64,000 nucleotides of DNA, from assembly GCA_018267965.1 (NCBI GenBank), contig JAFDXK010000001.1, positions 248,001-312,000 of the forward strand, given 5' to 3'. Positions within the stretch are counted from its first letter, which is position 1; each line of letters begins with the position of its first letter. The notes below the pieces were generated by a model, which made no database searches, was not told the DNA's origin, and saw only the letters and a program-made list of their open reading frames with translations. Origin of the DNA: Bacteroidota bacterium (GTDB lineage Bacteria > Bacteroidota > Bacteroidia > Chitinophagales > Chitinophagaceae). This document shows positions 1 through 64,000 of the stretch, piece after piece. The translations under genes were made by a program, and so were the position numbers.

Positions 1-17
1 TAATACTATAACGATAT

Positions 18-40
18 ATCCCCGCCCGAAAGGCGGGGAT
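18..40. terminator. GC-rich hairpin downstream of the SRPBCC/VOC operon
   Basis: A perfect 9-bp stem (ATCCCCGCC / GGCGGGGAT) encloses the loop CGAAA. It lies just past the stop of the minus-strand operon that ends at 69. The same ATCCCCGC-type stem recurs at 6076, 6231 and 22535, always at gene ends, so this is a stock terminator of the genome. No long T-run follows on the minus strand. Confidence 0.55.
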
Positions 41-68
41 TGTTGGTTGTTTTGTTTGAGTTGTTTTA

Positions 69-518
69 TTATGCATCCGGTATGTTAGGTTCTACCAGCC
101 TCATCAGTTTGTCGAGTGAATCCTGCCAGCCCAGGTAGCACATATCTGCAGGTATCACTGCCGGTATGTTTTCCTGCGATATTTTTATTTCTGTACAACC
201 CATGGTAGCTCTGAGCGTAACCGTTGTAGTCATTTCGCCCGGCAGGTTGGGGTCATCAAACCTGTCGGTATATTTCAACAACTCGTTGGGTTTCAGTTCT
301 ACATACTTACCGCCAAAAGAATGGCTGTTGCCTGTTGAGAAATTCTGAAACGACATCCTGTAGGTTCCTCCTACCTGCGCATTCATTTCGTGAACGGTGC
401 AAACAAAGCCGTAGGGTGGCAGCCACGATGCCATAGCAGCAGCCTCTGTAAATGCGCGGTATACTTTTTCGGGTGATGTTTTGAAAACCCTGTGCAGATA
501 AACATTGTTGTTTGACAT
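69..518 (-). CDS. SRPBCC (AHSA1-like) domain protein
   Basis: This 149-aa protein consists of one START/Bet v1-like fold of the AHSA1 family. The N-terminus has the family pattern of a beta strand followed by SPEKVYRAFTEAAAMASWLP, and the C-terminus ends in the long helix (GWQDSLDKLMRLVE). Family members bind small hydrophobic ligands or act as Hsp90-cochaperone-like folds, and the exact ligand cannot be read from sequence. It is the last gene of a three-gene minus-strand operon with a VOC protein and a second SRPBCC protein. The GlxA-type regulator at 1529 is divergent and may control the operon. The start is an ATG behind an A/T-rich leader without a Shine-Dalgarno sequence. Confidence 0.85.
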   Translation of the reverse strand: MSNNNVYLHRVFKTSPEKVYRAFTEAAAMASWLPPYGFVCTVHEMNAQVGGTYRMSFQNFSTGNSHSFGGKYVELKPNELLKYTDRFDDPNLPGEMTTTVTLRATMGCTEIKISQENIPAVIPADMCYLGWQDSLDKLMRLVEPNIPDA

Positions 519-540
519 AAAAATTTGTTTTAGTTAGTTA

Positions 541-963
541 TTAATTAGCATATTTGTTTTTATTGAAGCTCAGTATCCAGTGATTGCCGAATTTATCGGT
601 AACACCCCCGAAGATGCCGCCCCAAAAGCTATCTTCGAGGGGTTGTTCTATAGTGCCGCCATCAGATAGTTTTGCAAAATATATTTCTATCTCTGTCTTG
701 CTGCTGCAACGTAACGACAGTGATATCTGATTGCCTATATGCAATCCTTTTTCGCCTACCATATCTGTTGCCATGATGACGAGGTCATCTTTTGTAAGGC
801 TGGCATATAAAATGCAATTCTTCATTTCCTCGGGCATTTTTTCAGACAGCGGGGATCCATCCACCGTCTGAAAGAATAACTCGCCCCCGAAACAATTTTT
901 ATAAAAGGTCATCGCCTCGCGGCAATTACCATTGAAAGTGAGATACGAATCTACCCGGGTCAT
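541..963 (-). CDS. VOC family protein, PhnB-like
   Basis: This 140-aa protein has the layout of the PhnB/3-demethylubiquinone-methyltransferase-like branch of the vicinal oxygen chelate superfamily. It begins with a beta strand, then NGNCREAMTFYKNCFGGEL near residues 10-28, and ends with DKFGNHWILSF near the C-terminus. Members are small glyoxalase-fold dimers, and most PhnB-like proteins in Bacteroidota have no proven substrate. The ATG overlaps the stop of the upstream SRPBCC gene by one base (TAATG), so the two are translationally coupled. VOC and SRPBCC genes often travel together in bacteria. The function is inferred only at family level. Confidence 0.85.
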   Translation of the reverse strand: MTRVDSYLTFNGNCREAMTFYKNCFGGELFFQTVDGSPLSEKMPEEMKNCILYASLTKDDLVIMATDMVGEKGLHIGNQISLSLRCSSKTEIEIYFAKLSDGGTIEQPLEDSFWGGIFGGVTDKFGNHWILSFNKNKYAN

Positions 964-1376
964 TAATTTTCTGTGTAGGCTTTAAAGTTGTCAAGGATAG
1001 CCTGCCATCCTGTTTGTTGTTGTTCGATGGGGTTTTCGTTCTCAGCTTCGAATGTTTCGGTAAGTGTTACAGCATTGCCGTTTTGGGTGAAACGGATATC
1101 TACTTTGCGTCCGTCGCCCATAGTATATGCAATATGTTCGTTAGGTATTACGCTATCATACACACCACCAAAGTCGAAACCGAAGCTGCCATCTTTGGCT
1201 TCCATACGATAGAGAAAATTGCCGCCCGTGCGGATGTCGTTCTCGGCTTTTGTAGTGTGCCAGTCGGGTGACGGGCTGCCCCATTTAACAATGTGATGTG
1301 GTGCATTGAAGCAATCCCAAACTTTTTCAACCGGTGCATTAACCGTTGTTGCTACTGTGATGTTTACTTTTTCCAT
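963..1376 (-). CDS. SRPBCC (AHSA1-like) domain protein
   Basis: This 137-aa protein is the first gene of the minus-strand operon. It has the AHSA1 pattern: an N-terminal strand, then NAPVEKVWDCFNAPHHIVKW (residues about 13-32), the GNFLYRMEAKDGSFGFDFGG segment, and a C-terminal helix (TGWQAILDNFKAY). It resembles the third gene of the operon but is clearly diverged from it, so the two are not a recent duplication. A ligand-binding or stress role is typical of the family, and the substrate is unknown. The start is an ATG 152 bases from the start of the divergent regulator. Confidence 0.85.
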   Translation of the reverse strand: MEKVNITVATTVNAPVEKVWDCFNAPHHIVKWGSPSPDWHTTKAENDIRTGGNFLYRMEAKDGSFGFDFGGVYDSVIPNEHIAYTMGDGRKVDIRFTQNGNAVTLTETFEAENENPIEQQQTGWQAILDNFKAYTEN

Positions 1377-1528
1377 TTTTATAGTTTTTTAAAATTGATT
1401 ACTGATTTGTGTTTCTGATGATACAAAGGTGCGACAGAAAACAGAGATATGTGATGCACAATCATGTCAAAAAAAGGGCTGATTGCGACAGCATTTCCCT
1501 AACTTTATTATGCACTATATCTGTTGTT

Positions 1529-2509
1529 ATGAAAAATGTAAGTATACTGGTCCCCGAATCATCGGTAATGCAGGCTATTGCAGACCCGCAGTACCTCTTC
1601 TCCGCCGTCAACCAGTTTATGGCTGCATCTGGCAGAAAGCCATTATTTAATGTGCAACTGGTAGGTGCCAAAAAAGAAGTAAAGATCAACGGCGGTATGT
1701 TTTCCGTGCATACAGATGCATTGCTGGATGATGTTGAGAAAACAGACCTTGTTTTTATACCTGCGTTGTTTGGCGATATGAAAGCTGCTATAAAAGAAAA
1801 CAGCAACCTGGTGCCATGGATAAACCGGCAATATGAAAATGGTGCAGAGGTGGCATCTCTTTGCGTAGGTGCTTTTTTGCTGGCGTCGACGGGATTGCTT
1901 AACGGTAAAAAATGTTCTACCCACTGGGGGTTTCAAAATGAGTTTCGTGAATTGTTCCCTGATGTAGAAGTAGTGGATGGGAGTATCATTACAGAAGAAC
2001 ACCGCATCTATTCCAGCGGGGGTGCTAACTCTTACTGGAACATGCTGTTGCACCTGGTAGAAAAATATACAGACAGGGATACGGCCATACTGGCATCCAA
2101 GTATTTTGCGATAGACATAGACCGTGAAAGCCAAACTGCCTTTGCCATGTTCAAAGGGCAGAAGAACCATAACGATGAGGCCGTAAAACAGGCACAGGAG
2201 TTTATTGAAAAAAACTACCAGGAAAGAATATCTATAGATGAACTGGCAGACAAAGTAGCGGTAGGAAGAAGGAGTTTTGAACGCAGGTTTAAACAGGCTA
2301 CCAACAACAGTGTGCTGGAATACATACAACGCATAAAGATAGAAGCCGCAAAGCGCAGTTTTGAGTCATCGCGCAATAATATAACAGAGGTGATGTATCA
2401 TGTGGGCTATACAGATACCAAGGCATTTCGTTCTATATTTAAAAAAATAACCGGGCTAACGCCGATAGAGTATCGCAATAAATACAACAAACAACCGATA
2501 TTGGAGTAG
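1529..2509 (+). CDS. GlxA-type transcriptional regulator (DJ-1/PfpI domain + AraC HTH)
   Basis: The protein has about 326 aa. Residues 1-190 form a DJ-1/PfpI class I glutamine amidotransferase-like domain, with the nucleophile-elbow-like segment SLCVGAFLL near residue 112. Residues about 230-320 form an AraC/XylS double helix-turn-helix (ISIDELADKVAVGRRSFERR ... GYTDTKAFRSIFKKITGLTP). I chose the ATG at 1529 because the conserved domain begins there (MKNVSILVPE); the frame is open upstream to a GTG at 1409 but that part is low-complexity. The gene is divergent from the SRPBCC/VOC operon, which is its most likely target. The inducing ligand is unknown. Confidence 0.88.
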   Translation: MKNVSILVPESSVMQAIADPQYLFSAVNQFMAASGRKPLFNVQLVGAKKEVKINGGMFSVHTDALLDDVEKTDLVFIPALFGDMKAAIKENSNLVPWINRQYENGAEVASLCVGAFLLASTGLLNGKKCSTHWGFQNEFRELFPDVEVVDGSIITEEHRIYSSGGANSYWNMLLHLVEKYTDRDTAILASKYFAIDIDRESQTAFAMFKGQKNHNDEAVKQAQEFIEKNYQERISIDELADKVAVGRRSFERRFKQATNNSVLEYIQRIKIEAAKRSFESSRNNITEVMYHVGYTDTKAFRSIFKKITGLTPIEYRNKYNKQPILE

Positions 2510-2557
2510 GACGAGAATTTGATGTTATTGTTGTAGCTTAGAAGTAATAAGCAATGT

Positions 2558-3649
2558 ATGGCTGCTTGTATAAGATGCAGTTTCTTGGTGTTAGTGTGCA
2601 TTTGCACATCCTCATACGCACAAATGAGAGTGATTACTCCATACTCGGAATATTCGGGAGATACTTTAAAAGGTAACATCAAAAAAATTACTGAACATAG
2701 CCTGCATGTAAGGTTAAAACTGAAAAGTATATTTTATCCCAATAAGATTAAAAATTCAACCGAAACCCTTTTATACAACGAAGATGCGGATACATTGATG
2801 GGCAAATGGCTCGTACAATATGATAGCAATAACAGGATATCTGAACAACGGTTGTATTGTCAACATGATACATTATGTAACAGCGATGCATATCAATATG
2901 ATGCAGCCGGCAGGGTAATTGAATGGAGCTCCTATCAATACGTTAATGAAATGCACGGAGGTTACCTCTATATGATGTTAACCGGTATTATCACAAACCC
3001 ACTAACAGGTATGTTTCATGTGTATTCAAAGGCAAAATATGAATATGATAATGAGGATAGAGTTATAACAGAAAGAAATGAAAGTTATAATGACATGGAC
3101 GAATACGGAGATACACTCATAAGTATTACTACAAATAAATATGCCAAAGGCATTAATAAAACAGAAATAAGAACTGTAACCATTCATATAAGAGGGTATG
3201 CTGATACTACGGTAGCAATAACCAGGTATCAATATGATAAGAAGAGCAATGTAACAGAGGAATGTACATATAAAGGGACCCTATATCATCAGGACGACTC
3301 TACCAAGACGATTTATAAATATGATAGCCATAATAACCTGGTAGAAAGAAAATCCTATTTTGAAACAGTTAACTATTGTGCACATGGAGGCAGGCAGATA
3401 GGTGCGATGGATATATATGCTTATGACAGCCTGAACAACATGATATCTGATGATTATTGTTCATTATGCAGGTTGGATAATGGTAAAGAAGTAAACGAGT
3501 GTGAATATCACAAGCAAATAAAAGTGCGTAAGGCGGAGCACAAACTAATAGATGAAAAGCCTCTTTATGAATATGATAAACAGGGCAACATTATCAAAAT
3601 AACACACATCGGCTATGTTATGGTTAAGCGAGAAATTGAGTATGAATAA
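2558..3649 (+). CDS. Secreted YD-repeat-like protein of unknown function
   Basis: This 363-aa protein has a short N-terminal signal peptide (hydrophobic SFLVLVCICTSSYA, cleavage after A-Q-M region). Its body is a string of repeats containing YxYDxxxR/NV, such as YQYDAAGRVIEW, YEYDNEDRVITE and YKYDSHNNLVER, resembling the RHS/YD strand unit. It lacks the RHS core and toxin tip, so it is not an Rhs polymorphic toxin. Three lipoproteins at 57.5-59.9 kb share the same YD style. The role is unknown; the periplasm or cell surface is likely. Confidence 0.65.
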   Translation: MAACIRCSFLVLVCICTSSYAQMRVITPYSEYSGDTLKGNIKKITEHSLHVRLKLKSIFYPNKIKNSTETLLYNEDADTLMGKWLVQYDSNNRISEQRLYCQHDTLCNSDAYQYDAAGRVIEWSSYQYVNEMHGGYLYMMLTGIITNPLTGMFHVYSKAKYEYDNEDRVITERNESYNDMDEYGDTLISITTNKYAKGINKTEIRTVTIHIRGYADTTVAITRYQYDKKSNVTEECTYKGTLYHQDDSTKTIYKYDSHNNLVERKSYFETVNYCAHGGRQIGAMDIYAYDSLNNMISDDYCSLCRLDNGKEVNECEYHKQIKVRKAEHKLIDEKPLYEYDKQGNIIKITHIGYVMVKREIEYE

Positions 3650-3684
3650 TAAGCATAGCAAGCAATTGATAAGGAATAACCACT

Positions 3685-4530
3685 ATGATGAACGAAACTG
3701 TAACTGTTGAAGACGCAATTTGGAAAGGGCATAAAACGATAACCGTGCCCTCTATAATTACGATGCTCAGCGGGCCAGTCACACTGATTGCTTTAAGTAA
3801 AAAACTGGAATATCCGGGTTGGATATTCTTTGTGGTAGTTCTTATTTTCATTGCTTTGGCGTGGTTGATATGGAGTGTGCAGGTGACTAAATGGAAAGTA
3901 TGGGCGTTTGAAAATGTTACAAATGTGCATGAGTTGGAGAAGCAAGCTATAAAATCAAAGTTGATATGGCCTGCCGGCAGCATCTTTAATAAGACAGAGG
4001 TATGGAGTGCACATAACAAAGCTAAATGGGAAGCTTTGCAAGCAAGGTTTTCGATAGTGGATGAATTTATACCGGAAGAAGACCCGACAGTACCTTATGA
4101 AACGATAGTACCCTTTTCTAATGCAGTGAAATACCTTGGCGTGCTGGGAGGTTTGATTTCAATTGGTGTTAGTGTTTATATTTTTATGACCAGAGATACA
4201 TGGACTAGCTTATTTGTGGGTGCTGCGGGTGTGTATTTTATTGTAAAGAATATGAGAGAAGTGAAAAAGTGGCTACCCCCTATTATTCTTAATGAGGAAG
4301 GAATGCAGGCTGCTGAGATTCCTTTTTATAAATGGGAAGATATACATGGCGAATATATAGAAGGCGATGTTTATGACGCTACTGCGGAATGCTACCTGGT
4401 ATTCAAGCATCCCGGCGGCATAGAACGGATTCGGCTAGACTATTATGATCTCTCGTCTCTTCAAATTAGAAAGTTACTGAAAGTATATCGCAGCAGGTAT
4501 TTGCGGAAGAAGGGTAGTGTCAATGCTTAA
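3685..4530 (+). CDS. Hypothetical membrane protein
   Basis: This 281-aa protein is not recognised. It has two hydrophobic regions. The first is residues about 20-70, with two adjacent segments (SIITMLSGPVTLIAL and WIFFVVVLIFIALAWLIWSV). The second is around residues 150-190 (YLGVLGGLISIGVSVYIF and LFVGAAGVYFIV). A soluble C-terminal domain of about 90 residues follows, rich in charged and aromatic residues (FYKWEDIHGEYIEGDVYDA). That pattern suggests a PH-like or small beta domain on the cytoplasmic face, but this is inference. Two adjacent ATG codons make the start ambiguous by one codon. Confidence 0.6.
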   Translation: MMNETVTVEDAIWKGHKTITVPSIITMLSGPVTLIALSKKLEYPGWIFFVVVLIFIALAWLIWSVQVTKWKVWAFENVTNVHELEKQAIKSKLIWPAGSIFNKTEVWSAHNKAKWEALQARFSIVDEFIPEEDPTVPYETIVPFSNAVKYLGVLGGLISIGVSVYIFMTRDTWTSLFVGAAGVYFIVKNMREVKKWLPPIILNEEGMQAAEIPFYKWEDIHGEYIEGDVYDATAECYLVFKHPGGIERIRLDYYDLSSLQIRKLLKVYRSRYLRKKGSVNA

Positions 4531-4610
4531 GAGTTTCACAAAACATATTGCCTACGCATTATTCTCACCCAAAACCAGTAATTTTCGCAGGCTAAATAAA
4601 CAGTCAATAG

Positions 4611-6068
4611 ATGAATGAACAAGTACGCGGGCTGGCGCCCGCAGCATTATGGAATCATTTTGCCGACCTCAACGCCATACCAAGGCCATCAAAAAAAGAA
4701 CAACGCGTTATAGCATTTGTAAAAGCATTTGGCGAAAGCCTGGGCCTGCCTACTAAGGTAGATGACGCAGGTAACGTAATCATAAAGAAACCCGCCACAC
4801 CGGGTATGGAAAACCGCCAGACGATTGTGCTGCAGAGCCACCTGGATATGGTATGCCAGAAGAACAGCGATACCGATTTCAATTTTGATGAGCAGGGTAT
4901 AGATATGTATGTAGACGGCGATTGGGTAAAGGCACGTGGCACTACACTGGGTGCAGATAATGGTATAGGCGTTGCCAGCATCATGTCGCTGCTGTCGTCA
5001 ACAGATATAGCACACCCCGCACTGGAGGCATTGTTTACCATAGATGAAGAAACGGGTATGACGGGTGCACTGTCACTCAAAGGCGGACTGCTGGACGGGC
5101 ATATACTGCTGAACCTGGATACAGAAGCCGATAACGAACTGACCATAGGCTGCGCAGGTGGTATAGATGTAACCGCTACAGGCAGCTATGCAACAACAGC
5201 AGCAGGCGGCACTGCATATAAGATAATGGTGAAGGGCCTCACAGGCGGACACTCAGGTGCAGACATACACCTGGGTCGCGGCAATGCTAATAAACTGATG
5301 AACCGCATACTGCTATCACTCACAACAGACTACAACATAAGCATAGCAGAGATAAACGGCGGTAGCCTGCGCAACGCCATTCCGCGCGAATCGTTTGCCA
5401 TCATCACTACTACAGAACAACACAGTGCAGCAGTGCAGCAATCTGTAAACACACTGGCAACTATACTGAAGAAAGAATACGCTACCACCGACCCCGAACT
5501 GGCGGTGACCATAGAAGCTACTACCACACCTGCACTGGTGATGGATGCAGCCTTTCAGAAAAGCCTGCTCTATGCCCTATATGCCTGCCCCAATGGTATA
5601 TACCGCATGAGCCCCGAGATAGCCGGACTGGTGCAAAGCTCTAACAACCTGGCACGTGTACTGGTGAAAGGCGGCAGCTACAGCCTGCAATGCCTCACCC
5701 GCAGCTCTGTAGAAACAGAGAAGGAAGACCTGAAGATGGCCATCACCAGCGCCTTTGCACTGATGGGTGCCGATGTGGCCTATGCAGGTGGCTACCCCGG
5801 CTGGCAGCCCAACCCCCATGCACCCATCATACAAATAATGAGCGGGCTGTATGAAGAGATGTTTAAAGAGAAGGCACATATAAATGCCGTACATGCCGGA
5901 CTGGAATGCGGTATACTGGGCACCAACTACCCCGATATGCAGATGATATCTTTCGGGCCGAATATATTTGGTGCACACTCGCCCGATGAAAGAGTGCAGA
6001 TAAGCTCTGTACAAAAATTCTGGGGTTACCTCCTCGAAACACTAAAACGCATACCAACTAAGAACTAA
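4611..6068 (+). CDS. pepD: Aminoacyl-histidine dipeptidase (M20C), PepD
   Basis: This 485-aa protein has the full length of cytosolic non-specific dipeptidase. It hydrolyses Xaa-His and other dipeptides in the cytoplasm using two metal ions. The M20 motifs are all visible: LQSHLDMVCQK (metal His, near residue 80), GADNGIG near 115, the catalytic pair DEETGMTGA near 146, and GGHSGADIH near 213 in the dimerisation domain. A C-terminal region with ECGILG and the SFGPNIFGAHSPDE metal His motif completes the active site. It is preceded by an A/T-rich leader and followed by a terminator hairpin at 6076, so it is probably monocistronic. Confidence 0.95.
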   Translation: MNEQVRGLAPAALWNHFADLNAIPRPSKKEQRVIAFVKAFGESLGLPTKVDDAGNVIIKKPATPGMENRQTIVLQSHLDMVCQKNSDTDFNFDEQGIDMYVDGDWVKARGTTLGADNGIGVASIMSLLSSTDIAHPALEALFTIDEETGMTGALSLKGGLLDGHILLNLDTEADNELTIGCAGGIDVTATGSYATTAAGGTAYKIMVKGLTGGHSGADIHLGRGNANKLMNRILLSLTTDYNISIAEINGGSLRNAIPRESFAIITTTEQHSAAVQQSVNTLATILKKEYATTDPELAVTIEATTTPALVMDAAFQKSLLYALYACPNGIYRMSPEIAGLVQSSNNLARVLVKGGSYSLQCLTRSSVETEKEDLKMAITSAFALMGADVAYAGGYPGWQPNPHAPIIQIMSGLYEEMFKEKAHINAVHAGLECGILGTNYPDMQMISFGPNIFGAHSPDERVQISSVQKFWGYLLETLKRIPTKN

Positions 6069-6075
6069 ATAAATG

Positions 6076-6095
6076 ATCCCCGCGAAAGCGGGGAT
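6076..6095 (+). terminator. Intrinsic terminator-like hairpin after pepD
   Basis: The stem ATCCCCGC / GCGGGGAT with a GAAA tetraloop begins 8 bases after the pepD stop codon and is followed by TTATGTTTGA. Confidence 0.7.
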
Positions 6096-6170
6096 TTATG
6101 TTTGACTTAAATATGTAAAAAATAAGGCGTCAAATACTATTCCAATAAATATCGATGCACGAGACGTATA

Positions 6171-6209
6171 TTTGCAGCTTCATGTCGTTGTATACAGCAT
6201 CTATTAATT
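6171..6209 (+). repeat. 39-bp direct repeat, upstream copy (duplicated start of the MBL-fold gene)
   Basis: These 39 bases are identical to 7774-7812, which span the leader and first nine codons of the MBL-fold gene. Here the reading frame gives MSLYTASIN and then TGA, so this copy is dead. It overlaps a perfect Bacteroidota -7 element, TATATTTG at 6167-6174, which the downstream copy lacks. The 1.6 kb between the copies contains only the T9SS gene and its terminator. Confidence 0.9.
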
Positions 6210-6230
6210 GACTGATAGGCTCAAAATAAT

Positions 6231-6255
6231 AATCCCCGCTTTTAAGGCGGGGATT
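6231..6255 (-). terminator. Terminator hairpin after the T9SS protein gene
   Basis: The stem AATCCCCGC / GCGGGGATT lies 20 bases past the stop codon of the minus-strand gene ending at 6275. On that strand it is followed by ATTATTTTGAG. Confidence 0.65.
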
Positions 6256-6274
6256 TGTGATAATACTAAAGAGT

Positions 6275-7576
6275 TTATTCTATGGTTACTTGTTTGGTAA
6301 GTACCGCCTCATCCAATTGTAGTTTTACCATGCATATGCCTTTGGGGGCATTAAGAGTTATTTGCGATTTTTGATTTCTAATTGATGATTGATAAACTTC
6401 TCGTCCTGTAAGGTCGTATATAGTAATGCGGGCATCTTTGAAATTGACACTCTCTATCTGTATGGTAAACGAGCCGTTATTAGGATTGGGGTAAATATTT
6501 ACCGTTAAGTTATTCTCTTTTTTTACCTGAGGAACATTAGTATAATAGCAGAATGAATCTATAGGCGTAAAATCTACTTTGCCCAATGAGCTGTTGTTAT
6601 AGCCATCATATATTTTAGCCCGTATTTGCGCAGTGTCCATAGTACACCAGCAATTGTGCCAAGGGGTACAGTCTTGATTAGACCTTTGAACAATATTCCA
6701 GTTATTGCCACATATATAGTTGGCAAACATTGAGTCCATGCCATGGCCGATACAACTTGTGATAATTACACCTGTATCGTTATCCTTTATTTCGCTACCC
6801 CAAATACCTCTGTGATATAATGGCATATCTGCTATCAAGCCAATATTGTTGTGATTAATCCAACAATGTTCGATGGAGGTGTTTCCGGCATTTATTGCGC
6901 ACTGGCTGTGGTGTTTAAATGTACAACCAATTATTACCTCACAAGTCTTGATGTTAACTCCGACTGTATTGCTGTCAAAAAGACATTCGCCTAAATATTG
7001 CAATTTAATGTCAGATAGTGCTGTGTCGGAAAATTTGAATGTAGAGCCTAAATGGTCTGCTGTACCCAACCCATGAATGGAGAGCGCAGATATGTCTGTG
7101 CCTGCAATATGGTTGTATATAAAAGAACAACCATCGAATTGATAATAAGACTTTGGTGTGCATTGCTGCAGGGCTATGGCTTTTTCAGCATTAGATACAT
7201 AGCAGTACTTAACATAGGCTTGGATGTGAGCGGGAGCAGTCGTTGTAACTGTGTCAATAAAATATATGCCTTTCCAAAACCGGGTGTTGTTTGTACTGGT
7301 ATTTCCCTTGATGTATACTGCATTAATATATCCACCTATCACAGTTAGCTTACCCCTTACTTCAATTTTTACCAGGCTATCTACCAACACTTGCACACCG
7401 CTGTCAATATTCAGCTGTGCACCATCGGCAACTAACAGGTCGGCAGTAACAATGTACGGGCTGTTTGCATTTGTCCATGTTGTATTGGTACTAATGGTAC
7501 CCGATACATAGGTAGTAGCTTTTGCAGTAAAATGCATTGTACATAACAATGCCAAAAGGATTATTAGGTTTTTCAT
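6275..7576 (-). CDS. Secreted protein with T9SS type A (Por) sorting domain
   Basis: This 433-aa protein has an N-terminal signal peptide (LIILLALLCTMHFTAKA). The central region, about residues 30-340, has short repeating beta segments like a right-handed parallel beta-helix (VGVNIKTCEVIIGCTFKHHS and similar). The C-terminal 75 residues are a type A sorting domain, with NIYPNPNNGSFTI, YDLTGREVY and a terminal lysine-rich KQVTIE. Such proteins cross the OM through the type IX system and are anchored or released. The substrate is unknown. It is transcribed against its neighbours and lies inside a 39-bp direct-repeat pair, which suggests that it arrived as an insertion. Confidence 0.82.
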   Translation of the reverse strand: MKNLIILLALLCTMHFTAKATTYVSGTISTNTTWTNANSPYIVTADLLVADGAQLNIDSGVQVLVDSLVKIEVRGKLTVIGGYINAVYIKGNTSTNNTRFWKGIYFIDTVTTTAPAHIQAYVKYCYVSNAEKAIALQQCTPKSYYQFDGCSFIYNHIAGTDISALSIHGLGTADHLGSTFKFSDTALSDIKLQYLGECLFDSNTVGVNIKTCEVIIGCTFKHHSQCAINAGNTSIEHCWINHNNIGLIADMPLYHRGIWGSEIKDNDTGVIITSCIGHGMDSMFANYICGNNWNIVQRSNQDCTPWHNCWCTMDTAQIRAKIYDGYNNSSLGKVDFTPIDSFCYYTNVPQVKKENNLTVNIYPNPNNGSFTIQIESVNFKDARITIYDLTGREVYQSSIRNQKSQITLNAPKGICMVKLQLDEAVLTKQVTIE

Positions 7577-7773
7577 AGGGTGTTCGTTAGCAGGTGAACA
7601 AAAGTATTTATGCTTGACTAAAGTTAATAAAAAAAACCGTTAATGTATTGTAGAAATCAATCCCATAAAAAAATGACAATTACCCGATTCTCCGTTAAAC
7701 TGAAGCGGGGGTATTGTTTGAAATACCCTGATTAATCACTACGCTGTGAAATATGTCCCTTTAATATTGTTTC

Positions 7774-7812
7774 TTTGCAGCTTCATGTCGTTGTATACAG
7801 CATCTATTAATT
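7774..7812 (+). repeat. 39-bp direct repeat, downstream copy (functional start of the MBL-fold gene)
   Basis: This copy is identical to 6171-6209 and continues into the intact MBL-fold reading frame. The bases on either side differ from those of the upstream copy, so the duplication is exactly 39 bp. Confidence 0.9.
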
Positions 7813-8594
7813 CGGGGAGTAATGGTAATTGTTACTATGTGGGTAACGGTAAAGATGCCGTGCTGGTAGATGTAGGTATATCCTGCCGCGAGGTAGAGAT
7901 ACGTATGAAAAAGATGGGGCTGGCCATCAACAGGGTACGCGCCATATTCATTACACACGAACATACCGACCATATCAAAGGGGCTCAACTTTTGTCATCG
8001 CGATATGAAATACCTGTTTACATCAATCACAAAACGCATTACAGCAGCCACCTGAAATTTAAACCCCACCTATATCATCGTATAGAGCACGGGCAGGTAA
8101 TAGATGTGAATAGTATACAGGTAACAGGCTTTACTAAAATACATGATGCGGTAGACCCGTTTAGTTTTGTAGTGCATCATGAAGGCATAACGGTGGGCGT
8201 ATTTACAGATATTGGTGCTGTGTGCGATAACCTGAAACATTACATGGGACAGTGCCATGCTGCCTACCTGGAAGCTAACTATGATAATGCCATGCTGGAG
8301 AATGGCAAATATCCCATTCATCTGAAGAACCGCATACGCGGTGGTTATGGCCACTTAAGCAACCTGCAGGCGCTGGAGTTTTTTCTGATGCACAGGTCTG
8401 CACACATGACGCATTTGTTCCTCTCGCATTTATCAAGAGATAATAACGACCCCGAGCTGGCACTGCAATTATTCAAAGCCCGAGCAGAAGATGTGCAGGT
8501 ATTTGTAGCATCGCGCTACGAGCACAGCGAAGTATTTCATATCGCAAACAGCAAGGCCGCAAAAGAAACCGTGCAACAGGCGGTGTTGTTTTAG
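7785..8594 (+). CDS. MBL-fold metallohydrolase
   Basis: This protein of about 269 aa has the metallo-beta-lactamase fold. It begins MSLYTASINSGSNGNCYYVG, the usual start of this Bacteroidota family. The frame is open to a GTG at 7746, but the conserved block begins at 7785. The metal motif THEHTDH is near residue 58, and further ligands are expected in FTDIG (D) and LFLSHLSRDNND (H). The family is related to the YycJ/WalJ-type MBL hydrolases, possibly exonucleases, but the substrate is not established. A terminator hairpin follows at 8611. Its 5' end is duplicated 1.6 kb upstream, with a good -7 element now attached only to the dead copy. Confidence 0.85.
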   Translation: MSLYTASINSGSNGNCYYVGNGKDAVLVDVGISCREVEIRMKKMGLAINRVRAIFITHEHTDHIKGAQLLSSRYEIPVYINHKTHYSSHLKFKPHLYHRIEHGQVIDVNSIQVTGFTKIHDAVDPFSFVVHHEGITVGVFTDIGAVCDNLKHYMGQCHAAYLEANYDNAMLENGKYPIHLKNRIRGGYGHLSNLQALEFFLMHRSAHMTHLFLSHLSRDNNDPELALQLFKARAEDVQVFVASRYEHSEVFHIANSKAAKETVQQAVLF

Positions 8595-8610
8595 GGGGTA
8601 GAGATAAAAA

Positions 8611-8647
8611 AACACCAATCCATATTTTTCAGGTAGGGACTGGTGTT
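8611..8647 (+). terminator. Terminator hairpin between convergent genes
   Basis: An 11-bp stem with one mismatch (AACACCAATCC / GGACTGGTGTT) is preceded by an A-run and followed by TTGTTTTG. It could serve both the MBL-fold gene and the convergent gene ending at 8664. Confidence 0.65.
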
Positions 8648-8663
8648 TTGTTTTGATGCAATT

Positions 8664-9644
8664 TTATAGTATTGGGATATTAGTAGTAAAACCAATAGAC
8701 ATTCTTTTGAATAAACCGTTATTTACACGGTCAACATCAAAGAAATCGCTGAATTGGAAATTCAAGCCCAGTATTGGTGAGCTAACATGGTCTTTGACTT
8801 TTGTGAGAAACAAAATGCCGCCGGCATTTGTTTTCGGCAGCTCTCCATTAGTAGGTGCAACATTCATGTATAAACTATAGCCTACGTCATAAACATTTTC
8901 GGCAGCTCCATCATCAGTTAGTCGGGTGAATGAAATACTGAGCGGATAGCTGTCAAATTCGGCATACTTACCTTGTTTTACAGTTTTGCCTGTAACTACC
9001 TGTCTTGTAGTATTTGTTGCAGAATCGAAAATTGTCTTTACATCTTTCACCTCTATATCAGAAAGCGAATTATAGTTGTCTTTTCGTGCATAGCCAATTT
9101 TGATACTTACAAGGTACTTGCTATTAATAAGTGCATTATAATTGACCCCTAATCCAATACCATTAAACGTTTGGTTAATGAATTGATTTTTATAAGTAGT
9201 ATCTGCCCTGTAGAGCATATACTTGTTGTTTGAAAAATTAATGTAAAGGGAGCCCCAGTCTATAAAATGATTATCTGGCCTAGTGGCTATCCTGTCAAAT
9301 ATTTTTACTTTGGTAAGCGACATACTAAGGGTCACGCCAGGAGAAAACTGTCCATTTTTAAATACTGTAGCATAACCTTCCGTAGGTTTGGCTTTAATGC
9401 CAGCATTGAAAAATGCTGGAGCTACAAGGTTTATTGGTCCTCTTACCCTGTAATATTCCATACCAATACTTTGGTCGCTGGTATTGGCTTTTATAAGACC
9501 CCTGTTGGTATGTGATCCTGTAACAGATGGGTCTAACATAACAGGGAAAAATAAAGGATTACCATCCTTCGTCTCAAGCAGTTGCTGTGCAGATGCTGGC
9601 AATAACAAAGAGAATAATAGTAGCGTGCATAATAAATAGCGCAT
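8664..9644 (-). CDS. Secreted/outer-membrane hypothetical protein
   Basis: This 326-aa protein has a signal peptide (LLCTLLLFSLLLPASA, cleaved before QQLLE). The rest alternates hydrophobic and polar residues in strand-sized blocks and ends in an aromatic-containing strand (SIGFTTNIPIL). This is consistent with an OM beta-barrel or a large periplasmic beta protein. I do not recognise the family. The gene directly upstream on the same strand (9662-9979) is 17 bases away, so the two probably form one transcript. Confidence 0.65.
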   Translation of the reverse strand: MRYLLCTLLLFSLLLPASAQQLLETKDGNPLFFPVMLDPSVTGSHTNRGLIKANTSDQSIGMEYYRVRGPINLVAPAFFNAGIKAKPTEGYATVFKNGQFSPGVTLSMSLTKVKIFDRIATRPDNHFIDWGSLYINFSNNKYMLYRADTTYKNQFINQTFNGIGLGVNYNALINSKYLVSIKIGYARKDNYNSLSDIEVKDVKTIFDSATNTTRQVVTGKTVKQGKYAEFDSYPLSISFTRLTDDGAAENVYDVGYSLYMNVAPTNGELPKTNAGGILFLTKVKDHVSSPILGLNFQFSDFFDVDRVNNGLFKRMSIGFTTNIPIL

Positions 9645-9661
9645 ATAATAGGTTTTAATGA

Positions 9662-9979
9662 TTAAGCAATAGAATATGTTTCATGAGCATAATTTGGGTC
9701 GGTATTATTGGATATTACCTTGGCGTTTTGCAATTGGTTGTTAATGAGGACACTACAGGTAATTGAGCCACCGACTTTTCCTTCGGCACCCGCATATACA
9801 TCCAAGGTGTCGTCATTAATACTATAGTGTTCAAAGGTTCTCACCCAGTACTTGCCTGCCATATCATAAGCCCAATTGCTTACCCTGGAGCTTGCATTTG
9901 TGTTTTCTAAAAGGATTTCCCAGCTTAAAACACTGCCGACAGATGTAACGCGCATTTCTAAATTGAATGTTTTTGACAT
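9662..9979 (-). CDS. Small beta-rich hypothetical protein
   Basis: This protein of about 105 aa starts at MSKTFNLEMRVTSVGSVLSW. An upstream in-frame extension to 10045 exists but looks non-coding. The protein is beta-rich (SVLSWEILLENTNASSRVSN, VYAGAEGKVGGSITCSVLIN) and resembles in style small cytolysin-like or jelly-roll proteins, but no family can be named. There is no signal peptide. It is probably cotranscribed with the secreted protein downstream at 8664. Confidence 0.5.
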   Translation of the reverse strand: MSKTFNLEMRVTSVGSVLSWEILLENTNASSRVSNWAYDMAGKYWVRTFEHYSINDDTLDVYAGAEGKVGGSITCSVLINNQLQNAKVISNNTDPNYAHETYSIA

Positions 9980-10153
9980 AATATCTTTTCTTGCAAAGAT
10001 TGTCTTGTAAGTGAGACCAGTAAATGGTGGAATTCCCCTGAACACCCCCGTACTTTAAACATTAAATAATGGGAAAAACACGGGTATATTTTGCTGAATT
10101 AATTTGTTACTTGCATTTAAACTTTATTGTTAACGCTTAAAAAAACGAACAAA

Positions 10154-10534
10154 ATGGAATTAAACGAATTATTAGAACGCGATGAGAATAAATTTCTGGC
10201 TCCTGTCATTATCCCTGCTACAGATGCTATACAATTTGTAACCTATTACCAGGCAGGTATAGGCCCAAACGATTTAAAATCGGTATGGCTGGATAGAGAG
10301 ATAATCGATTTTATTTGTAATAATGCACAGGATTTGGATATAGATGGTGTACGCTTATACCTGGCTAAATATAAAGCAGGGGTAGGTTCTGTGGCTGGGG
10401 GCACAACATTTGAGCCCAATAAGCAAACAATTATTGTTGCTCTTACTAAAGCTGTGGGTACCAAACATGAGGATATTGCTTATTTTGATTATGCCAACCC
10501 ATGCCCGCCAAATTGTAATTTAGGTGGTATATAA
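10154..10534 (+). CDS. Hypothetical protein, about 126 aa
   Basis: The start is the ATG at 10154 (MELNELLERDENKF), chosen over a TTG at 10127 because the preceding bases are A-rich leader. The protein has no signal peptide or membrane segment and ends in a Cys/Pro-rich tail (YANPCPPNCNLGGI). The stop is 8 bases before the next gene, a membrane protein, and the histidine kinase follows, so the four genes to 12580 look like one operon. The family is not recognised. Confidence 0.6.
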   Translation: MELNELLERDENKFLAPVIIPATDAIQFVTYYQAGIGPNDLKSVWLDREIIDFICNNAQDLDIDGVRLYLAKYKAGVGSVAGGTTFEPNKQTIIVALTKAVGTKHEDIAYFDYANPCPPNCNLGGI

Positions 10535-10542
10535 TACTATAT

Positions 10543-11223
10543 ATGGACTTGCTTAAAGACGCATTTGTATTAGAAGTGATCACTTGCTGTGCAGGTTTGG
10601 TTACCATTAGGTATATCAAACCTGCATTTTTAAGATTATTGATACCATTGTTTTTTTTAAGTGCCGTAAATGAATACCTCGTACTCTCCAAAACACTGCC
10701 ACATTCTAATTATGGGTATAATTTTTTTTCGCTGATTGAAATGCCTGTACTGTTTTGTTTCTTTTATAAAATATACACGAGTGCAGGAATTAGAAAGCTG
10801 ATAGTCTTGGGAGGAGTTTTTCTGTTTGTCTATTTTATTATTGATGTTTGCTACCTCAAAAAGTGGATACTATTGCATGATGATTCGCTAAGGATATACA
10901 ATCTGGCAGTTATTTTTTTGTCGGTATATTATTTCTACAGTATTCTATCAGCAGAATATTACCGATTGGGCCTGGATCCTGTTTTTTTTATTTGTATAGG
11001 CCTATTCTTATATCATAGCCTTCTATTTATCAATTTTACTTTACAGCCTGAGCCCGATTACATGAAATACCAGCATGCTAAACATACCTATTATTCACTG
11101 ATAAAAATTGCGAACTATTTATATTACCTTCCTGTTTGTTATGCATTTGTATTATGTTATCTCAATCGGAACAAATCTCAAGTGATATCACCTCCAGGTT
11201 CATCTTCGCATTCAGCATCCTGA
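10543..11223 (+). CDS. Polytopic membrane protein upstream of histidine kinase
   Basis: This 226-aa protein is mostly hydrophobic, with about six to seven predicted membrane segments (for example LIVLGGVFLFVYFIIDVCYL and VFFICIGLFLYHSLLFINF). Its 3' end overlaps the start of the kinase by about 70 bases in another frame, implying coupled translation. Proteins of this size and topology often precede LytS/NarX-type kinases in Bacteroidota and may form the sensing part, since the kinase itself has only one membrane helix. That role is inference. Confidence 0.7.
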   Translation: MDLLKDAFVLEVITCCAGLVTIRYIKPAFLRLLIPLFFLSAVNEYLVLSKTLPHSNYGYNFFSLIEMPVLFCFFYKIYTSAGIRKLIVLGGVFLFVYFIIDVCYLKKWILLHDDSLRIYNLAVIFLSVYYFYSILSAEYYRLGLDPVFFICIGLFLYHSLLFINFTLQPEPDYMKYQHAKHTYYSLIKIANYLYYLPVCYAFVLCYLNRNKSQVISPPGSSSHSAS

Positions 11224-11945
11224 TAATTGCAATAGCATTTTTATGCCTGTTGTTTTTTATTATAGCCCGACAACGACAAAACAGATTGTACTTACAAAAG
11301 TTAGCCATGCAAGACCTCGAAAAACAAATGTTGCAAAGCCAGGTAGAGATACATGAAGTAACACTTAACGCACTTAGCAAAGAACTGCATGATAATGTTG
11401 GACAAATGCTCAGCAGCGCTAAGATGCTGTTAGGGGTTGCCGCAAAGCACCCTGACAAATCAACAGAATTGATAGCAACTACTGAAAAAACTCTATCAGA
11501 GGCTATACACAGCCTACGAACGTTATCGAAAACGCTGGATAAAGATTGGATATCGCAATTTAGTTTAATAGAAAACCTTTTGCTGGAAAAAGAACGTAAT
11601 AGTATAGCACAGTCTTTACAAATACATTTACACTATAATCAAGAGCCGGTTCTTGCTAACGATGCACAGGTTATACTGTTTCGCATCATACAGGAAGCAA
11701 TACAAAATACGGTGAAGCATGCCAATGCCTGTAACCTGTATGTTGACATCACTGAACAGAATTGTGATTTGAACGTAACTATAAAAGATGATGGAAGGGG
11801 ATTTGATATAACACAGCAAACCCAAATGGGAATGGGGATTAACAATATCAAAAACAGAACAGACATATTGGGGGGCAATGTTGAATGGCAAAATAATGAA
11901 GGTACTACTATACGCATACACATTCCTAATATTATTGCGCAATGA
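11154..11945 (+). CDS. Sensor histidine kinase (HisKA_3/HATPase_c)
   Basis: This kinase has about 263 aa. One membrane helix lies at residues about 17-40 (FAFSILIIAIAFLCLLFFII), followed by a short coiled linker. A HisKA_3 dimerisation domain follows, with the phosphoacceptor in LHDNVGQ at about H79. The HATPase domain has the N box (FRIIQEAIQNTVKHA), DDGRGFD, and GMGINNIKNR. It is a short kinase without a PAS or periplasmic sensor, so signal input probably comes from the overlapping membrane protein upstream. The start at 11154 is preferred over TTG 11136. Its stop overlaps the response regulator start (ATGA). Confidence 0.9.
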   Translation: MLSQSEQISSDITSRFIFAFSILIIAIAFLCLLFFIIARQRQNRLYLQKLAMQDLEKQMLQSQVEIHEVTLNALSKELHDNVGQMLSSAKMLLGVAAKHPDKSTELIATTEKTLSEAIHSLRTLSKTLDKDWISQFSLIENLLLEKERNSIAQSLQIHLHYNQEPVLANDAQVILFRIIQEAIQNTVKHANACNLYVDITEQNCDLNVTIKDDGRGFDITQQTQMGMGINNIKNRTDILGGNVEWQNNEGTTIRIHIPNIIAQ

Positions 11946-12580
11946 AAATAAATATAGGCATAGTAGATGACCACCGGTTATTTCTCAAATCGCTCAGCTT
12001 GCTATTGAAAGAGTTTGTCGGGTTTAATGTAATGCTGGAAGCACTGAATGGGAAAGATTTGCAGGAAAAATTAGCTGTAACAAACGACTTGCCGGATATT
12101 ATGTTGGTAGACGTCAATATGCCACAGTTGGACGGCGAAGCAACAGTTAAATGGTTGCATGAAACACACCCCTTAATTAAATGTGTGGCACTATCAATGA
12201 AAGATGATGACAGGACTGTAATAAAAATGATAAAAGCAGGCTGTTGTGCATATTTATTAAAGGATATTCATCCTGATGAGCTGGAGCGTGCTATACATGA
12301 AATTTGGAAAAAAGAGTATTATAACGGAGATGCCTGCAATATAAATTATCGAAGATTATTGAACAGCAACACAGTTAATGACATAAAAATAACAGACAGA
12401 GAGAAGCTTTTTTTAGAGTTGGCATGCAGTGACAAAACCTATAAGCATATAGCCTCACTGATGGGCGTGTCAGAGCGCACAGTAGATAGTTACAGAGAAA
12501 GCTTATTTGAAAAGCTTGTTGTTCAAAGCAGAGTTGGGATGTGTCTGGAAGCCATAAAAAAAGGACTGATAGACCTATAA
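11942..12580 (+). CDS. NarL/LuxR-family response regulator
   Basis: This 212-aa protein has an N-terminal receiver domain with acidic pocket residues in IVDDHR, phosphoacceptor D57 in LVDVNMPQLDG, and a K in SMKDDD. The C-terminal LuxR-type HTH (CSDKTYKHIASLMGVSERTV) covers residues about 155-205. It is the cognate regulator of the kinase, whose gene it overlaps by four bases. Targets are not evident; autoregulation of the four-gene operon is plausible but not shown. Confidence 0.92.
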   Translation: MKINIGIVDDHRLFLKSLSLLLKEFVGFNVMLEALNGKDLQEKLAVTNDLPDIMLVDVNMPQLDGEATVKWLHETHPLIKCVALSMKDDDRTVIKMIKAGCCAYLLKDIHPDELERAIHEIWKKEYYNGDACNINYRRLLNSNTVNDIKITDREKLFLELACSDKTYKHIASLMGVSERTVDSYRESLFEKLVVQSRVGMCLEAIKKGLIDL

Positions 12581-12712
12581 ACTATTACCCGTAAGGCTTA
12601 TTGCCTAAATAAGAACTGCTCTTGCTTTTTTTAATGATTAAACACTTCTTTCAATCCCCCCTTCGCGTCATTTTTAAAAAATTCAATAATTTTTTTTGGT
12701 TGAACGTAAAAC

Positions 12713-12732
12713 TTAGTTTAATATTGAACTAA
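12713..12732. promoter_or_regulatory. Probable BlaI operator
   Basis: TTAGTTTA-ATAT-TGAACTAA is an 8-4-8 inverted repeat with one mismatch. It lies 12 bases before the BlaI-like start codon, where an autoregulatory operator is expected. Confidence 0.6.
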
Positions 12733-12744
12733 ATTGTTAGTTTG

Positions 12745-13107
12745 ATGAAACGTCTTACGAAGGCCGAAGAGCAAATCATGATGGTGTTGTGGGAGCATGG
12801 CAGCGGACTGCTGATGGAGCTGGTAGAGAAAATGCCTGAGCCGCAACCGCATAAAAATACCGTGGCTACCATCCTTAAGATACTGGTAGAGAAAGGTTTT
12901 GTGAAGATTGAATCTGTGGGGCGCTTCCACCGTTATCATGCAGCCATTACCAAAGAAGCATACAGCACCCGTACACTGACGAGTGTAGTAAAAGATTATT
13001 TCGAAGGCTCATTCAGTAGCGCCGTTTCTTTCCTGGTAGAAACAAAAAAACTGTCTGTTGCAGATCTGGAATTATTGTTGAAACAACTAAAAAATAATTC
13101 AAAATGA
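12745..13107 (+). CDS. BlaI/MecI/CopY-family repressor
   Basis: This protein of about 120 aa has the BlaI winged-helix fold: LTKAEEQIMMVLWEHGSG at the N-terminus, the wing region NTVATILKILVEKGFVKIES, and a C-terminal dimerisation helix (SVADLELLLKQLKNN). BlaI proteins repress their own operon and are inactivated by the partner M56 protease. The ATG at 12745 is preferred over an in-frame TTG three bases upstream. The stop overlaps the M56 gene by ATGA, and an inverted repeat just upstream fits an operator. Confidence 0.92.
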   Translation: MKRLTKAEEQIMMVLWEHGSGLLMELVEKMPEPQPHKNTVATILKILVEKGFVKIESVGRFHRYHAAITKEAYSTRTLTSVVKDYFEGSFSSAVSFLVETKKLSVADLELLLKQLKNNSK

Positions 13108-14567
13108 TAGCGTCTATTTTCATCTACAGTTTGAAGTCAACGATATGCTCGGCCATCTTCGTGGCATATTACCTGCTGGTGCTGAAGAATACACAGATGA
13201 ACAGCTTTAACAGGGTTTACCTGTTGATGGCAGCGTTGTGCAGTTTGTTACTTCCGTTCACCGATTTTCAGTTATTGCATATAGCACCAACCGCTGTGCC
13301 TGATTTTCCGCTGTTGCAGATTGCAGGGCAGGGTACAGAAACAGACGTTGTGAAGCATGCCACTACTACAAGCTTTAACTGGTGGGTATTGTTAGAGGCG
13401 CTTTATTACATTGTTGCCATAGCTATGGTACTGATGCTGGTGGTAAAATCTGTGTTTATCATTATTCTGAAAAAGAAAGGACAACCGTTAAAAAGAGAAG
13501 GATTTGTGCTGGTGAAAACCAACGACTCACGTGCTCCGTTCTCATTTATGAATATGCTTTTCTGGCCCGTGCACATGCGCGAAGACAGCCCCGAAGGTAA
13601 CGGAGTACTGATGCACGAACTGGCACACATCAGGCAGCACCATACGATAGACAAAGTATGTATGCAACTGATGTTAGCGGTATGCTGGCTCAATCCGTTC
13701 AACTGGTTTATCAAAAAAGAACTGTGGCTGCAACACGAATTCCTGGCTGACAGGTATGCCATTAAAGATGGTGATGGTGATATGTTTGCCCGTATGCTGT
13801 TGCTGGATGTTGCAGATGCTTATAACAAATCCATCATTAGTCCGTTTTTTCAATCACCCGTAAAAAGAAGGTTCCTTATGCTTACGGCATCCGCTAAAAA
13901 CAAATACGCTTTGTTGCGACGCTTTTTGAGTGTGCCCGTAATGCTTATTGCCGTATTCTTATTATCTGCTTATACAGACAAATCAGCGCCCGTTGCAGCA
14001 TCACAAGATAAGATAGTATTGGTGCTGGACCCCGCACATGGCGGAGAAGATGCAGGCGGAAAGAGTGCTTATGGTTACCAGGAAAAAGATTTCACTCTGG
14101 CGCTATGTAAAAAGATGGAGGCTCTGGCGGGAGCATATAATATCAAAATCATTGCTACTCGAAACGAGGATACTTATCCAAGTTTGGAAGAGCGTGTGAA
14201 ACTGGGGAATAGTACAAATGATGCGATATTTCTGTCAGTTCATATCAATCAGAGTTCTGCAGTACGCGATAATACTTACCAACTGGGCATCAACCCTAAA
14301 GGTGGTAATTACAGTAAAAGTGCTTTGCTTGCTTCTGCTATTGGTGCTAAACTGAAAAGTCAGCAATTGCCTGTAGAGGTGGTTGACCACAGGATGGCGT
14401 ACATATTGCGTGAGAGCAAGCACCCGGCTATACTTATAGAATGTGGTAATCTGGATGATCCTGAAAATATTGCGCTGTTGAAAGATAATGCCCGAACAGA
14501 TGAATTGTGCAGAAACATTCTGAGTGGTATTGTTGATTATAACACCAGGTTAAAAGCACAAAAATAG
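13104..14567 (+). CDS. BlaR1-type M56 metalloprotease fused to N-acetylmuramoyl-L-alanine amidase domain
   Basis: In this 487-aa protein the N-terminal half is an M56 integral-membrane protease. It has several membrane helices, the zinc site HELAH at residues 171-175, and the third ligand region HEFLADRYA near 213. A membrane segment (VPVMLIAVFLLSAYT) near 280-295 leads to a C-terminal Amidase_3-like domain from about residue 303. That domain has DPAHGGEDAG, YQEKDFTLAL, SVHINQS and the catalytic-Glu-type motif ILIECGNLDDPE. In BlaR1 the external domain binds beta-lactam; here it is replaced by what looks like an intact peptidoglycan amidase. It overlaps the BlaI gene by four bases. It probably senses cell-wall material, by inference. 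Confidence 0.88.
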   Translation: MIASIFIYSLKSTICSAIFVAYYLLVLKNTQMNSFNRVYLLMAALCSLLLPFTDFQLLHIAPTAVPDFPLLQIAGQGTETDVVKHATTTSFNWWVLLEALYYIVAIAMVLMLVVKSVFIIILKKKGQPLKREGFVLVKTNDSRAPFSFMNMLFWPVHMREDSPEGNGVLMHELAHIRQHHTIDKVCMQLMLAVCWLNPFNWFIKKELWLQHEFLADRYAIKDGDGDMFARMLLLDVADAYNKSIISPFFQSPVKRRFLMLTASAKNKYALLRRFLSVPVMLIAVFLLSAYTDKSAPVAASQDKIVLVLDPAHGGEDAGGKSAYGYQEKDFTLALCKKMEALAGAYNIKIIATRNEDTYPSLEERVKLGNSTNDAIFLSVHINQSSAVRDNTYQLGINPKGGNYSKSALLASAIGAKLKSQQLPVEVVDHRMAYILRESKHPAILIECGNLDDPENIALLKDNARTDELCRNILSGIVDYNTRLKAQK

Positions 14568-14647
14568 TACGTGCATAAGTATGAGAATAAACACGAAGTA
14601 CCAGTATTAATAACCTCTTAGCGGTAATCATCTAACACATAACGGTT

Positions 14648-14941
14648 ATGAAAAAAAATTGCGGAATAATTTTCGCAGGGGCATTCTTTGTCCTTTTGCA
14701 AACGAGTATGGCTCAAAATTCGGATAAACTCTCCAAGGCAGATACCGGTAAAATGAGCTGGCAACAATACGACAGTCTTGCTGCAGTACAGGCATTTAAC
14801 ACGGATACTATCGGCGCGATGGAAAGTTATTTGAAATCGCTGCAATTGAACCCTGACAACAAGAATGCGAAGTTTAACTACGAAAAGCTGGATTATTTAT
14901 TTATCAAATCATACCAATCGATGTATGATATCAATCCGTAA
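14648..14941 (+). CDS. Small secreted TPR-like protein
   Basis: This 97-aa protein has a signal peptide (GIIFAGAFFVLLQTSMA, cleaved before QNSDK). The mature part has one helical repeat that resembles a single TPR (AMESYLKSLQLNPDNKNAKF). It lies between the M56/amidase gene and the OM barrel gene, ending 17 bases before the latter, so it belongs to the same locus. The function is unknown; a periplasmic adaptor is possible. Confidence 0.6.
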   Translation: MKKNCGIIFAGAFFVLLQTSMAQNSDKLSKADTGKMSWQQYDSLAAVQAFNTDTIGAMESYLKSLQLNPDNKNAKFNYEKLDYLFIKSYQSMYDINP

Positions 14942-14957
14942 AATTCAATCAATACAA

Positions 14958-17333
14958 ATGAAGCATATTATTTTGTCTGTATTCTTTTTGCTTTTTGCTA
15001 CCATTATAAGCATGGCACAAGAAAATATTCACGGAAAAATAACTGATGAAAAAGGTAAGCCTGTTTCCGGTGCTGTAATAGGCGTGCTGAACGGCAAGGA
15101 TTCGAGCCTGGTGAAAATAGCTGTATCTGATAAAGCAGGCAATTACACTATAGCAAGAAACGGAGCGGGGACATTGCTGTTGAAAGCTGAGAAGAGACGG
15201 TTTGTCACACGGGTGGTAAGCATCAACGGGCAAGATTCGGTGATAGATATAATGCTTGCAGATATTAAGGAGATGGGCGACGTGGTTATTACCGACCGCA
15301 GAAAACTTATTGAAGAGAAATCTGACAGGACCGTTTTTAATGTAGAAAAAAGTGTAGTGGCTTTTGGCGGCGATGCTTTGGAAGCAATTAAAAAAATGCC
15401 GGGTGTACTGGTGCAACAACAACAAATTAATATCAGTGGCCTCAGCAGTGTAAATGTTATGGTGAATGGAAGGCTACAACACTTGTCGGGCGATGAACTG
15501 ATACAGTTTCTCAGGAGCATACCTGCCAACAACCTGTCTAAAATAGAATTGATAACCTCTCCGGGTGCAAAATATGATGCTGCTGGTAATGGCGGCCTCA
15601 TAAACCTGGTATTGAAGAAAAATTTAAAAGAGGGGTTGAACGGCAGTGTTACAGGGCATTATAACCGCAACACTTTCAATAGCCCATCGGGCAGCTTGTC
15701 ATTGCAATACAGAAAAGGCAAATTCAATTTTTACACAAACGATAATGCCGCAAACGAGAAGTTGTTGTACACCAACAATGTGGATTATAGTTATGGCAAT
15801 CAAAACTGGAACCGCACCATCAGCACAGACTATGGCAGTAAAAGTATCAGAGCTCAGGGTGGTGTTGATTATGAGCTGAATAAAAGAATGACACTGGGTG
15901 TTGTGTATACAGAGAACTATGGCCGCAACGATAGTAAAGAATATGTGTCGGCAACCGAATACAGGGCGCCGGTGTACGCAGATAGTATTATCAACTCAGA
16001 GTCGTCATCGCACGAGCAGTTCTTGCATAAGCGTGCAGCTAATATCAACTACGAATGGCGAATAGATACCACCGGCAAAAAACTGAGTGTGAGTGCCGAT
16101 TATTTTTCGCAGGAAATGGAGAAAGAAAGAAATTTCAATATTGATAATTATAATGGTGTCAATACGCAAAGTAACGTAACAAAGCTACGGATATACGAAA
16201 GCCCTGCTATTGATATTCGTTCTGTTAATGCAGACCTCGAACTGCCTTATTCTTTTGCGGATATTTCTCTTGGTGGCAAGATGTCTTTTACTGATAATGA
16301 AGCAGGGTTTATTTTTCAGAGACAATTGCCTGCAGGATTTACCACTGACAGTAGCAAATCGAATCATTTTTTATACAAAGAGCAAATACAGGCAGGCTAC
16401 CTGAGCATGAAGAAAAGCATGAAGCAGTTTGAAGTAGTGGCTGGGCTGCGCGCAGAGCGAACCATTGCAAAGGGCATCACACCGGATAGAAAAACTGATT
16501 TTGATAAAGATTATACACAGTTATTTCCTTCGGCAACCATTAGCTATAAGATGAATGAGCATCATAATTTTGTAGCCAGTTATATGCGCCGTATAGAAAG
16601 GCCGAGCTATGGACTGCTGAACCCGTTTAAAATGTATTTTACCGAAAATACTTACCAGCAAGGCACCCCGGGTTTGCTGCCTGCTACCACCAATAGTTTC
16701 AGGATATCGTGGTATATGAATGCCAAATACCATTTGCGCCTGCGTATGAACCAGGTGAACAATTATTTTGACAGGATATATTTTACCGACAGCGTAGCAG
16801 GTGCTACCGTAGCTACGAGAGCCAACCTGGGCAAAGCATGGTTTTACGTAGCTAATTTTTCGTTTTCGGAAAGCCCTGCCAAATGGTGGGATATGAACGG
16901 AGAGGTGAGCTGTACTTACAATCGTTTTGTGCTGGATGCATACGGCTCTGCAAATGTCTATGACGGCTGGAGCGCATGGATAGAACTGAACAATACTTTT
17001 TATCTGAACAAGAAGAAAACACTGATAGCAGAGTTGAACGGATATTATTATTCGCCGAGGCAAAAGGATTATAAACTATGGAAGGAAATGAAAAATATAA
17101 CGGGCGGTTTGAAAGCACTGCTGCTGAATAAGACATTGTCTGTAGGTGTGGCATTTGACGACCCTTTTGCAACAACGGGCTGGCGACAGATAAATAAAGA
17201 AAACGGAACTGACGAATATTCTTATGATGATGAACGGAGCATAAGTGTAAGCGTGAGTTATAAATTTGGTAATAAAAACCTGAAGGCTAAAAACAGGCCT
17301 GAGGTTACAGAAGAGATACAGAGAGCGAGGTAA
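14958..17333 (+). CDS. TonB-receptor-like outer membrane beta-barrel protein (OMP_b-brl_3)
   Basis: This protein of about 791 aa has a signal peptide (ILSVFFLLFATIISMA), then a CarboxypepD_reg-like beta-sandwich (GKITDEKGKPVSGAVIGVLN). A plug-like region with VNVMVNGRLQHLSGDELI and ITSPGAKYDAAGNGGLINLV follows, and then a long barrel. It matches the OM beta-barrel family often found downstream of BlaI/BlaR-type genes in Bacteroidota. The ATG at 14958 is used because the signal peptide begins there; an in-frame extension overlaps the previous gene. The likely role is import or envelope remodelling, and the substrate is unknown. Confidence 0.85.
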   Translation: MKHIILSVFFLLFATIISMAQENIHGKITDEKGKPVSGAVIGVLNGKDSSLVKIAVSDKAGNYTIARNGAGTLLLKAEKRRFVTRVVSINGQDSVIDIMLADIKEMGDVVITDRRKLIEEKSDRTVFNVEKSVVAFGGDALEAIKKMPGVLVQQQQINISGLSSVNVMVNGRLQHLSGDELIQFLRSIPANNLSKIELITSPGAKYDAAGNGGLINLVLKKNLKEGLNGSVTGHYNRNTFNSPSGSLSLQYRKGKFNFYTNDNAANEKLLYTNNVDYSYGNQNWNRTISTDYGSKSIRAQGGVDYELNKRMTLGVVYTENYGRNDSKEYVSATEYRAPVYADSIINSESSSHEQFLHKRAANINYEWRIDTTGKKLSVSADYFSQEMEKERNFNIDNYNGVNTQSNVTKLRIYESPAIDIRSVNADLELPYSFADISLGGKMSFTDNEAGFIFQRQLPAGFTTDSSKSNHFLYKEQIQAGYLSMKKSMKQFEVVAGLRAERTIAKGITPDRKTDFDKDYTQLFPSATISYKMNEHHNFVASYMRRIERPSYGLLNPFKMYFTENTYQQGTPGLLPATTNSFRISWYMNAKYHLRLRMNQVNNYFDRIYFTDSVAGATVATRANLGKAWFYVANFSFSESPAKWWDMNGEVSCTYNRFVLDAYGSANVYDGWSAWIELNNTFYLNKKKTLIAELNGYYYSPRQKDYKLWKEMKNITGGLKALLLNKTLSVGVAFDDPFATTGWRQINKENGTDEYSYDDERSISVSVSYKFGNKNLKAKNRPEVTEEIQRAR

Positions 17334-17378
17334 AACAAGATGAGTGGTGTTGTATACTAAATTCATTATCTTGGTAGT

Positions 17379-17483
17379 ATGACACCACTACAAAAGAACT
17401 TGGCGCTCATTGCCTATCCTATACTGCTGATACTAATTGGTGTGGCGATACGTGCATACAGAAGACGCAGAGAAAAAAAGTAA
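17379..17483 (+). CDS. Very small single-pass membrane protein
   Basis: This 34-codon frame begins MTPLQKNLALIAYPILLILI, with one clear membrane helix, and ends in a strongly basic tail (RAYRRRREKK). It sits alone between convergent-ended neighbours, with a short A/T-rich leader containing TATCTTGG. Its amphipathic design argues for a real small protein, but no family is recognised. Confidence 0.5.
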   Translation: MTPLQKNLALIAYPILLILIGVAIRAYRRRREKK

Positions 17484-17659
17484 AGTTGTTTTCTTTCAGA
17501 TTTTTGCAGCTTTTGCCTGCGCGCTTATTATTTATAAAGTTGATTGCTATGTGCATCATTGTAGCCCGCATCTTTATTTTCTTTACTTGCAAAGCCCCGG
17601 GGTTGTGAGGCAGTATTGGAGTATTTGCCGATGAGGATGATGCGTCTGCACATAAAAAA

Positions 17660-17678
17660 GCCCTGCTGTATGCAGGGC
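17660..17678 (-). terminator. Terminator of the cold-shock gene
   Basis: A perfect 7-bp stem (GCCCTGC / GCAGGGC) with loop TGTAT is followed on the minus strand by a T-run (CTTTTTTATG). It lies about 25 bases beyond the stop of the csp gene. Confidence 0.85.
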
Positions 17679-17703
17679 CGGGAATAATAAATTATGTTGA
17701 GCA

Positions 17704-17898
17704 TTAATTAACTATTCTAACATCAACGGCATTGAGGCCTTTTTTGCCATCTTGTACGTTGAAAGACACTCTGTCGCCTTCTCTGATATCAGCTGAAAGA
17801 CCTGAAACATGAACGAAAATGTCTGCACTACCGTCTGCCGGTGTGATAAAACCAAAACCTTTGGTGTTGTTGAAAAACTTTACTGTACCTTCTTGCAT
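17704..17898 (-). CDS. Cold-shock-domain RNA chaperone
   Basis: This 64-aa protein is a complete CSD. RNP1 is NNTKGFGFITPA and RNP2 is ADIFVHVSGL, with the usual FNVQDGKKGLNAVDV end. Such proteins bind single-stranded RNA and DNA and melt secondary structure. The gene is monocistronic with a strong terminator. It is 65 bp upstream-separated by A/T-rich leader of the type common to csp genes. Confidence 0.95.
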   Translation of the reverse strand: MQEGTVKFFNNTKGFGFITPADGSADIFVHVSGLSADIREGDRVSFNVQDGKKGLNAVDVRIVN

Positions 17899-18075
17899 TA
17901 AATTGTATTTAAATTATTAAAAAGCAAATGTACAACAAAATATTGACGTTTCTTTAATTTCTTGATATTTTCTGTAAAATATGCCCGATACTACTACATA
18001 ACGCATTGATAATAGCCTTCGGTATACTAACGAAAAAACATGGCAGTTAGTGATATAACGGGAGGTTTTACGTGT

Positions 18076-18942
18076 TTATACGGCTTTCAGCATCCAGGTA
18101 GATTGAATTTTGGGTGGGCGCACTTTGCTGTTGCGTGCTTCTTCAGGCATAGCTTTTAAAAGCTGCGGCAATGCACTCATGTCTTTGAAATCGACTGTGG
18201 CCTCTGCTACCATTTCAAAACCCTGTTCTTTAAAAAACGCATGAGCCTGTTCTATGCTATCGAACTTGTTTTCTTCAATATTGTGTTGTTGTGTGAATTC
18301 GGCTTCGCTTTTGCTCTTGGGCAGGTAGTTGGCTTTGTCTGCCGGCAGCTTGATGTAGACATCTGCAGTTATCCAGCAACCGCCACGCTGTTTTAGTGTG
18401 TGATGTATCAGTTTGCACAACTGCTTTTTCTCATCCATGTTCAGGTACATGAGCAGCCCTTCGTTTACGATGGTTAGAGGCCCGTTGTCAAACTTGTTTA
18501 TCACATCATTAAAAGCAGATGAGTCAAGCGCATTCAGGGGCAACAATTCCAATTTGCCTTTTGTGTTTTTATCCAGTTGCAATTGGGCTATCATGTTTTG
18601 CTTGTGGGCTATCACATCGGACAGGTCGGTATCTATATAATGCAGTTGTGCATCGGCATCGCAAAGCGCAAGGCCTCGCAGCGAATAACCTGATGATAGT
18701 TCCAGTATGTTTTTACTATCGGTTTGTTTCAGCAATTGGTCTATACTCCAATACCTGCTTTCGAAATGCATGACACGCAACCAGAAGAAAAAATCTTTAT
18801 CCTCGAAGTTGAGATCGAAAATTTCTTTGCCATCTACCAATGCTGCTGTTTGTTGTGCATAAGGTATTTGGGTATAGCCCTTCATCATCAGCAATGATTT
18901 GGCCGATGGGCTGATGCTGCTATAGTCTTTGGAGTGTGCCAT
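18076..18942 (-). CDS. Class I SAM-dependent methyltransferase, LCMT-like
   Basis: In this 288-aa protein the SAM-binding motif I is ILELSSGYSLRGLAL near residue 75, followed by the acidic YIDTDLSDVI. A later motif TIVNEGLLMYLNMDEKKQLC matches the leucine carboxyl methyltransferase / YktD-like branch, which methylates carboxyl or small-molecule substrates. The substrate cannot be told from sequence. It is a solitary gene, with no SAM riboswitch visible in the leader. Confidence 0.75.
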   Translation of the reverse strand: MAHSKDYSSISPSAKSLLMMKGYTQIPYAQQTAALVDGKEIFDLNFEDKDFFFWLRVMHFESRYWSIDQLLKQTDSKNILELSSGYSLRGLALCDADAQLHYIDTDLSDVIAHKQNMIAQLQLDKNTKGKLELLPLNALDSSAFNDVINKFDNGPLTIVNEGLLMYLNMDEKKQLCKLIHHTLKQRGGCWITADVYIKLPADKANYLPKSKSEAEFTQQHNIEENKFDSIEQAHAFFKEQGFEMVAEATVDFKDMSALPQLLKAMPEEARNSKVRPPKIQSTWMLKAV

Positions 18943-19021
18943 GGGCAGTAAAGGTAGGGGATTGAAATATGGTTGTAAAATTGCAGTTTAAAGAATTTGG
19001 GATTGTGTAATTTGCTCTTGA

Positions 19022-20068
19022 ATGAAAAACGACTTACGCCCTAAGCTTAAAATTATTTTCCTGCCCTATTTGCTGATATCCCTTACGGTGATATCATTGT
19101 TCTCATTTGCCAAATGGTTTTTTGAAGTAAAGCTTCGTTTGCTGTTGCTTCATAGTTTTATATTCGATACTGTTGCGGCGAGTATACTTACCATTATCCT
19201 CATCATCACTATATTGCGCAGGCGGTTGCATATACTTGATGTACGGGATAAAAATGGCAACCTCAATTATACCGGCTTTTATGTTTTTATACTTATATCT
19301 ATAGTGCTTCCATTAAATTTTGCCATTAATTATGTGGGCTCTGCAACTTACCAACTGAAATCTGTTAAGACTACTGACGAAATAATAGCACAACCGCTTA
19401 CCCGTTATTATGCCATTGATACTTTGCCATTATTAATAGGAAATACTTCAACCTCATTTTCAAGATATACTTCAGGTAAGCACAACAGCACTCTCAATTT
19501 CGACTGCTATGTAGCATTTCCTGTGCCGTTGCAAAATGAGCAGGTTCCGTCGGGGCAGGTATGGCTTACGGAGTACCACCATCGTAGCATGAGGAATAGC
19601 GCTTCGGATGATGTAAAAGATGAGGCGTACAGGTCTTTTGTTGATGGCTGCTACAGCAAAATAAACAGTGTGCCTGCAGCGCTTACCGGTCCGGTGTACT
19701 ACGACAATGTGCAGGATGGGAGTTATCGCGAAAGAATAGCCGGTATGGTAAGCACGGATGGTTTGTTGTCAGAACGCCTGGTGTTGCTGGTGCCAGAATA
19801 CGGTTCGTTTGAAAATCGTGCAAAGGGGAGTGGCGGTTACTTTCTTATTGCATGGCTGGCATGTACGCTGGCTATCTTTATAGGTATGATGGTTAGCAGT
19901 TATCATGAGAGGCAATTGCAGGAATATTACGACAAAACGCTTTTGCATAATGATGATATTCAAAAAGTAGTACACTACCTGCACCGTCATCGTTATCACC
20001 CGCTGGCATTGCTGCTGATGGTAACGGTTATCAGTTTATTTGTAATGTGGATATGGCATTATTGCTGA
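19022..20068 (+). CDS. Hypothetical membrane protein
   Basis: This 348-aa protein has three N-terminal membrane helices (residues about 12-30, 42-62 and 88-108), a periplasmic domain of about 150 residues, and two C-terminal helices (YFLIAWLACTLAIFIGMMV and ALLLMVTVISLFVMWIW). The C-terminal half contains a hydrophilic His/Tyr-rich loop between helices. The family is not recognised. It converges with the SRPBCC gene ending at 20121. Confidence 0.6.
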   Translation: MKNDLRPKLKIIFLPYLLISLTVISLFSFAKWFFEVKLRLLLLHSFIFDTVAASILTIILIITILRRRLHILDVRDKNGNLNYTGFYVFILISIVLPLNFAINYVGSATYQLKSVKTTDEIIAQPLTRYYAIDTLPLLIGNTSTSFSRYTSGKHNSTLNFDCYVAFPVPLQNEQVPSGQVWLTEYHHRSMRNSASDDVKDEAYRSFVDGCYSKINSVPAALTGPVYYDNVQDGSYRERIAGMVSTDGLLSERLVLLVPEYGSFENRAKGSGGYFLIAWLACTLAIFIGMMVSSYHERQLQEYYDKTLLHNDDIQKVVHYLHRHRYHPLALLLMVTVISLFVMWIWHYC

Positions 20069-20120
20069 GTGTAGCTGCAGATGCGAGGTGACTTAGCATG
20101 TTCCCTGCATCGGGCAGAGG

Positions 20121-20570
20121 CTATTCTTCTGCTATGGCTTTTATTTGCACCAGTATGGGGTTCCAGCCCTCGCCGTTGTTGTATGTTTCCCGGTAGCGTT
20201 TTTCTCCCATTGCCACTTTCGAATAATCGCCCTGGCTTACATACAGTGTAGTGGTGCCGTTGTGCTCGGTAAGCCTGTAGGTAACGAAGAGATAGTTTTC
20301 GGGTATGTCGGGTATTTCTGCATTATCAGGTGCTATGACAGAATACACCAGTTCTTTATTGGGGTCAATGCTTATCACTTCTCCTTTCACGGGAATAAAA
20401 GGTTGGCCTTCGTGCATCATGCGCCAAATGAGTGTGCTGCCCGGTTTCCAATCAGATACTGTCTCGCAGCCGAACATATATTTCTTTGTTTGTTCGGGGT
20501 TGATGAGCACATCCCAAACTTTAGATGCGGGTGCGTTTATCTCGATGGTGTTTTCTACAGTTAGTGCCAT
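20121..20570 (-). CDS. SRPBCC (AHSA1-like) domain protein
   Basis: This 149-aa protein starts MALTVENTIEINAPASKVWD; an upstream in-frame extension to 20633 overlaps the TPR gene and is not conserved in style. It carries the AHSA1 signature INPEQTKKYMFGCETVSDWK and GSTLIWRMMHEGQPFIPVKG. It is the third member of this fold in the window and is unlike the other two in detail. It lies 47 bases after the stop of the TPR-DUF2971 gene on the same strand and could be cotranscribed. Confidence 0.85.
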   Translation of the reverse strand: MALTVENTIEINAPASKVWDVLINPEQTKKYMFGCETVSDWKPGSTLIWRMMHEGQPFIPVKGEVISIDPNKELVYSVIAPDNAEIPDIPENYLFVTYRLTEHNGTTTLYVSQGDYSKVAMGEKRYRETYNNGEGWNPILVQIKAIAEE

Positions 20571-20617
20571 ATAGTTTATTAAGCAGCTAAAGATACTGAT
20601 AAAATGGGGGTGGGGGG

Positions 20618-22459
20618 TTACTGATACTTGCATTCTGATATAGATACATCTACAGGTTTGGTACGAGTGGGGTTATTTTGCCGTAATGCAACATCTAGAT
20701 ATAGCCATTGTTTAGGGCTGGGTACTTTAGGTCCCAATATTATTTTTTCGATAGATTGTTGTATAGGTTTGTTAGAATCTACATATACTTTTTTTGGTTT
20801 GCTTTCATCAATTTTTAATTGATTATTATCTTTCGGAACATATTGAATTACACGTACTTCATTCTCGAAAGAATAATCCGAAGATTTAAAAAAGAAGCGT
20901 ACTTCTGATAGCAAATGAAATATGATTTTGTCTATTGCAATGCTTAAAGGTGCTGTAGGTTTATTTTTCACTTTCAGTTTTCCAAGGGCTATCAAACTAT
21001 CATTTAGCGCCAATATGTCTTTCTCAATATTCCCTTTTTTACTGCCATTTTCAATAATATCTCCTACAATCATTGGCTTCTTATTTTGGCGGTGGTTTTT
21101 ATTAAAATATAATACACGGTAAAGGCATTGCGGTGTTGTACCTGCTGCAGCTTTAGTGCCTAAAGTATGCATGTGTGGATTTATCCCTGCATGGTCCTGA
21201 TACGCGTCAAAAAAATCGGTATTAATAACAATAGAGCAGCCTGCTGCTTCAGTTCCATTTTCGTCCTTACCATAAGTACGCCACATTACCAGTTCATCCT
21301 CATGTGTATCAGCGGGTAGGAAACTACCAATGTATATATTCCCTTCTTCTTGTTGCGAGGCATTGGCAAAACATTGTTTTACTTCAGTGCCCATTGCATC
21401 CAGTAACACAATCCCTTCTTCAGGGTCATTCATATACACTGCATTATAATAACGAAGCTTGCTTTCTGCCTTTTTATCGGAAGCTATAATATCTGCGACA
21501 GTAAGTTTGGTATAGTGCGCTACACTGTTCTTAATAATATCAGCAGTATTGCTTCCTGCATGTGACCTTATCTTATCAATGCCTTCTCTTTTTGCTTTCG
21601 CACAAAGGTCTAATATGTCGCGTCTGTCATCCCTGTTAATTTGAGTCTCATTCAGAATATTGACACATAACTTGAGTGAAGAAGCGGCTTTGTTTCTATT
21701 CGTCTCAATGATTACATTTCCGGGATCTAATTGATTCGCCTTTTCATAATCTGCAAGTGCAAGTTCATATTCTCCTTTGCTTTCGAAAGTAACACCTCTG
21801 TTGTTTAATGCGTCAGCAGAATTAGGCTCCAGTCGAAAAGCTTCATTGAAGTCTGCAAGTGCAAGTTCATATTCTCCTTTGTTTTCTAAACTATAACCTC
21901 GATTATTATACGCTGCTGCATAATTAGGTTTTATCCTAATAGCTTCATTAAAGTCAGCAATTGCCTTATCATATTCTCCCATGAAATCCCAGCTATTGCC
22001 CCTATTATAATAGAGGTCCGCATCATTGGGGTTTATCTTTATAGCTTCATTATAATCAGCAATTGCTTTATCATATTCTCTTTTATTAGACCAGCTATTA
22101 CCTCTGTTATTATATGCATCAACATAATTAACACTTATTTTTATAGCTTCATTATAATCAGCAATTGCTTTGTCATATTCTCCTTTGTCATTCCAAATAA
22201 CACCCCTGTTGTAATAATTTGTCGCATTGGGTTCCAACCTTACTGCTGTGTCATAATATTTATATGCTTCATCAGTTTCGTTGTTATATTCATGCCCTAA
22301 TCCTCTAAATCTATATAATCTCTCATTGTTGTGTTTTGTCAATATATCATCATCTAATAATGCAATTAACTCGTCATATTTGGCTGCATCAAATAAATTG
22401 TCAGCGAGATCCTGTAATTTTTTCAGTGTCATTTCATTTTTGTCTTTCTGGTCTGCCAT
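20618..22459 (-). CDS. TPR-repeat protein with C-terminal DUF2971-like domain
   Basis: The protein has about 613 aa. Residues about 5-260 are six or seven TPR units of 34 residues with near-identical cores (GEYDKAIADYNEAIKI repeated). Residues about 310-470 match the DUF2971 pattern: SVAHYTKLTVADII, then YNAVYMNDPEEG, IYIGSFLP, and ELVMWRTYGKDENG followed by GCSIVI. DUF2971 proteins are uncharacterised and often occur in defence or mobile contexts. The start MADQKDKNEM is preferred over an A/T-rich extension to 22543. It lies between the host SRPBCC gene and the prophage repressor, where lysogenic conversion genes commonly sit. Confidence 0.75.
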   Translation of the reverse strand: MADQKDKNEMTLKKLQDLADNLFDAAKYDELIALLDDDILTKHNNERLYRFRGLGHEYNNETDEAYKYYDTAVRLEPNATNYYNRGVIWNDKGEYDKAIADYNEAIKISVNYVDAYNNRGNSWSNKREYDKAIADYNEAIKINPNDADLYYNRGNSWDFMGEYDKAIADFNEAIRIKPNYAAAYNNRGYSLENKGEYELALADFNEAFRLEPNSADALNNRGVTFESKGEYELALADYEKANQLDPGNVIIETNRNKAASSLKLCVNILNETQINRDDRRDILDLCAKAKREGIDKIRSHAGSNTADIIKNSVAHYTKLTVADIIASDKKAESKLRYYNAVYMNDPEEGIVLLDAMGTEVKQCFANASQQEEGNIYIGSFLPADTHEDELVMWRTYGKDENGTEAAGCSIVINTDFFDAYQDHAGINPHMHTLGTKAAAGTTPQCLYRVLYFNKNHRQNKKPMIVGDIIENGSKKGNIEKDILALNDSLIALGKLKVKNKPTAPLSIAIDKIIFHLLSEVRFFFKSSDYSFENEVRVIQYVPKDNNQLKIDESKPKKVYVDSNKPIQQSIEKIILGPKVPSPKQWLYLDVALRQNNPTRTKPVDVSISECKYQ

Positions 22460-22534
22460 AGAGGGATAGTTTATATTCCTTAAATAAAAGATTTTGAATG
22501 AGATAAAAAAATGGGAAAAACACTGGAAACAAAA

Positions 22535-22558
22535 AATCCCCACCTTTCGGCGGGGATT
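22535..22558 (-). terminator. Terminator of the prophage repressor gene
   Basis: On the minus strand the stem AATCCCCGCC / GGTGGGGATT (one G:U) is followed by TTTTTTGTTTCC. It starts 4 bases after the repressor stop codon. Confidence 0.85.
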
Positions 22559-22562
22559 GATA

Positions 22563-23279
22563 TTATACAGTTATCTCAAACTTTTTCGGTGGTGGCATAT
22601 CCCAGTCTATCTTTCGTTTTACCAGCCATAGTTCTTTTATCTCTTTCATAGGCAGAATGAACTGCGGATAAAATTCTTCGTTATCGCTGATGCATACATA
22701 GGTCTTATCGTCTTTGCGGAAAAGGCGTTTTACCATGATGCGGTCTTCGGTCACTACTACATATACATAGTATTGTGCGGTGCTCTTCCAAAAATCGGGT
22801 TCTACTTTTTCACACACAATCAGGAAACCTTCTTTAAGAGTGGGTTCCATACTATCGCCGCTTACTTCAAAAGCACGGTACCTGTCGCCGCGGTAGGGCA
22901 GGTTGGGCAGGTGCATCTGTTCCAGTTCGCTGGTAAAAGTAGGTTCGAGGTAATGCTTGCTGTAGCCTGCCTGTGCCATGATAGGGACAACGGGTATGCC
23001 TTCGGGTATGCTACCGTCGCCAAAGGCCTTCAATCGCCGCAGTGCATCACCGCTTATCTTGTTGCTGCCGGGATTGTACACACCGCTAAATAGCCTTTCA
23101 ACATCAACGCCCAGCATTTCGGCTGCTTTTTCTTTCAGCTCATCGTCAAGACGGTCTTTTTTAAAATTGTAATAGAGCGTGCTTCGCGGCACCTCCATAG
23201 CATCGGCCAGGCCATGAACGCCCAGCTTGCTCATACGTGCGGCGTTTTGCAACGCTTCGCCTTCATGTATATATGTCAT
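22563..23279 (-). CDS. CI/LexA-like phage repressor (HTH + S24 peptidase)
   Basis: This 238-aa protein has an N-terminal HTH (SKLGVHGLADAMEVPRSTLY, residues about 17-36) and a C-terminal S24 domain. The self-cleavage site is likely the A-G in PIMAQAGYS near residue 105. The catalytic Ser is in VSGDSMEPT and the Lys in RIMVKRLF. This is the design of lambda CI-type repressors that are inactivated during the SOS response. It faces the rightward early genes across a region of TGTACA palindromes. Its own terminator follows directly. Confidence 0.92.
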   Translation of the reverse strand: MTYIHEGEALQNAARMSKLGVHGLADAMEVPRSTLYYNFKKDRLDDELKEKAAEMLGVDVERLFSGVYNPGSNKISGDALRRLKAFGDGSIPEGIPVVPIMAQAGYSKHYLEPTFTSELEQMHLPNLPYRGDRYRAFEVSGDSMEPTLKEGFLIVCEKVEPDFWKSTAQYYVYVVVTEDRIMVKRLFRKDDKTYVCISDNEEFYPQFILPMKEIKELWLVKRKIDWDMPPPKKFEITV

Positions 23280-23304
23280 AGAATGTGGGTTTTCTTTTTA
23301 GAAT

Positions 23305-23378
23305 GGGATAATGCGGCAATATGCCAATGCGATAATGTACGTGTTTGTGGTATAGTGTTCATTGTCCTATTGTCAGAA
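23305..23378. repeat. ATAATGCGGCAAT-type intergenic repeat
   Basis: This stretch carries units such as ATAATGCGGCAATATGCCAA and ATTGTCCTATTGTC. They recur at 30099-30210 before the DnaB gene, in both orientations. The two sites bracket the early module of the element. Confidence 0.6.
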
Positions 23379-23415
23379 AAAATCTTTTAAAAATTTATTT
23401 GGACATTTGTTCAAT

Positions 23416-23438
23416 AATTGTACATTTGTACAGCAATT
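23416..23438 (+). promoter_or_regulatory. Early promoter overlapping a repressor operator
   Basis: AATTG-TACATTTGTACAG-CAATT contains TGTACA-TT-TGTACA (23419-23432), a perfect palindrome. The Bacteroidota -7 sequence TACATTTG (TAnnTTTG, 23421-23428) lies within it and points toward the early genes. A half-related TGTTCA lies 10 bases upstream. A -7 element in the palindrome fits direct repression by the S24 protein. Confidence 0.6.
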
Positions 23439-23495
23439 GAGACATAAATTTCTTTCGATTGCACAAATGTATAAAAGTTTTCTAAACAAACCATC

Positions 23496-23720
23496 ATGCA
23501 AGCAGAAAAATTTTCGACAACAGAACAAAGAATGTTAGAACAGTGCCTGAACGGCTATGGTGCCAAGGCAGAGTGTGTAAGGCATACAGGTATAGGGTAT
23601 GCTACTATTCAAAAAGCATTGCAGAGCGGTGAGGCTACGGCTACCGTGGCGCGCAAACTGCGCAGCTACTTGTGGATTCAGGCATGTGCGTCGAAAGTGT
23701 TTATAGAAACAGCAGCATAG
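23496..23720 (+). CDS. Small early protein, HTH-like
   Basis: This 74-aa protein is the first gene rightward of the repressor. Residues about 8-45 could form a helix-turn-helix (TTEQRMLEQCLNGYGAKAEC followed by TGIGYATIQKALQSG), as expected for a Cro- or CII-like regulator. Position and size support this; sequence alone is not decisive. The stop is followed by a GCAATTGCTCAATGG intergenic repeat. Confidence 0.6.
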   Translation: MQAEKFSTTEQRMLEQCLNGYGAKAECVRHTGIGYATIQKALQSGEATATVARKLRSYLWIQACASKVFIETAA

Positions 23721-23726
23721 CTAATG

Positions 23727-23754
23727 GCGCAATTGCTCAATGGCTCAATGAATC
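23727..23754. repeat. GGCGCAATTGCTCAATGG intergenic repeat, copy 1
   Basis: A 28-base stretch is nearly identical to 24305-24332 and partly to 25198-25231. All three lie between consecutive early genes, directly after a stop codon or a short spacer. Confidence 0.75.
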
Positions 23755-23784
23755 AGAACAAAACAACAAGCAAAACTAAAAACC

Positions 23785-24273
23785 ATGCGTACTATATATA
23801 CATCAATACAAACGGCTGAAAGCATATTGAATGCAGTAATGACTGAAAATATTTACTGTGGCTTATCGTGGAGGTATGGTGTGTTGCGTGCGGCGATTCC
23901 CGTGAAAGAAAATGCCCGGTGTAGAAACATCGGGCCTTTCAAAACAAAAAATAAAAAACACGATGCGAAGCTAACTAAAAATATTGAAATAGAGGGGGTT
24001 ACGAACGCTGCACAGTATATGTTGGTGCATTGGAAAAGCCCGGAAACCGTTGGTATTCAGACGCTTAAAATAGACCGTTTTGCTTTTGAACAATGGTTGT
24101 ACGAGACCTGTAGATTAGACTGGTGTCTGCACGAACTAAGTGGCGACAGACAAGCATTTGAGGGGGGCGATGCAAATGTGAATTGTTGGATGTACGGTGC
24201 GTATGGTGTGGGCCTGCAAGAGCTGGGTACTTATATGGTAGAACACAGGTTGGCTTTAATAGTATGTGGATAA
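23785..24273 (+). CDS. Hypothetical phage early protein
   Basis: The 162-aa frame lies in the early region of the prophage, and no family is recognised. The C-terminal half looks like a globular domain (VTNAAQYMLVHWKSPETVGI, FEQWLYETCRLDWCLHELSG). A hairpin (GCCCGGTG / CATCGGGC) with the look of a terminator lies inside the frame at about 23911-23936, so the true gene could begin later. Confidence in the start is low. Confidence 0.45.
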   Translation: MRTIYTSIQTAESILNAVMTENIYCGLSWRYGVLRAAIPVKENARCRNIGPFKTKNKKHDAKLTKNIEIEGVTNAAQYMLVHWKSPETVGIQTLKIDRFAFEQWLYETCRLDWCLHELSGDRQAFEGGDANVNCWMYGAYGVGLQELGTYMVEHRLALIVCG

Positions 24274-24304
24274 GTGGATAAATACAGGCTATTAATGGCT
24301 TATT

Positions 24305-24332
24305 GGCGCAATTGCTCAATGGCTTAATGAAT
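24305..24332. repeat. GGCGCAATTGCTCAATGG intergenic repeat, copy 2
   Basis: This copy differs from the one at 23727 by a single base in the first 28 and lies between two early genes. Confidence 0.75.
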
Positions 24333-24366
24333 AGAAACAACAACGTAAAACAAAAACAATAGCAAT

Positions 24367-24744
24367 ATGGAAAACAGTACATTTTACAACCACGTTAGCA
24401 GTTGGGTGCGCAGTCACCGCAATCCTGAAACACTTGACAGCATCCGCAATTTTGTGGACAGGGCTTTGCAACCGCTGGATATTAAAGAGAAACTGTATCG
24501 CGAGATCAACTACAAAGAGACCATCCTGAGAAGGCAACCCGGCTTTACGGTTTCGGGCGATGCTACTTACCTGGCTAATGATGATGGCAACCCGCGTGTG
24601 TATATGTCGCGCTTTAGTGCGGTGTGCAAACTGGCAGAACTTACTTTGAAAGGTTATGAGGTAGAGTTGCAGCAAAGTGGTACACAATACCGCATTACCC
24701 TATCTGAGCCGGCCCCTGTAAATGGTATGAGTACAGCAGCATAA
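24367..24744 (+). CDS. Hypothetical phage early protein
   Basis: This 125-aa protein has no signal peptide or membrane helix. Its sequence is mixed alpha/beta (NPETLDSIRNFVDRALQPLD, VYMSRFSAVCKLAELTLKGY). The start ATG follows an A-rich leader typical of this module. The family is not recognised. It is in line with the other rightward early genes. Confidence 0.6.
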   Translation: MENSTFYNHVSSWVRSHRNPETLDSIRNFVDRALQPLDIKEKLYREINYKETILRRQPGFTVSGDATYLANDDGNPRVYMSRFSAVCKLAELTLKGYEVELQQSGTQYRITLSEPAPVNGMSTAA

Positions 24745-24927
24745 TGCCGTACCTGTATCTTATGAACCCGCTATGAAATGGCGACTGGTTGACTTGTTGA
24801 AAGGTTGATTAGTTGCACTGAGGGTAAGAGACACTATAAAACTATCAGGCATGGTGAAACAGTTAAGATGATTAACTGTTTTGCCACTGTCTTTGCCATT
24901 CAGAAAAAACAATTAACACCAAACACT

Positions 24928-25194
24928 ATGCAAAACATAATAGTAACACCAATAGCAACGGATGATGAGAGCTTTGCCCGTGCGATGAATATTACCGAAC
25001 AACGCGAAGCTGAAATAGATGAGATACTCGACAACTGTTATGCACTTACGGATACCTACCCCGATGCGCTGGCTGCCACTTCTCAAAAACTACATAATGC
25101 CAACGAACTGGCATACGCCTGTTTTCATCTCGGTGCCTTTGCCGAAAGCCGCAGAAGCAAATACCAACTACTGAACAAACTGCTGGGAGAGTAA
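24928..25194 (+). CDS. Small hypothetical early protein
   Basis: This protein of about 88 aa starts MQNIIVTPIATDDESFARAM. The frame extends upstream to 24805, but the extension is low-quality. It is acidic and mostly helical (ITEQREAEIDEILDNCYALT), with no known family. Confidence 0.6.
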   Translation: MQNIIVTPIATDDESFARAMNITEQREAEIDEILDNCYALTDTYPDALAATSQKLHNANELAYACFHLGAFAESRRSKYQLLNKLLGE

Positions 25195-25197
25195 AGT

Positions 25198-25231
25198 AAT
25201 TGCTTAATAGCAGAATGGCTCAATAGCTCAA
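25198..25231. repeat. CAATGGCTCAAT-type intergenic repeat, copy 3
   Basis: ATTGCTTAATAGCAGAATGG then CTCAATAGCTCAATGA is a diverged relative of the 23727 and 24305 units and again directly follows a stop codon. Confidence 0.6.
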
Positions 25232-25292
25232 TGATATTCTCATTGAGAAGGGGCAGACTATGTATATCATTCAACACAAAAACCATAGCCTT

Positions 25293-26102
25293 ATGAAACA
25301 AGAACAAATAACTAATCAAAGACTCTCCTCCTTAGATAAGGAGGAGTACGCGAGCGTTAGCGAAGCGGGAGGTGGTCTGAATAATAATATAGACATCATA
25401 GCATCACTGGTTATCAATGGCGATATCAGCCGCCTTACAGCACAACAGAAAGTAAACTATTATAAACAGGTATGCGATAAACTGGGGCTCGACCCTTTGT
25501 CGCAACCTTTTAGGATACTGCGCCTGCATGGCCGTGAAATCATGTATTGCGACCGTGGTGGTGCGCAGCAATTGAACAAACTGCATAAAGTGAGCCACGA
25601 GATAAAGGCCCGCGAAATGGTGAATGGCTGTTATGTAGTAACGGCACAGGCCAGTACACCCGATGCACGCAAGACAGAAAGCATTGGCGCAGTGCCTATC
25701 ATCAACCTGAAGGGAGAAAACCTGTGTAATGCCATGATGAAAGCAGAGACGAAAGCCAAACGCAGGGCAACATTAGATTTGCTTGGACTCGGTATTCTTG
25801 ACGAAACAGAAACAGAGCATTTGAATGGTGCTGATGTTGTAAGACTCCCCGCCTTAGATAAGGAGGGGTGTCCGCAGGACGGGGTGGTTGGACTAAGCGT
25901 GAGTGACGATGTGGCAGAAAAAGAAATACCTACTTCTGTGTTCCTGGGATTGAAAGGGCTGGCACGTATGGTAAGTGAATGTACCTGCGAAGATTCACTG
26001 CTGCAACTGTATAACGATAATAAAGAACGTATAGATGCAGCACCTGAGTTGAAACAGTTATTTACCAGCCGTAAAAATCAATTGAGGAAAAAGGCAGCAT
26101 GA
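25293..26102 (+). CDS. Phage protein, possible recombination/annealing function, carrying two in-frame palindromic inserts
   Basis: This protein has about 269 aa. The conserved part (KLGLDPLSQPFRILRLHGRE, YCDRGGAQQLNKLH, NAMMKAETKAKRRATLDLLG, GILDETE) matches a phage protein family common in early modules and often placed near recombinases. A single-strand annealing role is possible but unproven. Residues about 10-29 and 184-201 are each encoded by a GC-rich palindrome with the same reading frame (RLSSLDKEE... and RLPALDKEG...). They look like mobile palindromes that entered the gene. The ATG at 25293 is preferred over 25260. Confidence 0.65.
   Translation: MKQEQITNQRLSSLDKEEYASVSEAGGGLNNNIDIIASLVINGDISRLTAQQKVNYYKQVCDKLGLDPLSQPFRILRLHGREIMYCDRGGAQQLNKLHKVSHEIKAREMVNGCYVVTAQASTPDARKTESIGAVPIINLKGENLCNAMMKAETKAKRRATLDLLGLGILDETETEHLNGADVVRLPALDKEGCPQDGVVGLSVSDDVAEKEIPTSVFLGLKGLARMVSECTCEDSLLQLYNDNKERIDAAPELKQLFTSRKNQLRKKAA
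25320..25379 (+). repeat. In-frame palindromic element 1
   Basis: A core palindrome CTCCTCCTTA-GAT-AAGGAGGAG is followed by GCGAGCG...CGAAGC and GGAGGTGGTCTG. It lies in codons 10-29 of the host gene and adds no stop. Relatives are at 25842, 26551, 27100 and 31554-31805. Confidence 0.8.
25842..25895 (+). repeat. In-frame palindromic element 2
   Basis: The core CTCCCCGCCTTAGATAAGG then GGGTGTCCGCAGGACGGGG and TGGTTGGACTA occupies codons 184-201, in the same orientation and frame as element 1. Confidence 0.8.
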
Positions 26103-26489
26103 TTAATGGTGCTTTAGTGTAAGCATTGCTATTGCAAAAAGCATTACAGTGATGTAGGTGAAGATGATTAGTGTTTGGGAGTTCTTTGATTTTGGGGTTT
26201 CTTTTACTGTTTGTTCTAATGGTTTTAAGATAACATTGAGTATAAAATAAATGATAAAAGCTAAAGCAACATATAGCGCAGTATTGAGTGCTTTATTTTG
26301 AAATGGTTGTAAGACTTCAATATTGGTGTTGTTTTCAATAATCAGGGCAATAAAGAAAAGAATGCTCCAAAGCCAGGCTGAAAATCCTTTTAAAGCCCAG
26401 AATAGTAAATCTTGCGAGTTGCTACTCCGTGAAGCAGAATTTCTTAATGAATAGAATTCTGTAAATAGTTGACGAATGATTTTCTTCAC
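26103..26489 (-). CDS. Small membrane protein (moron cluster)
   Basis: The 128-aa frame begins with GTG directly after a TATATTTG-like -7 element. There are three hydrophobic segments (LKGFSAWLWSILFFIALII, ALYVALAFIIYFILNVIL, IIFTYITVMLFAIAMLTL). It is one of four consecutive minus-strand membrane genes set against the rightward phage genes. The family is unknown. It ends flush with the convergent early gene (26102/26103). Confidence 0.55.
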   Translation of the reverse strand: MKKIIRQLFTEFYSLRNSASRSSNSQDLLFWALKGFSAWLWSILFFIALIIENNTNIEVLQPFQNKALNTALYVALAFIIYFILNVILKPLEQTVKETPKSKNSQTLIIFTYITVMLFAIAMLTLKHH

Positions 26490-26493
26490 TAAT

Positions 26494-26620
26494 CAAATAT
26501 ACCTAACAATGAAAACAAAACATACCACCCTTGTCAATACACTGTATTGACATCCCCTCCTTACTAAGGAGGGGAAAGAGGGGAGGTTGAACTAAAAACA
26601 ATGAAGATAAATACGAGTTA
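26494..26620 (-). repeat. 127-bp direct repeat with hairpins, copy 1
   Basis: This copy is nearly identical to 27043-27169 (exact offset 549). It contains CAAATATA (minus-strand TATATTTG), a hairpin GTCAATAC / GTATTGAC and a CCCTCCTTA-type palindrome. It runs from the stop codon of one membrane gene to just before the start of the next. Confidence 0.88.
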
Positions 26621-27037
26621 AAAAATGTCAAGCCAATCTATGAATTCGAGTACAGGGATGACAGCGGCAAGTAAGTTGAGTATAAATATGGAGTAGTATT
26701 TTTTGTTGTACCTACTGTAATACTTTGAATACTCAAGTGCGAAAAAGGAGATGACAATAAGTGCGCGTGACGTATAGGTGACGATTTGCATAAGAGTTAG
26801 GAAGCTGTCTATAGATCGTATGATATGTATTCGGAAGCTTGCCAGGAAAGATAGGATAATGAATATGGTCAAGACGATAATTGGGAATAACATAATAACA
26901 TGAGAAGCAATTTTGCTTACGGGATTGAGCTGAGAGGGAATAGTTGAGGATTTTCTCAGAGGAGAAAATTGATGTATCATCAACCATATTCCCTGGTACA
27001 ATGCAAAAGATGCTATAACGATAAGTAACCTAGTCAC
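26618..27037 (-). CDS. Small membrane protein (moron cluster)
   Basis: This protein of about 139 aa has four hydrophobic segments (LLIVIASFALYQGIWLMI, VIMLFPIIVLTIFIILSFLA and others). The GTG at 27037 is chosen by analogy with its neighbour; a TTG at 27058 is also in frame. It is exactly flanked by two copies of a 127-bp direct repeat, so gene plus repeat form a 549-bp unit. The function is unknown. Confidence 0.55.
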   Translation of the reverse strand: MTRLLIVIASFALYQGIWLMIHQFSPLRKSSTIPSQLNPVSKIASHVIMLFPIIVLTIFIILSFLASFRIHIIRSIDSFLTLMQIVTYTSRALIVISFFALEYSKYYSRYNKKYYSIFILNLLAAVIPVLEFIDWLDIF

Positions 27038-27042
27038 CAAAC

Positions 27043-27169
27043 CAAATATACCTAACAATGAAGATAAAACATACCACCCTTGTCAATACGCTGTATTGAC
27101 ATCCTCTCCTTACTAAGGAGGGGAAAGAGGGGAGGTTGAACTAAAAACAATGAAAACAAATACCAGTTA
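27043..27169 (-). repeat. 127-bp direct repeat with hairpins, copy 2
   Basis: This is the second copy of the repeat at 26494-26620. The few differences include one base in the loop of the GTCAATAC hairpin and one in the C-run of the palindrome. Confidence 0.88.
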
Positions 27170-27172
27170 ATG

Positions 27173-27562
27173 CTACAGAAGCCATGATGATGTGCCTTCT
27201 TCTTTTACTGCAATAATTATTAAAAGAAACAGGCACCAGCAGAATATGTATATCGGTGTTGCCAACAGATACCATTTATTCTTTCGGGCAAGATGGAAAA
27301 TATAATAATCGATGGCTATGATATTGCTGAATAATAATAGGATACCTGATTGAATGAATATAACATCAGGTACTTGTCTGAAAGTTATTGTTATGGTAAA
27401 AATCAAATAAACTAAAGGGTAATAAACAGTATAGAAGGTTAACCATTGATACCATTCAGCTACTGTGTTGCCTTTTTTATAAGGTGATATTAACCGGTAT
27501 AGCAATAAGCAAATAACAAGGCTTATAAATATTAACCCTATAGTTTGAATGAATTGAGACAT
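27173..27562 (-). CDS. Small membrane protein (moron cluster)
   Basis: This protein of about 129 aa starts MSQFIQTIGLIFISLVICLL. It has four membrane segments spread through the sequence. TATATTTG is present about 20 bases upstream, as for its neighbours, so each gene of this cluster may have its own promoter. The function is unknown. Confidence 0.55.
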   Translation of the reverse strand: MSQFIQTIGLIFISLVICLLLYRLISPYKKGNTVAEWYQWLTFYTVYYPLVYLIFTITITFRQVPDVIFIQSGILLLFSNIIAIDYYIFHLARKNKWYLLATPIYIFCWCLFLLIIIAVKEEGTSSWLL

Positions 27563-27592
27563 ACTTTTTTCACTTGTCAAATATATAATTCA

Positions 27593-28147
27593 TTAACCCC
27601 AATTGCCGCTATAGCTGGAGCAACAGATTAAAGCAAAAAATGCAGATACTATGAACAGTGCCCCGTTTATCAGAAATATGAGTATATACGCCGGTGTTAC
27701 GCGTATCATCAACCTGAATGAAAAAGCTGTAGCTATGAAAAACACAGTGGGTGCAATGCGTATGCATACATCAAATACATTATCGTTGAAGCTGAGGAGG
27801 TTTGAGAAGAGGGTTGTGAATATGCTTAAGATAGCTATAAAAAAAGGTATAACTGCCCACAGCTTTTCGGTTGTGTCTCCGCTGAAGAAAGGGGGGTATC
27901 CCAATGCCCAGCGAAAAGAGAAGAATAATAGCAGTGCTATAAATAGTGTAGCTACTCCAAGCATCTCCTCGTGCCGTGAAAGTTGGCTGCTGAGTATGTT
28001 GAAGGCAAAGAAAATGTATAGTACTGCTCCGGCAGATAGTATTCCCAGCCTGAGATTCCATTGGTCTTTGTGCTGTGCAAGGGTTCTGAGTGGGAAGTAT
28101 AGCAGCATGGATGCTGCTATAAAGAAAATAATGATCGCAAAAAACAT
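27593..28147 (-). CDS. Small membrane protein (moron cluster)
   Basis: This 184-aa protein has about six hydrophobic helices (FFAIIIFFIAASMLLYF, LYIFFAFNILSSQL, LWAVIPFFIAILSIFTTLF and others). It is the first gene of the minus-strand cluster. No family is recognised. The frames open on the plus strand here are shadows of this hydrophobic gene. Confidence 0.55.
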   Translation of the reverse strand: MFFAIIIFFIAASMLLYFPLRTLAQHKDQWNLRLGILSAGAVLYIFFAFNILSSQLSRHEEMLGVATLFIALLLFFSFRWALGYPPFFSGDTTEKLWAVIPFFIAILSIFTTLFSNLLSFNDNVFDVCIRIAPTVFFIATAFSFRLMIRVTPAYILIFLINGALFIVSAFFALICCSSYSGNWG

Positions 28148-28231
28148 AAAAGGGGTGTGTGGTTTCAGTGCCTATGTTTCAAACCCTGTGCCTGATAATG
28201 CTAAGAAAATGTAAAAAGAAAAAAAACTCTT

Positions 28232-28644
28232 GTCATTGCGAGGGACGAAGCAATCTCGTATTAACATGGAAAAACTAATTTTTAAAAATGAGTAAAGGCG
28301 GTACTGTATATATCATGACAACATCTAACAGACGTGTGCTGTATGTTGGAGTTACATCTGATTTGATAGGAAGGGTATGGGAGCACAGGAATAAGGTAAA
28401 TCCTAAGAGCTTTACTGCAAAGTATAACTGTGTGATGCTGGTATATTATGCTGATTTCAGTTCTATAGCAAATGCGATAGCTGAGGAGAAAAGAATTAAA
28501 GGTTGCAGCAGACAGCATAAAGATGACTTGATTGATGCTATGAACCCGGAATGGAAAGACTTATGGGACGATATTCGACTTTAATGTATGGATACGAGAT
28601 TGCTTCGTGCATATTTACATTCGTAAATACTCCCTCGCAATGAC
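28232..28644 (+). mobile_element. GIY-YIG single-gene element with 29-bp terminal inverted repeats
   Basis: The left end GTCATTGCGAGGGACGAAGC (full arm 28232-28260) has an exact reverse complement at the right end (28593-28608 plus 28632-28644). The right arm is split by a 23-bp insert centred on ATTTAC-ATTC-GTAAAT. The only gene inside is the GIY-YIG nuclease. Repeats of the CATTGCGAGG type are widespread in bacterial genomes. Confidence 0.7.
28288..28584 (+). CDS. GIY-YIG nuclease family protein
   Basis: This 98-aa protein is a single GIY-YIG domain of the UvrC/YhbQ-like type. It has VYIMTTSNRRVLYVGVTSDL (the GIY and YIG strands read VYI and YVG), R in LIGRVWEHR, and the catalytic Glu in AIAEEKRIKG. 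Such proteins are presumed DNA endonucleases. It is the only gene between the 29-bp inverted repeats at 28232 and 28644. This suggests a nuclease-driven, homing-like or REP-like spread of the unit. Confidence 0.85.
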   Translation: MSKGGTVYIMTTSNRRVLYVGVTSDLIGRVWEHRNKVNPKSFTAKYNCVMLVYYADFSSIANAIAEEKRIKGCSRQHKDDLIDAMNPEWKDLWDDIRL

Positions 28645-28669
28645 GATTAAAAACAAAAAATAAACACCA

Positions 28670-28987
28670 TCACATGAAAAATACACCACCTGCCGTAATA
28701 GCTACCAGCAGTATGGCTTCTACCCAAAGACATTCCCTGCGGCTCAATTGCAATACGAACATCAATAGCTCTGTAATGAACGCAAACAGCAATAAGCCTA
28801 CCCATGCGCTTAGGAAATACATTTTGGGTTTTCCGCCGATGAGCATCATAATCAGCCCGATGGGTAATGAACCGATAAGCAACGCACGAAAAACGGTGAT
28901 GCGCTCTTTGTAGAGCGGCAGGTACGTTTTGTAATCTGTGATGTACTTACGATACGGGTTGATGTGTTTGTATAATTTGTTTAGCAC
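28670..28987 (-). CDS. Small membrane protein
   Basis: This protein of about 105 aa has a GTG start (an internal start is possible). A basic N-terminus (NKLYKHINPYRKYITDYK) is followed by three to four membrane segments (ALLIGSLPIGLIMMLIGG, LSAWVGLLLFAFITELLMF, EAILLVAITAGGVFFM). It lies on the minus strand between the GIY-YIG unit and the replication module. The function is unknown. Confidence 0.5.
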   Translation of the reverse strand: MLNKLYKHINPYRKYITDYKTYLPLYKERITVFRALLIGSLPIGLIMMLIGGKPKMYFLSAWVGLLLFAFITELLMFVLQLSRRECLWVEAILLVAITAGGVFFM

Positions 28988-29153
28988 GAGTGTGGTAGTA
29001 TGTGACAGAAAATTACGAACAGCAAACGCGTATTAAAACTGTTTTGAAAACAATAACAACCGAATAACAAAAGAGAAGCCCTAAATACGAATACCTAAAT
29101 CCTAAAAGATTAGAGCTTAGATATTAGAGATTAGCATTTTTAAACACTTCACT

Positions 29154-30098
29154 ATGAAAAAGAAAAATTATACCAACTGGTTCCCTCACGAACCAAACCC
29201 TGAGAATAACCGTCAATTGAAGGCTATGCGTACTGCCTATGGTATGCAGGGCTATGGCTGCTGGTGGGTGCTGCAGGAGATACTGAGTACCCAACCCGGA
29301 TATAAACTGGACATCAGTCATGAATATGCGATGAACGACCTGGCAGATGATATGCGTATGGATGCCGCCTTTACCGAACAATTTATTAATGACTGTGTAA
29401 CGAAGTTCAAACTGCTGGAATGTGATGATACGCATTTGTGGTGCCCGTATTTGATGGCGCTATTGCAACCATTGGAGGAGAAGAGAGCTTTTTTAAGTGA
29501 ATGTGGTAAGAAAGGGGTAGAGAAGAAGAAAGAAAAGAAGCTTAAGGCTGAAGAAAATGAAAGGGTGGCTGAAGGGGTGCTTGATGTTTTGGAAGCACAG
29601 AACAAAACAAAAGAAAACAAAACAGAAGAAAAGAAAACAACAGAAAACAATAATGCTGTTGATGATGATACTTCTGTAAATACTAAAACGATTATTACCA
29701 ATACTCAAACCATACTCCCTGCCAACCCGTATGCGGATATGACACTGATGATGCAACGTGCCCTGAGTGATAATGAATTTACTTACATCACTATGCAATC
29801 TTTCGGGGTAGATGCAGAAAAACTGCAGCTATGGATGGAAGCCTTTAACCGCAAGCTGGCTTTTGAGGCAGACACCATAAAGAACGATAAGGAATACCGC
29901 AGGCATTTTACCAACTGGCTGAAGTACCGCAATGTGAAACAGGAAGACCCTAACACCTACACACCTGTTACCACCGGACTACCACCGGGCAAACAAAAAG
30001 CTGCCGTTGTGCCGCTGGAGATGCCGCGAAAAAATGTAAAGACATTGCTGGAAGAAAGAAGACTGGAAGAGGAGGAATGGCTGAAGAAATCTTCTTGA
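29154..30098 (+). CDS. Phage replication protein with DUF4373 (Lin1244/Lin1753) domain
   Basis: This 314-aa protein has residues 1-95 (NWFPHEPNPENNRQLKAMRT, YGMQGYGCWWVLQEILSTQP, LADDMRMDAAFTEQFINDCV) matching the DUF4373 winged-helix domain of phage DnaD-like replication initiators. A charged linker rich in K and E follows, then a C-terminal helical domain (FNRKLAFEADTIKNDKEYRR HFTNW). Such proteins help load the helicase at the phage origin, which fits the DnaB gene 127 bases downstream. The start is the ATG that opens the conserved domain. Confidence 0.85.
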   Translation: MKKKNYTNWFPHEPNPENNRQLKAMRTAYGMQGYGCWWVLQEILSTQPGYKLDISHEYAMNDLADDMRMDAAFTEQFINDCVTKFKLLECDDTHLWCPYLMALLQPLEEKRAFLSECGKKGVEKKKEKKLKAEENERVAEGVLDVLEAQNKTKENKTEEKKTTENNNAVDDDTSVNTKTIITNTQTILPANPYADMTLMMQRALSDNEFTYITMQSFGVDAEKLQLWMEAFNRKLAFEADTIKNDKEYRRHFTNWLKYRNVKQEDPNTYTPVTTGLPPGKQKAAVVPLEMPRKNVKTLLEERRLEEEEWLKKSS

Positions 30099-30214
30099 TG
30101 CGATAATGCGGCAATGCGACAATGTGCCAATTGGAATGAAAGAATTAAAAAAACCATGAAACAGGATAATGCGGAATAATTATCGCATTGCCGTATTGTC
30201 CTATTGTCGAATTC
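30099..30214. repeat. ATAATGCGGCAAT-type intergenic repeat between replication genes
   Basis: Units such as GCGATAATGCGGCAATGCGA and ACAATGTGCCAATT are followed by their approximate reverse (TATCGCATTGCCGTATTGTC). A relative is at 23305-23378. The region has no reading frame and could act as an origin or a recombination site; nothing proves this. Confidence 0.6.
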
Positions 30215-30224
30215 TTTTAACAAC

Positions 30225-31553
30225 ATGTACACCCCCTATATAGATTATAACATAGACCTGGAGCGCCATGTGCTGGGTGCGTGCATTGCTTACCGCGATG
30301 CTTTTGTGCAGGTGCAACACCTGCTGAGTGCAGAATGTTTTATCAACGCCTCGCACCGGATGGTATATGAGGCGATAGTGAATGCCTGGGAGCTGGGCTA
30401 CCTGGTAGATAACCATGTGGTGACGATGCAACTGACCCAACGCGGCATAGAAGATATGGACGGGCTGAACCCTGCGGGCTATGTGGGGCTGCTGGTGATG
30501 GACGCTCCGCCTGCTGCCAATATGGTGCAGTGGTGTGTGATGCTGCGCGAGCTGGCTGCACGCCGTGCTATACTGCGCATTAAACAGATGCAACTGACGG
30601 ATGGTGACATTACCGAGGCTGCTGCCGAAATGCAACAGATACTAACCGATGCCATGAGTGTGTGCACGGTGAGCAACTGGCAAACGGCGGGTGCTGCGGC
30701 GCACGAATTGTGTACGCATATACAAACGCTGCTGCACGGCGACGAGGACGATATCATTTCTACAACGTTTTATGATTTGGACCAACTGAACGGTGGTTTC
30801 CGGCCGGGGCAGCTGGTGGTGATAGGTGCACGCCCCGGTGTGGGGAAAAGCGCACTGGCAGGGGCTATAGCACTGCGGGCTGCGCTGCAGGGCAGGCAGG
30901 TGGGCTTTGTGAGTATGGAGATGCCGGCAAGAGAACTCTTTGCGCGTATGGTGAGCACGCACACGGCCACGCCTTATAAGCACCTGGACATTCCGCCGAT
31001 GGGCGGTACAGGCCCCGACGGGCAGTATGAAAAGGTGATGCAACTGGTGCAGCCACTGGCTACGCTGCCCCTGCATTTTGCCGATAATGCCAACCTGACG
31101 ATACATGATATACGCGCCCGTGCCGAACAACTGAAACACGGCAACGGCCTGCACCTGCTGATAGTAGACTACCTGCAACTGATAGCCGAACACGGCGACA
31201 GCAAACGCAGCCGCGAGCAAAACATAAGTGCCATAAGCCGCGGGCTGAAGATGATAGCCATGAACCTGAACATACCGGTGATAGCACTGAGCCAGCTGAA
31301 CCGCGAGAGCGAGAACCGTGCACACAAACGCCCCACACTGGCCGACCTGCGCGAAAGCGGCGCCATAGAACAGGATGCGGATGTGGTGATACTGCTGCAC
31401 CGCGACTGGCGCAGCGGCATACTCATAAACGAGGAGGGCAACAGCACCGAGCACGAGGCCGACCTGGTAATAGCCAAATGGCGCAACGGGGTTTGCACGG
31501 ATATGAAACTGCACTGGGACGGAGCGAAGATGATGTTTAGCGGGGTGGATTGA
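30225..31553 (+). CDS. dnaB: Replicative DNA helicase (DnaB-like)
   Basis: This protein of about 442 aa has an N-terminal DnaB helical domain (residues about 5-110, ERHVLGACIAYRDAFVQVQH). The RecA-like domain has Walker A GARPGVGKSALAGA, SMEMPARELFARM, LLIVDYLQLIAEHG (Walker B), and PVIALSQLNRESE followed by RESGAIEQDADVV. The codon use is GC-richer than that of neighbours. It is the phage helicase paired with the DUF4373 protein. The ATG at 30225 (MYTPYIDYNIDLER) is preferred over TTG 30204. Confidence 0.93.
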   Translation: MYTPYIDYNIDLERHVLGACIAYRDAFVQVQHLLSAECFINASHRMVYEAIVNAWELGYLVDNHVVTMQLTQRGIEDMDGLNPAGYVGLLVMDAPPAANMVQWCVMLRELAARRAILRIKQMQLTDGDITEAAAEMQQILTDAMSVCTVSNWQTAGAAAHELCTHIQTLLHGDEDDIISTTFYDLDQLNGGFRPGQLVVIGARPGVGKSALAGAIALRAALQGRQVGFVSMEMPARELFARMVSTHTATPYKHLDIPPMGGTGPDGQYEKVMQLVQPLATLPLHFADNANLTIHDIRARAEQLKHGNGLHLLIVDYLQLIAEHGDSKRSREQNISAISRGLKMIAMNLNIPVIALSQLNRESENRAHKRPTLADLRESGAIEQDADVVILLHRDWRSGILINEEGNSTEHEADLVIAKWRNGVCTDMKLHWDGAKMMFSGVD

Positions 31554-31805
31554 CCACCCCGGTCTGCGACCACCCCTCCTAAAAACAGGAGGGGAGTTTG
31601 TGGTGTTTTATTTAAGTGCTTCTAAAATATTAAGAGATTCTCCTCCTGTTATTAGGAGGAGTACCGAGGGAAACGAGGGGAGGTGGTAGCAGGATAATAC
31701 TAATCCCCTCTGTGAGAGGGGAGCGTAATGCAAAGCATTACAGGGGTGTGTTTAACAGCCACGAGTGACCCACCCCTTCACCCCTCCGCAGGAGGGGATA
31801 GCGGG
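31554..31805. repeat. Cluster of CCCCTCC/GGAGGGG palindromic elements
   Basis: At least four related elements lie directly after the helicase stop. Their cores are CCCCTCCTAAAAACAGGAGG, CTCCTCCTGTTATTAGGAGG, CCCCTCTGTGAGAGGGG and CCCCTCCGCAGGAGGGG. They are joined by GGGGTGGT-type tails and GCGTAATGCAAAGCATTAC. They belong to the same family as the in-frame elements at 25320 and 25842. From 31806 to 31978 the DNA becomes A/T-rich with no gene. Confidence 0.85.
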
Positions 31806-31978
31806 AAATATAAAATTATAAATGACAAAAGCACCAGTGATTTTCGCAGTTGTATTAACAATTGTTTTAGGACAACCGCAAAATATAATGTTTTAATTTG
31901 TATTTAAAATTATATTTTCATAAATTAGCTACAATGTATATTTAAACTAAATCTCTTATACGCTAAAACTGTAAAGTC

Positions 31979-32263
31979 ATGAGTGTCACTACTGATAGAT
32001 TACGAACTTATACTATGATTTTAAGGCGACCTGTAGCATTAAATTCTTTGGATTGTAATTCTTTTCATGAATATGTGAAAAGTCAAATTCAAGGGGGTAG
32101 GAAACTTTTAAGTTTTATAGTTGTGTCGGATACCACCGATTGTGTTATTGAAGTACAAATGGAATGTTCAAGTTGTGGTAAAAGCGGTCCAAATAGATTT
32201 AGACGAGATTTATTTCTCAATTTTCCTGATGTAAATGCCGACGATATAAAGAGGAAAAGATAA
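31979..32263 (+). CDS. Hypothetical protein of the A/T-rich islet
   Basis: This 94-aa protein carries a possible metal- or redox-type motif CSSCGKSG (residues about 66-73). The rest is mixed (FHEYVKSQIQGGRKLLSFIV) and unrecognised. It is 21 bases upstream of the large GNAT-ASCH-like gene with the same low-GC codon usage, so the two form an operon of foreign composition. The leader is A/T-rich with TATATTTA about 40 bases before the start. Confidence 0.6.
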   Translation: MSVTTDRLRTYTMILRRPVALNSLDCNSFHEYVKSQIQGGRKLLSFIVVSDTTDCVIEVQMECSSCGKSGPNRFRRDLFLNFPDVNADDIKRKR

Positions 32264-32284
32264 AAATAGTCTTCCCTACACCGA

Positions 32285-34102
32285 ATGTTATTTAGGCGAT
32301 TAAGAAATAGCGAACAAAACGAATTAAAAGAGTTTTGTAGAAAGAGTACACGCTGGTCTCGGTATTATGATAGACATGATTTATGGGTGGATAAAGCGCT
32401 TAAAGATGTATCATCATTAGACAGAGTTGTATTTGGGGCATTTGAATTAGATAATACTGAAGGTTATGAACATAATCATAAGTTAGTTGCCTGTCTTTTT
32501 TTAAAACTCTCACAGTTTGAGCATTCTATCGAATTTAAGAGTTTAATTCTCCCAACTGATGATATAATTCTGAACAAAGATTCTATTGATATTGCAAAAA
32601 AGCTCATTGAAAAGGCAATCAGGTTTTGCGAAATTCGTAACATTAGAAAGATAGAAATTGAACTACCACAAGAAGAACATTCTATCATTTCAATTTTTTT
32701 AGAATATAATTTCAAGATTGTAGCTCTTCGAGATAGGTATAACCCTCTTAATACGGTTTGTATTTTAGAACGCTCTATTGGTGATAAATATTACGGTGAT
32801 CCGTTTGATGCAATTAAGTTTGCATATTGGCTTTTAGGGCAATACTTGCCTTGCGAAATAATGAAAGAGGCTATAGAAACTCCCAATGGTATAGTGAAAA
32901 TGCCATTTGTAGCTAATTCAAATTCAAAGATATTTTCAAAAGAAAATCCAACAGGTAATAAGAAAAGGCTTAGAGGTATATTATGGATAATTGAATCTTC
33001 TGAATCTCCCGATGATGATATTGGATATGTAATAAAAGAATCTAGGAAAAATGAAGGAATATCTCTACTGTTAATTGACTTCTTAACTGAAGATCAAAAA
33101 AAAGAATTAGCAAATAACAAGATTATTTTTTTTGATAAAGTTGAAGCAAAAGAGATAGCTGGAGGGGATATTTCGTCTATGAATATTCCAATCAATAATA
33201 ATGAAATTGGTGGAGTTATAACTGTATTAGAATATGAACAGATAATAAAATACTCAAGACGCGAAACACTAACATATTATTTGTTCAGTGGTCTACACGA
33301 AGGTTTAAATTTGCCTGATAATGAGTCTACAATTTTGGCAATATATTGTCCTAACTGGGAAAATAATGCTGCTGGCATAGTCGGTTTTTCTGAAATTGAG
33401 AGGATTAATAGATTGAAATTTAGAGATTTATTAAATGAACCCATTCCTCATGATAGTGCTTTAAGTAAGGAGGATTTATACTTCTATGGAACGTATAGTT
33501 TTGATGAAAGAGTCGCAAAGTTAGATTGTAATCAATTACATATTTTCTCTAAACCTTTACCAATTCGCAATGGGGAGTGGATTAATAGTCAGAACGTAAG
33601 GGATTATTTATATAATGAAATAATATGCAATGGTATTAACTCAACATATCTTGACAATGCTTCGTGTTATAACATAAAGCAAATAAAAGAGAAAACTACA
33701 TTATTAGAAAACTCTCAAAAACATGAAATTATGATTGAAAGTATTATTACAGCTATAAGTGTCCTTGCAGATCTGACCGATATTGGAAGTTTTACTCAAG
33801 ATCAGGTTGTTAGATTTAAAAATAACCTTAATAGAGAAAGCAAAAAGACAGAATCGAAAATTTCAAATTCGCCTCGTGTAGCCATTTTAATAGACACACA
33901 TATACAAGAACTAGATTCTGCTATAACTTCTTATAAAAACATAAGAAATGCTAATGATTATAATAATCCCGAGAAGGATAATTATTCAAAAATAATAGCC
34001 TCGCGAGCCCTAAAGGTCCTGGAAACAATTAAACCTTTTAAAGATAATTTGAGTGACTATGATGATTTAGTAGTATTCTTTCAAAATATTACTAAAGTAT
34101 AA
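32285..34102 (+). CDS. Large protein with GNAT-like N-terminus and ASCH/PUA-like middle domain
   Basis: This 605-aa protein is low-GC. Residues about 40-160 resemble a GNAT acetyltransferase (LVACLFLKLSQFEHSIEFKS, the long helix DIAKKLIEKAIRFCEIRN, then IISIFLEYNFKIVAL). Residues about 310-425 fit the ASCH/PUA-like pattern (STILAIYCPNWENNAAGIVG, SALSKEDLYFYGTYSF, QLHIFSKPLPI). The C-terminal 150 residues are helical (SVLADLTDIGSFTQDQ). Domain calls are by eye and need profile searches. It is coupled to the small CxxC gene upstream. A nucleic-acid modification or defence role is possible but only inferred. Confidence 0.65.
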   Translation: MLFRRLRNSEQNELKEFCRKSTRWSRYYDRHDLWVDKALKDVSSLDRVVFGAFELDNTEGYEHNHKLVACLFLKLSQFEHSIEFKSLILPTDDIILNKDSIDIAKKLIEKAIRFCEIRNIRKIEIELPQEEHSIISIFLEYNFKIVALRDRYNPLNTVCILERSIGDKYYGDPFDAIKFAYWLLGQYLPCEIMKEAIETPNGIVKMPFVANSNSKIFSKENPTGNKKRLRGILWIIESSESPDDDIGYVIKESRKNEGISLLLIDFLTEDQKKELANNKIIFFDKVEAKEIAGGDISSMNIPINNNEIGGVITVLEYEQIIKYSRRETLTYYLFSGLHEGLNLPDNESTILAIYCPNWENNAAGIVGFSEIERINRLKFRDLLNEPIPHDSALSKEDLYFYGTYSFDERVAKLDCNQLHIFSKPLPIRNGEWINSQNVRDYLYNEIICNGINSTYLDNASCYNIKQIKEKTTLLENSQKHEIMIESIITAISVLADLTDIGSFTQDQVVRFKNNLNRESKKTESKISNSPRVAILIDTHIQELDSAITSYKNIRNANDYNNPEKDNYSKIIASRALKVLETIKPFKDNLSDYDDLVVFFQNITKV

Positions 34103-34195
34103 TTGTTCTTTTATTAGCCGATCTTCTATTTTTATAAATATCCAATAATAATAATTTTGTTGTAAATTTGTCATAGATATTTAATAGCCCACCCT

Positions 34196-34552
34196 ATGCA
34201 CCCTAATCATAAAATGTCCTCGGGAGAGAGGGCTGTTGCAGCGTTCCTGAGTGCTGCAGGTATTCGCTGGCTGTTTGAGAGCCCCGTATTCGTTACAGAT
34301 GATAATGGCCGCCCGCGTATTTGGTGCCCCGATTTCTTCCTTACAGATTTGGGTATGCATATAGAGGTCATGGGCCCCAAAGGCAATTATCCCTACAGAG
34401 AGACTGTGTATGATGCCAACTGCCTGTTGGTTCTCTTCATAGACCCGTATCGTAACGCAGACTGGCAGCGTTCGCTGACAGACCAGTTGTGCTGCGTACA
34501 GCATTACCGCAGTTGCCTTGTGCTGGGGCTTATGCGCAAGGATGCTGCATAA
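34196..34552 (+). CDS. PD-(D/E)xK-like nuclease, Vsr/DUF559-type
   Basis: This 118-aa protein has the core CPDFFLTDLGMHIEVMGPKG, which matches the PD-(D/E)xK fold of the Vsr/DUF559 group. The expected Lys is replaced by Met or supplied elsewhere (IEVMGPK). The N-terminus SSGERAVAAFLSAAGIRW matches the leading helix of the group. The perfect -7 element TAAATTTG at 34163 lies 33 bases upstream. GC content returns to the phage level, so it is not part of the preceding islet. A phage nuclease or repair role is likely. Confidence 0.6.
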   Translation: MHPNHKMSSGERAVAAFLSAAGIRWLFESPVFVTDDNGRPRIWCPDFFLTDLGMHIEVMGPKGNYPYRETVYDANCLLVLFIDPYRNADWQRSLTDQLCCVQHYRSCLVLGLMRKDAA

Positions 34553-34686
34553 TACCCCTCCCTCATTTCTTATCCGTTCGTTAACAACGGGGCGCTGTGC
34601 ATAAACTACTAACATTAGGGATGTACAGGCTTGTAGCCCGTAGTATGTTTGCATTACAGACCACAACAAAAAAGCAAAACACAAAC

Positions 34687-34716
34687 ACCGCCCTGCGGCG
34701 CATAAGGCAGGGCGGT
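34687..34716 (+). terminator. Strong intrinsic terminator
   Basis: A 10-bp stem ACCGCCCTGC / GCAGGGCGGT with a 10-base loop is followed by ATTTTTAAAC. It lies 135 bases past the nuclease gene. Confidence 0.88.
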
Positions 34717-34735
34717 ATTTTTAAACAAAAAGCCA

Positions 34736-34858
34736 ATGAGATTGTTATTATTAGGTATAGTGCTGATAGCAGCGGGCTTAACGGGCAAGTTTCAACGTGA
34801 GGCTTTGCAGCAACAGCAGGTTTCGGGCGCGGTGGTAGTTGCGCAGGCTTCAAAATAA
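34736..34858 (+). CDS. Very small membrane protein
   Basis: This 40-codon frame begins MRLLLLGIVLIAAGLTGKFQ, giving one membrane helix followed by a Gln-rich tail and VVVAQASK. It follows the terminator at 34687. The design resembles small phage or envelope proteins, but the family is unknown and the frame could be fortuitous. Confidence 0.4.
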   Translation: MRLLLLGIVLIAAGLTGKFQREALQQQQVSGAVVVAQASK

Positions 34859-34988
34859 TATATGCAGACACATAACAGGTAGTATACAGAGGGGTGTAAA
34901 GTCGGGGGGGAGTGCTATTAGAGGGGCGCTCCCTTTTTCTTGCATGTATAAACTAATAGCAGTACACTTGTGTTCAAACCAACTCCTT

Positions 34989-35198
34989 ATGAAACATCTG
35001 TTAATGATTGTTTGCACTGCAATGGTAATGCTGATGGCACCGTCTTGCAAAAAGAAAACATATAGCTGCTACTGCTACGAGAATGGTGTGGTGGTAAACA
35101 GCAATGCTACTGTAACGGCTTATAGTAAGGGTGTAGCCAGAAACGGTTGCAGCAGTATAGCTGCTTCGTATGGTTATGATGAGTGCAAGCTGCAGTAA
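34989..35198 (+). CDS. Small Cys-rich lipoprotein
   Basis: This protein of about 69 aa has a signal peptide (LLMIVCTAMVMLMAPSC) with a lipobox-like APSC. A Lys triplet and a Cys-rich mature part (KTYSCYCYENGVVV, ARNGCSSIAASYGYDECKLQ) follow. The frame is open further upstream, but the signal peptide fixes the start at 34989. The four mature Cys may form disulfides. The function is unknown. Confidence 0.6.
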   Translation: MKHLLMIVCTAMVMLMAPSCKKKTYSCYCYENGVVVNSNATVTAYSKGVARNGCSSIAASYGYDECKLQ

Positions 35199-35340
35199 TT
35201 GCGCACTGCTAATTGTTTAATATTTGTTATAATGCTGTGAGCTTCAATAGCGCAACCCTCAACAAAACGTTAAACCGTAATGGTGTTGTTGCATTCGGCT
35301 TTGTATGGTTGTACTTTAGTAGTAACCAAAACTGAATGTC

Positions 35341-35493
35341 ATGAGAGCTATATTGTATTTGATTGCGCTGATACTGGTAATAGGTTGGGTATTAGGTTTC
35401 ACTATGTATCATGCAGGCGGCATTATTCACATCTTACTGGTGCTGGCGGTTATCTCTATCTTGTTAGGTATCATTCGCAAGGGCGAGGTGTAA
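35341..35493 (+). CDS. Lmo0937-family small membrane protein
   Basis: This 50-aa protein has two membrane helices (AILYLIALILVIGWVLGF and IIHILLVLAVISILLGII) joined by TMYHAGG, the recognised pattern of the Lmo0937 family. These tiny membrane proteins have no established function and are often stress-induced. The second half of the gene is duplicated as a fragment at 36275-36364. Confidence 0.85.
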   Translation: MRAILYLIALILVIGWVLGFTMYHAGGIIHILLVLAVISILLGIIRKGEV

Positions 35494-35558
35494 TACTACT
35501 TCAGCTTGTTTTCGATGATGTAATTCTGTTATCTTAGCGGTACAATTTATTGACCGTT

Positions 35559-36143
35559 ATGAGAACCGTCGTTACCCTATGTTGTTTGCTGGTGTCTGTA
35601 ATATTGCACGCCCAGGAGCAAGTTGAAGGTTTTTGGGGAGTGCCTTTCTATAGCTCAAAGTCTATGGCTATTGCCAATGTAAAAGCTAACAAAGGGCTTG
35701 AGCCTAGCTACAATCAAGGCAACAAAGTAACTTACATGGGTGCAACGTTTGGCGGAGAAATTTCTGAGGGTATAGTACTTAATTTTTACGAAGATAATTT
35801 CTGCAGAGGTATTGTTAGCTTTGAATATGATGGAGTGGCTATTTTGTTGCAGCATTACTATGATTGGAAAAAAAAGCTTATTGCCAAATATGGCAAGCCT
35901 GTAAGTAGTAATGAAAAGTGGCCGTATTATGCCGATGATTATGTGATGAAACAGGTGGCGCTGCAAAAAGGAGAAGCCAAGTTGAGTGGTTTATGGGTCA
36001 CTAAAAATAAGCTAACCGGTAAAGCTGTATGTATTGTTTTAGGCGTGAGCGGTGCTACAACTATTTTATATTCTATGTATGATGTAGCACTGGATGGACG
36101 CAGAGGTGATGCCCAGGAAGCTGAAGAGAAAAAAGATTATTAA
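35559..36143 (+). CDS. Secreted hypothetical protein
   Basis: This protein of about 194 aa starts MRTVVTLCCLLVSVILHAQE, a signal peptide. The mature part has the layout EGFWGVPFYSSKSMAIANVK, GATFGGEISEGIVLNFYEDN and WKKKLIAKYGKPVSSNEKWP, similar in style to small periplasmic proteins with a repeated helix-strand unit. No family is recognised. It lies between the Lmo0937 gene and its fragment. Confidence 0.6.
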   Translation: MRTVVTLCCLLVSVILHAQEQVEGFWGVPFYSSKSMAIANVKANKGLEPSYNQGNKVTYMGATFGGEISEGIVLNFYEDNFCRGIVSFEYDGVAILLQHYYDWKKKLIAKYGKPVSSNEKWPYYADDYVMKQVALQKGEAKLSGLWVTKNKLTGKAVCIVLGVSGATTILYSMYDVALDGRRGDAQEAEEKKDY

Positions 36144-36274
36144 ATTATCCGTCATGCCTATAGGTGCGTAAATATGCACTTATTCCCTCTTTAGTGTTCT
36201 GCTTTGTTTTACGGAATGCTATGATGTATAATAATTCGTTATAGTATTTGCTTCAGAAATATTGAACACTTTCC

Positions 36275-36364
36275 ATGTATCATGCAGGCGGCATTATTCA
36301 CATCTTACTGGTGCTGGCGGCTATTTCTATATTGTTAGGTATCATTCGCAAGGGCGAGGTGTAG
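36275..36364 (+). pseudogene. Duplicated 3' half of the Lmo0937-family gene
   Basis: Ninety bases repeat 35404-35493 with only a few changes. They encode MYHAGGIIHILLVLAAISIL and on to the same GEV end and a stop. The first helix and the original start are missing. The region between 36144 and 36274 has no gene. Confidence 0.85.
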
Positions 36365-36375
36365 ACGCGGCTGTT

Positions 36376-36768
36376 TTATTTAAACTGTTTCAGCCAGGCT
36401 TTGGCATCTGTATCGTTACTGAAACTTTTGGTAGGTATGGGTGGTGGTTTTAATGCAAACACCATCTTCATTACTATTTGAGATAATCCGGGTTTGGCAA
36501 CCATAGCCATCGCTTTGTAGATAACGGGCACCATCTGTGCAGAAAAAGCTCGTGTGGCTTTATCGGGCACCGGAGATTTGGCAAGATAAATAAGCATAGG
36601 TACGGGTGTGCCACCTGTAATGCCTTTTACAAATTCCACATTGCGGGCAATTACTTCTACCGTTCGCGGTGTGGGTTTTGAAAGCGAAACCAATATGCCG
36701 TCGTCCAGCCAGTAGGTTGCAATTTCGCCATCGTATACAGGCCTGTCTGTGGGTATTTGTATTTGCAT
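36376..36768 (-). CDS. STAS/SEC14-like domain protein
   Basis: This protein of about 130 aa starts MQIQIPTDRPVYDGEIATYW. The sequence DDGILVSLSKPTPRTVEVIA and FVKGITGGTPVPMLIYLAKS follow the pattern of a small STAS/SEC14-like family common in Bacteroidota. The strands and helices alternate over the whole length. The function is unknown; such domains bind nucleotides or partner proteins. The upstream extension to 36840 is unlikely to be coding. Confidence 0.6.
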   Translation of the reverse strand: MQIQIPTDRPVYDGEIATYWLDDGILVSLSKPTPRTVEVIARNVEFVKGITGGTPVPMLIYLAKSPVPDKATRAFSAQMVPVIYKAMAMVAKPGLSQIVMKMVFALKPPPIPTKSFSNDTDAKAWLKQFK

Positions 36769-36844
36769 GCAATAAAAATAAAGAGAAATAATTATACCAC
36801 ACGGATGTAAATCATAACATGATGCCTGCTTCCAATACACGCTA

Positions 36845-36866
36845 TTTTTGGCACAGTAGTTGGTAT
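36845..36866 (+). promoter_or_regulatory. Sigma-54-like element, copy 1
   Basis: TTTTTGGCACAGTAGTTGGT is nearly identical to the element at 37694. TTGGCAC with a second GG 10 bases later has the spacing of a -24/-12 promoter, but the -12 element reads GG rather than GC. No plus-strand gene follows closely, and 36867-37018 shows nothing else. Confidence 0.4.
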
Positions 36867-37018
36867 TGTTATGTATAAGCGACGATTGTTTATTTATTAA
36901 TTGAACGGTAAGTCCTGAGTTGGTTATCCATTTTCCTCTTATTGAAGAAAGAAGTTTGGCAGGGATGTAGCCACACCCCTGCTTATCGCATTTTGTTTCT
37001 AAGCACTACGCGCGATTA

Positions 37019-37456
37019 CTACAAATGTGTTAGCACTATTGACGCTTTTTTATCATGAGGATGGCAGATGGCGTTTGCAGCTACACCGTTTATCTTATAG
37101 TACAGTATGCAGGTATTATTGTCTGCGCCGTCTACAAAATGTATATCGGTAATATAATATTTGCATTGTGCATTGTTCAGGTTGATGATGTAATCGAAAT
37201 TGGCAGGATGCCTGCCTGCAGGTAACAGCATATCGTTCTCGGTAGCCATATTAAGGTGGGTGTTCACATCATCAAACAATAGCTTTTTGAATTTTGTGTT
37301 TTTTTGAAATTGTGCAAAATAAACAGCGCTTTTTTCAAAATTGCTGAACCCGCTGAGTTTGAAATATATCATGGGTTGTTGTTGGATGCAGCCGGTGAGC
37401 ACGTAGCTTTCGATAGAAAGGAAAACGCATAGCAGCAGGAGGATAGGTTTGAACAT
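37019..37456 (-). CDS. Secreted hypothetical protein, paralogue of 42259-42822
   Basis: This 145-aa protein has an N-terminal signal or lipoprotein-like region (ILLLLCVFLSIESYVLTGC). The mature part YFKLSGFSNFEKSAVYFAQF, AQCKYYITDIHFVDGADNNT and CILYYKINGVAANAICHPHD is clearly paralogous to the gene at 42259. Both paralogues face an OM barrel gene divergently across an ACGAAA array. The function is unknown; a partner of the barrel is likely. Confidence 0.7.
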   Translation of the reverse strand: MFKPILLLLCVFLSIESYVLTGCIQQQPMIYFKLSGFSNFEKSAVYFAQFQKNTKFKKLLFDDVNTHLNMATENDMLLPAGRHPANFDYIINLNNAQCKYYITDIHFVDGADNNTCILYYKINGVAANAICHPHDKKASIVLTHL

Positions 37457-37534
37457 AGAGACGGTTTTTTAAGGGTTAAGTTGTGTTGTTACTATGATAG
37501 ACAGAAAAATGTCTGTGAATGTCTATTAAAAACT

Positions 37535-37668
37535 AATTAAACAAACAACCATCTGATGAAAGGAGTGTTTGATGTAACAAAACATTTGTTTGATGTAACG
37601 AAATATTTATTCTGTGTAACGAAAATATATGCTGACGTAACGAAACTTATGTTTAGTGTAACGAATGG
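37535..37668 (+). promoter_or_regulatory. 21-bp-phased ACGAAA array (copy A)
   Basis: ACGAAA-like boxes begin at 37535, 37556, 37577, 37598, 37619, 37640 and 37661, exactly 21 bases apart (two helical turns). The five boxes from 37577 on are preceded by GTA. The array is between divergent genes 37456 (minus) and 37757 (plus). An equivalent array is at 42885-42976. A 49-codon frame (37556-37705) runs through it but is probably accidental. Confidence 0.75.
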
Positions 37669-37693
37669 AAATTCGGATAATTACAGATACTGG

Positions 37694-37715
37694 TTTTTGG
37701 CATAGTAGTTGGTAT
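37694..37715 (+). promoter_or_regulatory. Sigma-54-like element, copy 2
   Basis: TTTTTGGCATAGTAGTTGGT begins 26 bases after the ACGAAA array and 63 bases before the OM barrel start. GG-N10-GG spacing resembles a -24/-12 promoter with a variant -12. The tandem array upstream would then be in the place of activator sites. Confidence 0.45.
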
Positions 37716-37756
37716 GTATATGCAAAGCCAGAACAACCTTCGATAGTTATCCTTTT

Positions 37757-38434
37757 ATGCGCTACCTGTTTATCCTTTTGTTATTTGCATCAACCGATGC
37801 CTGCGCTCAAGATGATGACGATGGTGTGCATAAGACATTTGCACAACGTCACCGCGAAATGATGGAACGTCACGAAAGGATAAGAGATGAAAAAGACAGT
37901 CGCCCCAAACCCTATGCCGACCTGGTGATGGATGGTGCGGGTTTTTGGGTTACACAACAAGGTGGCACTACTACTACCAACAATGGCGCACTGGTGCAGA
38001 TGGGTGTTGATGTAATGCTGAACAGGTTTGATAAAAAGGCGTTTCTGTCTATTGGTGGCAGGTTGGGTACATCGGGTTTCAGAACAACGGTTGACGGGAG
38101 AGATTACAGCGCATGGGGTGTGCATGGCTTTTTGGTGGGAGGTGTGCATTATATGAGCCACCCTAAAAAGCCCTTTAGTTTTTATAGCGCGCTGCGGTTG
38201 ATGGGAGGTTTTCGTTCGGCGTTTTATGGCGAACCTATCAATCCCTGTTTGCTATCGCAGGTAGCAGTAGGTGTGCGCCTGGGGCGTGCTGTAACTTTTG
38301 CAGCTACTGCATCCTATACTATGATAGATGCGTATGCTAAAGACAGGTATTATTATCATCAGGTTTATCCTTACACTGCTTATCTGATAGGCGCATCTGT
38401 ACACATTACGCTCCGCGATTATGACAATGATTAG
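37757..38434 (+). CDS. Outer membrane beta-barrel protein
   Basis: This protein of about 225 aa has a signal peptide (YLFILLLFASTDACA). A charged, helical segment (HREMMERHERIRDEKDSR) precedes a barrel with strands such as ALVQMGVDVMLNRF and AFLSIGGRLGTSG. It is homologous to the second half of the next gene. It is the first gene of a run of OM barrels to 41067 and starts downstream of the array. Its role is unknown. Confidence 0.7.
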   Translation: MRYLFILLLFASTDACAQDDDDGVHKTFAQRHREMMERHERIRDEKDSRPKPYADLVMDGAGFWVTQQGGTTTTNNGALVQMGVDVMLNRFDKKAFLSIGGRLGTSGFRTTVDGRDYSAWGVHGFLVGGVHYMSHPKKPFSFYSALRLMGGFRSAFYGEPINPCLLSQVAVGVRLGRAVTFAATASYTMIDAYAKDRYYYHQVYPYTAYLIGASVHITLRDYDND

Positions 38435-39782
38435 ACATTTAATAACCCTTTTGTTATTCGCATCGCTGCATGTATCTGCACAGCCACGTTTGGAAATCGG
38501 TGCAAATGGAGGTTTGCTGAAAACCATTGTTGTGAAACAAGATGCGCAAGGCTGGTTTCAAAACCCATCGTATCATTTGTACGACCGCAGTACCTCGGGC
38601 ATTAACCTCGATTTGCTGGGCAATAAATTTACCAGGCCGTTTTCGCTTTCTTATGGCGTGCACCTGATGTATTATACACTCAGCTCTCACGAACGGGTAG
38701 AGCGTGTTATTTATTATCCGCCTTACCTGGATACTACAGTAAGAGATTATCATTATCGCTGGCTGATGCTGGCTTTGCCGGTGGGAGCACATTATAAACT
38801 GGCTATTGGACGCAATACAGCCTTGCGTTTATCGGCATCTGCCGGCCCTTTGTTTGTTTTTGAAACCGCTTTTGGAAACACTGAAGAGGACATTCCTGTC
38901 AGGTTGTATACCGATGCTGCAGCAGGCATTATGTTGCACAACAAGTTTACCATCGGATTGAAATTTGCCGCCATCAGCGGGCGAATGGGCAGTTACCAGG
39001 ACCGAGGCAGTTATATCAATAACTATCGTTTGTTTGCAACGCAGGCAGATGTACGTATGATAATACCATCTTACAAAGACCTGAAACCGAAAACACGCGA
39101 AAGAATACATGAGCGTCGCGAAAGGCACACGGAAAATGCTATTCGTGAAAAGCAAGTCAGGGAAAAAGCCGAACGTGATGAAGCCGCTTACCTGGCAACC
39201 AAAGGATATACCAAGAAACGTCCTTATATGGATGTGGTGTTGGGTGGTGGTGCTGTATTTCCGTTTGAGCGGCTGCGGTATCGAAGCGGTGTACCTCCCG
39301 GATACATCAGTCACTCTGCAGGCGGGGGCATGGCACAGGTGGGTATAGATTTTATGGCAGAACAATCTATACACCGCTTTTATTTGTCGCTGGGTACGCG
39401 TATAGGTTATATGGGTTTTACGATGCGTGACAGTACAGGTAAGGAGGGTGACGGTACGGGCATTCACGGCAGCTTTAATGCCGGTTTCAATTTTCAAAAC
39501 CACCCCGGAGACCCTAACCGTTTTCGCGTAGCAGCTATAATAGGCGGTGGTATGAGGGTGCCTGCCAATTATTTTGGTGAGCCCTTCTGGTATGGAGAGT
39601 TAGCCTTTACCAAATATTTCGGTTCGCGTTTTGGTGCAGGCATCAATGCTACCTACTACAATACACTGTTTGCCATAACGGGGCCGAATCGCTCAAGAGG
39701 GTATGATGGGTATTATGTAAATGCATGGAGCATTAATGCAGATGTTCGTATATCTATCCGCAAACAAAAGAAAAGGAGATGA
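38421..39782 (+). CDS. Tandem two-domain outer membrane beta-barrel protein
   Basis: In this 453-aa protein, after a signal peptide (LITLLLFASLHVSA), residues about 20-210 form one barrel-like domain. A basic coiled linker (RERIHERRERHTENAIREKQ) follows, and residues about 260-450 form a second domain homologous to the preceding gene (MDVVLGGGAVF, AQVGIDFMAEQSIHRFYLSL). It looks like a fusion of two barrel genes of this cluster. The gene overlaps the previous one by 14 bases; an alternative ATG is at 38427. Confidence 0.7.
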   Translation: MTMIRHLITLLLFASLHVSAQPRLEIGANGGLLKTIVVKQDAQGWFQNPSYHLYDRSTSGINLDLLGNKFTRPFSLSYGVHLMYYTLSSHERVERVIYYPPYLDTTVRDYHYRWLMLALPVGAHYKLAIGRNTALRLSASAGPLFVFETAFGNTEEDIPVRLYTDAAAGIMLHNKFTIGLKFAAISGRMGSYQDRGSYINNYRLFATQADVRMIIPSYKDLKPKTRERIHERRERHTENAIREKQVREKAERDEAAYLATKGYTKKRPYMDVVLGGGAVFPFERLRYRSGVPPGYISHSAGGGMAQVGIDFMAEQSIHRFYLSLGTRIGYMGFTMRDSTGKEGDGTGIHGSFNAGFNFQNHPGDPNRFRVAAIIGGGMRVPANYFGEPFWYGELAFTKYFGSRFGAGINATYYNTLFAITGPNRSRGYDGYYVNAWSINADVRISIRKQKKRR

Positions 39783-40450
39783 TGAGATACCTATTCATCC
39801 TTTTATTGTTTGCATCGTTGAGTGTGCACGCGCAGCGTATACGTCCTGTGTATAACGAACCTGAAAAAACATCTAAGTGGAGAGAGGGCAGAGTGATGAT
39901 GGTGCTGAGCAGCAGCTACGGGCCTGCTTTTCCGTATGTGGTATCAGATAATAATAATAACGAGCATACCAACAATGCGGGTATAGGCTTCGTAAATTTT
40001 CATGTATTGTTTCGCAATCCTGCCACCAGCCCTATGGAAGGGTTTGCCGGTGTAAGTATAGGCGGCTTTGGTTTTGGTGTGGTGCAACCAGGCGGCAATA
40101 CATTGCGTGCAGGCTATGGTTTGTTCAGGCTAAGGGGTGGTGGTAATTATGTAATACCTATGAGTAAAATGCTGGCACTGCACATAACTGCGGCAGGTGG
40201 TTTTGGACTTGGTGTCGGTATTGAAAGTTCATCAACAGATTTGAAAGGCATTGTAACGGCAGAAGGTGGTGTTGATATATGCTTTGCCAATGCAGTGACC
40301 GCAGGTTTGAAATACATCGTTGTGCCGGGCCGTTTTACATCTCGCGATAATTATCCTCATTCAACACGCACTTATATAGCTACATCAGGCTACGGCATAC
40401 AAGGACTGATGATGGAGGTAGGGTGGAGGATTGGGAAGTATGGGAGGTAG
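39779..40450 (+). CDS. Outer membrane beta-barrel protein
   Basis: This 223-aa protein has a signal peptide (YLFILLLFASLSVHA) nearly identical to that of the first cluster member. The barrel has Gly-rich strands (AGYGLFRLRGGGNYVIPMSK, LHITAAGGFGLGVGIESSST). It overlaps the preceding gene by ATGA, so the cluster is translationally coupled. Two alternative ATG codons are adjacent at the start. Confidence 0.7.
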   Translation: MMRYLFILLLFASLSVHAQRIRPVYNEPEKTSKWREGRVMMVLSSSYGPAFPYVVSDNNNNEHTNNAGIGFVNFHVLFRNPATSPMEGFAGVSIGGFGFGVVQPGGNTLRAGYGLFRLRGGGNYVIPMSKMLALHITAAGGFGLGVGIESSSTDLKGIVTAEGGVDICFANAVTAGLKYIVVPGRFTSRDNYPHSTRTYIATSGYGIQGLMMEVGWRIGKYGR

Positions 40451-40497
40451 TAACAGAAGAATGGCATCAATTTGATTCAATAAACAAAACTCTATCT

Positions 40498-41067
40498 ATG
40501 CGTTATTTATGTTTTATTGTTGCTTTAATTATGTTAACAAATACTTATGCCCAACCACACCTGGAGATAGGTGTTAGTGCCGGTATGCAATTTGCAAGTG
40601 AGAAAAATAATCTTCCGGCTAACTACAAAATGGGTCCTTTATTTGCGTTTCAAACCGACATTGATTTTGACCGTAAGCAGCGCAGTGTTTTCGGAACAAT
40701 TGGTATAAGGACAGGTACTGTGCCGGGAGGATTTTTTGGTTTGACTTGTGGAGGTAAGACTTCTTTGCACATTAGTAAAAAGCTAAGGTTGCGTATTGGA
40801 TTGTGCGCCGGTCCGTGGGTGTATACTATTGAAGGTGCGGGCGGACGTTCTACCATATTCAAAGTTAATGTTATTCCTGAGCTGAGTACGGGTATTCTTA
40901 TTAATAACATCATACACATCGGAATCAGGGGTTATCAGCCTTTGCTGAATGTAGAATACCAGGGAGATCATCAGCGATACCTTGGTAAATATGTGTCAAC
41001 GGGAGTGGCGCTTGATTTCAGTATTAGGCTTGATAAGAATGCCCTAACTAAGAGAAAGTCGCAATAG
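40498..41067 (+). CDS. Outer membrane beta-barrel protein
   Basis: This protein of about 189 aa has a signal peptide (YLCFIVALIMLTNTYA). The mature part starts QPHLEIGVSAGMQFA, like the start of the two-domain protein (QPRLEIGANGG), and continues with barrel strands (KTSLHISKKLRLRIGLCAGP). It closes the barrel run of this operon. The start was set by the signal peptide. Confidence 0.65.
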   Translation: MRYLCFIVALIMLTNTYAQPHLEIGVSAGMQFASEKNNLPANYKMGPLFAFQTDIDFDRKQRSVFGTIGIRTGTVPGGFFGLTCGGKTSLHISKKLRLRIGLCAGPWVYTIEGAGGRSTIFKVNVIPELSTGILINNIIHIGIRGYQPLLNVEYQGDHQRYLGKYVSTGVALDFSIRLDKNALTKRKSQ

Positions 41068-41107
41068 GGTGTGTGAGGTTGTGTTCGTTTATTATCTTGT
41101 GTGAGGT

Positions 41108-41755
41108 ATGAAGCCCTTTTTTACTTTTTTGATATTGTTGTTGAGTTTTGCTGCAAGAGGACAAAAGTTTGAATTGTCTGTCATGAAAAGGGTAATAAGG
41201 ATATTACCATTAAAATATTCCGCAAATGCTCCTTTAAATAAAGTAAAAGATAAAGCAGGGAATACTATTACTATTTTTCAGGTCATTACAGATGCATTGC
41301 TTGATGGCAGACTGAAGGCATATGCAGGTCCAGACGATACTGCTAAATTGCTGACATTTGAGCGTATACTGCAACGCATAACAGACAGTAACGGCAACAG
41401 AATAGTTGTTAATAACCTGGTGTTGTTTGAAAACTTTGGCATGGATGATAAGCATAAAACCTCTATGTTGGAGGAATTGAGCATTGCCCCATCTGTACAA
41501 GGTGATACGAATAATATTAAAGACATAACACCTCTATTCTATATCAAGTACATAGATTTTTACAATCTTGTTGAAGGGTATAAGGTCAGAGTGGATGGAA
41601 CACCGGAGAAGCTACAAGTATATTTTACGCATAGGTATTTTAAAAGCACTATTTATGCCATGTACTTGTTACAGGCTAAGCCAGATGATAAAGTTGACTG
41701 GGATGCAATTAAGTTACTCGAGGAATTCATGCTAATTGAGAACGATCGCTATTGA
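41108..41755 (+). CDS. Secreted hypothetical protein
   Basis: This 215-aa protein has a signal peptide (FFTFLILLLSFAARG). The segment ITIFQVITDALLDGRLKAYA followed by AKLLTFERILQRI recalls the gliding protein GldN in layout, but the length is shorter and the match is weak. GldN is a T9SS component. I leave the function open. The gene follows the barrel cluster with a 40-base gap. Confidence 0.55.
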   Translation: MKPFFTFLILLLSFAARGQKFELSVMKRVIRILPLKYSANAPLNKVKDKAGNTITIFQVITDALLDGRLKAYAGPDDTAKLLTFERILQRITDSNGNRIVVNNLVLFENFGMDDKHKTSMLEELSIAPSVQGDTNNIKDITPLFYIKYIDFYNLVEGYKVRVDGTPEKLQVYFTHRYFKSTIYAMYLLQAKPDDKVDWDAIKLLEEFMLIENDRY

Positions 41756-41806
41756 TTGTTTAAAGTATATGATACAAATACCAATTGGGTTTATTAACTT
41801 GCTGTT

Positions 41807-42265
41807 ATGAGATACATCCTTATCATCGCCGCTATATTGTTTTGTAATGCCATGCAGGCGCAAAGTCTGTTGCCTGACTACAGCAAAGATGCTTTTCATG
41901 ATTCTGCTACCATATCGTTGTCAAGGGGAACAGGTAACATGCACTATGACGGAGGGAGAGAAGAGTTTTTGATGTATGACGTTTGGCTGGATGGCTACAT
42001 TACAGATAACATGCCTTTTAGCATAACATACGATTGCGGCAAGGTATTGGTAAATGACAAGGCATTGCCAGAAGATGTTTGCGAACGTTATGCCCGAAAA
42101 GTAAATGCCATGTTTGATAAAAGGGCCACACCCTTGCAAATGTATAAGCGCAAGTTTACCCTTTTTTCAAAAGCATATCATTTCAAGCCGGTAAAAGGTA
42201 CTGAGCCGGGTACTGAAAATAAATACTGCTACACCACCAGCTTCGCCATCAGCAAAGATTACTGA
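41807..42265 (+). CDS. Secreted hypothetical protein
   Basis: This 152-aa protein has a signal peptide (YILIIAAILFCNAMQA). The mature part (ATISLSRGTGNMHYDGGREE, DVCERYARKVNAMFDKRATP) is unrecognised. The stop overlaps the convergent gene ending at 42259 by seven bases. It is probably periplasmic. Confidence 0.6.
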   Translation: MRYILIIAAILFCNAMQAQSLLPDYSKDAFHDSATISLSRGTGNMHYDGGREEFLMYDVWLDGYITDNMPFSITYDCGKVLVNDKALPEDVCERYARKVNAMFDKRATPLQMYKRKFTLFSKAYHFKPVKGTEPGTENKYCYTTSFAISKDY

Positions 42266-42822
42266 TGCACTAATGTTATAGCAGCTTTTTTATCGTGAGT
42301 GTTGCAGAGGGTGTTGGCTGCAATGCCGTTTATTTTATAATACAGTATGCAGGTGCTGTCATCTGCGCCTTTTACAAAATGTATATCGGTGATGTAGTAT
42401 TTGCACTGTGCTGCAGGCAATGAGATAATATAATCGTAAGCTGATGGCTGTTTGGATAACGGAACCATTTTGTCTTCCAGCATTACCTTTTCATCATCAC
42501 CGGCATACTGGTCTTCCAACAAAAGTGCTTTGAAAGCAGTGCCCTTGTGAAACTGTTGCAGCCTGATATAGTTTTTCTCAAAATCGTTAAAGCCTGATAG
42601 TTTGAAATATATTTTTGGCTGTGCGTTATCTTTTTTGGAAGCATTGCTCTTGCTTTCAAAAAGTTTTGCATAACCATTGTCAATATGATGGCCTGTGAGA
42701 GGCCTGTGATGCACAAAATGCAGTTTATTATGATTAATGCGGTTGGGCAGAGATAAATCTGCGTTGTTTTTGATAAAGGCATATACAAAGACAGCAGATA
42801 CGGATAGGGATATAAATAACAT
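42259..42822 (-). CDS. Secreted hypothetical protein, paralogue of 37019-37456
   Basis: This 187-aa protein has an N-terminal hydrophobic segment (LFISLSVSAVFVYAF). Residues about 70-187 align with the gene at 37019 (IYFKLSGFNDFEKNYIRLQQ, AQCKYYITDIHFVKGADDST, CILYYKINGIAANTLCNTHD). The N-terminal 45 residues after the membrane anchor are extra. It is divergent from the barrel gene at 43026 across an ACGAAA array, exactly as its paralogue is. Confidence 0.7.
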   Translation of the reverse strand: MLFISLSVSAVFVYAFIKNNADLSLPNRINHNKLHFVHHRPLTGHHIDNGYAKLFESKSNASKKDNAQPKIYFKLSGFNDFEKNYIRLQQFHKGTAFKALLLEDQYAGDDEKVMLEDKMVPLSKQPSAYDYIISLPAAQCKYYITDIHFVKGADDSTCILYYKINGIAANTLCNTHDKKAAITLVHQ

Positions 42823-42884
42823 ATATAAGGGTTGTGGTTATTATTAAAGACTGCAAAACTGATACCAAAGGAAAGTTTAAAACC

Positions 42885-42976
42885 CATTAAACTAACAGAT
42901 ATTGAACGAAAGGCTATTTTCATTCGACTAAACATCGTTTTCGTTTGACGAAAGGATAGTTTTATACTGCGAAACA
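42885..42976 (+). promoter_or_regulatory. 21-bp-phased ACGAAA array (copy B)
   Basis: Boxes begin at 42885 (CATTAAAC), 42906 (ACGAAAGG), 42927 (ACTAAACA), 42948 (ACGAAAGG) and 42969 (GCGAAACA), each 21 bases apart. The first part also aligns with 37529-37563. The array lies between genes 42822 (minus) and 43026 (plus). The reading frame through it is not maintained, so it is a DNA signal and not a repeat protein. Confidence 0.7.
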
Positions 42977-43025
42977 ATATTTGTAGCAATTGTTCGTTAC
43001 GATATATACTAGTATCTTACAGCTT

Positions 43026-43634
43026 ATGAAATACACAACCCTTTTTATTGCGGCATTATTAATGGCATTGAACAGCTATGCAAAAGGCGACCGCAGGAAT
43101 ACTGCAGATTTGGGAATCCAAATAGGTGGAACTTTTGTAAGTGATGGTACTGGCAGCAGTACATCGGAATATGGCGCCAACCTGCCGGCACTCAATTTTA
43201 TATACGATTATAATTTTGACAAAAGCCGTAGCCGTGTTTTCTTTTCGCTGGGTGCAAGGGTAGCAACTTTTTCTGCCAGTGTAAATTATAAAGCCTATGC
43301 TTCGGGTGGCAGGCTCATTACAGGGTACTCTGATATTTCTTCTATCGGTTTCGGCATCGCCCCGGGGATTAATTATTTGCCCGTAAAAAATAAGAATGTA
43401 CAGTTGCGCCTGCAGTTATGTGCTGTACCCATGATAGAAGCAGGAAGTTTTGCAGAGGCCACTCAACCCAACCTGGTGGGCGAATTCGGCGCAGGCATCA
43501 TGATAAAAAACAGGGTAGGTTTCGGTATGCGTTATAACCATCGTTTTCATGAATATCTGACTGATGGCTTTGCATTCAACTCTGTTACCGTATCTCACCT
43601 AATGATAGATGTGCGTTTCAGGGTGAGGAAGTAA
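43026..43634 (+). CDS. Outer membrane beta-barrel protein
   Basis: This protein of about 202 aa has a signal peptide (YTTLFIAALLMALNSYA). Its barrel strands (ADLGIQIGGTFVSDG, GAGIMIKNRVGFGMRY, MIDVRFRVR at the end) match the style of the barrel cluster. The stop is flush with that of the convergent terminase gene (43634/43635). It faces its hypothetical secreted partner across array B. Confidence 0.65.
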   Translation: MKYTTLFIAALLMALNSYAKGDRRNTADLGIQIGGTFVSDGTGSSTSEYGANLPALNFIYDYNFDKSRSRVFFSLGARVATFSASVNYKAYASGGRLITGYSDISSIGFGIAPGINYLPVKNKNVQLRLQLCAVPMIEAGSFAEATQPNLVGEFGAGIMIKNRVGFGMRYNHRFHEYLTDGFAFNSVTVSHLMIDVRFRVRK

Positions 43635-44906
43635 TCACGCCGCCTTACCCAATGGTATCTTAGCTGCATAGTCTTTGAAGTGTGTTTGGAAGAAATAACG
43701 CAGGCAGTCGAAGAGGTCCATTTTATAGATGCCACGGTCTTTTTTGAGCATACCGGGTGTTTCGCTTTCTTCATCTACGGTAGCCAGTGTGCAATCGTTT
43801 ATCAGCAACGGGCAGTTGGTTTGAGATATGAGCAGGTTGGGATATTGATGAAACATACCGTTGATGAGTACGCGGCTGTCGTTGTGTGTCAGGTTGCGGG
43901 TGTTGAGTTGCAGTTGACGTTCTGCAATGTTGAGGTAAGAACGTATCATCTGGTAATAACTGCTGTTGCGGCTTTCAAAACCGATATCTCCCTGTGCACC
44001 ACTGGCATCGCCCGTAACAAACAACATACAACCATCGAACGCAGTGCGTATCTGTAAGCAGAGTTCGTGCAATTGTGCCTTAACGCTAAACTCTTTGATG
44101 ATATGAATAAAGCTATTGTGCTGCCCTTTGTGCTGGCTCATTTGAACGGCTATGCAGGTGAGCGGGTCGCGGTTGAAATCGAAAGAGAGATATACGGGTA
44201 GCTCTTTGATGAAAGGTACAACGGGTTGTGTATGACGTGCTTTATCAAAAGCAAATAACCAGGGTGCATTGTTCTCTCGCAGCCCCCATTCTCCCAGTGC
44301 GTAGATGCGGTATTGGTTTTGATTGTAGAGTTTCAGTTGTTCTATCTGCTCGCGGTCTTTATCGGTAAGATAGGGGTTATCGTGATAGGTGCTTTTAATA
44401 GCAGTGCAATCGGGCACCTCATTATCGAAGAAATGTTTTTTAAGCCAGTGGTCTTCGTGCATGGGGTTGAAGCAGAGCGTGATTTGAATATTCTCCCTGC
44501 CACGTGCACGGCGGTTCAGTTCCAGGAAATCTTCAAACTCCAGTTCGGCGGCTTCTTCTACCAGTATGCGTTCCAGCCCTTCAAAGCTTTTCAGTTTATC
44601 GGGGTCATCCAATCCGCGAAAGATGATTTGCGAGCCATTCTCGTGGGTAAGCGTGCGGTCGCTTTTGTTTTCAGAGAATTGGTCTTTTAGTTCCATCTCG
44701 TCTATACGTGCACGAAAGGATGGTATGACACTATCGCGCAGGGTATTACCTACTTTGCGTATCACAAGGGTTTTGACGTTGCGCTGTGTAGCTATGGTTA
44801 TTTCTTTCTGGGCTGCGCTATAGCTTTTGCCGCTGGCTGTGCCGCCGTAGCTGAGTACAAAACGGGTTTCGGCCTGCATGAGGCGGTGGTATAGGGTGGT
44901 GAACAT
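43635..44906 (-). CDS. Phage terminase large subunit (PBSX/Terminase_3-like)
   Basis: This protein of about 423 aa has Walker A in LSYGGTASGKSYSAAQKE near residue 20 and Walker B in LERILVEEAAELEFEDF. The nuclease domain has the acidic residues in YLSFDFNRDPLTCIAVQ and MLFVTGDASGAQGD, with a C-terminal D in YKMDLFDCLRYFF. Terminases package DNA into the prohead. It starts at MFTTLYHRLMQAETRFVLSY; an A/T-rich extension to 45035 is unlikely. It is on the strand opposite to the other phage genes, and no portal or capsid gene is next to it. Confidence 0.92.
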   Translation of the reverse strand: MFTTLYHRLMQAETRFVLSYGGTASGKSYSAAQKEITIATQRNVKTLVIRKVGNTLRDSVIPSFRARIDEMELKDQFSENKSDRTLTHENGSQIIFRGLDDPDKLKSFEGLERILVEEAAELEFEDFLELNRRARGRENIQITLCFNPMHEDHWLKKHFFDNEVPDCTAIKSTYHDNPYLTDKDREQIEQLKLYNQNQYRIYALGEWGLRENNAPWLFAFDKARHTQPVVPFIKELPVYLSFDFNRDPLTCIAVQMSQHKGQHNSFIHIIKEFSVKAQLHELCLQIRTAFDGCMLFVTGDASGAQGDIGFESRNSSYYQMIRSYLNIAERQLQLNTRNLTHNDSRVLINGMFHQYPNLLISQTNCPLLINDCTLATVDEESETPGMLKKDRGIYKMDLFDCLRYFFQTHFKDYAAKIPLGKAA

Positions 44907-44940
44907 GGTGGTGTTTTTACAGCTACAAAAATACAACAAT

Positions 44941-45213
44941 TTATCCTTTTTCGTAAGAAATGATAGCGGTAATGAGTGCCCATTCCAAATCGGGATGAAT
45001 GGCGTCGCGGTTGGTGATAACACGCCAACCTGCATCGGGGGTATGTTGTAATACAGATACCAGGTTTTCGTTGTTCAGGCTTTGCAGTGATACGGTATAT
45101 TGTATGCTGCCTTCCGGTGTAGTGGCTTTATGGAAATCGCAGAAATAGGATTTGTCTTTGGTGGTTATGGCTTTGAAGAAGGCAAACTCAGGTGTATTAT
45201 CATCACTATGCAT
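44941..45213 (-). CDS. Small phage-associated hypothetical protein
   Basis: This 90-aa protein lies 34 bases upstream of the terminase on the same strand. The sequence FAFFKAITTKDKSYFCDFHK and LVSVLQHTPDAGWRVITNRD is unrecognised. It does not resemble a small terminase. Cotranscription with the terminase is likely. Confidence 0.55.
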   Translation of the reverse strand: MHSDDNTPEFAFFKAITTKDKSYFCDFHKATTPEGSIQYTVSLQSLNNENLVSVLQHTPDAGWRVITNRDAIHPDLEWALITAIISYEKG

Positions 45214-45274
45214 AAGGGCAATATTTAGAACTAAGGTATTGTCAGCCCATGACAGTGAGACGCGACGAACACAA

Positions 45275-45314
45275 TTTTTCCCGATTATGAAAATGGTTTT
45301 TCCCGATTATGAAA
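45275..45314 (+). repeat. Two tandem TTTTTCCCGATTATGAAA units
   Basis: An 18-base unit occurs at 45275 and 45297, exactly 22 bases apart. It lies 50-90 bases before the DUF6607 start, so an operator pair is likely. Confidence 0.6.
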
Positions 45315-45364
45315 GTCATCGCCCCGCAGGCATAGTTTCTTTGTCATCAAATTGTAACTAAAAG

Positions 45365-46273
45365 ATGAAAACTATAAGAATAGCAATAGTATTTGTATTA
45401 ACAGGACTGGCACAGACAACATTTGCCCAAAGCAAAAACGGCAAGGAGAATATTGAAAAACTATGCGGTTGTTTCTCTGTAAACTTTAAATATGCAGAGA
45501 CCTTCTCGCCTGTAGATACGTATAAATATCACCCGCGCGAGGAACTGAATGCTACCGAACTGGCACTGCCGATAGAAAGCACCGATACCAAACTGGTAAT
45601 GCAACACCTGCTGGTGATAAATGATACGATGATAATCAAACACTGGCGCGAAGAATGGAGCTACGAACTGCCCGTGCTGTATCAATACCAGGGCAATAAG
45701 GTATGGAACCGCAGAGCGTTGAATGCATCTGCCGTAAAAGGTAAATGGACACAAACGGTGTTGGAAGTAAATGATGAGCCACGCTACCAGGGTGTGAGCG
45801 CATGGATAAACAACGACGGGCAAACCTATTGGGAAAGCACTGCAGATGCACCATTGCCAAGAAGGGAGTACACCACCCGCAATGACTACAACATACTGAA
45901 AAGAAAGAACCGCATACAGCTTACCGCTGATGGTTATATGCACGAACAGGATAATGATAAGATAATACGCAGTGATAAAGCTGACGTATTGCTGGTGCAG
46001 GAGAAGGGTTATAACAAATACATAAGGATGGATGAGAGTGAATGTGCTGTAGCCAAAGCTTGGTGGGAAAAGAATAAGGCTTTCTGGACATCGGTGCGCA
46101 GTACATGGGCTGAATATGTGAGCCATGCACAAACGGTAGCGGTAAAAAACAAAGTGGCAGATAAGCGCCTTGACGAACACATTACAGCACTATACAACGA
46201 CTGGAAAAAGAACAAGATGCCGCAGGCAGAGCTTGAAGCAAAGCTGAAAGATGTGCTGAAACAATTTTTATAG
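45365..46273 (+). CDS. DUF6607 family protein
   Basis: This 302-aa protein has a signal peptide (IAIVFVLTGLAQTTFA). The family pattern is strong: LCGCFSVNFKYAETFSP, QHLLVINDTMIIKHWREEWS, GKWTQTVLEVNDEPRYQG, and TADAPLPRREYTTRNDYNIL. A paired HEQDNDKI segment follows. DUF6607 proteins are periplasmic in Bacteroidota and their role is not known. Two phased repeats upstream suggest regulation. It ends before a bidirectional terminator. Confidence 0.85.
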   Translation: MKTIRIAIVFVLTGLAQTTFAQSKNGKENIEKLCGCFSVNFKYAETFSPVDTYKYHPREELNATELALPIESTDTKLVMQHLLVINDTMIIKHWREEWSYELPVLYQYQGNKVWNRRALNASAVKGKWTQTVLEVNDEPRYQGVSAWINNDGQTYWESTADAPLPRREYTTRNDYNILKRKNRIQLTADGYMHEQDNDKIIRSDKADVLLVQEKGYNKYIRMDESECAVAKAWWEKNKAFWTSVRSTWAEYVSHAQTVAVKNKVADKRLDEHITALYNDWKKNKMPQAELEAKLKDVLKQFL

Positions 46274-46317
46274 TAGTACACACTCACGGCGTCCTGCCGG
46301 AACATAGACAAAGCAAA

Positions 46318-46339
46318 AAAGAGCACATCCGTGCTCTTT
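46318..46339. terminator. Bidirectional terminator
   Basis: AAAGAGCAC-ATCC-GTGCTCTTT is a perfect 9-bp stem with A- and T-runs on both sides. It serves the DUF6607 gene and the convergent surface gene ending at 46373. Confidence 0.88.
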
Positions 46340-46372
46340 CGTTTCTATATGAGTACTTGACGGGGGAAACTG

Positions 46373-46915
46373 TTATTGCTGCGTAGCAGTATATACTACA
46401 TCGGTAGTATAGGTGCCTGCAGGGTATGCAAAGCCCGGCTTAACACGGTATTGTACGGTAAAAGTCTGGTTGCCACCGTTATCGCCACCGTATAAGAATG
46501 TCCAGTTGTTCTGGTCTATATAATCGTAGTTATTGTTTACCCAGCTCCAACCACCTGTAGTATTAGAGGTAAGTTTGAAATTCAATACAGACCATACAGG
46601 CATTACAGGCGCAGGAGTAGTACTACCTGAATATGTAAAGTTGGTTGAGCTTGATTTAACCGAAACGTTAAATGCTTTGTTAGAGCGTACTTTCATTTGG
46701 ATGCCAGAGCTTTCGAGGCCGTTGGCATAATCGTTTACGCTGTTGAAGCTGAAGTTTACCGATGCTCCGGTAGCGCTTCCGTTGCCTACGTAGGTAATGT
46801 CGATAGCATTACTGAGGCTAAGATTGGTTGTTTGTGATGCTGTGCTGGTAACGGACTGTGCATTGGCGTACACAGAACTCATAACAAGCAGAGCGGCGGC
46901 GATGATCTTTTTCAT
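46373..46915 (-). CDS. Secreted beta-sandwich surface protein
   Basis: This 180-aa protein has a signal peptide (IIAAALLVMSSVYANA). Its Ser/Thr/Asn-rich, strand-only mature part (LSLSNAIDITYVGNGSATGA, VNDYANGLESSGIQMKVRSN, YPAGTYTTDVVYTATQQ) is in the style of a WxL-like or fimbrial adhesin domain, though no family is certain. The ATG follows directly on AAAC repeats. The 5' leader contains one CCGUAA hairpin and a promoter region that copies that of the hairpin-array RNA at 50 kb. Confidence 0.65.
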   Translation of the reverse strand: MKKIIAAALLVMSSVYANAQSVTSTASQTTNLSLSNAIDITYVGNGSATGASVNFSFNSVNDYANGLESSGIQMKVRSNKAFNVSVKSSSTNFTYSGSTTPAPVMPVWSVLNFKLTSNTTGGWSWVNNNYDYIDQNNWTFLYGGDNGGNQTFTVQYRVKPGFAYPAGTYTTDVVYTATQQ

Positions 46916-47016
46916 TTTGTTTGTTTGTTTGTTTCCCTTCTCACCTTTGCTGCCTTACGGGGCTGCTTCTCTCTCCCGGTTGTTTTGTTTGTTTGTTTGT
47001 TGTTTGTTCGTTTGTT
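46916..47016 (-). repeat. (AAAC)n tetranucleotide tracts in a surface-gene leader
   Basis: On the minus strand the leader has AAACAAACAAACAAACAAA directly before the ATG (46916-46934) and a second, imperfect tract at 46982-47016. Changes in copy number would alter the space before the start codon. Confidence 0.7.
46949..46966 (-). promoter_or_regulatory. Single CCGUAA hairpin in the leader of the surface gene
   Basis: On the minus strand GCAGCC-CCGTAA-GGCAGC has five of six pairs (one A/A mismatch) and the same six-base loop as the array at 50000-50267. It is 33 bases upstream of the start codon. Confidence 0.55.
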
Positions 47017-47104
47017 GATACAAATATGCAACGGGAAATAGCCTCAGACGAAATTTTGCACGACGGTTAACGCCCGTTTTGCAAGCTGTTAACAGGCGAT
47101 TAAC
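47014..47104 (-). promoter_or_regulatory. Promoter region with triple TTAAC boxes
   Basis: The -7-like TTTGTATCAAC (47014-47024) is followed upstream by GTTAAC at 47066, GTTAAC at 47088 and ATTAAC at 47099. The spacings 52, 22 and 11 are the same as at 50417-50507. Confidence 0.65.
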
Positions 47105-47177
47105 AAACCAGGTAGGGGGTATATAACAAAACAGGGATAGCTCTGCTACCCCTGTTCTATTGAAAAAATGTATTGTT

Positions 47178-49082
47178 TTATTTGGTGCCCTGTGGTTTGT
47201 TCAGTTCATTAGCGCTGGGCGGACGGTTAACGACTTCTGCGCTTTTGCTTTCAGGCATACCCCATTCTGCAGCGTGCAGGTAGTGGCCCTTCATTTCAGG
47301 TTCTTTTTCAGTTTCAGGTACTACACGGTGTGCATTAGCAAATTTATCGTGGCGAACACCTGTTACCTGCCAGCTCACTTTTACGTTTGGTTTATCTGTT
47401 TTTATTTTGAATTGGTTGCCGCTTACTTCTTCAGCAATGATAGCCTGTGCAAAGCTACCCATTACTGTAAGCTGGTAACGGAAATCCTGGTTGAGTGCCT
47501 CGAAGTATGAAGGCAGCGTTACTGTTGCATTGCCTGCAGCGTCAGTAACTATGTTGCCATTGTATATATTCATCATGTCAGGGCTTTCTACAAAAGAGTG
47601 GTAGAGGTATTTATTTTCAGGGTCCAGCGGGTGGTCTATTTTGAATGTACCACCACCTTTCGCTAATGTACCTGTTACCGTTACGTTGCCTGCGAAGTAT
47701 CCCGCATAACCTGTACCTGATGCGCCTGCGTATATGCCATAGTTGACAGCACCGTTAGTTGCTGTGCTATACAAACCATATGAATTACCGGTTGATGTGC
47801 TTCCGGCAGTGTAGAAAAAACCTGCAACATTATAAGATGAACCGCCCGGATTGGCAGCATAACCAAACAAGCCGTGGTTTTCGGAAGAAGAGTTACCTGC
47901 TGCACCTACTATACCCCTTGCCAGCGTAGAGGTGGTTGTAGAACTGGTTTGTGCCAGTAAAGCAGTATGCCCGAAAGTAATAGCACCCACAGTTGCATTA
48001 GCATCTTTTGAGTTTTTGATATGCACCCATGCGCCAGGTGCTGTAGTACCAAAACCCGACATACCATTATTCACTATGATACCATAACCACCTGCCGTGC
48101 CACCATCAAACTTACCTGCAATGGCTGTAGCGCCCGAAACCACACCTGCTACACCTATGCCGCTTGCTGCACTGGCCGTACCATACACACCATAGTTGGC
48201 AGTGCCACCCGTACCTGTATTTTCACCTTTTACACCATAGCCTGTTGTAGTGTAACTGCTACCTTCCTGGCGTCCGTATATACCCATTGCCTCGCTGCCT
48301 ACATATGTGCCCAGGTTATGACCGAATACACCTCTCCAACCACCTGTAGCATATATACCGCTGGCACTGGCAGTGCTTGTACCATCTGCCACAATACCTG
48401 CCTGGTAGTATGGTGCAATGTTATAAGTGCCTACACCGCTTACGTGCAGTTTGGTCATAGCATTAGGTGATGTGGTACTGATGCCTACAGATGTGCCATT
48501 GTCGGTAATATTAGAACTGCCGAGAGTGTTGGTACCTGTAAATTTTGCTACCTGGTTGTTGGTGCCTGACGCAGCAGTGATGGCTGCATTTTGCGGTAGC
48601 CATGTAGATGTACCTGCATCCCATACCAGTATTTGCCCTGCTGCAGGTGCTGTAGTGCTTACATTATTGCCTTGTATGGCTCCTGCATTATTAGCATATA
48701 CTGCATAAGGCACGCTAATGAGCTGGTTGCTGCCCATATCGGCATAAGATGTGCCGCCTGCAGGGTCAATTTCTACTTGCAAATATTTAGCACCGCTACC
48801 CCAGCTGATAGTGTTGAAAGTGCCCGATACCACGGTGCCGCCACCTACCTGCAAAGTATATAAGCCGTAGGCATTGGTAGTAATGTTGAAAGTTTCCTGG
48901 TAAAGTATTGCACCTGTAGCTGTCGCATCGTGAACGGTAAGCCTTATACCCAGAGCCTGTGATGCAAGTGGTGTGCCTGAAGTATTGCGGGCAATACCCT
49001 GATAATTGAATTTTTGAGGGGCTTGTGCCATTACTGTTAAAGCTGACAGCAATGCGAAAGCCATAAAAAATATCTTTCTCAT
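47178..49082 (-). CDS. Large secreted tail-fibre-like repeat protein
   Basis: In this 634-aa protein a signal peptide (FFMAFALLSALTVMA) is followed by QAPQKFNYQGIARNTSGTPL, the usual start of Bacteroidota tail-fibre-like surface proteins. Residues about 190-470 are Gly/Thr/Ser-rich repeats (YGVKGENTGTGG, YGVYGTASAASGIG, YGLYSTATNGAVNYG), like trimeric fibre shafts. The C-terminal domain (FKIDHPLDPENKYLYHSFVE, NGNIVTDAAGNATVTLPSYF) is a common tip of this group. The likely role is adhesion. It is probably cotranscribed with the T9SS gene upstream. Confidence 0.7.
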   Translation of the reverse strand: MRKIFFMAFALLSALTVMAQAPQKFNYQGIARNTSGTPLASQALGIRLTVHDATATGAILYQETFNITTNAYGLYTLQVGGGTVVSGTFNTISWGSGAKYLQVEIDPAGGTSYADMGSNQLISVPYAVYANNAGAIQGNNVSTTAPAAGQILVWDAGTSTWLPQNAAITAASGTNNQVAKFTGTNTLGSSNITDNGTSVGISTTSPNAMTKLHVSGVGTYNIAPYYQAGIVADGTSTASASGIYATGGWRGVFGHNLGTYVGSEAMGIYGRQEGSSYTTTGYGVKGENTGTGGTANYGVYGTASAASGIGVAGVVSGATAIAGKFDGGTAGGYGIIVNNGMSGFGTTAPGAWVHIKNSKDANATVGAITFGHTALLAQTSSTTTSTLARGIVGAAGNSSSENHGLFGYAANPGGSSYNVAGFFYTAGSTSTGNSYGLYSTATNGAVNYGIYAGASGTGYAGYFAGNVTVTGTLAKGGGTFKIDHPLDPENKYLYHSFVESPDMMNIYNGNIVTDAAGNATVTLPSYFEALNQDFRYQLTVMGSFAQAIIAEEVSGNQFKIKTDKPNVKVSWQVTGVRHDKFANAHRVVPETEKEPEMKGHYLHAAEWGMPESKSAEVVNRPPSANELNKPQGTK

Positions 49083-49105
49083 ACTTATGAATGTTTTAAG
49101 GGGAG

Positions 49106-49606
49106 TTATAATTTTTGAATTTTATAAGACGATGTAATCAATGTGGCCGTTTTGTCTTTGATAATGACCGTTAGCATATATGCTGCACTGGCAAGAGCGC
49201 TTACATCAATTTGCACGGAGTTATTTCCGGAATTGAGGTCAATATTTTTTTCGGCAATGAGTTGTCCTGTGATGTCTGTAAGCTTGTAGCTGAGCGACTG
49301 GTTTGCCCCGGCATCATAATCCAAGTGAACCATCGTGCTGGCAGGATTAGGATACAGCTTGAGTTTATTTTTTACAGACACATCATTGACGCCCGATGAA
49401 GATTCGAGAGGTTGAAGAATGCCCTGTGTAATAATAATAGACGGAGCCGTAGCTGTATTGACCAGTGTCATTTCACCTACCGACCAGTCGAAGGCTGCGG
49501 TGGCTGTAGTGTATGTGCCCCCGCTGGCATTGAGCGTTGCCGGCTGTGCGTAGGCCTGTATAGCTGCAAGCCACGCAACAATGAGATAGAACATTCGTTT
49601 TTTCAT
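49106..49606 (-). CDS. T9SS type A sorting domain protein, short
   Basis: This 166-aa protein has a signal peptide (FYLIVAWLAAIQAYA), a short mature region (LNASGGTYTTATAAFDWSVG, IIITQGILQPLE) and a full sorting domain (LKLYPNPASTMVHLDYDAGA, KLTDITGQLIAEKNI, SSYKIQKL). Small proteins of this build often precede large fibre-like proteins in Bacteroidota. It lies 23 bases upstream of the fibre gene. Confidence 0.8.
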   Translation of the reverse strand: MKKRMFYLIVAWLAAIQAYAQPATLNASGGTYTTATAAFDWSVGEMTLVNTATAPSIIITQGILQPLESSSGVNDVSVKNKLKLYPNPASTMVHLDYDAGANQSLSYKLTDITGQLIAEKNIDLNSGNNSVQIDVSALASAAYMLTVIIKDKTATLITSSYKIQKL

Positions 49607-49785
49607 ACGCGTATATTTTTATGAAATAAAAAATAATTACATACAAAGTATGCCATAGAAATAATAAAAAGTATGATAATCGTCAGTTTATGATTGATAG
49701 GCCGGAAAGGTTTTGATATCGTTATGGCGGTGTGCTATTTATATACCCATGTAATGAGAGACGGATGATTTGTATAAAAGAAGAA

Positions 49786-49810
49786 AACCACGGTTAGCGA
49801 GACCGTGGTT
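49786..49810 (-). terminator. Terminator of the hairpin-array transcript
   Basis: AACCACGGT / ACCGTGGTT (9 perfect pairs, 7-base loop) is followed on the minus strand by TTCTTCTTTT. It separates the array locus from the T9SS gene start at 49606. Confidence 0.85.
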
Positions 49811-49863
49811 GGAGATATGTTGTGTTTGCAAAAGTAGTTTTACAAACCCGAGTATACTTGTTT

Positions 49864-49947
49864 TTAAATTCCTTTGATGTAGTAAAACTTCAGGCCATGT
49901 TGTTTTGCCTTGCGCACCATTGCTATTATCAATACCATCAGTAACAT
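49864..49947 (-). CDS. Possible small membrane peptide of the array locus
   Basis: The 27-codon frame begins MLLMVLIIAMVRKAKQHG and ends in FYYIKGI. It has a hydrophobic N-terminus and a basic tail, as in type I toxin or small stress peptides. It lies between the hairpin array and the terminator. A peptide this short may be fortuitous. Confidence 0.35.
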   Translation of the reverse strand: MLLMVLIIAMVRKAKQHGLKFYYIKGI

Positions 49948-49999
49948 ACACTTGTAGTTTTATTTATAAAGACAACCAGTGAGGTTGGTTTTAATAGTT

Positions 50000-50267
50000 G
50001 CGGTCTTACGGGACCGCTTGTTTTTTTTGTAGTCTTACGGGACTACGTAATGTCTTAGTGGCTTTTCTCTTCTTTTCGCAGCGTTACGGCGCTACGCTTA
50101 GTCCTCGGCTAGAAGCAACATTACGGTGTTGCGATATCCTGGTCTTTTTTCGTGCCAATCTTACGGGACTGGTCTTTTTGTTTTTGCCAACCTTACGGGG
50201 CCGGTCTTTTTGTTTTTGCCAACCTTACGGGGTTGGTCTTTTATATGTGCTAACCTTACAGGGTTAG
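50000..50267 (-). ncRNA. Array of eight CCGUAA-loop hairpins
   Basis: Eight 18-base units, each with a 6-bp stem and 6-base loop, start at 50000, 50029, 50078, 50115, 50155, 50187, 50219 and 50250. On the minus strand seven loops read CCGTAA and one CTGTAA. The stems differ (GCGGTC, GTAGTC, GTAGCG, GCAACA, CCAGTC, CCGGCC, CCAACC, CTAACC) but always pair. The four non-Watson-Crick pairs are all G:U on the minus strand and A/C on the plus strand, so the RNA is read from the minus strand. Linkers are A-rich (AAAAACAAAAAGACC). The 732 bases from 49607 to 50507 otherwise hold only tiny frames. Confidence 0.75.
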
Positions 50268-50285
50268 TCTTTTTTCTTTTTTGTG

Positions 50286-50375
50286 CTATCCAATAAAGTG
50301 GAAGCGTCTGCTAACTTCTTGCTTGCTTTCAAATAGTCTGCGTAAACCGGATGCAAGCGATAATACTTTTTTCAT
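50286..50375 (-). CDS. Possible leader peptide upstream of the hairpin array
   Basis: The 29-codon frame begins MKKVLSLASGLRRLFESKQE and ends in SRRFHFIG. It is basic and amphipathic. The frame starts about 45 bases after the -7-like element and ends 18 bases before the first hairpin of the array. It may be a leader peptide or accidental. Confidence 0.35.
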   Translation of the reverse strand: MKKVLSLASGLRRLFESKQEVSRRFHFIG

Positions 50376-50416
50376 AATCTTCGTAAGAGCGTTTTGGTTT
50401 TTTATTGTTTTAGTTT

Positions 50417-50507
50417 GTTGATACAAAGATTAGTTGTGCGGCGAGCATATGAGAAATTTTTGTGTTTGGTTAACACCAAATTTGCAATCGGTTAACAAGC
50501 CGTTAAC
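50417..50507 (-). promoter_or_regulatory. Promoter region of the hairpin-array RNA with triple GTTAAC boxes
   Basis: TTTGTATCAAC at 50417-50427 is the -7-like element on the minus strand. GTTAAC boxes start at 50469, 50491 and 50502. The spacings 52, 22 and 11 match those upstream of the surface gene at 46915 exactly. Confidence 0.7.
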
Positions 50508-50657
50508 AATTGATTTTCAGTCTATTATGGCTCAAAAGTGCTGCCAGTAAGGGTTTTTGCGTATTTATACGGTTGCATTTCCATATTTTTATTAATTATA
50601 TTGTGCATCTGATAACAATACTCAAACAACAACAAACAATACAAAAAACTAACTACC

Positions 50658-50840
50658 ATGGGAGAGATACAATTTCCGCATGAAGCGTCTGAGCTATCAG
50701 CCTTTGCGGTTTCAGTGGGCGTATACGTCATATCGCTGAAAAATGGGAAAATCATCAGCCATGTACCCGATGATGAAGACCGGTTTTATGAATGGCTCGT
50801 TGAAAGCGGCGCCCGCGACATCACCGATAAGCTGAATTAG
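50658..50840 (+). CDS. Small hypothetical protein
   Basis: This 60-aa acidic protein (GEIQFPHEASELSAFAVSVG, VYVISLKNGKIISHVPDDED) has no signal peptide. The pattern is a single small alpha/beta domain. It starts after an ACAACAAACAATAC leader. The family is unknown. Confidence 0.5.
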   Translation: MGEIQFPHEASELSAFAVSVGVYVISLKNGKIISHVPDDEDRFYEWLVESGARDITDKLN

Positions 50841-50849
50841 CAGACCAGA

Positions 50850-50924
50850 TTACTCCTTCACCAACTTCCCGCTTACGAATAATTTTCCATCGGCATTGCT
50901 GATGCGGTAGAGGTATGTGCCGTA
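50850..50924 (-). pseudogene. C-terminal remnant of a T9SS sorting domain
   Basis: On the minus strand the frame YGTYLYRISNADGKLFVSGK then LVKE and a stop is a textbook end of a type A sorting domain. There is no gene in frame upstream. This is a leftover of a lost secreted-protein gene, truncated at about 50925. Confidence 0.75.
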
Positions 50925-51029
50925 ATGTTAGAAGTGTTGAAAGATAAGCCCCCTAAATTCCGTAACGGGACTTTTTTGTTTTATGGATAGATAACATGCA
51001 TCTTCTATAAGGGAAGATATAGGGGTTTA

Positions 51030-51200
51030 TTATTTAAGAGATATTTGTATGTTCATTTGTTTTAGCTTTTCATCTTTTATTTTGAGAGGGTCTAAGTTTG
51101 TAGCTGAATATATCTTTTTATATTCTTTTACAGAAATGTTTTTCTGGACATATTGTTTTGCAAGAGAGTCTAGTAAAAATGACAACTTAGCATGAATCAT
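51030..51200 (-). CDS. Small hypothetical protein
   Basis: This A/T-rich frame of about 56 aa starts MIHAKLSFLLDSLAKQYVQK and has further Lys-rich helical sequence. A TTG start at 51242 would add 14 residues. It lies next to the IS element. The evidence is weak. Confidence 0.35.
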   Translation of the reverse strand: MIHAKLSFLLDSLAKQYVQKNISVKEYKKIYSATNLDPLKIKDEKLKQMNIQISLK

Positions 51201-51265
51201 TTTTATAGGTATACCATATTTATTGGTAATTAAGTTTCGCAATTAGTCAAATACACACCAAGAAT

Positions 51266-52357
51266 AGGGTATCCTATTGTATTTTAGATACTATAATATG
51301 ATGCCATTTTTGAGCAAAAAACAGTCAAAAAACTGCTTGAAACTTTCGTTTTCGTCTAAAATCGCATTGCTTTAAAACATCCGTTTTTGTATCTTCTATG
51401 CAATAGAAACGCATAAAAATTGCCACTTCGCAGCCTTTCATTTTATGATTTCCTGGCAAATTTTTCCACTGAGGAACAATGCCTGAATTTCTATGCCAAG
51501 TTGCGTTGGGGTAAAAGGCCGATATGTCCATATTGCTACAGCAAAAGGTCTTATGCTTATAAATGCCGTCCTGTGTATTGTTGTAAAAGCTGTAAGGCAC
51601 AGTATAATGCCAAGACTGGAACCATATTTGCAAACAGTCATATTCCATTATCAAGGTGGTTTATGGTGTATTATTTTCTAACTACTGAAACGTATGGAGT
51701 ATCTTCTATAAAACTTTCAAAATGGACTAACCTACCTCAGAAAACAGTTTGGAGGATGCAGCAGAAAATACGTAACACTATCGGTGACGATATTGAGTTT
51801 CTAAGTGGTGTAGTTGAGGTAGATGAGTGTTACATCGGGCCTAAGCCAAGGAGGTATGACCGCAGAAGATACAAACGAGGTAGAGGTTCTGAACTTAAAA
51901 CGCCTGTATTTGGGTTGCTTCAACGTGACGGTAAACTACGAATTATGCCCGTTAAGGATGTAACATCTAAAACACTACAACGGCTCATATACGATTATGT
52001 AGAAGACGGAAGTACAATAATGTCAGATGAATTTAAGTCATACTGGGGTTTAGATAGGTTGTATATTCATAAGCAGGTTTTCCATGCTGAAAGACAATAC
52101 GTGAACGGTGATGCACATGTAAACGGGTTAGAAGGTGCATGGGCGCATCTTAAAAGAACAATGCGGACTTATATAAGACCGAGTAAGAACTATCTGCATT
52201 TATACTGTAACGAGTTTGAGTTTAGGTATAACAACAGGAATAAATCGCTATACATTCAATTCACTAATGCGATGAGCCTTGCCTCTAAAAAGGTAAAAGG
52301 CGGTAAACCATACTGTTAAAACAGTCAAATCTTTATATTTTTACAATAGGCGTGTCC
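51266..52357 (+). mobile_element. IS1595-family insertion sequence
   Basis: The transposase at 51420 is bracketed by imperfect inverted ends that share CCTATTGTA (left AGGGTATCCTATTGTA at 51266, right complement GGACACGCCTATTGTA ending at 52357). No clear 8-bp target duplication is visible, so the ends are approximate. Confidence 0.6.
51420..52319 (+). CDS. IS1595 (ISXO2-like) family transposase
   Basis: The protein has about 299 aa. An N-terminal zinc ribbon (CPYC ... CCKSC) is followed by an HTH-like region (YGVSSIKLSKWTNLPQKTVW). The DDE-type ISXO2-like catalytic domain has D in VVEVDECYIG, D in STIMSDEFKSYWG, and the N/E-type residues in HVNGLEGAWAHLKRTM. The length is normal for the family. 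The start is a TTG, so translation may begin elsewhere. It appears intact. Confidence 0.92.
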   Translation: MPLRSLSFYDFLANFSTEEQCLNFYAKLRWGKRPICPYCYSKRSYAYKCRPVYCCKSCKAQYNAKTGTIFANSHIPLSRWFMVYYFLTTETYGVSSIKLSKWTNLPQKTVWRMQQKIRNTIGDDIEFLSGVVEVDECYIGPKPRRYDRRRYKRGRGSELKTPVFGLLQRDGKLRIMPVKDVTSKTLQRLIYDYVEDGSTIMSDEFKSYWGLDRLYIHKQVFHAERQYVNGDAHVNGLEGAWAHLKRTMRTYIRPSKNYLHLYCNEFEFRYNNRNKSLYIQFTNAMSLASKKVKGGKPYC

Positions 52358-52382
52358 TGTTGTACGGGCAATTCATGCACTT

Positions 52383-52505
52383 ATGGCAAAGAAGAAAGCT
52401 AAGAAGGACATTATTATAAAAACAAACCTTTCGTTTGAGGAACTTTTATTAAAATCCGTACTACCCACGCCACCCAAAAAACGGGCAAAGAAAAAGAAAG
52501 GTTAA
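52383..52505 (+). CDS. Small Lys-rich protein beside the IS
   Basis: This 40-aa protein (KKKAKKDIIIKTNLSFEELL, ending in PKKRAKKKKG) has basic ends and a short hydrophobic/acidic core. It begins 26 bases past the right end of the IS as drawn; if the IS is longer, this could be its passenger. Small basic proteins of this kind are seen near IS elements in Bacteroidota. The function is unknown. Confidence 0.5.
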   Translation: MAKKKAKKDIIIKTNLSFEELLLKSVLPTPPKKRAKKKKG

Positions 52506-52517
52506 CCATATAAAAGG

Positions 52518-52714
52518 AGGTACGCAATCACAGTAACGTAAAGCACATACAATTATAGGTAATCTATATTGCGTACCTATTCCGTCTTCCAAATCGACCA
52601 AATACAACAAGGCACGGGAATAGCAGAAGCAATCCACCATACGCGTGGAGGCTCTCTATTTCGTGCTATGCGCTCTTGGTCGAGCGTGGAAGACAAATAG
52701 CAGTAGCTTCCACG
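52518..52714 (+). other. Structured intergenic region
   Basis: Two inverted repeats occur with no gene between. AGGTACGCAAT (52518) pairs with ATTGCGTACCT (52568), and CGTGGAAG (52685) pairs with CTTCCACG (52707) followed by TAATTTTTATTG. The second has the form of an intrinsic terminator. A small RNA of about 200 bases is possible. Confidence 0.4.
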
Positions 52715-52768
52715 TAATTTTTATTGTTACCTCTCCGTCAGGAAGCTGCGGGGAATAACAATAAAGGC

Positions 52769-53353
52769 ATGAAAACCATATTTATATTATTGCTTCCTGC
52801 ATTGCTAATCACTAAAACGTATGCACAGGATGACACTATTGTATCAAGGTTCGCTAACCACGATAAACTTGAAAGTCAAATCAAAGTAAACCGCAACGGT
52901 AAAGGCAATAGCGCATTTACATTATCACTTGCCAAACTTGAAAACATAATCAAAAGTGGTACAACCGCAAAAGCATTAGAAAACCAATTAGGGGTTTGGC
53001 AATCTTTTGCATCTGATAACACAGTCGGTTATGACTGGAACGATAAGACAAAGGAATACGATGTACCAAGGCTACAGTTGCAATATAGTACCGAGGTGAA
53101 AAACCGAAGCTATGTTATCAGGGCAGAAGTCCCCAAAGACCTAACGAACAATATCAAGTATCTGGAAATCATTACAATAATGAATGGTATGCAGGTTGCT
53201 GAATTTAAACAGTCATTGAGAAACAACGGCTATTTAGAGAATGAGAACCTAACCAAGACTTTCAGAAAACAGACTTGGCAGAATAAGACTAAACATCTTA
53301 CCATAACGATAAAAGAAAATAGTAACGATACTCATACAATAGGAATAAGATAG
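52769..53353 (+). CDS. Secreted hypothetical protein
   Basis: This protein of about 194 aa has a signal peptide (TIFILLLPALLITKTYA). The mature part is basic and mixed (KLESQIKVNRNGKGNSAFTL, SYVIRAEVPKDLTNNIKYLE). It is low-GC like the next two genes and may have arrived with the IS. The start is set by the signal peptide. Confidence 0.6.
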   Translation: MKTIFILLLPALLITKTYAQDDTIVSRFANHDKLESQIKVNRNGKGNSAFTLSLAKLENIIKSGTTAKALENQLGVWQSFASDNTVGYDWNDKTKEYDVPRLQLQYSTEVKNRSYVIRAEVPKDLTNNIKYLEIITIMNGMQVAEFKQSLRNNGYLENENLTKTFRKQTWQNKTKHLTITIKENSNDTHTIGIR

Positions 53354-53407
53354 GCAAACGAATTGAGTCGGGTAAGACCGACTTAGGGGCATGGAAAGCC
53401 AGTTTTT

Positions 53408-53863
53408 ATGAAAAAATTACTTTCCATGCTCTACATTTGGGCTAAACAATTCGTAGCCAAATTTCGGAAGCCCATGAGTAACCATGAAAAAATTAAAAAG
53501 CTGTCAATAGTTTTTACATATCTGATAGATGAATTTGAAAAGTATCTTGGTTCAGGAGCATTTATTCCTAAACATGCAATTATAGTTGACCGAAGAAATA
53601 ACATTCTGGATATTTACTTTGCAGGATGCAAATTTGTGTTGGCAGGTAAGCCATCTTTAGAATTGGGTTTAATTGTAATGACTACTTATCAGGAAGAATA
53701 CAATAAGCAACCACAAATGGTAAAGGAATTGATATTTACCATTCAAGACAATACGGAATTGTGTTTTACTGACAAATGCCTGATTATAGAGGAGTTTATT
53801 CCTGAATATTATAAACGCCTTTTAGAATATATAGAAGCGAGTATGAAACCTACGGCATCCTAA
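53408..53863 (+). CDS. Hypothetical protein
   Basis: This 151-aa protein has a basic N-terminus with a weak amphipathic helix (LLSMLYIWAKQFVAKFRK) and a globular body (LDIYFAGCKFVLAGKPSLEL, ELIFTIQDNTELCFTDKCLI). The family is not recognised. It is spaced 20 bases from the following gene, so they are probably cotranscribed. Confidence 0.55.
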   Translation: MKKLLSMLYIWAKQFVAKFRKPMSNHEKIKKLSIVFTYLIDEFEKYLGSGAFIPKHAIIVDRRNNILDIYFAGCKFVLAGKPSLELGLIVMTTYQEEYNKQPQMVKELIFTIQDNTELCFTDKCLIIEEFIPEYYKRLLEYIEASMKPTAS

Positions 53864-53883
53864 AAGCCTCAAACCAAGAAATT

Positions 53884-54330
53884 ATGAGCGAAAAATCCGT
53901 TATGGAACAATTAGAAGAAATGGAACGTGAAGCAGAAGCCATTGAAAAACGTATGAATGAACGAGAGGCTCAAGGGCTTGCAGACATTTATAAATACTTT
54001 GACCGGATTAATGATAAGCTATCATCATTCAATAATATGTTGGTAGCTGGTTATTTTGCTCTTGCAACATTCAGTCCGGGTGTATCAAAATGGATACTTA
54101 TAATCCCACTTATCAATATGCTCATTCTTATACGCTTAGATTATAGAATGATGGAACAAGGTAGAATTATGTCGCAAATCAAGTCACAGCCTCAAAGTGT
54201 GATTGATAAATACGGAAGAAAACAAGGTCATGTTACATTATTGTCATTGTTTACGATAATTACCACTTTGATAGTAACAATCGTCCTCTTAGTCATTGTT
54301 AATCAAGTAATAATCCCCAAAATCAGCTAA
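53884..54330 (+). CDS. Membrane protein with N-terminal coiled coil
   Basis: In this 148-aa protein residues 1-50 are a charged coiled coil (EQLEEMEREAEAIEKRMNER). Two membrane-spanning regions follow (LVAGYFALATFS...ILIIPLINMLILI and LFTIITTLIVTIVLLVIV). It could be a small membrane anchor of a stress or defence pair with the gene upstream. That is speculation. Confidence 0.55.
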   Translation: MSEKSVMEQLEEMEREAEAIEKRMNEREAQGLADIYKYFDRINDKLSSFNNMLVAGYFALATFSPGVSKWILIIPLINMLILIRLDYRMMEQGRIMSQIKSQPQSVIDKYGRKQGHVTLLSLFTIITTLIVTIVLLVIVNQVIIPKIS

Positions 54331-54535
54331 AACCAACTACACACGTACGTGTGTAGTTGACTAATTGCGTTAAGTTTTTATCGACACCATTTCTTGCATC
54401 TTTGATAGCACAATCGTAATAATAATTCGCACTATCAAGTAAAGTATTGATTTCTGTTACCGACCTATTGGATTTAGGACTGTTACAATCACAAAAAATA
54501 AATAGTATTCCGAAAAGGAGACAGTGGCATTTCAT
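54323..54535 (-). CDS. Small lipoprotein-like protein
   Basis: This 70-aa protein has an N-terminus LLFGILFIFCDCNS with a Cys after a hydrophobic stretch, like a lipobox. The mature part is helical (VTEINTLLDSANYYYDCAIK). It overlaps the convergent gene by eight bases. The evidence is moderate. Confidence 0.45.
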   Translation of the reverse strand: MKCHCLLFGILFIFCDCNSPKSNRSVTEINTLLDSANYYYDCAIKDARNGVDKNLTQLVNYTRTCVVGFS

Positions 54536-54629
54536 CTGATTTAATTTATTTGTACAGGTTTTTCTGTGTATGCTAAGCTAATAATAAATATACCATAAAT
54601 ATTTACATTCCTTATTACCTTGCAGCCTG

Positions 54630-55289
54630 ATGTCGTCGGCACAAATCAAAGATCATTACCGCATATTAGAGGTAGCACCTAATGCTACTGCTGACGATAT
54701 TAAGAAAGCGTACCGGGCACTGGCTATGCAGTATCACCCTGATACCAATGCGAATGAATATGCTGCAGCACACTTTAGAGATATAGCAGAAGCATATAGC
54801 ATATTGGGCAACGAGCATAAACGCCGCAAGTATGATGAAGAACGCTGGCTAAGCGGTATGAGCAATCGTGCTAAAGAGCAGGCAGTGATAACACCCGCAT
54901 GGATATTGCAGGAAGCTAAGCGGCTGAGCAAACACATGGCAACGGTAGATACTTACCGTATGAGCCATAGTGCGCTGTATGATTATGTATGTATGCTGCT
55001 GAACGATAACCATATGGCGGTATTGCTGCACGCTAATGATGAAAGCACTAACGAGGCCATTGCTACAGAACTGATACACGCTACCCGCCACCTGAAGCAT
55101 GAGTACATGCAACCGATAGCCGATATGGCCGCCAAACTGGTGATGCACCATAACGATATACTAACCCGACTGTACAGGCAAACACGCAGCAGCTATGCCC
55201 GCAGTGTGTGGGATAAGTACATGCCGCTGGTGATAGTGATAATAACGGTGCTGTTGTGCTTTGCTATGTTTTTGTGGGGGAGGAGGTAG
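54630..55289 (+). CDS. DnaJ-domain membrane protein
   Basis: In this 219-aa protein residues 8-72 are a J domain (DHYRILEVAPNATADDIKKA, MQYHPDTNANEY with HPD, YSILGNEHKRRKYDEERW). A helical middle and a C-terminal membrane helix (LVIVIITVLLCFAMFLWG) follow. It lacks the Zn-finger and C-terminal domains of DnaJ, so it is a class III J protein that would recruit DnaK to the membrane. Confidence 0.85.
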   Translation: MSSAQIKDHYRILEVAPNATADDIKKAYRALAMQYHPDTNANEYAAAHFRDIAEAYSILGNEHKRRKYDEERWLSGMSNRAKEQAVITPAWILQEAKRLSKHMATVDTYRMSHSALYDYVCMLLNDNHMAVLLHANDESTNEAIATELIHATRHLKHEYMQPIADMAAKLVMHHNDILTRLYRQTRSSYARSVWDKYMPLVIVIITVLLCFAMFLWGRR

Positions 55290-55293
55290 CCTG

Positions 55294-56076
55294 TTACTCC
55301 ACTACATAATATGTAGCCATTTTTGCCATCTTATAATACGGTTCTGCAGCAATACCATTTATCGTGTTAGAGAGATACAACGTATCGGTGGCTGCGGTGA
55401 ACAAAGGTACTGTGCCGCGCATATCATTTGTAATGGTGAGGTTGGGCAGTACGTCTTTAGTTTTGCACCAAAAACGAGATGAGGTATCATATACATTGTA
55501 AGGCAGGAATACCGAATTGCTATCTGTAGACGATGTGCCATAGGTATAATAGATAGCGGTTTGATATTTTGTAAAATTGAAGCTGATTCTTTTGCGATAA
55601 GCAGTAAGCGTATCCCAAACGGATACTCCATCTTTATTGTAGGCATTTACTGCGCGCCAAACCGTAACATCACCATAGCCGGTATACATGATATGGCGGT
55701 CTTTATTTGGCTGACCTCCCAATTTTATGATTTCGGAACTACCCTCTGTATACTTAAATGTATTTTTTACTCCAATGGCATCCCTAACAATACCGTAATT
55801 ATAGTCCTTCGAATACCATTCGAAAGAGTAAGTCATCTCATTTTCTACGGCACTCATGGGTACGCGATATTGAGCACCGGGCTGCAATATGTTTTCTATT
55901 ATTCCCCCTCCGGCAAAGCCACCACTGGCGTAAATACGGAGCACAACTGGCTGGCTGAGTGTATTTTCAAAAATATAGTTGGTAGTAAGGTTGGTAACTA
56001 CAGGTTCTTTTTTCTTGCAGGCAAAAGCCAGGCAGATAAATAGTAACAGAACAAGCAGAGATGTGCGTTGATTCAT
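55294..56076 (-). CDS. Lipoprotein of unknown function
   Basis: This 260-aa protein has a signal peptide with lipobox LAFAC followed by KKKEP, a usual OM-retained Bacteroidota start. The mature part is strand-rich (YIFENTLSQPVVLRIYASGG, EMTYSFEWYSKDYNYGIV). It converges with the DnaJ-like gene. The family is unknown. Confidence 0.7.
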   Translation of the reverse strand: MNQRTSLLVLLLFICLAFACKKKEPVVTNLTTNYIFENTLSQPVVLRIYASGGFAGGGIIENILQPGAQYRVPMSAVENEMTYSFEWYSKDYNYGIVRDAIGVKNTFKYTEGSSEIIKLGGQPNKDRHIMYTGYGDVTVWRAVNAYNKDGVSVWDTLTAYRKRISFNFTKYQTAIYYTYGTSSTDSNSVFLPYNVYDTSSRFWCKTKDVLPNLTITNDMRGTVPLFTAATDTLYLSNTINGIAAEPYYKMAKMATYYVVE

Positions 56077-56234
56077 AAAATAAATAAGGTTTGATGTATA
56101 ACGGATAAACGTAACAAATAGTATGCCGTATAGGTATATAACGGCCTGAAATGTGGTATTAACTGTGTGTTATTAGTCAATTATTCAACAAATTGCTGTA
56201 TATTTACCTTGTTACAATTTAGAGAAGAGAATTT

Positions 56235-56645
56235 ATGGCATCCTTTACTACGGAAGATATTTTCGTTAGGGAAATGATATTGCACGGCAAACCTGAGCGT
56301 GCGATAAAGGAAGCCTTCCCCCGTTTGATAGAAGAATACACTGCAGATGCCATTGCTTATATGATGGATAATCCCGAGGTGCGCCACCGTATAGATGCGG
56401 GCATCGTATATTTCTACAGGGATTATGTAAATGGTATCCGAGTCCCCGAAATAGCACCAGTAACGCTGGAGGAGCGTAAGGAACTGCTGCTGAAGATTAT
56501 TCGCCGCGAGCGCAAGAACCCTAAATATATCCTCACCAAAGATGGCCTGGGTATGATAATGGTAAAGCCCGAACTGGATGAAGTGAACGAGGCGCTGAAA
56601 GTGTATTATGAGCTGCAGAAGGTGATGAATAAGGTAGTGAGGTAG
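56235..56645 (+). CDS. Possible small terminase-like phage protein
   Basis: In this 136-aa protein the segment DIFVREMILHGKPERAIKEA then YMMDNPEVRHRIDAG resembles the N-terminal HTH of small terminases, followed by a helical part (TLEERKELLLKIIRRERK). It is the first gene of the right-hand phage block. The terminase large subunit lies 12 kb away on the other strand. The assignment is tentative. Confidence 0.45.
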   Translation: MASFTTEDIFVREMILHGKPERAIKEAFPRLIEEYTADAIAYMMDNPEVRHRIDAGIVYFYRDYVNGIRVPEIAPVTLEERKELLLKIIRRERKNPKYILTKDGLGMIMVKPELDEVNEALKVYYELQKVMNKVVR

Positions 56646-56700
56646 TTGATTGGTTGAATAGTTGATTTGTTTCGGAGTATTATTTCAAAATAATTTATTT

Positions 56701-56729
56701 TTTGTATTTGCGGTAATGGTGTATTTTTG
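56701..56729 (+). promoter_or_regulatory. Promoter of the tail-chaperone genes
   Basis: TTTG at 56701 and TATTTTTG at 56722 (TAnnTTTG) are separated by 17 bases, matching the Bacteroidota consensus. The next start codon is at 56755. Confidence 0.65.
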
Positions 56730-56754
56730 CTATACCAAATTATCACCATTCGCT

Positions 56755-57318
56755 ATGTATAAAGACAACCCTAAGTACAAGGAAGTTTTCTATTCCACCA
56801 TTCACAATATTGCTTTTTATATGCCCGAAGATGCTGCCAACGGCTATCATATGAGCCGCTATGTAGCCGCAGGTGCGCAAAACATTTATGCTGCTGGCGG
56901 GGCGACGAAAGAATTGCTGGGCAATATGATGGATAAGATGCTGGAACTGTGCAACGATGAGAAAAGCCTGAAAACACTGCGCACGGATATTGCCACACTG
57001 GCTAACAATATCAAATACCGACTGCGCTACCCTGTAGACGAAGACTGTGCACTGCGTATGGGTGCCATTTATACTTTTACCGAAGGAGAGAACCCGGACA
57101 GTACAGAGGACTATCATACCAATAAAAAAATACTGCTTGCCAAAGGCGATGCTGTACAAGGCATAGCACCTGACCCGGCACTCTATGCTTTTTTTTTGAG
57201 CACAGGAATCGTGTACACACCCTCATGGAGCGAACTGTTGGTTACTTTGACCAATACGAACTATTTCAGCCAAAGAAAGGAGATGCTGAACGCCCTGATG
57301 CCGCAACCCGCAGCGTAA
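56755..57318 (+). CDS. Probable tail assembly chaperone (frame 0 product)
   Basis: This protein of about 187 aa starts MYKDNPKYKEVFYSTIHNIA. It is mostly helical (GATKELLGNMMDKMLELCND, LKTLRTDIATLANNIKYRLR) and unrecognised by family. Position before the tape measure, and a T9 tract (57189-57197) read as GCT-TTT-TTT-TTG, fit the G/GT tail chaperones of long-tailed phages. A -1 shift there joins it to the 57225 frame. Confidence 0.65.
   Translation: MYKDNPKYKEVFYSTIHNIAFYMPEDAANGYHMSRYVAAGAQNIYAAGGATKELLGNMMDKMLELCNDEKSLKTLRTDIATLANNIKYRLRYPVDEDCALRMGAIYTFTEGENPDSTEDYHTNKKILLAKGDAVQGIAPDPALYAFFLSTGIVYTPSWSELLVTLTNTNYFSQRKEMLNALMPQPAA
57189..57197 (+). promoter_or_regulatory. Candidate -1 ribosomal frameshift site
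   Basis: Nine T residues hold the slippery heptamer T-TTT-TTT in the frame of the upstream gene. After a -1 shift the ribosome would read GAG-CAC-AGG and continue without a stop through 57494. Confidence 0.6.
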
Positions 57319-57494
57319 GCGCAAGGGTGGATGAGTGGTATGACAGCTTTTGGGACATCAGTATGAAGTATTGCGAAGGAGATATACAAAAAGCTGAACA
57401 CCTGATGGATACCAGCGTGTTTATGTTTTACTACCGTATTAAACAAAAGGCCAGCTACGCGCAGTGGTATAATGAGGAGATGAAGGTGAAGTGA
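57225..57494 (+). CDS. Tail assembly chaperone, -1 frame extension
   Basis: The 89-codon frame starts at ATG 57225 and overlaps the upstream gene by 94 bases in the -1 frame. The frame is in fact open back to the T9 tract. The C-terminus ARVDEWYDSFWDISMKYCEG and YYRIKQKASYAQWYNEEM is the conserved-looking part, like the T domain of GT. It is probably made as a fusion through frameshifting and not on its own. Confidence 0.6.
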   Translation: MERTVGYFDQYELFQPKKGDAERPDAATRSVSARVDEWYDSFWDISMKYCEGDIQKAEHLMDTSVFMFYYRIKQKASYAQWYNEEMKVK

Positions 57495-58259
57495 TTAGTA
57501 ATATTCGTAGGTGTATTCGTTCAGGTAGTAGCTATACGCACCGTTGTTTCCATCCAATTTATAATATTGAACTTCTGATAACGGATTGCCTTGTTTGTCA
57601 AAAGCCAATTTTTCAATGTGTGTGGTGTCATTATCCTTCCGGTAAGATTTTTTCGAAATTTCCATGTTCTTCAGATAGGTATACTCTGTTTGGCCGTCTT
57701 CAATGTAACCGGTGATATCCGGATAGGCGTGTACGGCTTCTTTTTTTATAGTGTAGTCATCATTATACCAATACTCGTTTCTGTACGAAATAGGCCCACT
57801 GCTGTCTGTTGGATTTTTCAGCATATAAATGTTCTGCACGTAATGTTTACTATCCGTCCACAGGTATTCAAATATCCTGCACCTGGCATTTTTGACATAG
57901 TTTTCCATTCTTTTCACCGTGTCGCCAGAATAGTAATATATCTGTTTCGCCCGATATGTTTCTTTTCCGGCATCGTCGTATTGACTCCATTCACTTGTAA
58001 GTATATTACCGGCTTCATTGTAATAGTAGTCGGTTATAATGTTGGGGAGTTCTGTTGTTTTTACATAAGCGCCATTGCTGAACGCAGCCAGATATTGCTT
58101 ACTGAGGATATGCTTCACCTTACCTTTTAATTGTTTGTGTTTTAAATCTGTATACCAGTTGCTGGCAGGTGTATCAGCAAATGCGTTTTCTTTTTTATCA
58201 GTATTGTTGCAAGCAGCCATTGACATAGATGCAAGGACTACGACGAATATTTTTTTCAT
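57495..58259 (-). CDS. YD-like lipoprotein, tail-module moron 1
   Basis: This 254-aa protein has a lipoprotein signal (VVLASMSMAAC). The mature part has repeats of the DYYYNEAGNILTSEW, YWYNDDYTIKKE and EYTYEYY style. It is paralogous to the next two genes and similar in style to the secreted protein at 2558. It lies against the direction of the phage genes, and its stop touches that of the tail chaperone. A lysogenic conversion or exclusion role is possible. Confidence 0.7.
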   Translation of the reverse strand: MKKIFVVVLASMSMAACNNTDKKENAFADTPASNWYTDLKHKQLKGKVKHILSKQYLAAFSNGAYVKTTELPNIITDYYYNEAGNILTSEWSQYDDAGKETYRAKQIYYYSGDTVKRMENYVKNARCRIFEYLWTDSKHYVQNIYMLKNPTDSSGPISYRNEYWYNDDYTIKKEAVHAYPDITGYIEDGQTEYTYLKNMEISKKSYRKDNDTTHIEKLAFDKQGNPLSEVQYYKLDGNNGAYSYYLNEYTYEYY

Positions 58260-58281
58260 GAGGTAAGTGTTTGTGTGAAAA

Positions 58282-59025
58282 TTACTTATAATACTCGTAG
58301 CCCAAACAATTCATCGTGCTGCTGATATCATCACTTACCTTGTTTATTTTACACAGCGGGTTATTCAGACTGTCAGATTTACGAATAGTAATGTTTGTGA
58401 TAATTGCAGCAGCACCTTGTGTAGAGACGTTGATAGACATTGCATCAGGATACTCAATAAATGTTACAGGCTTTTCACCGGCACGTTTATCGAAATAATC
58501 TGAATTGATCTTTACCGGTTGATGTTCATTGTTAAGGGTGGTGTACCTTACTTCATATAGCGTACCTGCAGTATTGTTTTTCTCAGATATCGTAAAGAAA
58601 GAATCAATGTATTTATTGGGATTATCCCATTTGCGTACTACTCTTTCTATTGCAATGTTATTCCTGTATTTGGTGTAGCCTGTATTGGCATCACCCGAGT
58701 GTGTGTATACTTCTTTTTCGGGTTCACGATAATTTTTATCAAATTTTCGGTCAATTGTAACAAGCCTTCCGGCATCATCAAAAGTATAGGTATTGACATA
58801 TTGCATGCCATGTACGCCCCAGTCACCGTTTTTGTATAGTGTGAGTCCGTAAAGACTGTCATTTATTGTTTTGACACGGCCTGTAAGGTGCATTAGTTGC
58901 ACATCGGTAGCCCATGCTGCTGGAGGTTTGGCCTGCTCGGTTTTCTCTTGTTGTGGCGGGTTAGATTCATTATTGCAGGCAGTAAGCGTTAACAACAATG
59001 CCACGGATAAGTTTATTTTTTTCAT
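58282..59025 (-). CDS. YD-like lipoprotein, tail-module moron 2
   Basis: This 247-aa protein has lipobox LLTLTAC followed by NNESN. It shares with its neighbours the opening WATDVQLMHLTGRVKTIND, YD-like strands (YTFDDAGRLVTIDRK) and a YEYYK end. About 45 bases around its start are repeated at the start of the downstream gene, showing tandem duplication. Confidence 0.7.
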   Translation of the reverse strand: MKKINLSVALLLTLTACNNESNPPQQEKTEQAKPPAAWATDVQLMHLTGRVKTINDSLYGLTLYKNGDWGVHGMQYVNTYTFDDAGRLVTIDRKFDKNYREPEKEVYTHSGDANTGYTKYRNNIAIERVVRKWDNPNKYIDSFFTISEKNNTAGTLYEVRYTTLNNEHQPVKINSDYFDKRAGEKPVTFIEYPDAMSINVSTQGAAAIITNITIRKSDSLNNPLCKINKVSDDISSTMNCLGYEYYK

Positions 59026-59046
59026 GAGGTAAGTATTTTTATAAAA

Positions 59047-59885
59047 CTACTTATAATACTCGTATCTGTATTCTTTTACGGAGATGGTATTATGTGTTGC
59101 ATCATCTATAGCAATGCTGCGAACTCTGTTGCCATAGCTGTCTTTAGCGGTAATTATTTCATGATAGTTAGTCTGATTATCTTAAAGTATAACATCTTTT
59201 TAAGCGGATTTCCCTTTGTGTCTCTCGAAATTGTGATGATGCGATTGTTTATTTGTTTTTCTCCGTTTGGCGAAAAATAATATATCGTTGTGGTGTCGCC
59301 ATTACTGCTATATGTAGTATATACAGTAGATGTGTCTGTTTCTGTTGGTGTTATATCTCTGCGCTTTGTAGAAACAGGCAGGCAGTCGTTATTTAACGTA
59401 TATATCCGAGTACGGTCTGTCAGTGTAGTGTCCCTGCCATTATAATCGTATATGGATTGTGTAACTTCTGTATAGACATTTATATCATTCCATGTTCTGG
59501 CAGATAGATGGTCTTTCAATCTGAAAGTTTTGCCATTATCTACGGTATGTATCGCTGTTGTGCTGCCATTTTTATGGTCGTATGTCCATTCGTCTGCGTC
59601 TTGCATGTTTTCGCTGGTGCTTCTTTTGTGATAAGTGATAAGCCCGGCAGAATCGAAATGGATGACAGTGTATATGGCTGTTGACAAATCACTGACAGGA
59701 GTACCAAGACTATCTTTCTGGTATAATTGCTTTTCGATAACAGATTTGATATTGCCTTTGTAACCTAATAGGGTAGCATCATTGGCTGTGGAGCACTGTA
59801 GCTGTATATGCTGCTTGGTATTTTGAACATTGGAAGTGCAACCGGATAACAGAAATATTGCCACTAATAAGTGTCTGTTTTTCAT
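59047..59885 (-). pseudogene. YD-like lipoprotein, tail-module moron 3, frameshifted at the end
   Basis: The gene starts at 59885 with lipobox FLLSGC (CTSN) and is open for 243 codons to 59154. The expected C-terminus (SYGNRVRSIAIDDATHNTIS, KEYRYEYYK) lies directly downstream in another frame and ends at 59047. The loss of one A in the run at about 59176 (TTTAAGAT instead of TTTAAAGAT on the minus strand) explains this. The truncated protein lacks about 37 residues and may still work. Confidence 0.75.
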
Positions 59886-59934
59886 GAAGTAAGTGTTTGA
59901 TTAAAAATAAATATCCTTTTTGATAAAAATAAAT

Positions 59935-59964
59935 TTTGCAGGATAAATATTTATTGTATTTTTG
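59935..59964 (+). promoter_or_regulatory. Promoter of the tape measure operon
   Basis: TTTG at 59935 and TATTTTTG at 59957 are 18 bases apart, and the -7 element is a perfect TAnnTTTG. The tape measure start is 110 bases downstream. Confidence 0.65.
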
Positions 59965-60073
59965 TTGTGAAATTGTTACTAATACGGAAGACGTTCCTTT
60001 CTAATCTACGTTAACAGGCAATTGTGCCGCCTGCAAGCGCATCTCTCCCCACAGTTTTAAGATTTTACACGTC

Positions 60074-62461
60074 ATGGCAGACGTAATAGAGGCTATTCAC
60101 AGAATTACCTACGAGGTAGATGATAGCGCACTACAAAAAGTGCAAAAGGTGATACAACTGCAAATACAGGAATTCAATCTCCTGAATAAGACTTTGCTGG
60201 ATATTCAAAAACAGATAGAGCGTACAGGGAAAAACGAAACAGCTGCACTGGAAGAATTATCGCGTAAGCTGGATGGCATAATGGGCAAACTGAACGCCAA
60301 TATTGGTAAGACCAAAGGCCTGATGGAGCAGTTTGGTGATGGACTACTGAAAGCTGCTGGTGCAGGAGATGGGCTGGAGGGGATAGTAAGTGATTTTTTA
60401 AAACCGTTTATTGAAGGCTTACCCGAATTGATTGGTGGTGCAACCACGATAGAAGCCGTTGCCGCAGAGGTGTTTTCTTTTAGTAATATAGTTACAGGTG
60501 CGATTGCGATATTAACCGTATTGGGAGAGACGTTTTTATCATCTTCTGACGATGCCGGCAAACTAAAGGAAGAGCTGAAAAATGTTGCTGATAATGGTAA
60601 GAGAGTTGGAGCAGCAGCAGCAGGCGAAATGTCGCAATTGTTTGTATTGAGGGCGACGATACAAAATGTAACCCTGAATTACAGTAAACGCAATGAAGCC
60701 GTAAGCCAGCTATTGAAGCTGTATCCCGAATATTTTAGTAAACTGAGCAGAGAAGAAATACTTGCCGGAAGAGTAGGGGATGCTTATGGGCGTATCATTG
60801 AGAATATATTGGCAAATGCAAGGGTGCAAGTGTTGAATGATAACCTCAAGACTAGTCTAGGTACTCTTGAAAGTGTTAAAGACGAAATTGAAAAGCTGAA
60901 GGGGACTAAGATAACAGATAAGGACCTTGGCTTAGGAGTGTCATTATTTGGAAGTGTACCAACATATAATATCCCACTGGATGCCAGATTTGAAGGTAAG
61001 CATATAGATATACTGCTAAAGAAAATTGCAGAATATAATAATCTAGCCAATGATATAAATACGACAACAGGCAAGATTGTACAATTACAGAATGAAATTG
61101 ATAAAGGAAAACCTAAGCCTGGGGGCGAAGGAGGCTTAGTGCAGGCAACGCCTAAAGAAGATGCTTATCAAAAGGAGCGTGATAGACTTGATGCAGAAGC
61201 TGAGAAAATAAGAGTGAATGATGAGCAGATCAAAGGCATTCGCAAACAACGTGATGATATTGAAAAACAATACACTGCGCTTTACAAGTCGGATATTGAA
61301 GCAGGACGGCAAATAACCCTTGAAGAAAGGAATAAAAGGGAAGAGGATTATACAGCGGCAGTAGAGAAACTGAACCTGGCAGAAGATATAAGAAATAATG
61401 AACTGGAGCAGGCACAGGTGAAAGAAGAATTGAGCCTCGCAGAGCGATTTAAAAAGCAGCAGGACATTGTAAAGCTTACAGAACAACTTGCCAACTTGCA
61501 AAGTAAATCTGCAGAGCTAGAACACAAGCAGGCGTTGAACAATGTGGGTATCACAACCGAACAGCCTGCAACACAAGCTGCACAACAAGAAAAGAAATAT
61601 TCACCCGGGAAAGGAGAAAAATTTGTTTTTGGTAAGGATGCAGAAATACCTGATGCTGAAGGCCGCAGACGCGCTGAAATTAAGAAGTCGGTAGATGCGT
61701 ATAAATCACTTACGGAAAGTGCGGTGCAGGCTTTTCAAACTATTTATGATGCACAGGTAAAAGCACTGGATGCAGAAATAGAAATACGCAAGCAACGTGT
61801 AGATGCTGCCGCTAAACTGGCAGAGCGGGGTAATACCGAAGCTCTGAAGCAAGAGCAGGACAGATTGAATGCTGTATTGAAAAAACGTGAAGAATATGCA
61901 AGGCGACAACAGATATTGAATTCTGCACTTGCAGTATCGAATGCGATAGTAGCAGTAGCCGAAGCAGCCAGTGAGACAGGTGCAGGAGCGATAGTGATAG
62001 TACCTGCTGTGATAGCAGCCATTGTCGCAGGATATGCAGCCATATCTGCTGCTACGAAAGAAAGCAGCGCACAAGCCTATGCAGATGGGGTGGTAGACTT
62101 TAAAGGTAAAGGCGGCCCGCGTGATGATGCCAATTGGGTAAGAATATCGAGCGGGGAGAGTGTGATAACGGCTGAGGGTACGAAGAAAAACCGCACATTG
62201 CTTGAGGCTATCAATAAGGGTGCGGCATTGCAATTCATTAATCCTGCATTGGCGTATACTATGCCCACTTTTGCCCAACCGCAGTTATCAGTGCAGGGAT
62301 ATGCTTCTCAATATGATTTGCGTGCCGTGGAAAATAAACTGGATAATGTGGTGAATGCCATTGAAGATAACCGCATGAAACAGAATATCTACTTCAATGA
62401 ACATGGTGTCGGGCTGATGACAGAACGCGCCATCAACAGAGAAAGAAAAAGATGGAAATAA
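60074..62461 (+). CDS. Phage tail tape measure protein
   Basis: This 795-aa protein has an N-terminal helical region (YEVDDSALQKVQKVIQLQIQ), a hydrophobic middle (IVTGAIAILTVLGETFL), and long coiled coils (residues about 370-500, rich in E, K and Q). A second hydrophobic segment is GAIVIVPAVIAAIVAGYAAI. The C-terminal motif VRISSGESVITAEGTKKN is the usual end of tape measures. These set tail length and assist DNA passage. It is cut off from the chaperones by the three lipoprotein genes. Confidence 0.88.
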   Translation: MADVIEAIHRITYEVDDSALQKVQKVIQLQIQEFNLLNKTLLDIQKQIERTGKNETAALEELSRKLDGIMGKLNANIGKTKGLMEQFGDGLLKAAGAGDGLEGIVSDFLKPFIEGLPELIGGATTIEAVAAEVFSFSNIVTGAIAILTVLGETFLSSSDDAGKLKEELKNVADNGKRVGAAAAGEMSQLFVLRATIQNVTLNYSKRNEAVSQLLKLYPEYFSKLSREEILAGRVGDAYGRIIENILANARVQVLNDNLKTSLGTLESVKDEIEKLKGTKITDKDLGLGVSLFGSVPTYNIPLDARFEGKHIDILLKKIAEYNNLANDINTTTGKIVQLQNEIDKGKPKPGGEGGLVQATPKEDAYQKERDRLDAEAEKIRVNDEQIKGIRKQRDDIEKQYTALYKSDIEAGRQITLEERNKREEDYTAAVEKLNLAEDIRNNELEQAQVKEELSLAERFKKQQDIVKLTEQLANLQSKSAELEHKQALNNVGITTEQPATQAAQQEKKYSPGKGEKFVFGKDAEIPDAEGRRRAEIKKSVDAYKSLTESAVQAFQTIYDAQVKALDAEIEIRKQRVDAAAKLAERGNTEALKQEQDRLNAVLKKREEYARRQQILNSALAVSNAIVAVAEAASETGAGAIVIVPAVIAAIVAGYAAISAATKESSAQAYADGVVDFKGKGGPRDDANWVRISSGESVITAEGTKKNRTLLEAINKGAALQFINPALAYTMPTFAQPQLSVQGYASQYDLRAVENKLDNVVNAIEDNRMKQNIYFNEHGVGLMTERAINRERKRWK

Positions 62462-62507
62462 AAATGAAATACTAATACCGAATTTCTAAATCTTAATTAT
62501 CCTTACT

Positions 62508-64000
62508 GTGAACCTGAGACTATTGATACAACAGACGGCTACTTATGACGTCAATATGAATCCTATTTATTATGGGGTTGTGCCACCGAAGAAGAATAAC
62601 CCGCAAAACCTGTCGGCTATACACAGTACACTGCCGGCAAGCAGGCAATGGGTTAATTACGGCAACTATATTGACATCACCGATGATGCAAGCAACCTGT
62701 ATAAATTAAAACTGACCTGGACTGCAGAGCGAGATAATGAAGGTTTTATTACTCCGGGGGCATCGCAAACGAAGAAGGGTAGTAGCGGTACGATAACGAT
62801 AGAAGGTAATGCGTATAAAATGCTGAAGCAATGGCTGGTGGATGATATCAGTGCACCGCTGAATAGTGTAGATGTAAAGATTGCACACAAAGATTGCAAT
62901 GGAGAGTATCTCAACTATACCATTAAGAGTACAGACCTGAGATGGTGCGAAAACAGTGTATGCAAGTTTGACGTAACCATCAAACAAAAGGATGAAGCAT
63001 TAAGCTGTATCATGCGTACTATGATAGCGGATAACAGGAACAATATGTTTGACGAAAGTATATTGAACAATCCGAAAGGAAGGAAACATCCGCGTTTTAG
63101 TTACTGCAACGAGCAACGCCCCAATGGTATGATGACCATGCTGTGGTGGATAGTGAATACTACTGCAGGATTCATTTTTATAGCTGTGTTGCCAATACTG
63201 CTAATGGTTAACCTAATAATACGTAGTATACTCCTTATTATTAATTCCATAAACTTTATCATCGGTTTTTTACGAAAACTGGGACTGAAGATTGGCCTTA
63301 TACCTACTGATAAGTTTAAGGTCATTGATATGAATGACTTGTTTGACCCACTGGCGCAATATTTTTTAGAAAGTGCTGGCTGTGGCAGGGAGCATCCTGC
63401 ACCGCTGATAAGAGACTATATACAAAACGTATGCACGATATGTAATGTGCATGTAGATGAAGTGAGTGTGCCGATGTTTTTTGCACGAGATATTACGATA
63501 CAAACATCAGATCCGAATCGTGGTAATAATGGTGTTATTACATCTTCCAATCCGCATTATAATGCCTGCTATTTTAATGCCCCTGTAAAGCGTGGTATCA
63601 GAAGGTATAATAGCTTGGTGCCTGTGATACCCTTGATAACAAGCAATACTAAGAATGATACTGATTTTTATATCAGGGATAACAGCCCTATGCATACGTT
63701 GGATACATTTTTGGATGAACTGAAAGAATTATATAACGCGGAGTGGCGAGTGAAAAATAATACACTGTACTTCTGGAGGAAGGATTGGTTTTTGCAAACA
63801 GACAGAGGTCCGTTATATGACTTTAGTACTAACAGTGCAGACAGGTTGAAGATACTGGAAGGCATTTGCTTTGAGTGGAATGAACGAAAAACACCTGCAT
63901 ATACCGAAGGCCTGTACCAGGGAGATGCGGCTGATACCTGTGGCAATGAAGCGAAGGCGCATATGAATGCTTTTACTTCCTTCGGTAGCGTAGAAGATAA
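62508..64000 (+). CDS. Phage tail protein, partial (runs off the window)
   Basis: The frame is open from a GTG at 62508 (an ATG at 62556 is the alternative) to the end of the window, so at least 497 codons are present. It begins VNLRLLIQQTATYDVNMNPI. A membrane-like stretch appears near residues 215-255 (GFIFIAVLPILLMVNLII). The position after the tape measure suggests a distal tail or baseplate hub protein, but the family is not recognised. The internal hydrophobic region is unusual for a tail protein. Confidence 0.7.
   Translation, partial: MNLRLLIQQTATYDVNMNPIYYGVVPPKKNNPQNLSAIHSTLPASRQWVNYGNYIDITDDASNLYKLKLTWTAERDNEGFITPGASQTKKGSSGTITIEGNAYKMLKQWLVDDISAPLNSVDVKIAHKDCNGEYLNYTIKSTDLRWCENSVCKFDVTIKQKDEALSCIMRTMIADNRNNMFDESILNNPKGRKHPRFSYCNEQRPNGMMTMLWWIVNTTAGFIFIAVLPILLMVNLIIRSILLIINSINFIIGFLRKLGLKIGLIPTDKFKVIDMNDLFDPLAQYFLESAGCGREHPAPLIRDYIQNVCTICNVHVDEVSVPMFFARDITIQTSDPNRGNNGVITSSNPHYNACYFNAPVKRGIRRYNSLVPVIPLITSNTKNDTDFYIRDNSPMHTLDTFLDELKELYNAEWRVKNNTLYFWRKDWFLQTDRGPLYDFSTNSADRLKILEGICFEWNERKTPAYTEGLYQGDAADTCGNEAKAHMNAFTSFGSVED

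Follow-up and report, generated by a model that had tools for sequence, protein, structure and literature searches.

The hairpin array and its locus

The window, that is, the whole stretch of 64,000 nucleotides analysed here, contains eight hairpins on the minus strand at positions 50000–50267. Each has two six-base stem arms and a six-base loop, the latter being CCGTAA in seven hairpins and CTGTAA in one, at the site and on the strand where the sequence-only reading had placed them. Its statement that the 6+6+6 geometry is fixed holds for the six-base-pair stems and the six-base loops, but the hairpin at 50078–50095 has a seventh pair. Similarly, the stems were said to differ completely, which is true of hairpins 5–8, whereas hairpins 1–4 are framed alike on the outside, by CC/GG or, in hairpin 1, by CT/AG. 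The core of the array consists of separate hairpins joined by linkers that are A-rich on both sides. The promoter-like region and the terminator ascribed to the unit are both present, and so are the two possible short frames. The features of the locus are as follows, with the source of each in parentheses.

50658–50840, plus strand: divergent gene encoding a 60-aa protein (sequence; profile and relatives searches)
50469–50496, minus strand: motif GTTAAC-N3-TTGnAAA-N6-GTTAAC, promoter-proximal, within 11-bp-phased TTGTTAACC-like repeats (genome-wide motif scan)
50424–50431, minus strand: possible -7 element AATCTTTG, one mismatch to the Bacteroidota consensus TANNTTTG (sequence)
50286–50375, minus strand: putative 29-codon frame (MKKVLSLASGLRRLFESKQEVSRRFHFIG) preceding the array (sequence)
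50250–50267, minus strand: hairpin 1, CTAACC-CTGTAA-GGTTAG (sequence scan)
50219–50236, minus strand: hairpin 2, CCAACC-CCGTAA-GGTTGG (sequence scan)
50187–50204, minus strand: hairpin 3, CCGGCC-CCGTAA-GGTTGG (sequence scan)
50155–50172, minus strand: hairpin 4, CCAGTC-CCGTAA-GATTGG (sequence scan)
50115–50132, minus strand: hairpin 5, GCAACA-CCGTAA-TGTTGC (sequence scan; alignment of orthologues)
50078–50095, minus strand: hairpin 6, GTAGCG-CCGTAA-CGCTGC (sequence scan; alignment of orthologues)
50063–50076, minus strand: unpaired AAAAGAAGAGAAAA (alignment of seven genomes)
50029–50046, minus strand: hairpin 7, GTAGTC-CCGTAA-GACTAC (sequence scan)
50000–50017, minus strand: hairpin 8, GCGGTC-CCGTAA-GACCGC (sequence scan; alignment)
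49864–49947, minus strand: putative 27-codon frame 3' of the array (sequence)
49786–49810, minus strand: intrinsic terminator of the unit, nine pairs followed by a U tract (terminator scan)

The -7 consensus is the one given in PMC6847099. The transcript would start a few bases downstream of the -7-like element.

The sequence-only reading had proposed a comparison with Rfam. The search of the 64 kb window with Rfam 15 gave no match at the gathering threshold. In the region 49500–50800, with E-values up to 5, there were three matches only, to purD, a snoRNA and sau-41; the best of them, purD, lies on the plus strand (E 0.18; 22 bits, the threshold being 41) and was taken as chance. Among the papers listed for CCGUAA none was related, as judged by the title and the opening of the abstract, and the literature searches for a Bacteroidetes CsrB-type sponge and for a Chitinophagaceae small RNA hairpin found none. 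Going by these Rfam and literature searches, the RNA is undescribed.

Distribution in related genomes

The distribution of the array is narrow. Arrays are present in nine of the 15 genomes of the genus, including the genome studied here, and contain 6–11 hairpins. Each is situated behind the promoter motif and adjoins a divergent gene encoding a protein of 59–61 aa. The DNA search in 99 relatives yielded array-like loci in six genus mates, and a two-hairpin pattern has matches in seven of the 15 genus genomes, again counting our own. The arrays of G009 and G014, six hairpins each, were seen by reading the region beside the divergent gene; all six loops in each are CCGTAA, while the stems are mostly different. 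No array was found in G001, G003, G005, G010, G011 and G013.

At the level of the family, search R2 was applied with stricter filters to 394 genomes, among them ten of the 15 genomes of the array genus (G003, G010, G011 and G013 were in this sample, G001 and G005 outside it). Matches with E below 1e-5 come only from the array genus and from G018, which belongs to another genus; the next best match has E of 7e-5. In the latter genus (g5), G018, G376 and G420 have five, three and three CCGTAA hairpins, respectively, in a 3' region before thyA. In three loci outside the array genus (L224, L225, L226), 3–5 CCGTAA hairpins are located between a lipoprotein-like gene and thyA (both named by eye), the last hairpin being terminator-like. 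Among the matches of search R1 in 294 family genomes, 12 loci were inspected: L216 is the G018 array, L214, L217 and L221 have one CNGTAA hairpin each followed by a T-rich tract, and the other eight have no CNGTAA hairpin by the criterion used. A triple-loop pattern applied to the 394 family genomes was discarded as too noisy, its reversed control also matching many genomes. Three matches to genome contigs (L142, L143, L145) were taken as chance, since there is no array and at most one such hairpin (in L142). Plasmid records gave no match, and viral contigs gave none to the two-hairpin pattern.

The divergent gene adjoins the array in all nine array genomes and also occurs where no array was found. 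Its family has no Pfam or NCBIfam match above the curated cut-off. The number of matches reaches 12 per genome (G002); the family includes the loci L227–L241. Because of these numerous copies and the presence of the gene in genomes with no array found, its product is a poor candidate for a protein binding the array, and co-occurrence does not support this role.

On the other side of the array, six relatives have a frame of 31 codons in the place of the 27-codon frame of the window. It is coding-like: the variable columns number 27, 18 and 12 at the third, first and second codon positions, respectively (31 columns each), and the pairwise codon differences comprise 126 synonymous and 187 non-synonymous ones. 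In the loci L007–L012 the 31-codon frame downstream of the array has the conserved pattern M[LI]T...RR.S.YP and an excess of changes at third codon positions. The locus L166 has a 31-codon frame with the same promoter motif. By eye, the putative 29-codon frame of the window resembles these 31-codon frames of the relatives. No small frame was seen by eye 3' of the arrays in G009 and G014, whose loops are all CCGTAA on mostly other stems, and hence it is the array and not the peptide that is the shared part.

Conservation of the loop

As the background for the array, we considered both strands of 800 kb of its genome (about 21%), sampled as 40 pieces of 20 kb on two contigs, with the window excluded. 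Hairpins with at least five of six pairs, at least three of them G-C, and a CNGTAA loop number ten in this entire sample, or six if CGGTAA is set aside, against eight in 270 bases here. Hence the array is neither a chance occurrence nor a general habit of the genome. The loop itself could be a generic one, but in 864 kb of this genome only two out of 152 terminator-like hairpins have CCGTAA, and in 800 kb, where every hairpin was counted once per strand, it is the loop of two out of 268 hexaloop hairpins with seven-pair stems. Thus the hairpins and terminators of this genome usually have other loops, and this explanation was rejected. Some preference for CCGTAA does exist. It recurs in terminators 3' of some pilin-like paralogs and in single terminators of other members of the family, and, as the loop of hairpin 8 in relatives, it accounts for six of 47 terminator-like hairpins in the cluster loci.

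Since a search for CNGTAA returns nothing else, the loops were counted by a loop-blind scan that demanded the 6+6+6 geometry, at least five pairs, three G-C pairs and a formed closing pair. In the nine arrays, 69 of the 71 hairpins found in this way have CNGTAA. The two exceptions are both hairpin 6, in G004 and G002, with the loops TGAAAG and CCTGAA. The second loop base in the 79 CNGTAA occurrences is C in 71 cases, T in six and A in two. When seven 3' modules are aligned, all 21 orthologues of hairpins 5, 7 and 8 retain CNGTAA, including the seven of hairpin 5, where the stems are other. In hairpin 6 it is retained in two of the seven genomes and not in the other five. The counterpart of hairpin 8 in six relatives is terminator-like, its loop being the same. 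The seven aligned genomes do not differ in the unpaired AAAAGAAGAGAAAA that follows hairpin 6. It is possible that this segment, 50063–50076 in the window, is a second binding site.

Covariation of the stems

When no pairing filter is applied, 78 of the 79 CNGTAA occurrences in the nine arrays are flanked by arms forming at least four of six pairs. They represent 40 distinct stems, in which 216 of 240 positions pair, while the mean of 5000 shuffles is 160 and their maximum 181. When genus g5 is included and at least four pairs are demanded, there are 89 units and 47 distinct stems with 257 of 282 positions paired (shuffled mean 187, maximum 206). The stem comprises exactly six pairs, as the seventh position is paired in 10 of 39 cases against a shuffle mean of 8.9. 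The weakest pair is the fourth one, unpaired in nine of the 47 distinct stems.

Compensatory changes were assessed in two alignments. In 23 two-hairpin stretches, hand-chosen for diversity out of 62 filtered ones, both sides change at all 12 pairs, with 57 cells against 15.5 in shuffles (0 of 500); the signal is destroyed when the partner is slid. In the unfiltered 3' module of seven genomes, with the structure predicted from the same alignment as was tested, nine pairs have two-sided changes against 3.4 after shuffling, and four of the five measures lie above all 500 shuffles, whereas the fifth, the number of further pair types, is not exceptional (16 against 15.6). All these counts are not those of independent events, since units of one array are related. 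Stems failing to covary in homologous loci had been named beforehand as grounds for giving up the idea; the stems of these loci do covary. We consider it very probable that this is a real class of structured RNA with stems covarying around a constant loop.

Strand of transcription

The four wobble pairs of the window are G:U on the minus strand and A/C on the plus strand, and this was initially regarded as proof of selection on the minus-strand RNA. The observation stands for the window but not for the relatives, where 13 G:U pairs are seen against 11 A/C. Among 34 distinct stems from seven genomes the asymmetry disappears, 17 stems being fully paired in each orientation, and thus the wobble pairs were rejected as evidence of the strand. 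The mean folding energies are -5.6 kcal/mol for the minus-type and -6.3 kcal/mol for the plus-type strand, the latter being slightly more stable. The direction of transcription is suggested instead by the promoter motif and the terminator, by the small frame that looks coding in six relatives, and by the way the co-regulated genes are oriented. The RNA predicted from these would be read from the minus strand, beginning near 50420, ending at 49786 and measuring about 630 nt. Its minimum free energy fold contains all eight hairpins, with z = -2.6 relative to 20 shuffles.

The promoter motif and leader hairpins

The motif GTTAAC-N3-TTRnAAA-N6-GTTAAC is present in 14 of the 15 genus genomes, often before secreted pilin-like and small genes. 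We take its spacing to resemble that of LytTR-type direct repeats. In the genome considered here there are ten sites with at most one mismatch, and none for the reversed control: seven precede secreted pilin-like genes, one precedes the array, one a short frame, and one is at a contig end. The motif is also situated upstream of the arrays of the relatives (with two mismatches in G009 and G014). The six array genomes surveyed contain 91 sites, 13–18 in each, the reversed control again yielding zero. Hence the array has a candidate promoter motif in common with secreted pilin-like genes. One of the latter is located near the array.

47066–47093, minus strand: the promoter motif again, here before the pilin-like gene (motif scan)
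46949–46966, minus strand: single leader hairpin GCAGCC-CCGTAA-GGCAGC, with an A.A mismatch at pair 4 (search R2, E = 0.007)
46373–46915, minus strand: secreted pilin-like protein (a descriptive name), co-regulated by the motif (sequence)

Neither Pfam nor NCBIfam has a match to the protein at E up to 1. The hairpin in the leader lies about 33 bases before the start codon.

It had been suggested that the same loop be sought both in arrays and in single leaders, and it is found in both. In the six array genomes we considered 85 motif sites not belonging to arrays, with 200 bases downstream of each. CNGTAA hairpins occur in seven of these leaders, whereas about 0.1 would be expected from ten hairpins per 1.6 Mb of strand in the background, which is mostly coding sequence. 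The leaders contain one to three hairpins each and belong to two types of genes, the pilin-like gene adjacent to the array (G002, G004, G007) and a gene encoding a 93-aa protein 8–16 kb away (G002, G006, G008, G012). The remaining 78 leaders have no CNGTAA hairpin, nor does the leader of the 93-aa gene in our genome. At 30 of the 56 motif sites in the other eight genus genomes (including G009 and G014; two pairs of sites overlap), no leader hairpin was seen.

Possible function

Our preferred interpretation, to which we assign a probability of about 45%, is that the array RNA may be a decoy for a protein, with the logic of CsrB but with another loop. It is suggested by the combination of one loop with changing stems of a fixed length, repeated 6–11 times in the array RNA and one to three times in leaders of the same regulon. 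The idea of a protein sponge, advanced in the sequence-only reading, gains strength from the fact that the leaders of two co-regulated gene types close by have hairpins of this kind as well. The array RNA would be transcribed from the promoter type common to secreted pilin-like genes. Each hairpin would provide one site for a putative RNA-binding protein that reads the loop and the geometry of the stem and not most of its sequence. The array would titrate this protein off the one to three leader hairpins of the two nearby target types, the array-adjacent pilin-like gene and the 93-aa gene 8–16 kb away, and the titration would change the translation or stability of the target mRNAs. We infer the protein, its titration and the direction of the effect from the sequence. 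The complete scheme is more tentative: a CsrA-independent circuit of the Bacteroidota, in which the putative protein reads the CNGUAA hexaloop on a six-pair stem, represses or stabilises the mRNAs of a surface protein and a neighbouring small protein through hairpins in their leaders, and is titrated by the array RNA of the same regulon.

Alternatively, the hairpins could be a structural or stability element protecting the transcript without a dedicated factor, for example, as a stable leader of the small frame. The coding-like 31-codon frame after the array in six genomes fits this, and CCGTAA hairpins do occur as single terminators in relatives and after pilin-like paralogs. However, the arrays of G009 and G014 are not accompanied by such a frame, as judged by eye, and stability alone does not need a single loop across unrelated stems. 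We consider this explanation unlikely, although it is the first to be kept in mind after the decoy.

It is still less likely that the RNA acts by base pairing, the loops forming kissing complexes with UUACGG in target RNAs or serving as an antisense sponge. The loop is constant, as this would demand, and the CUGUAA variant would still pair with UUACGG via G:U, but the two CAGTAA variants could not pair fully. Moreover, UUACGG is not enriched near the 593 predicted gene starts in the 864 kb sample (5 seen, 9.3 expected), where it ranks 116th among 180 hexamers of the same composition.

The plus strand deserves mention, as 58 of 78 units have at least five U in the eight bases after the plus-strand stem; on the minus-type strand, a hairpin with a U tract is formed by six of the 78, one per genome in six genomes. 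Hence the array might be a series of tandem antisense terminators, GC-rich plus-strand hairpins with U-rich tracts insulating the divergent gene. The slightly higher stability of the plus-strand folds agrees with this, and the region 49600–50700 contains four terminator-like sites on the plus strand, three of them being hairpins of the array (six sites on both strands together, against 1.0 in shuffles). On the other hand, terminators do not require a constant loop, the A-rich linkers occur on both sides, and two bases, often TC, separate the stem from the U tract. The hairpins in the mRNA leaders would be left unexplained, and the loci read show no close plus-strand gene aimed into the array. 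We rate this possibility slightly below base pairing.

Finally, ToxI RNAs consist of near-identical pseudoknot repeats beside a toxin gene, and the array has in common with them the tandem RNA units, here behind one promoter. However, these units are simple hairpins whose stems diverge within one array, and none of the seven window proteins scanned has a ToxN-type Pfam match, so that a type III antitoxin neutralising an endoribonuclease is most improbable.

Comparison with known systems

The closest parallel to the decoy proposed here is provided by CsrB and CsrC and by RsmX, RsmY and RsmZ, which sequester CsrA and RsmA, respectively. They are non-coding RNAs whose many hairpins repeat a single loop motif, which also occurs in mRNA leaders. 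The Csr system, with the best-known decoy RNAs of repeated loops, is widespread in the Gammaproteobacteria; CsrB of E. coli contains 22 GGA sequences, and among 55 CsrA ligands selected by SELEX, 44 hairpins have a six-base loop (PMC7652899). The leader counterpart in our case is formed by the seven of 85 motif leaders and that of the pilin-like gene in the window, all of them putative targets. GGA loops were not found, the array loops being CNGTAA or, in the two exceptions, TGAAAG and CCTGAA. Without GGA in its loops or a match to any covariance model, the array falls outside the CsrB family. To our knowledge, CsrA is generally absent from the Bacteroidota.

Another RNA family of the Bacteroidota linked to a global RNA-binding protein is FopS/GibS with RbpB in Bacteroides thetaiotaomicron. 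In FopS, as described in PMC11697453, the 5' part is single-stranded and contains a seed, and a single terminator hairpin follows, unlike the eight separate hairpins with A-rich linkers of the array. The GUCCY-hairpin (Weinberg 2010, PMC2864571) is a motif listed for the Bacteroidetes and Proteobacteria in a table that gives no Rfam number. Some units of the array contain GUCCC, and the array may or may not belong to this motif.

New here are the promoter motif common to the array and the secreted pilin-like genes, and the leader hairpins in two gene types. If the decoy interpretation is true, the loop, and so presumably the protein, would be different from those of Csr, making this an independent invention of Csr-type control logic in the Bacteroidota. 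The 6+6+6 geometry and the loop, kept over freely changing stems, make a ready bait for a protein search.

Mobile elements near the array

An IS1595-type transposase gene (PF12762) is located near the array, at 51420–52319. Several arrays, including that of the window, are also situated near a phage-like cluster with the large subunit of terminase (PF04466) and a tape-measure-like gene (43635–45035 and 60074–62461 in the window; loci L243–L254). The terminase has one match each in nine other genus genomes, with 67–76% identity, a match in two pieces in a tenth, G012, and a weak match in G003; it was not found in G005, G009 and G014. Thus array and terminase come apart in both directions: G009 and G014 lack this terminase despite their arrays, and in G001, G010, G011 and G013 the terminase is present but the array was not found. 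The array therefore shows no tie to the terminase and tape-measure cluster, and a phage origin was rejected. The cluster itself could be a domesticated phage element.
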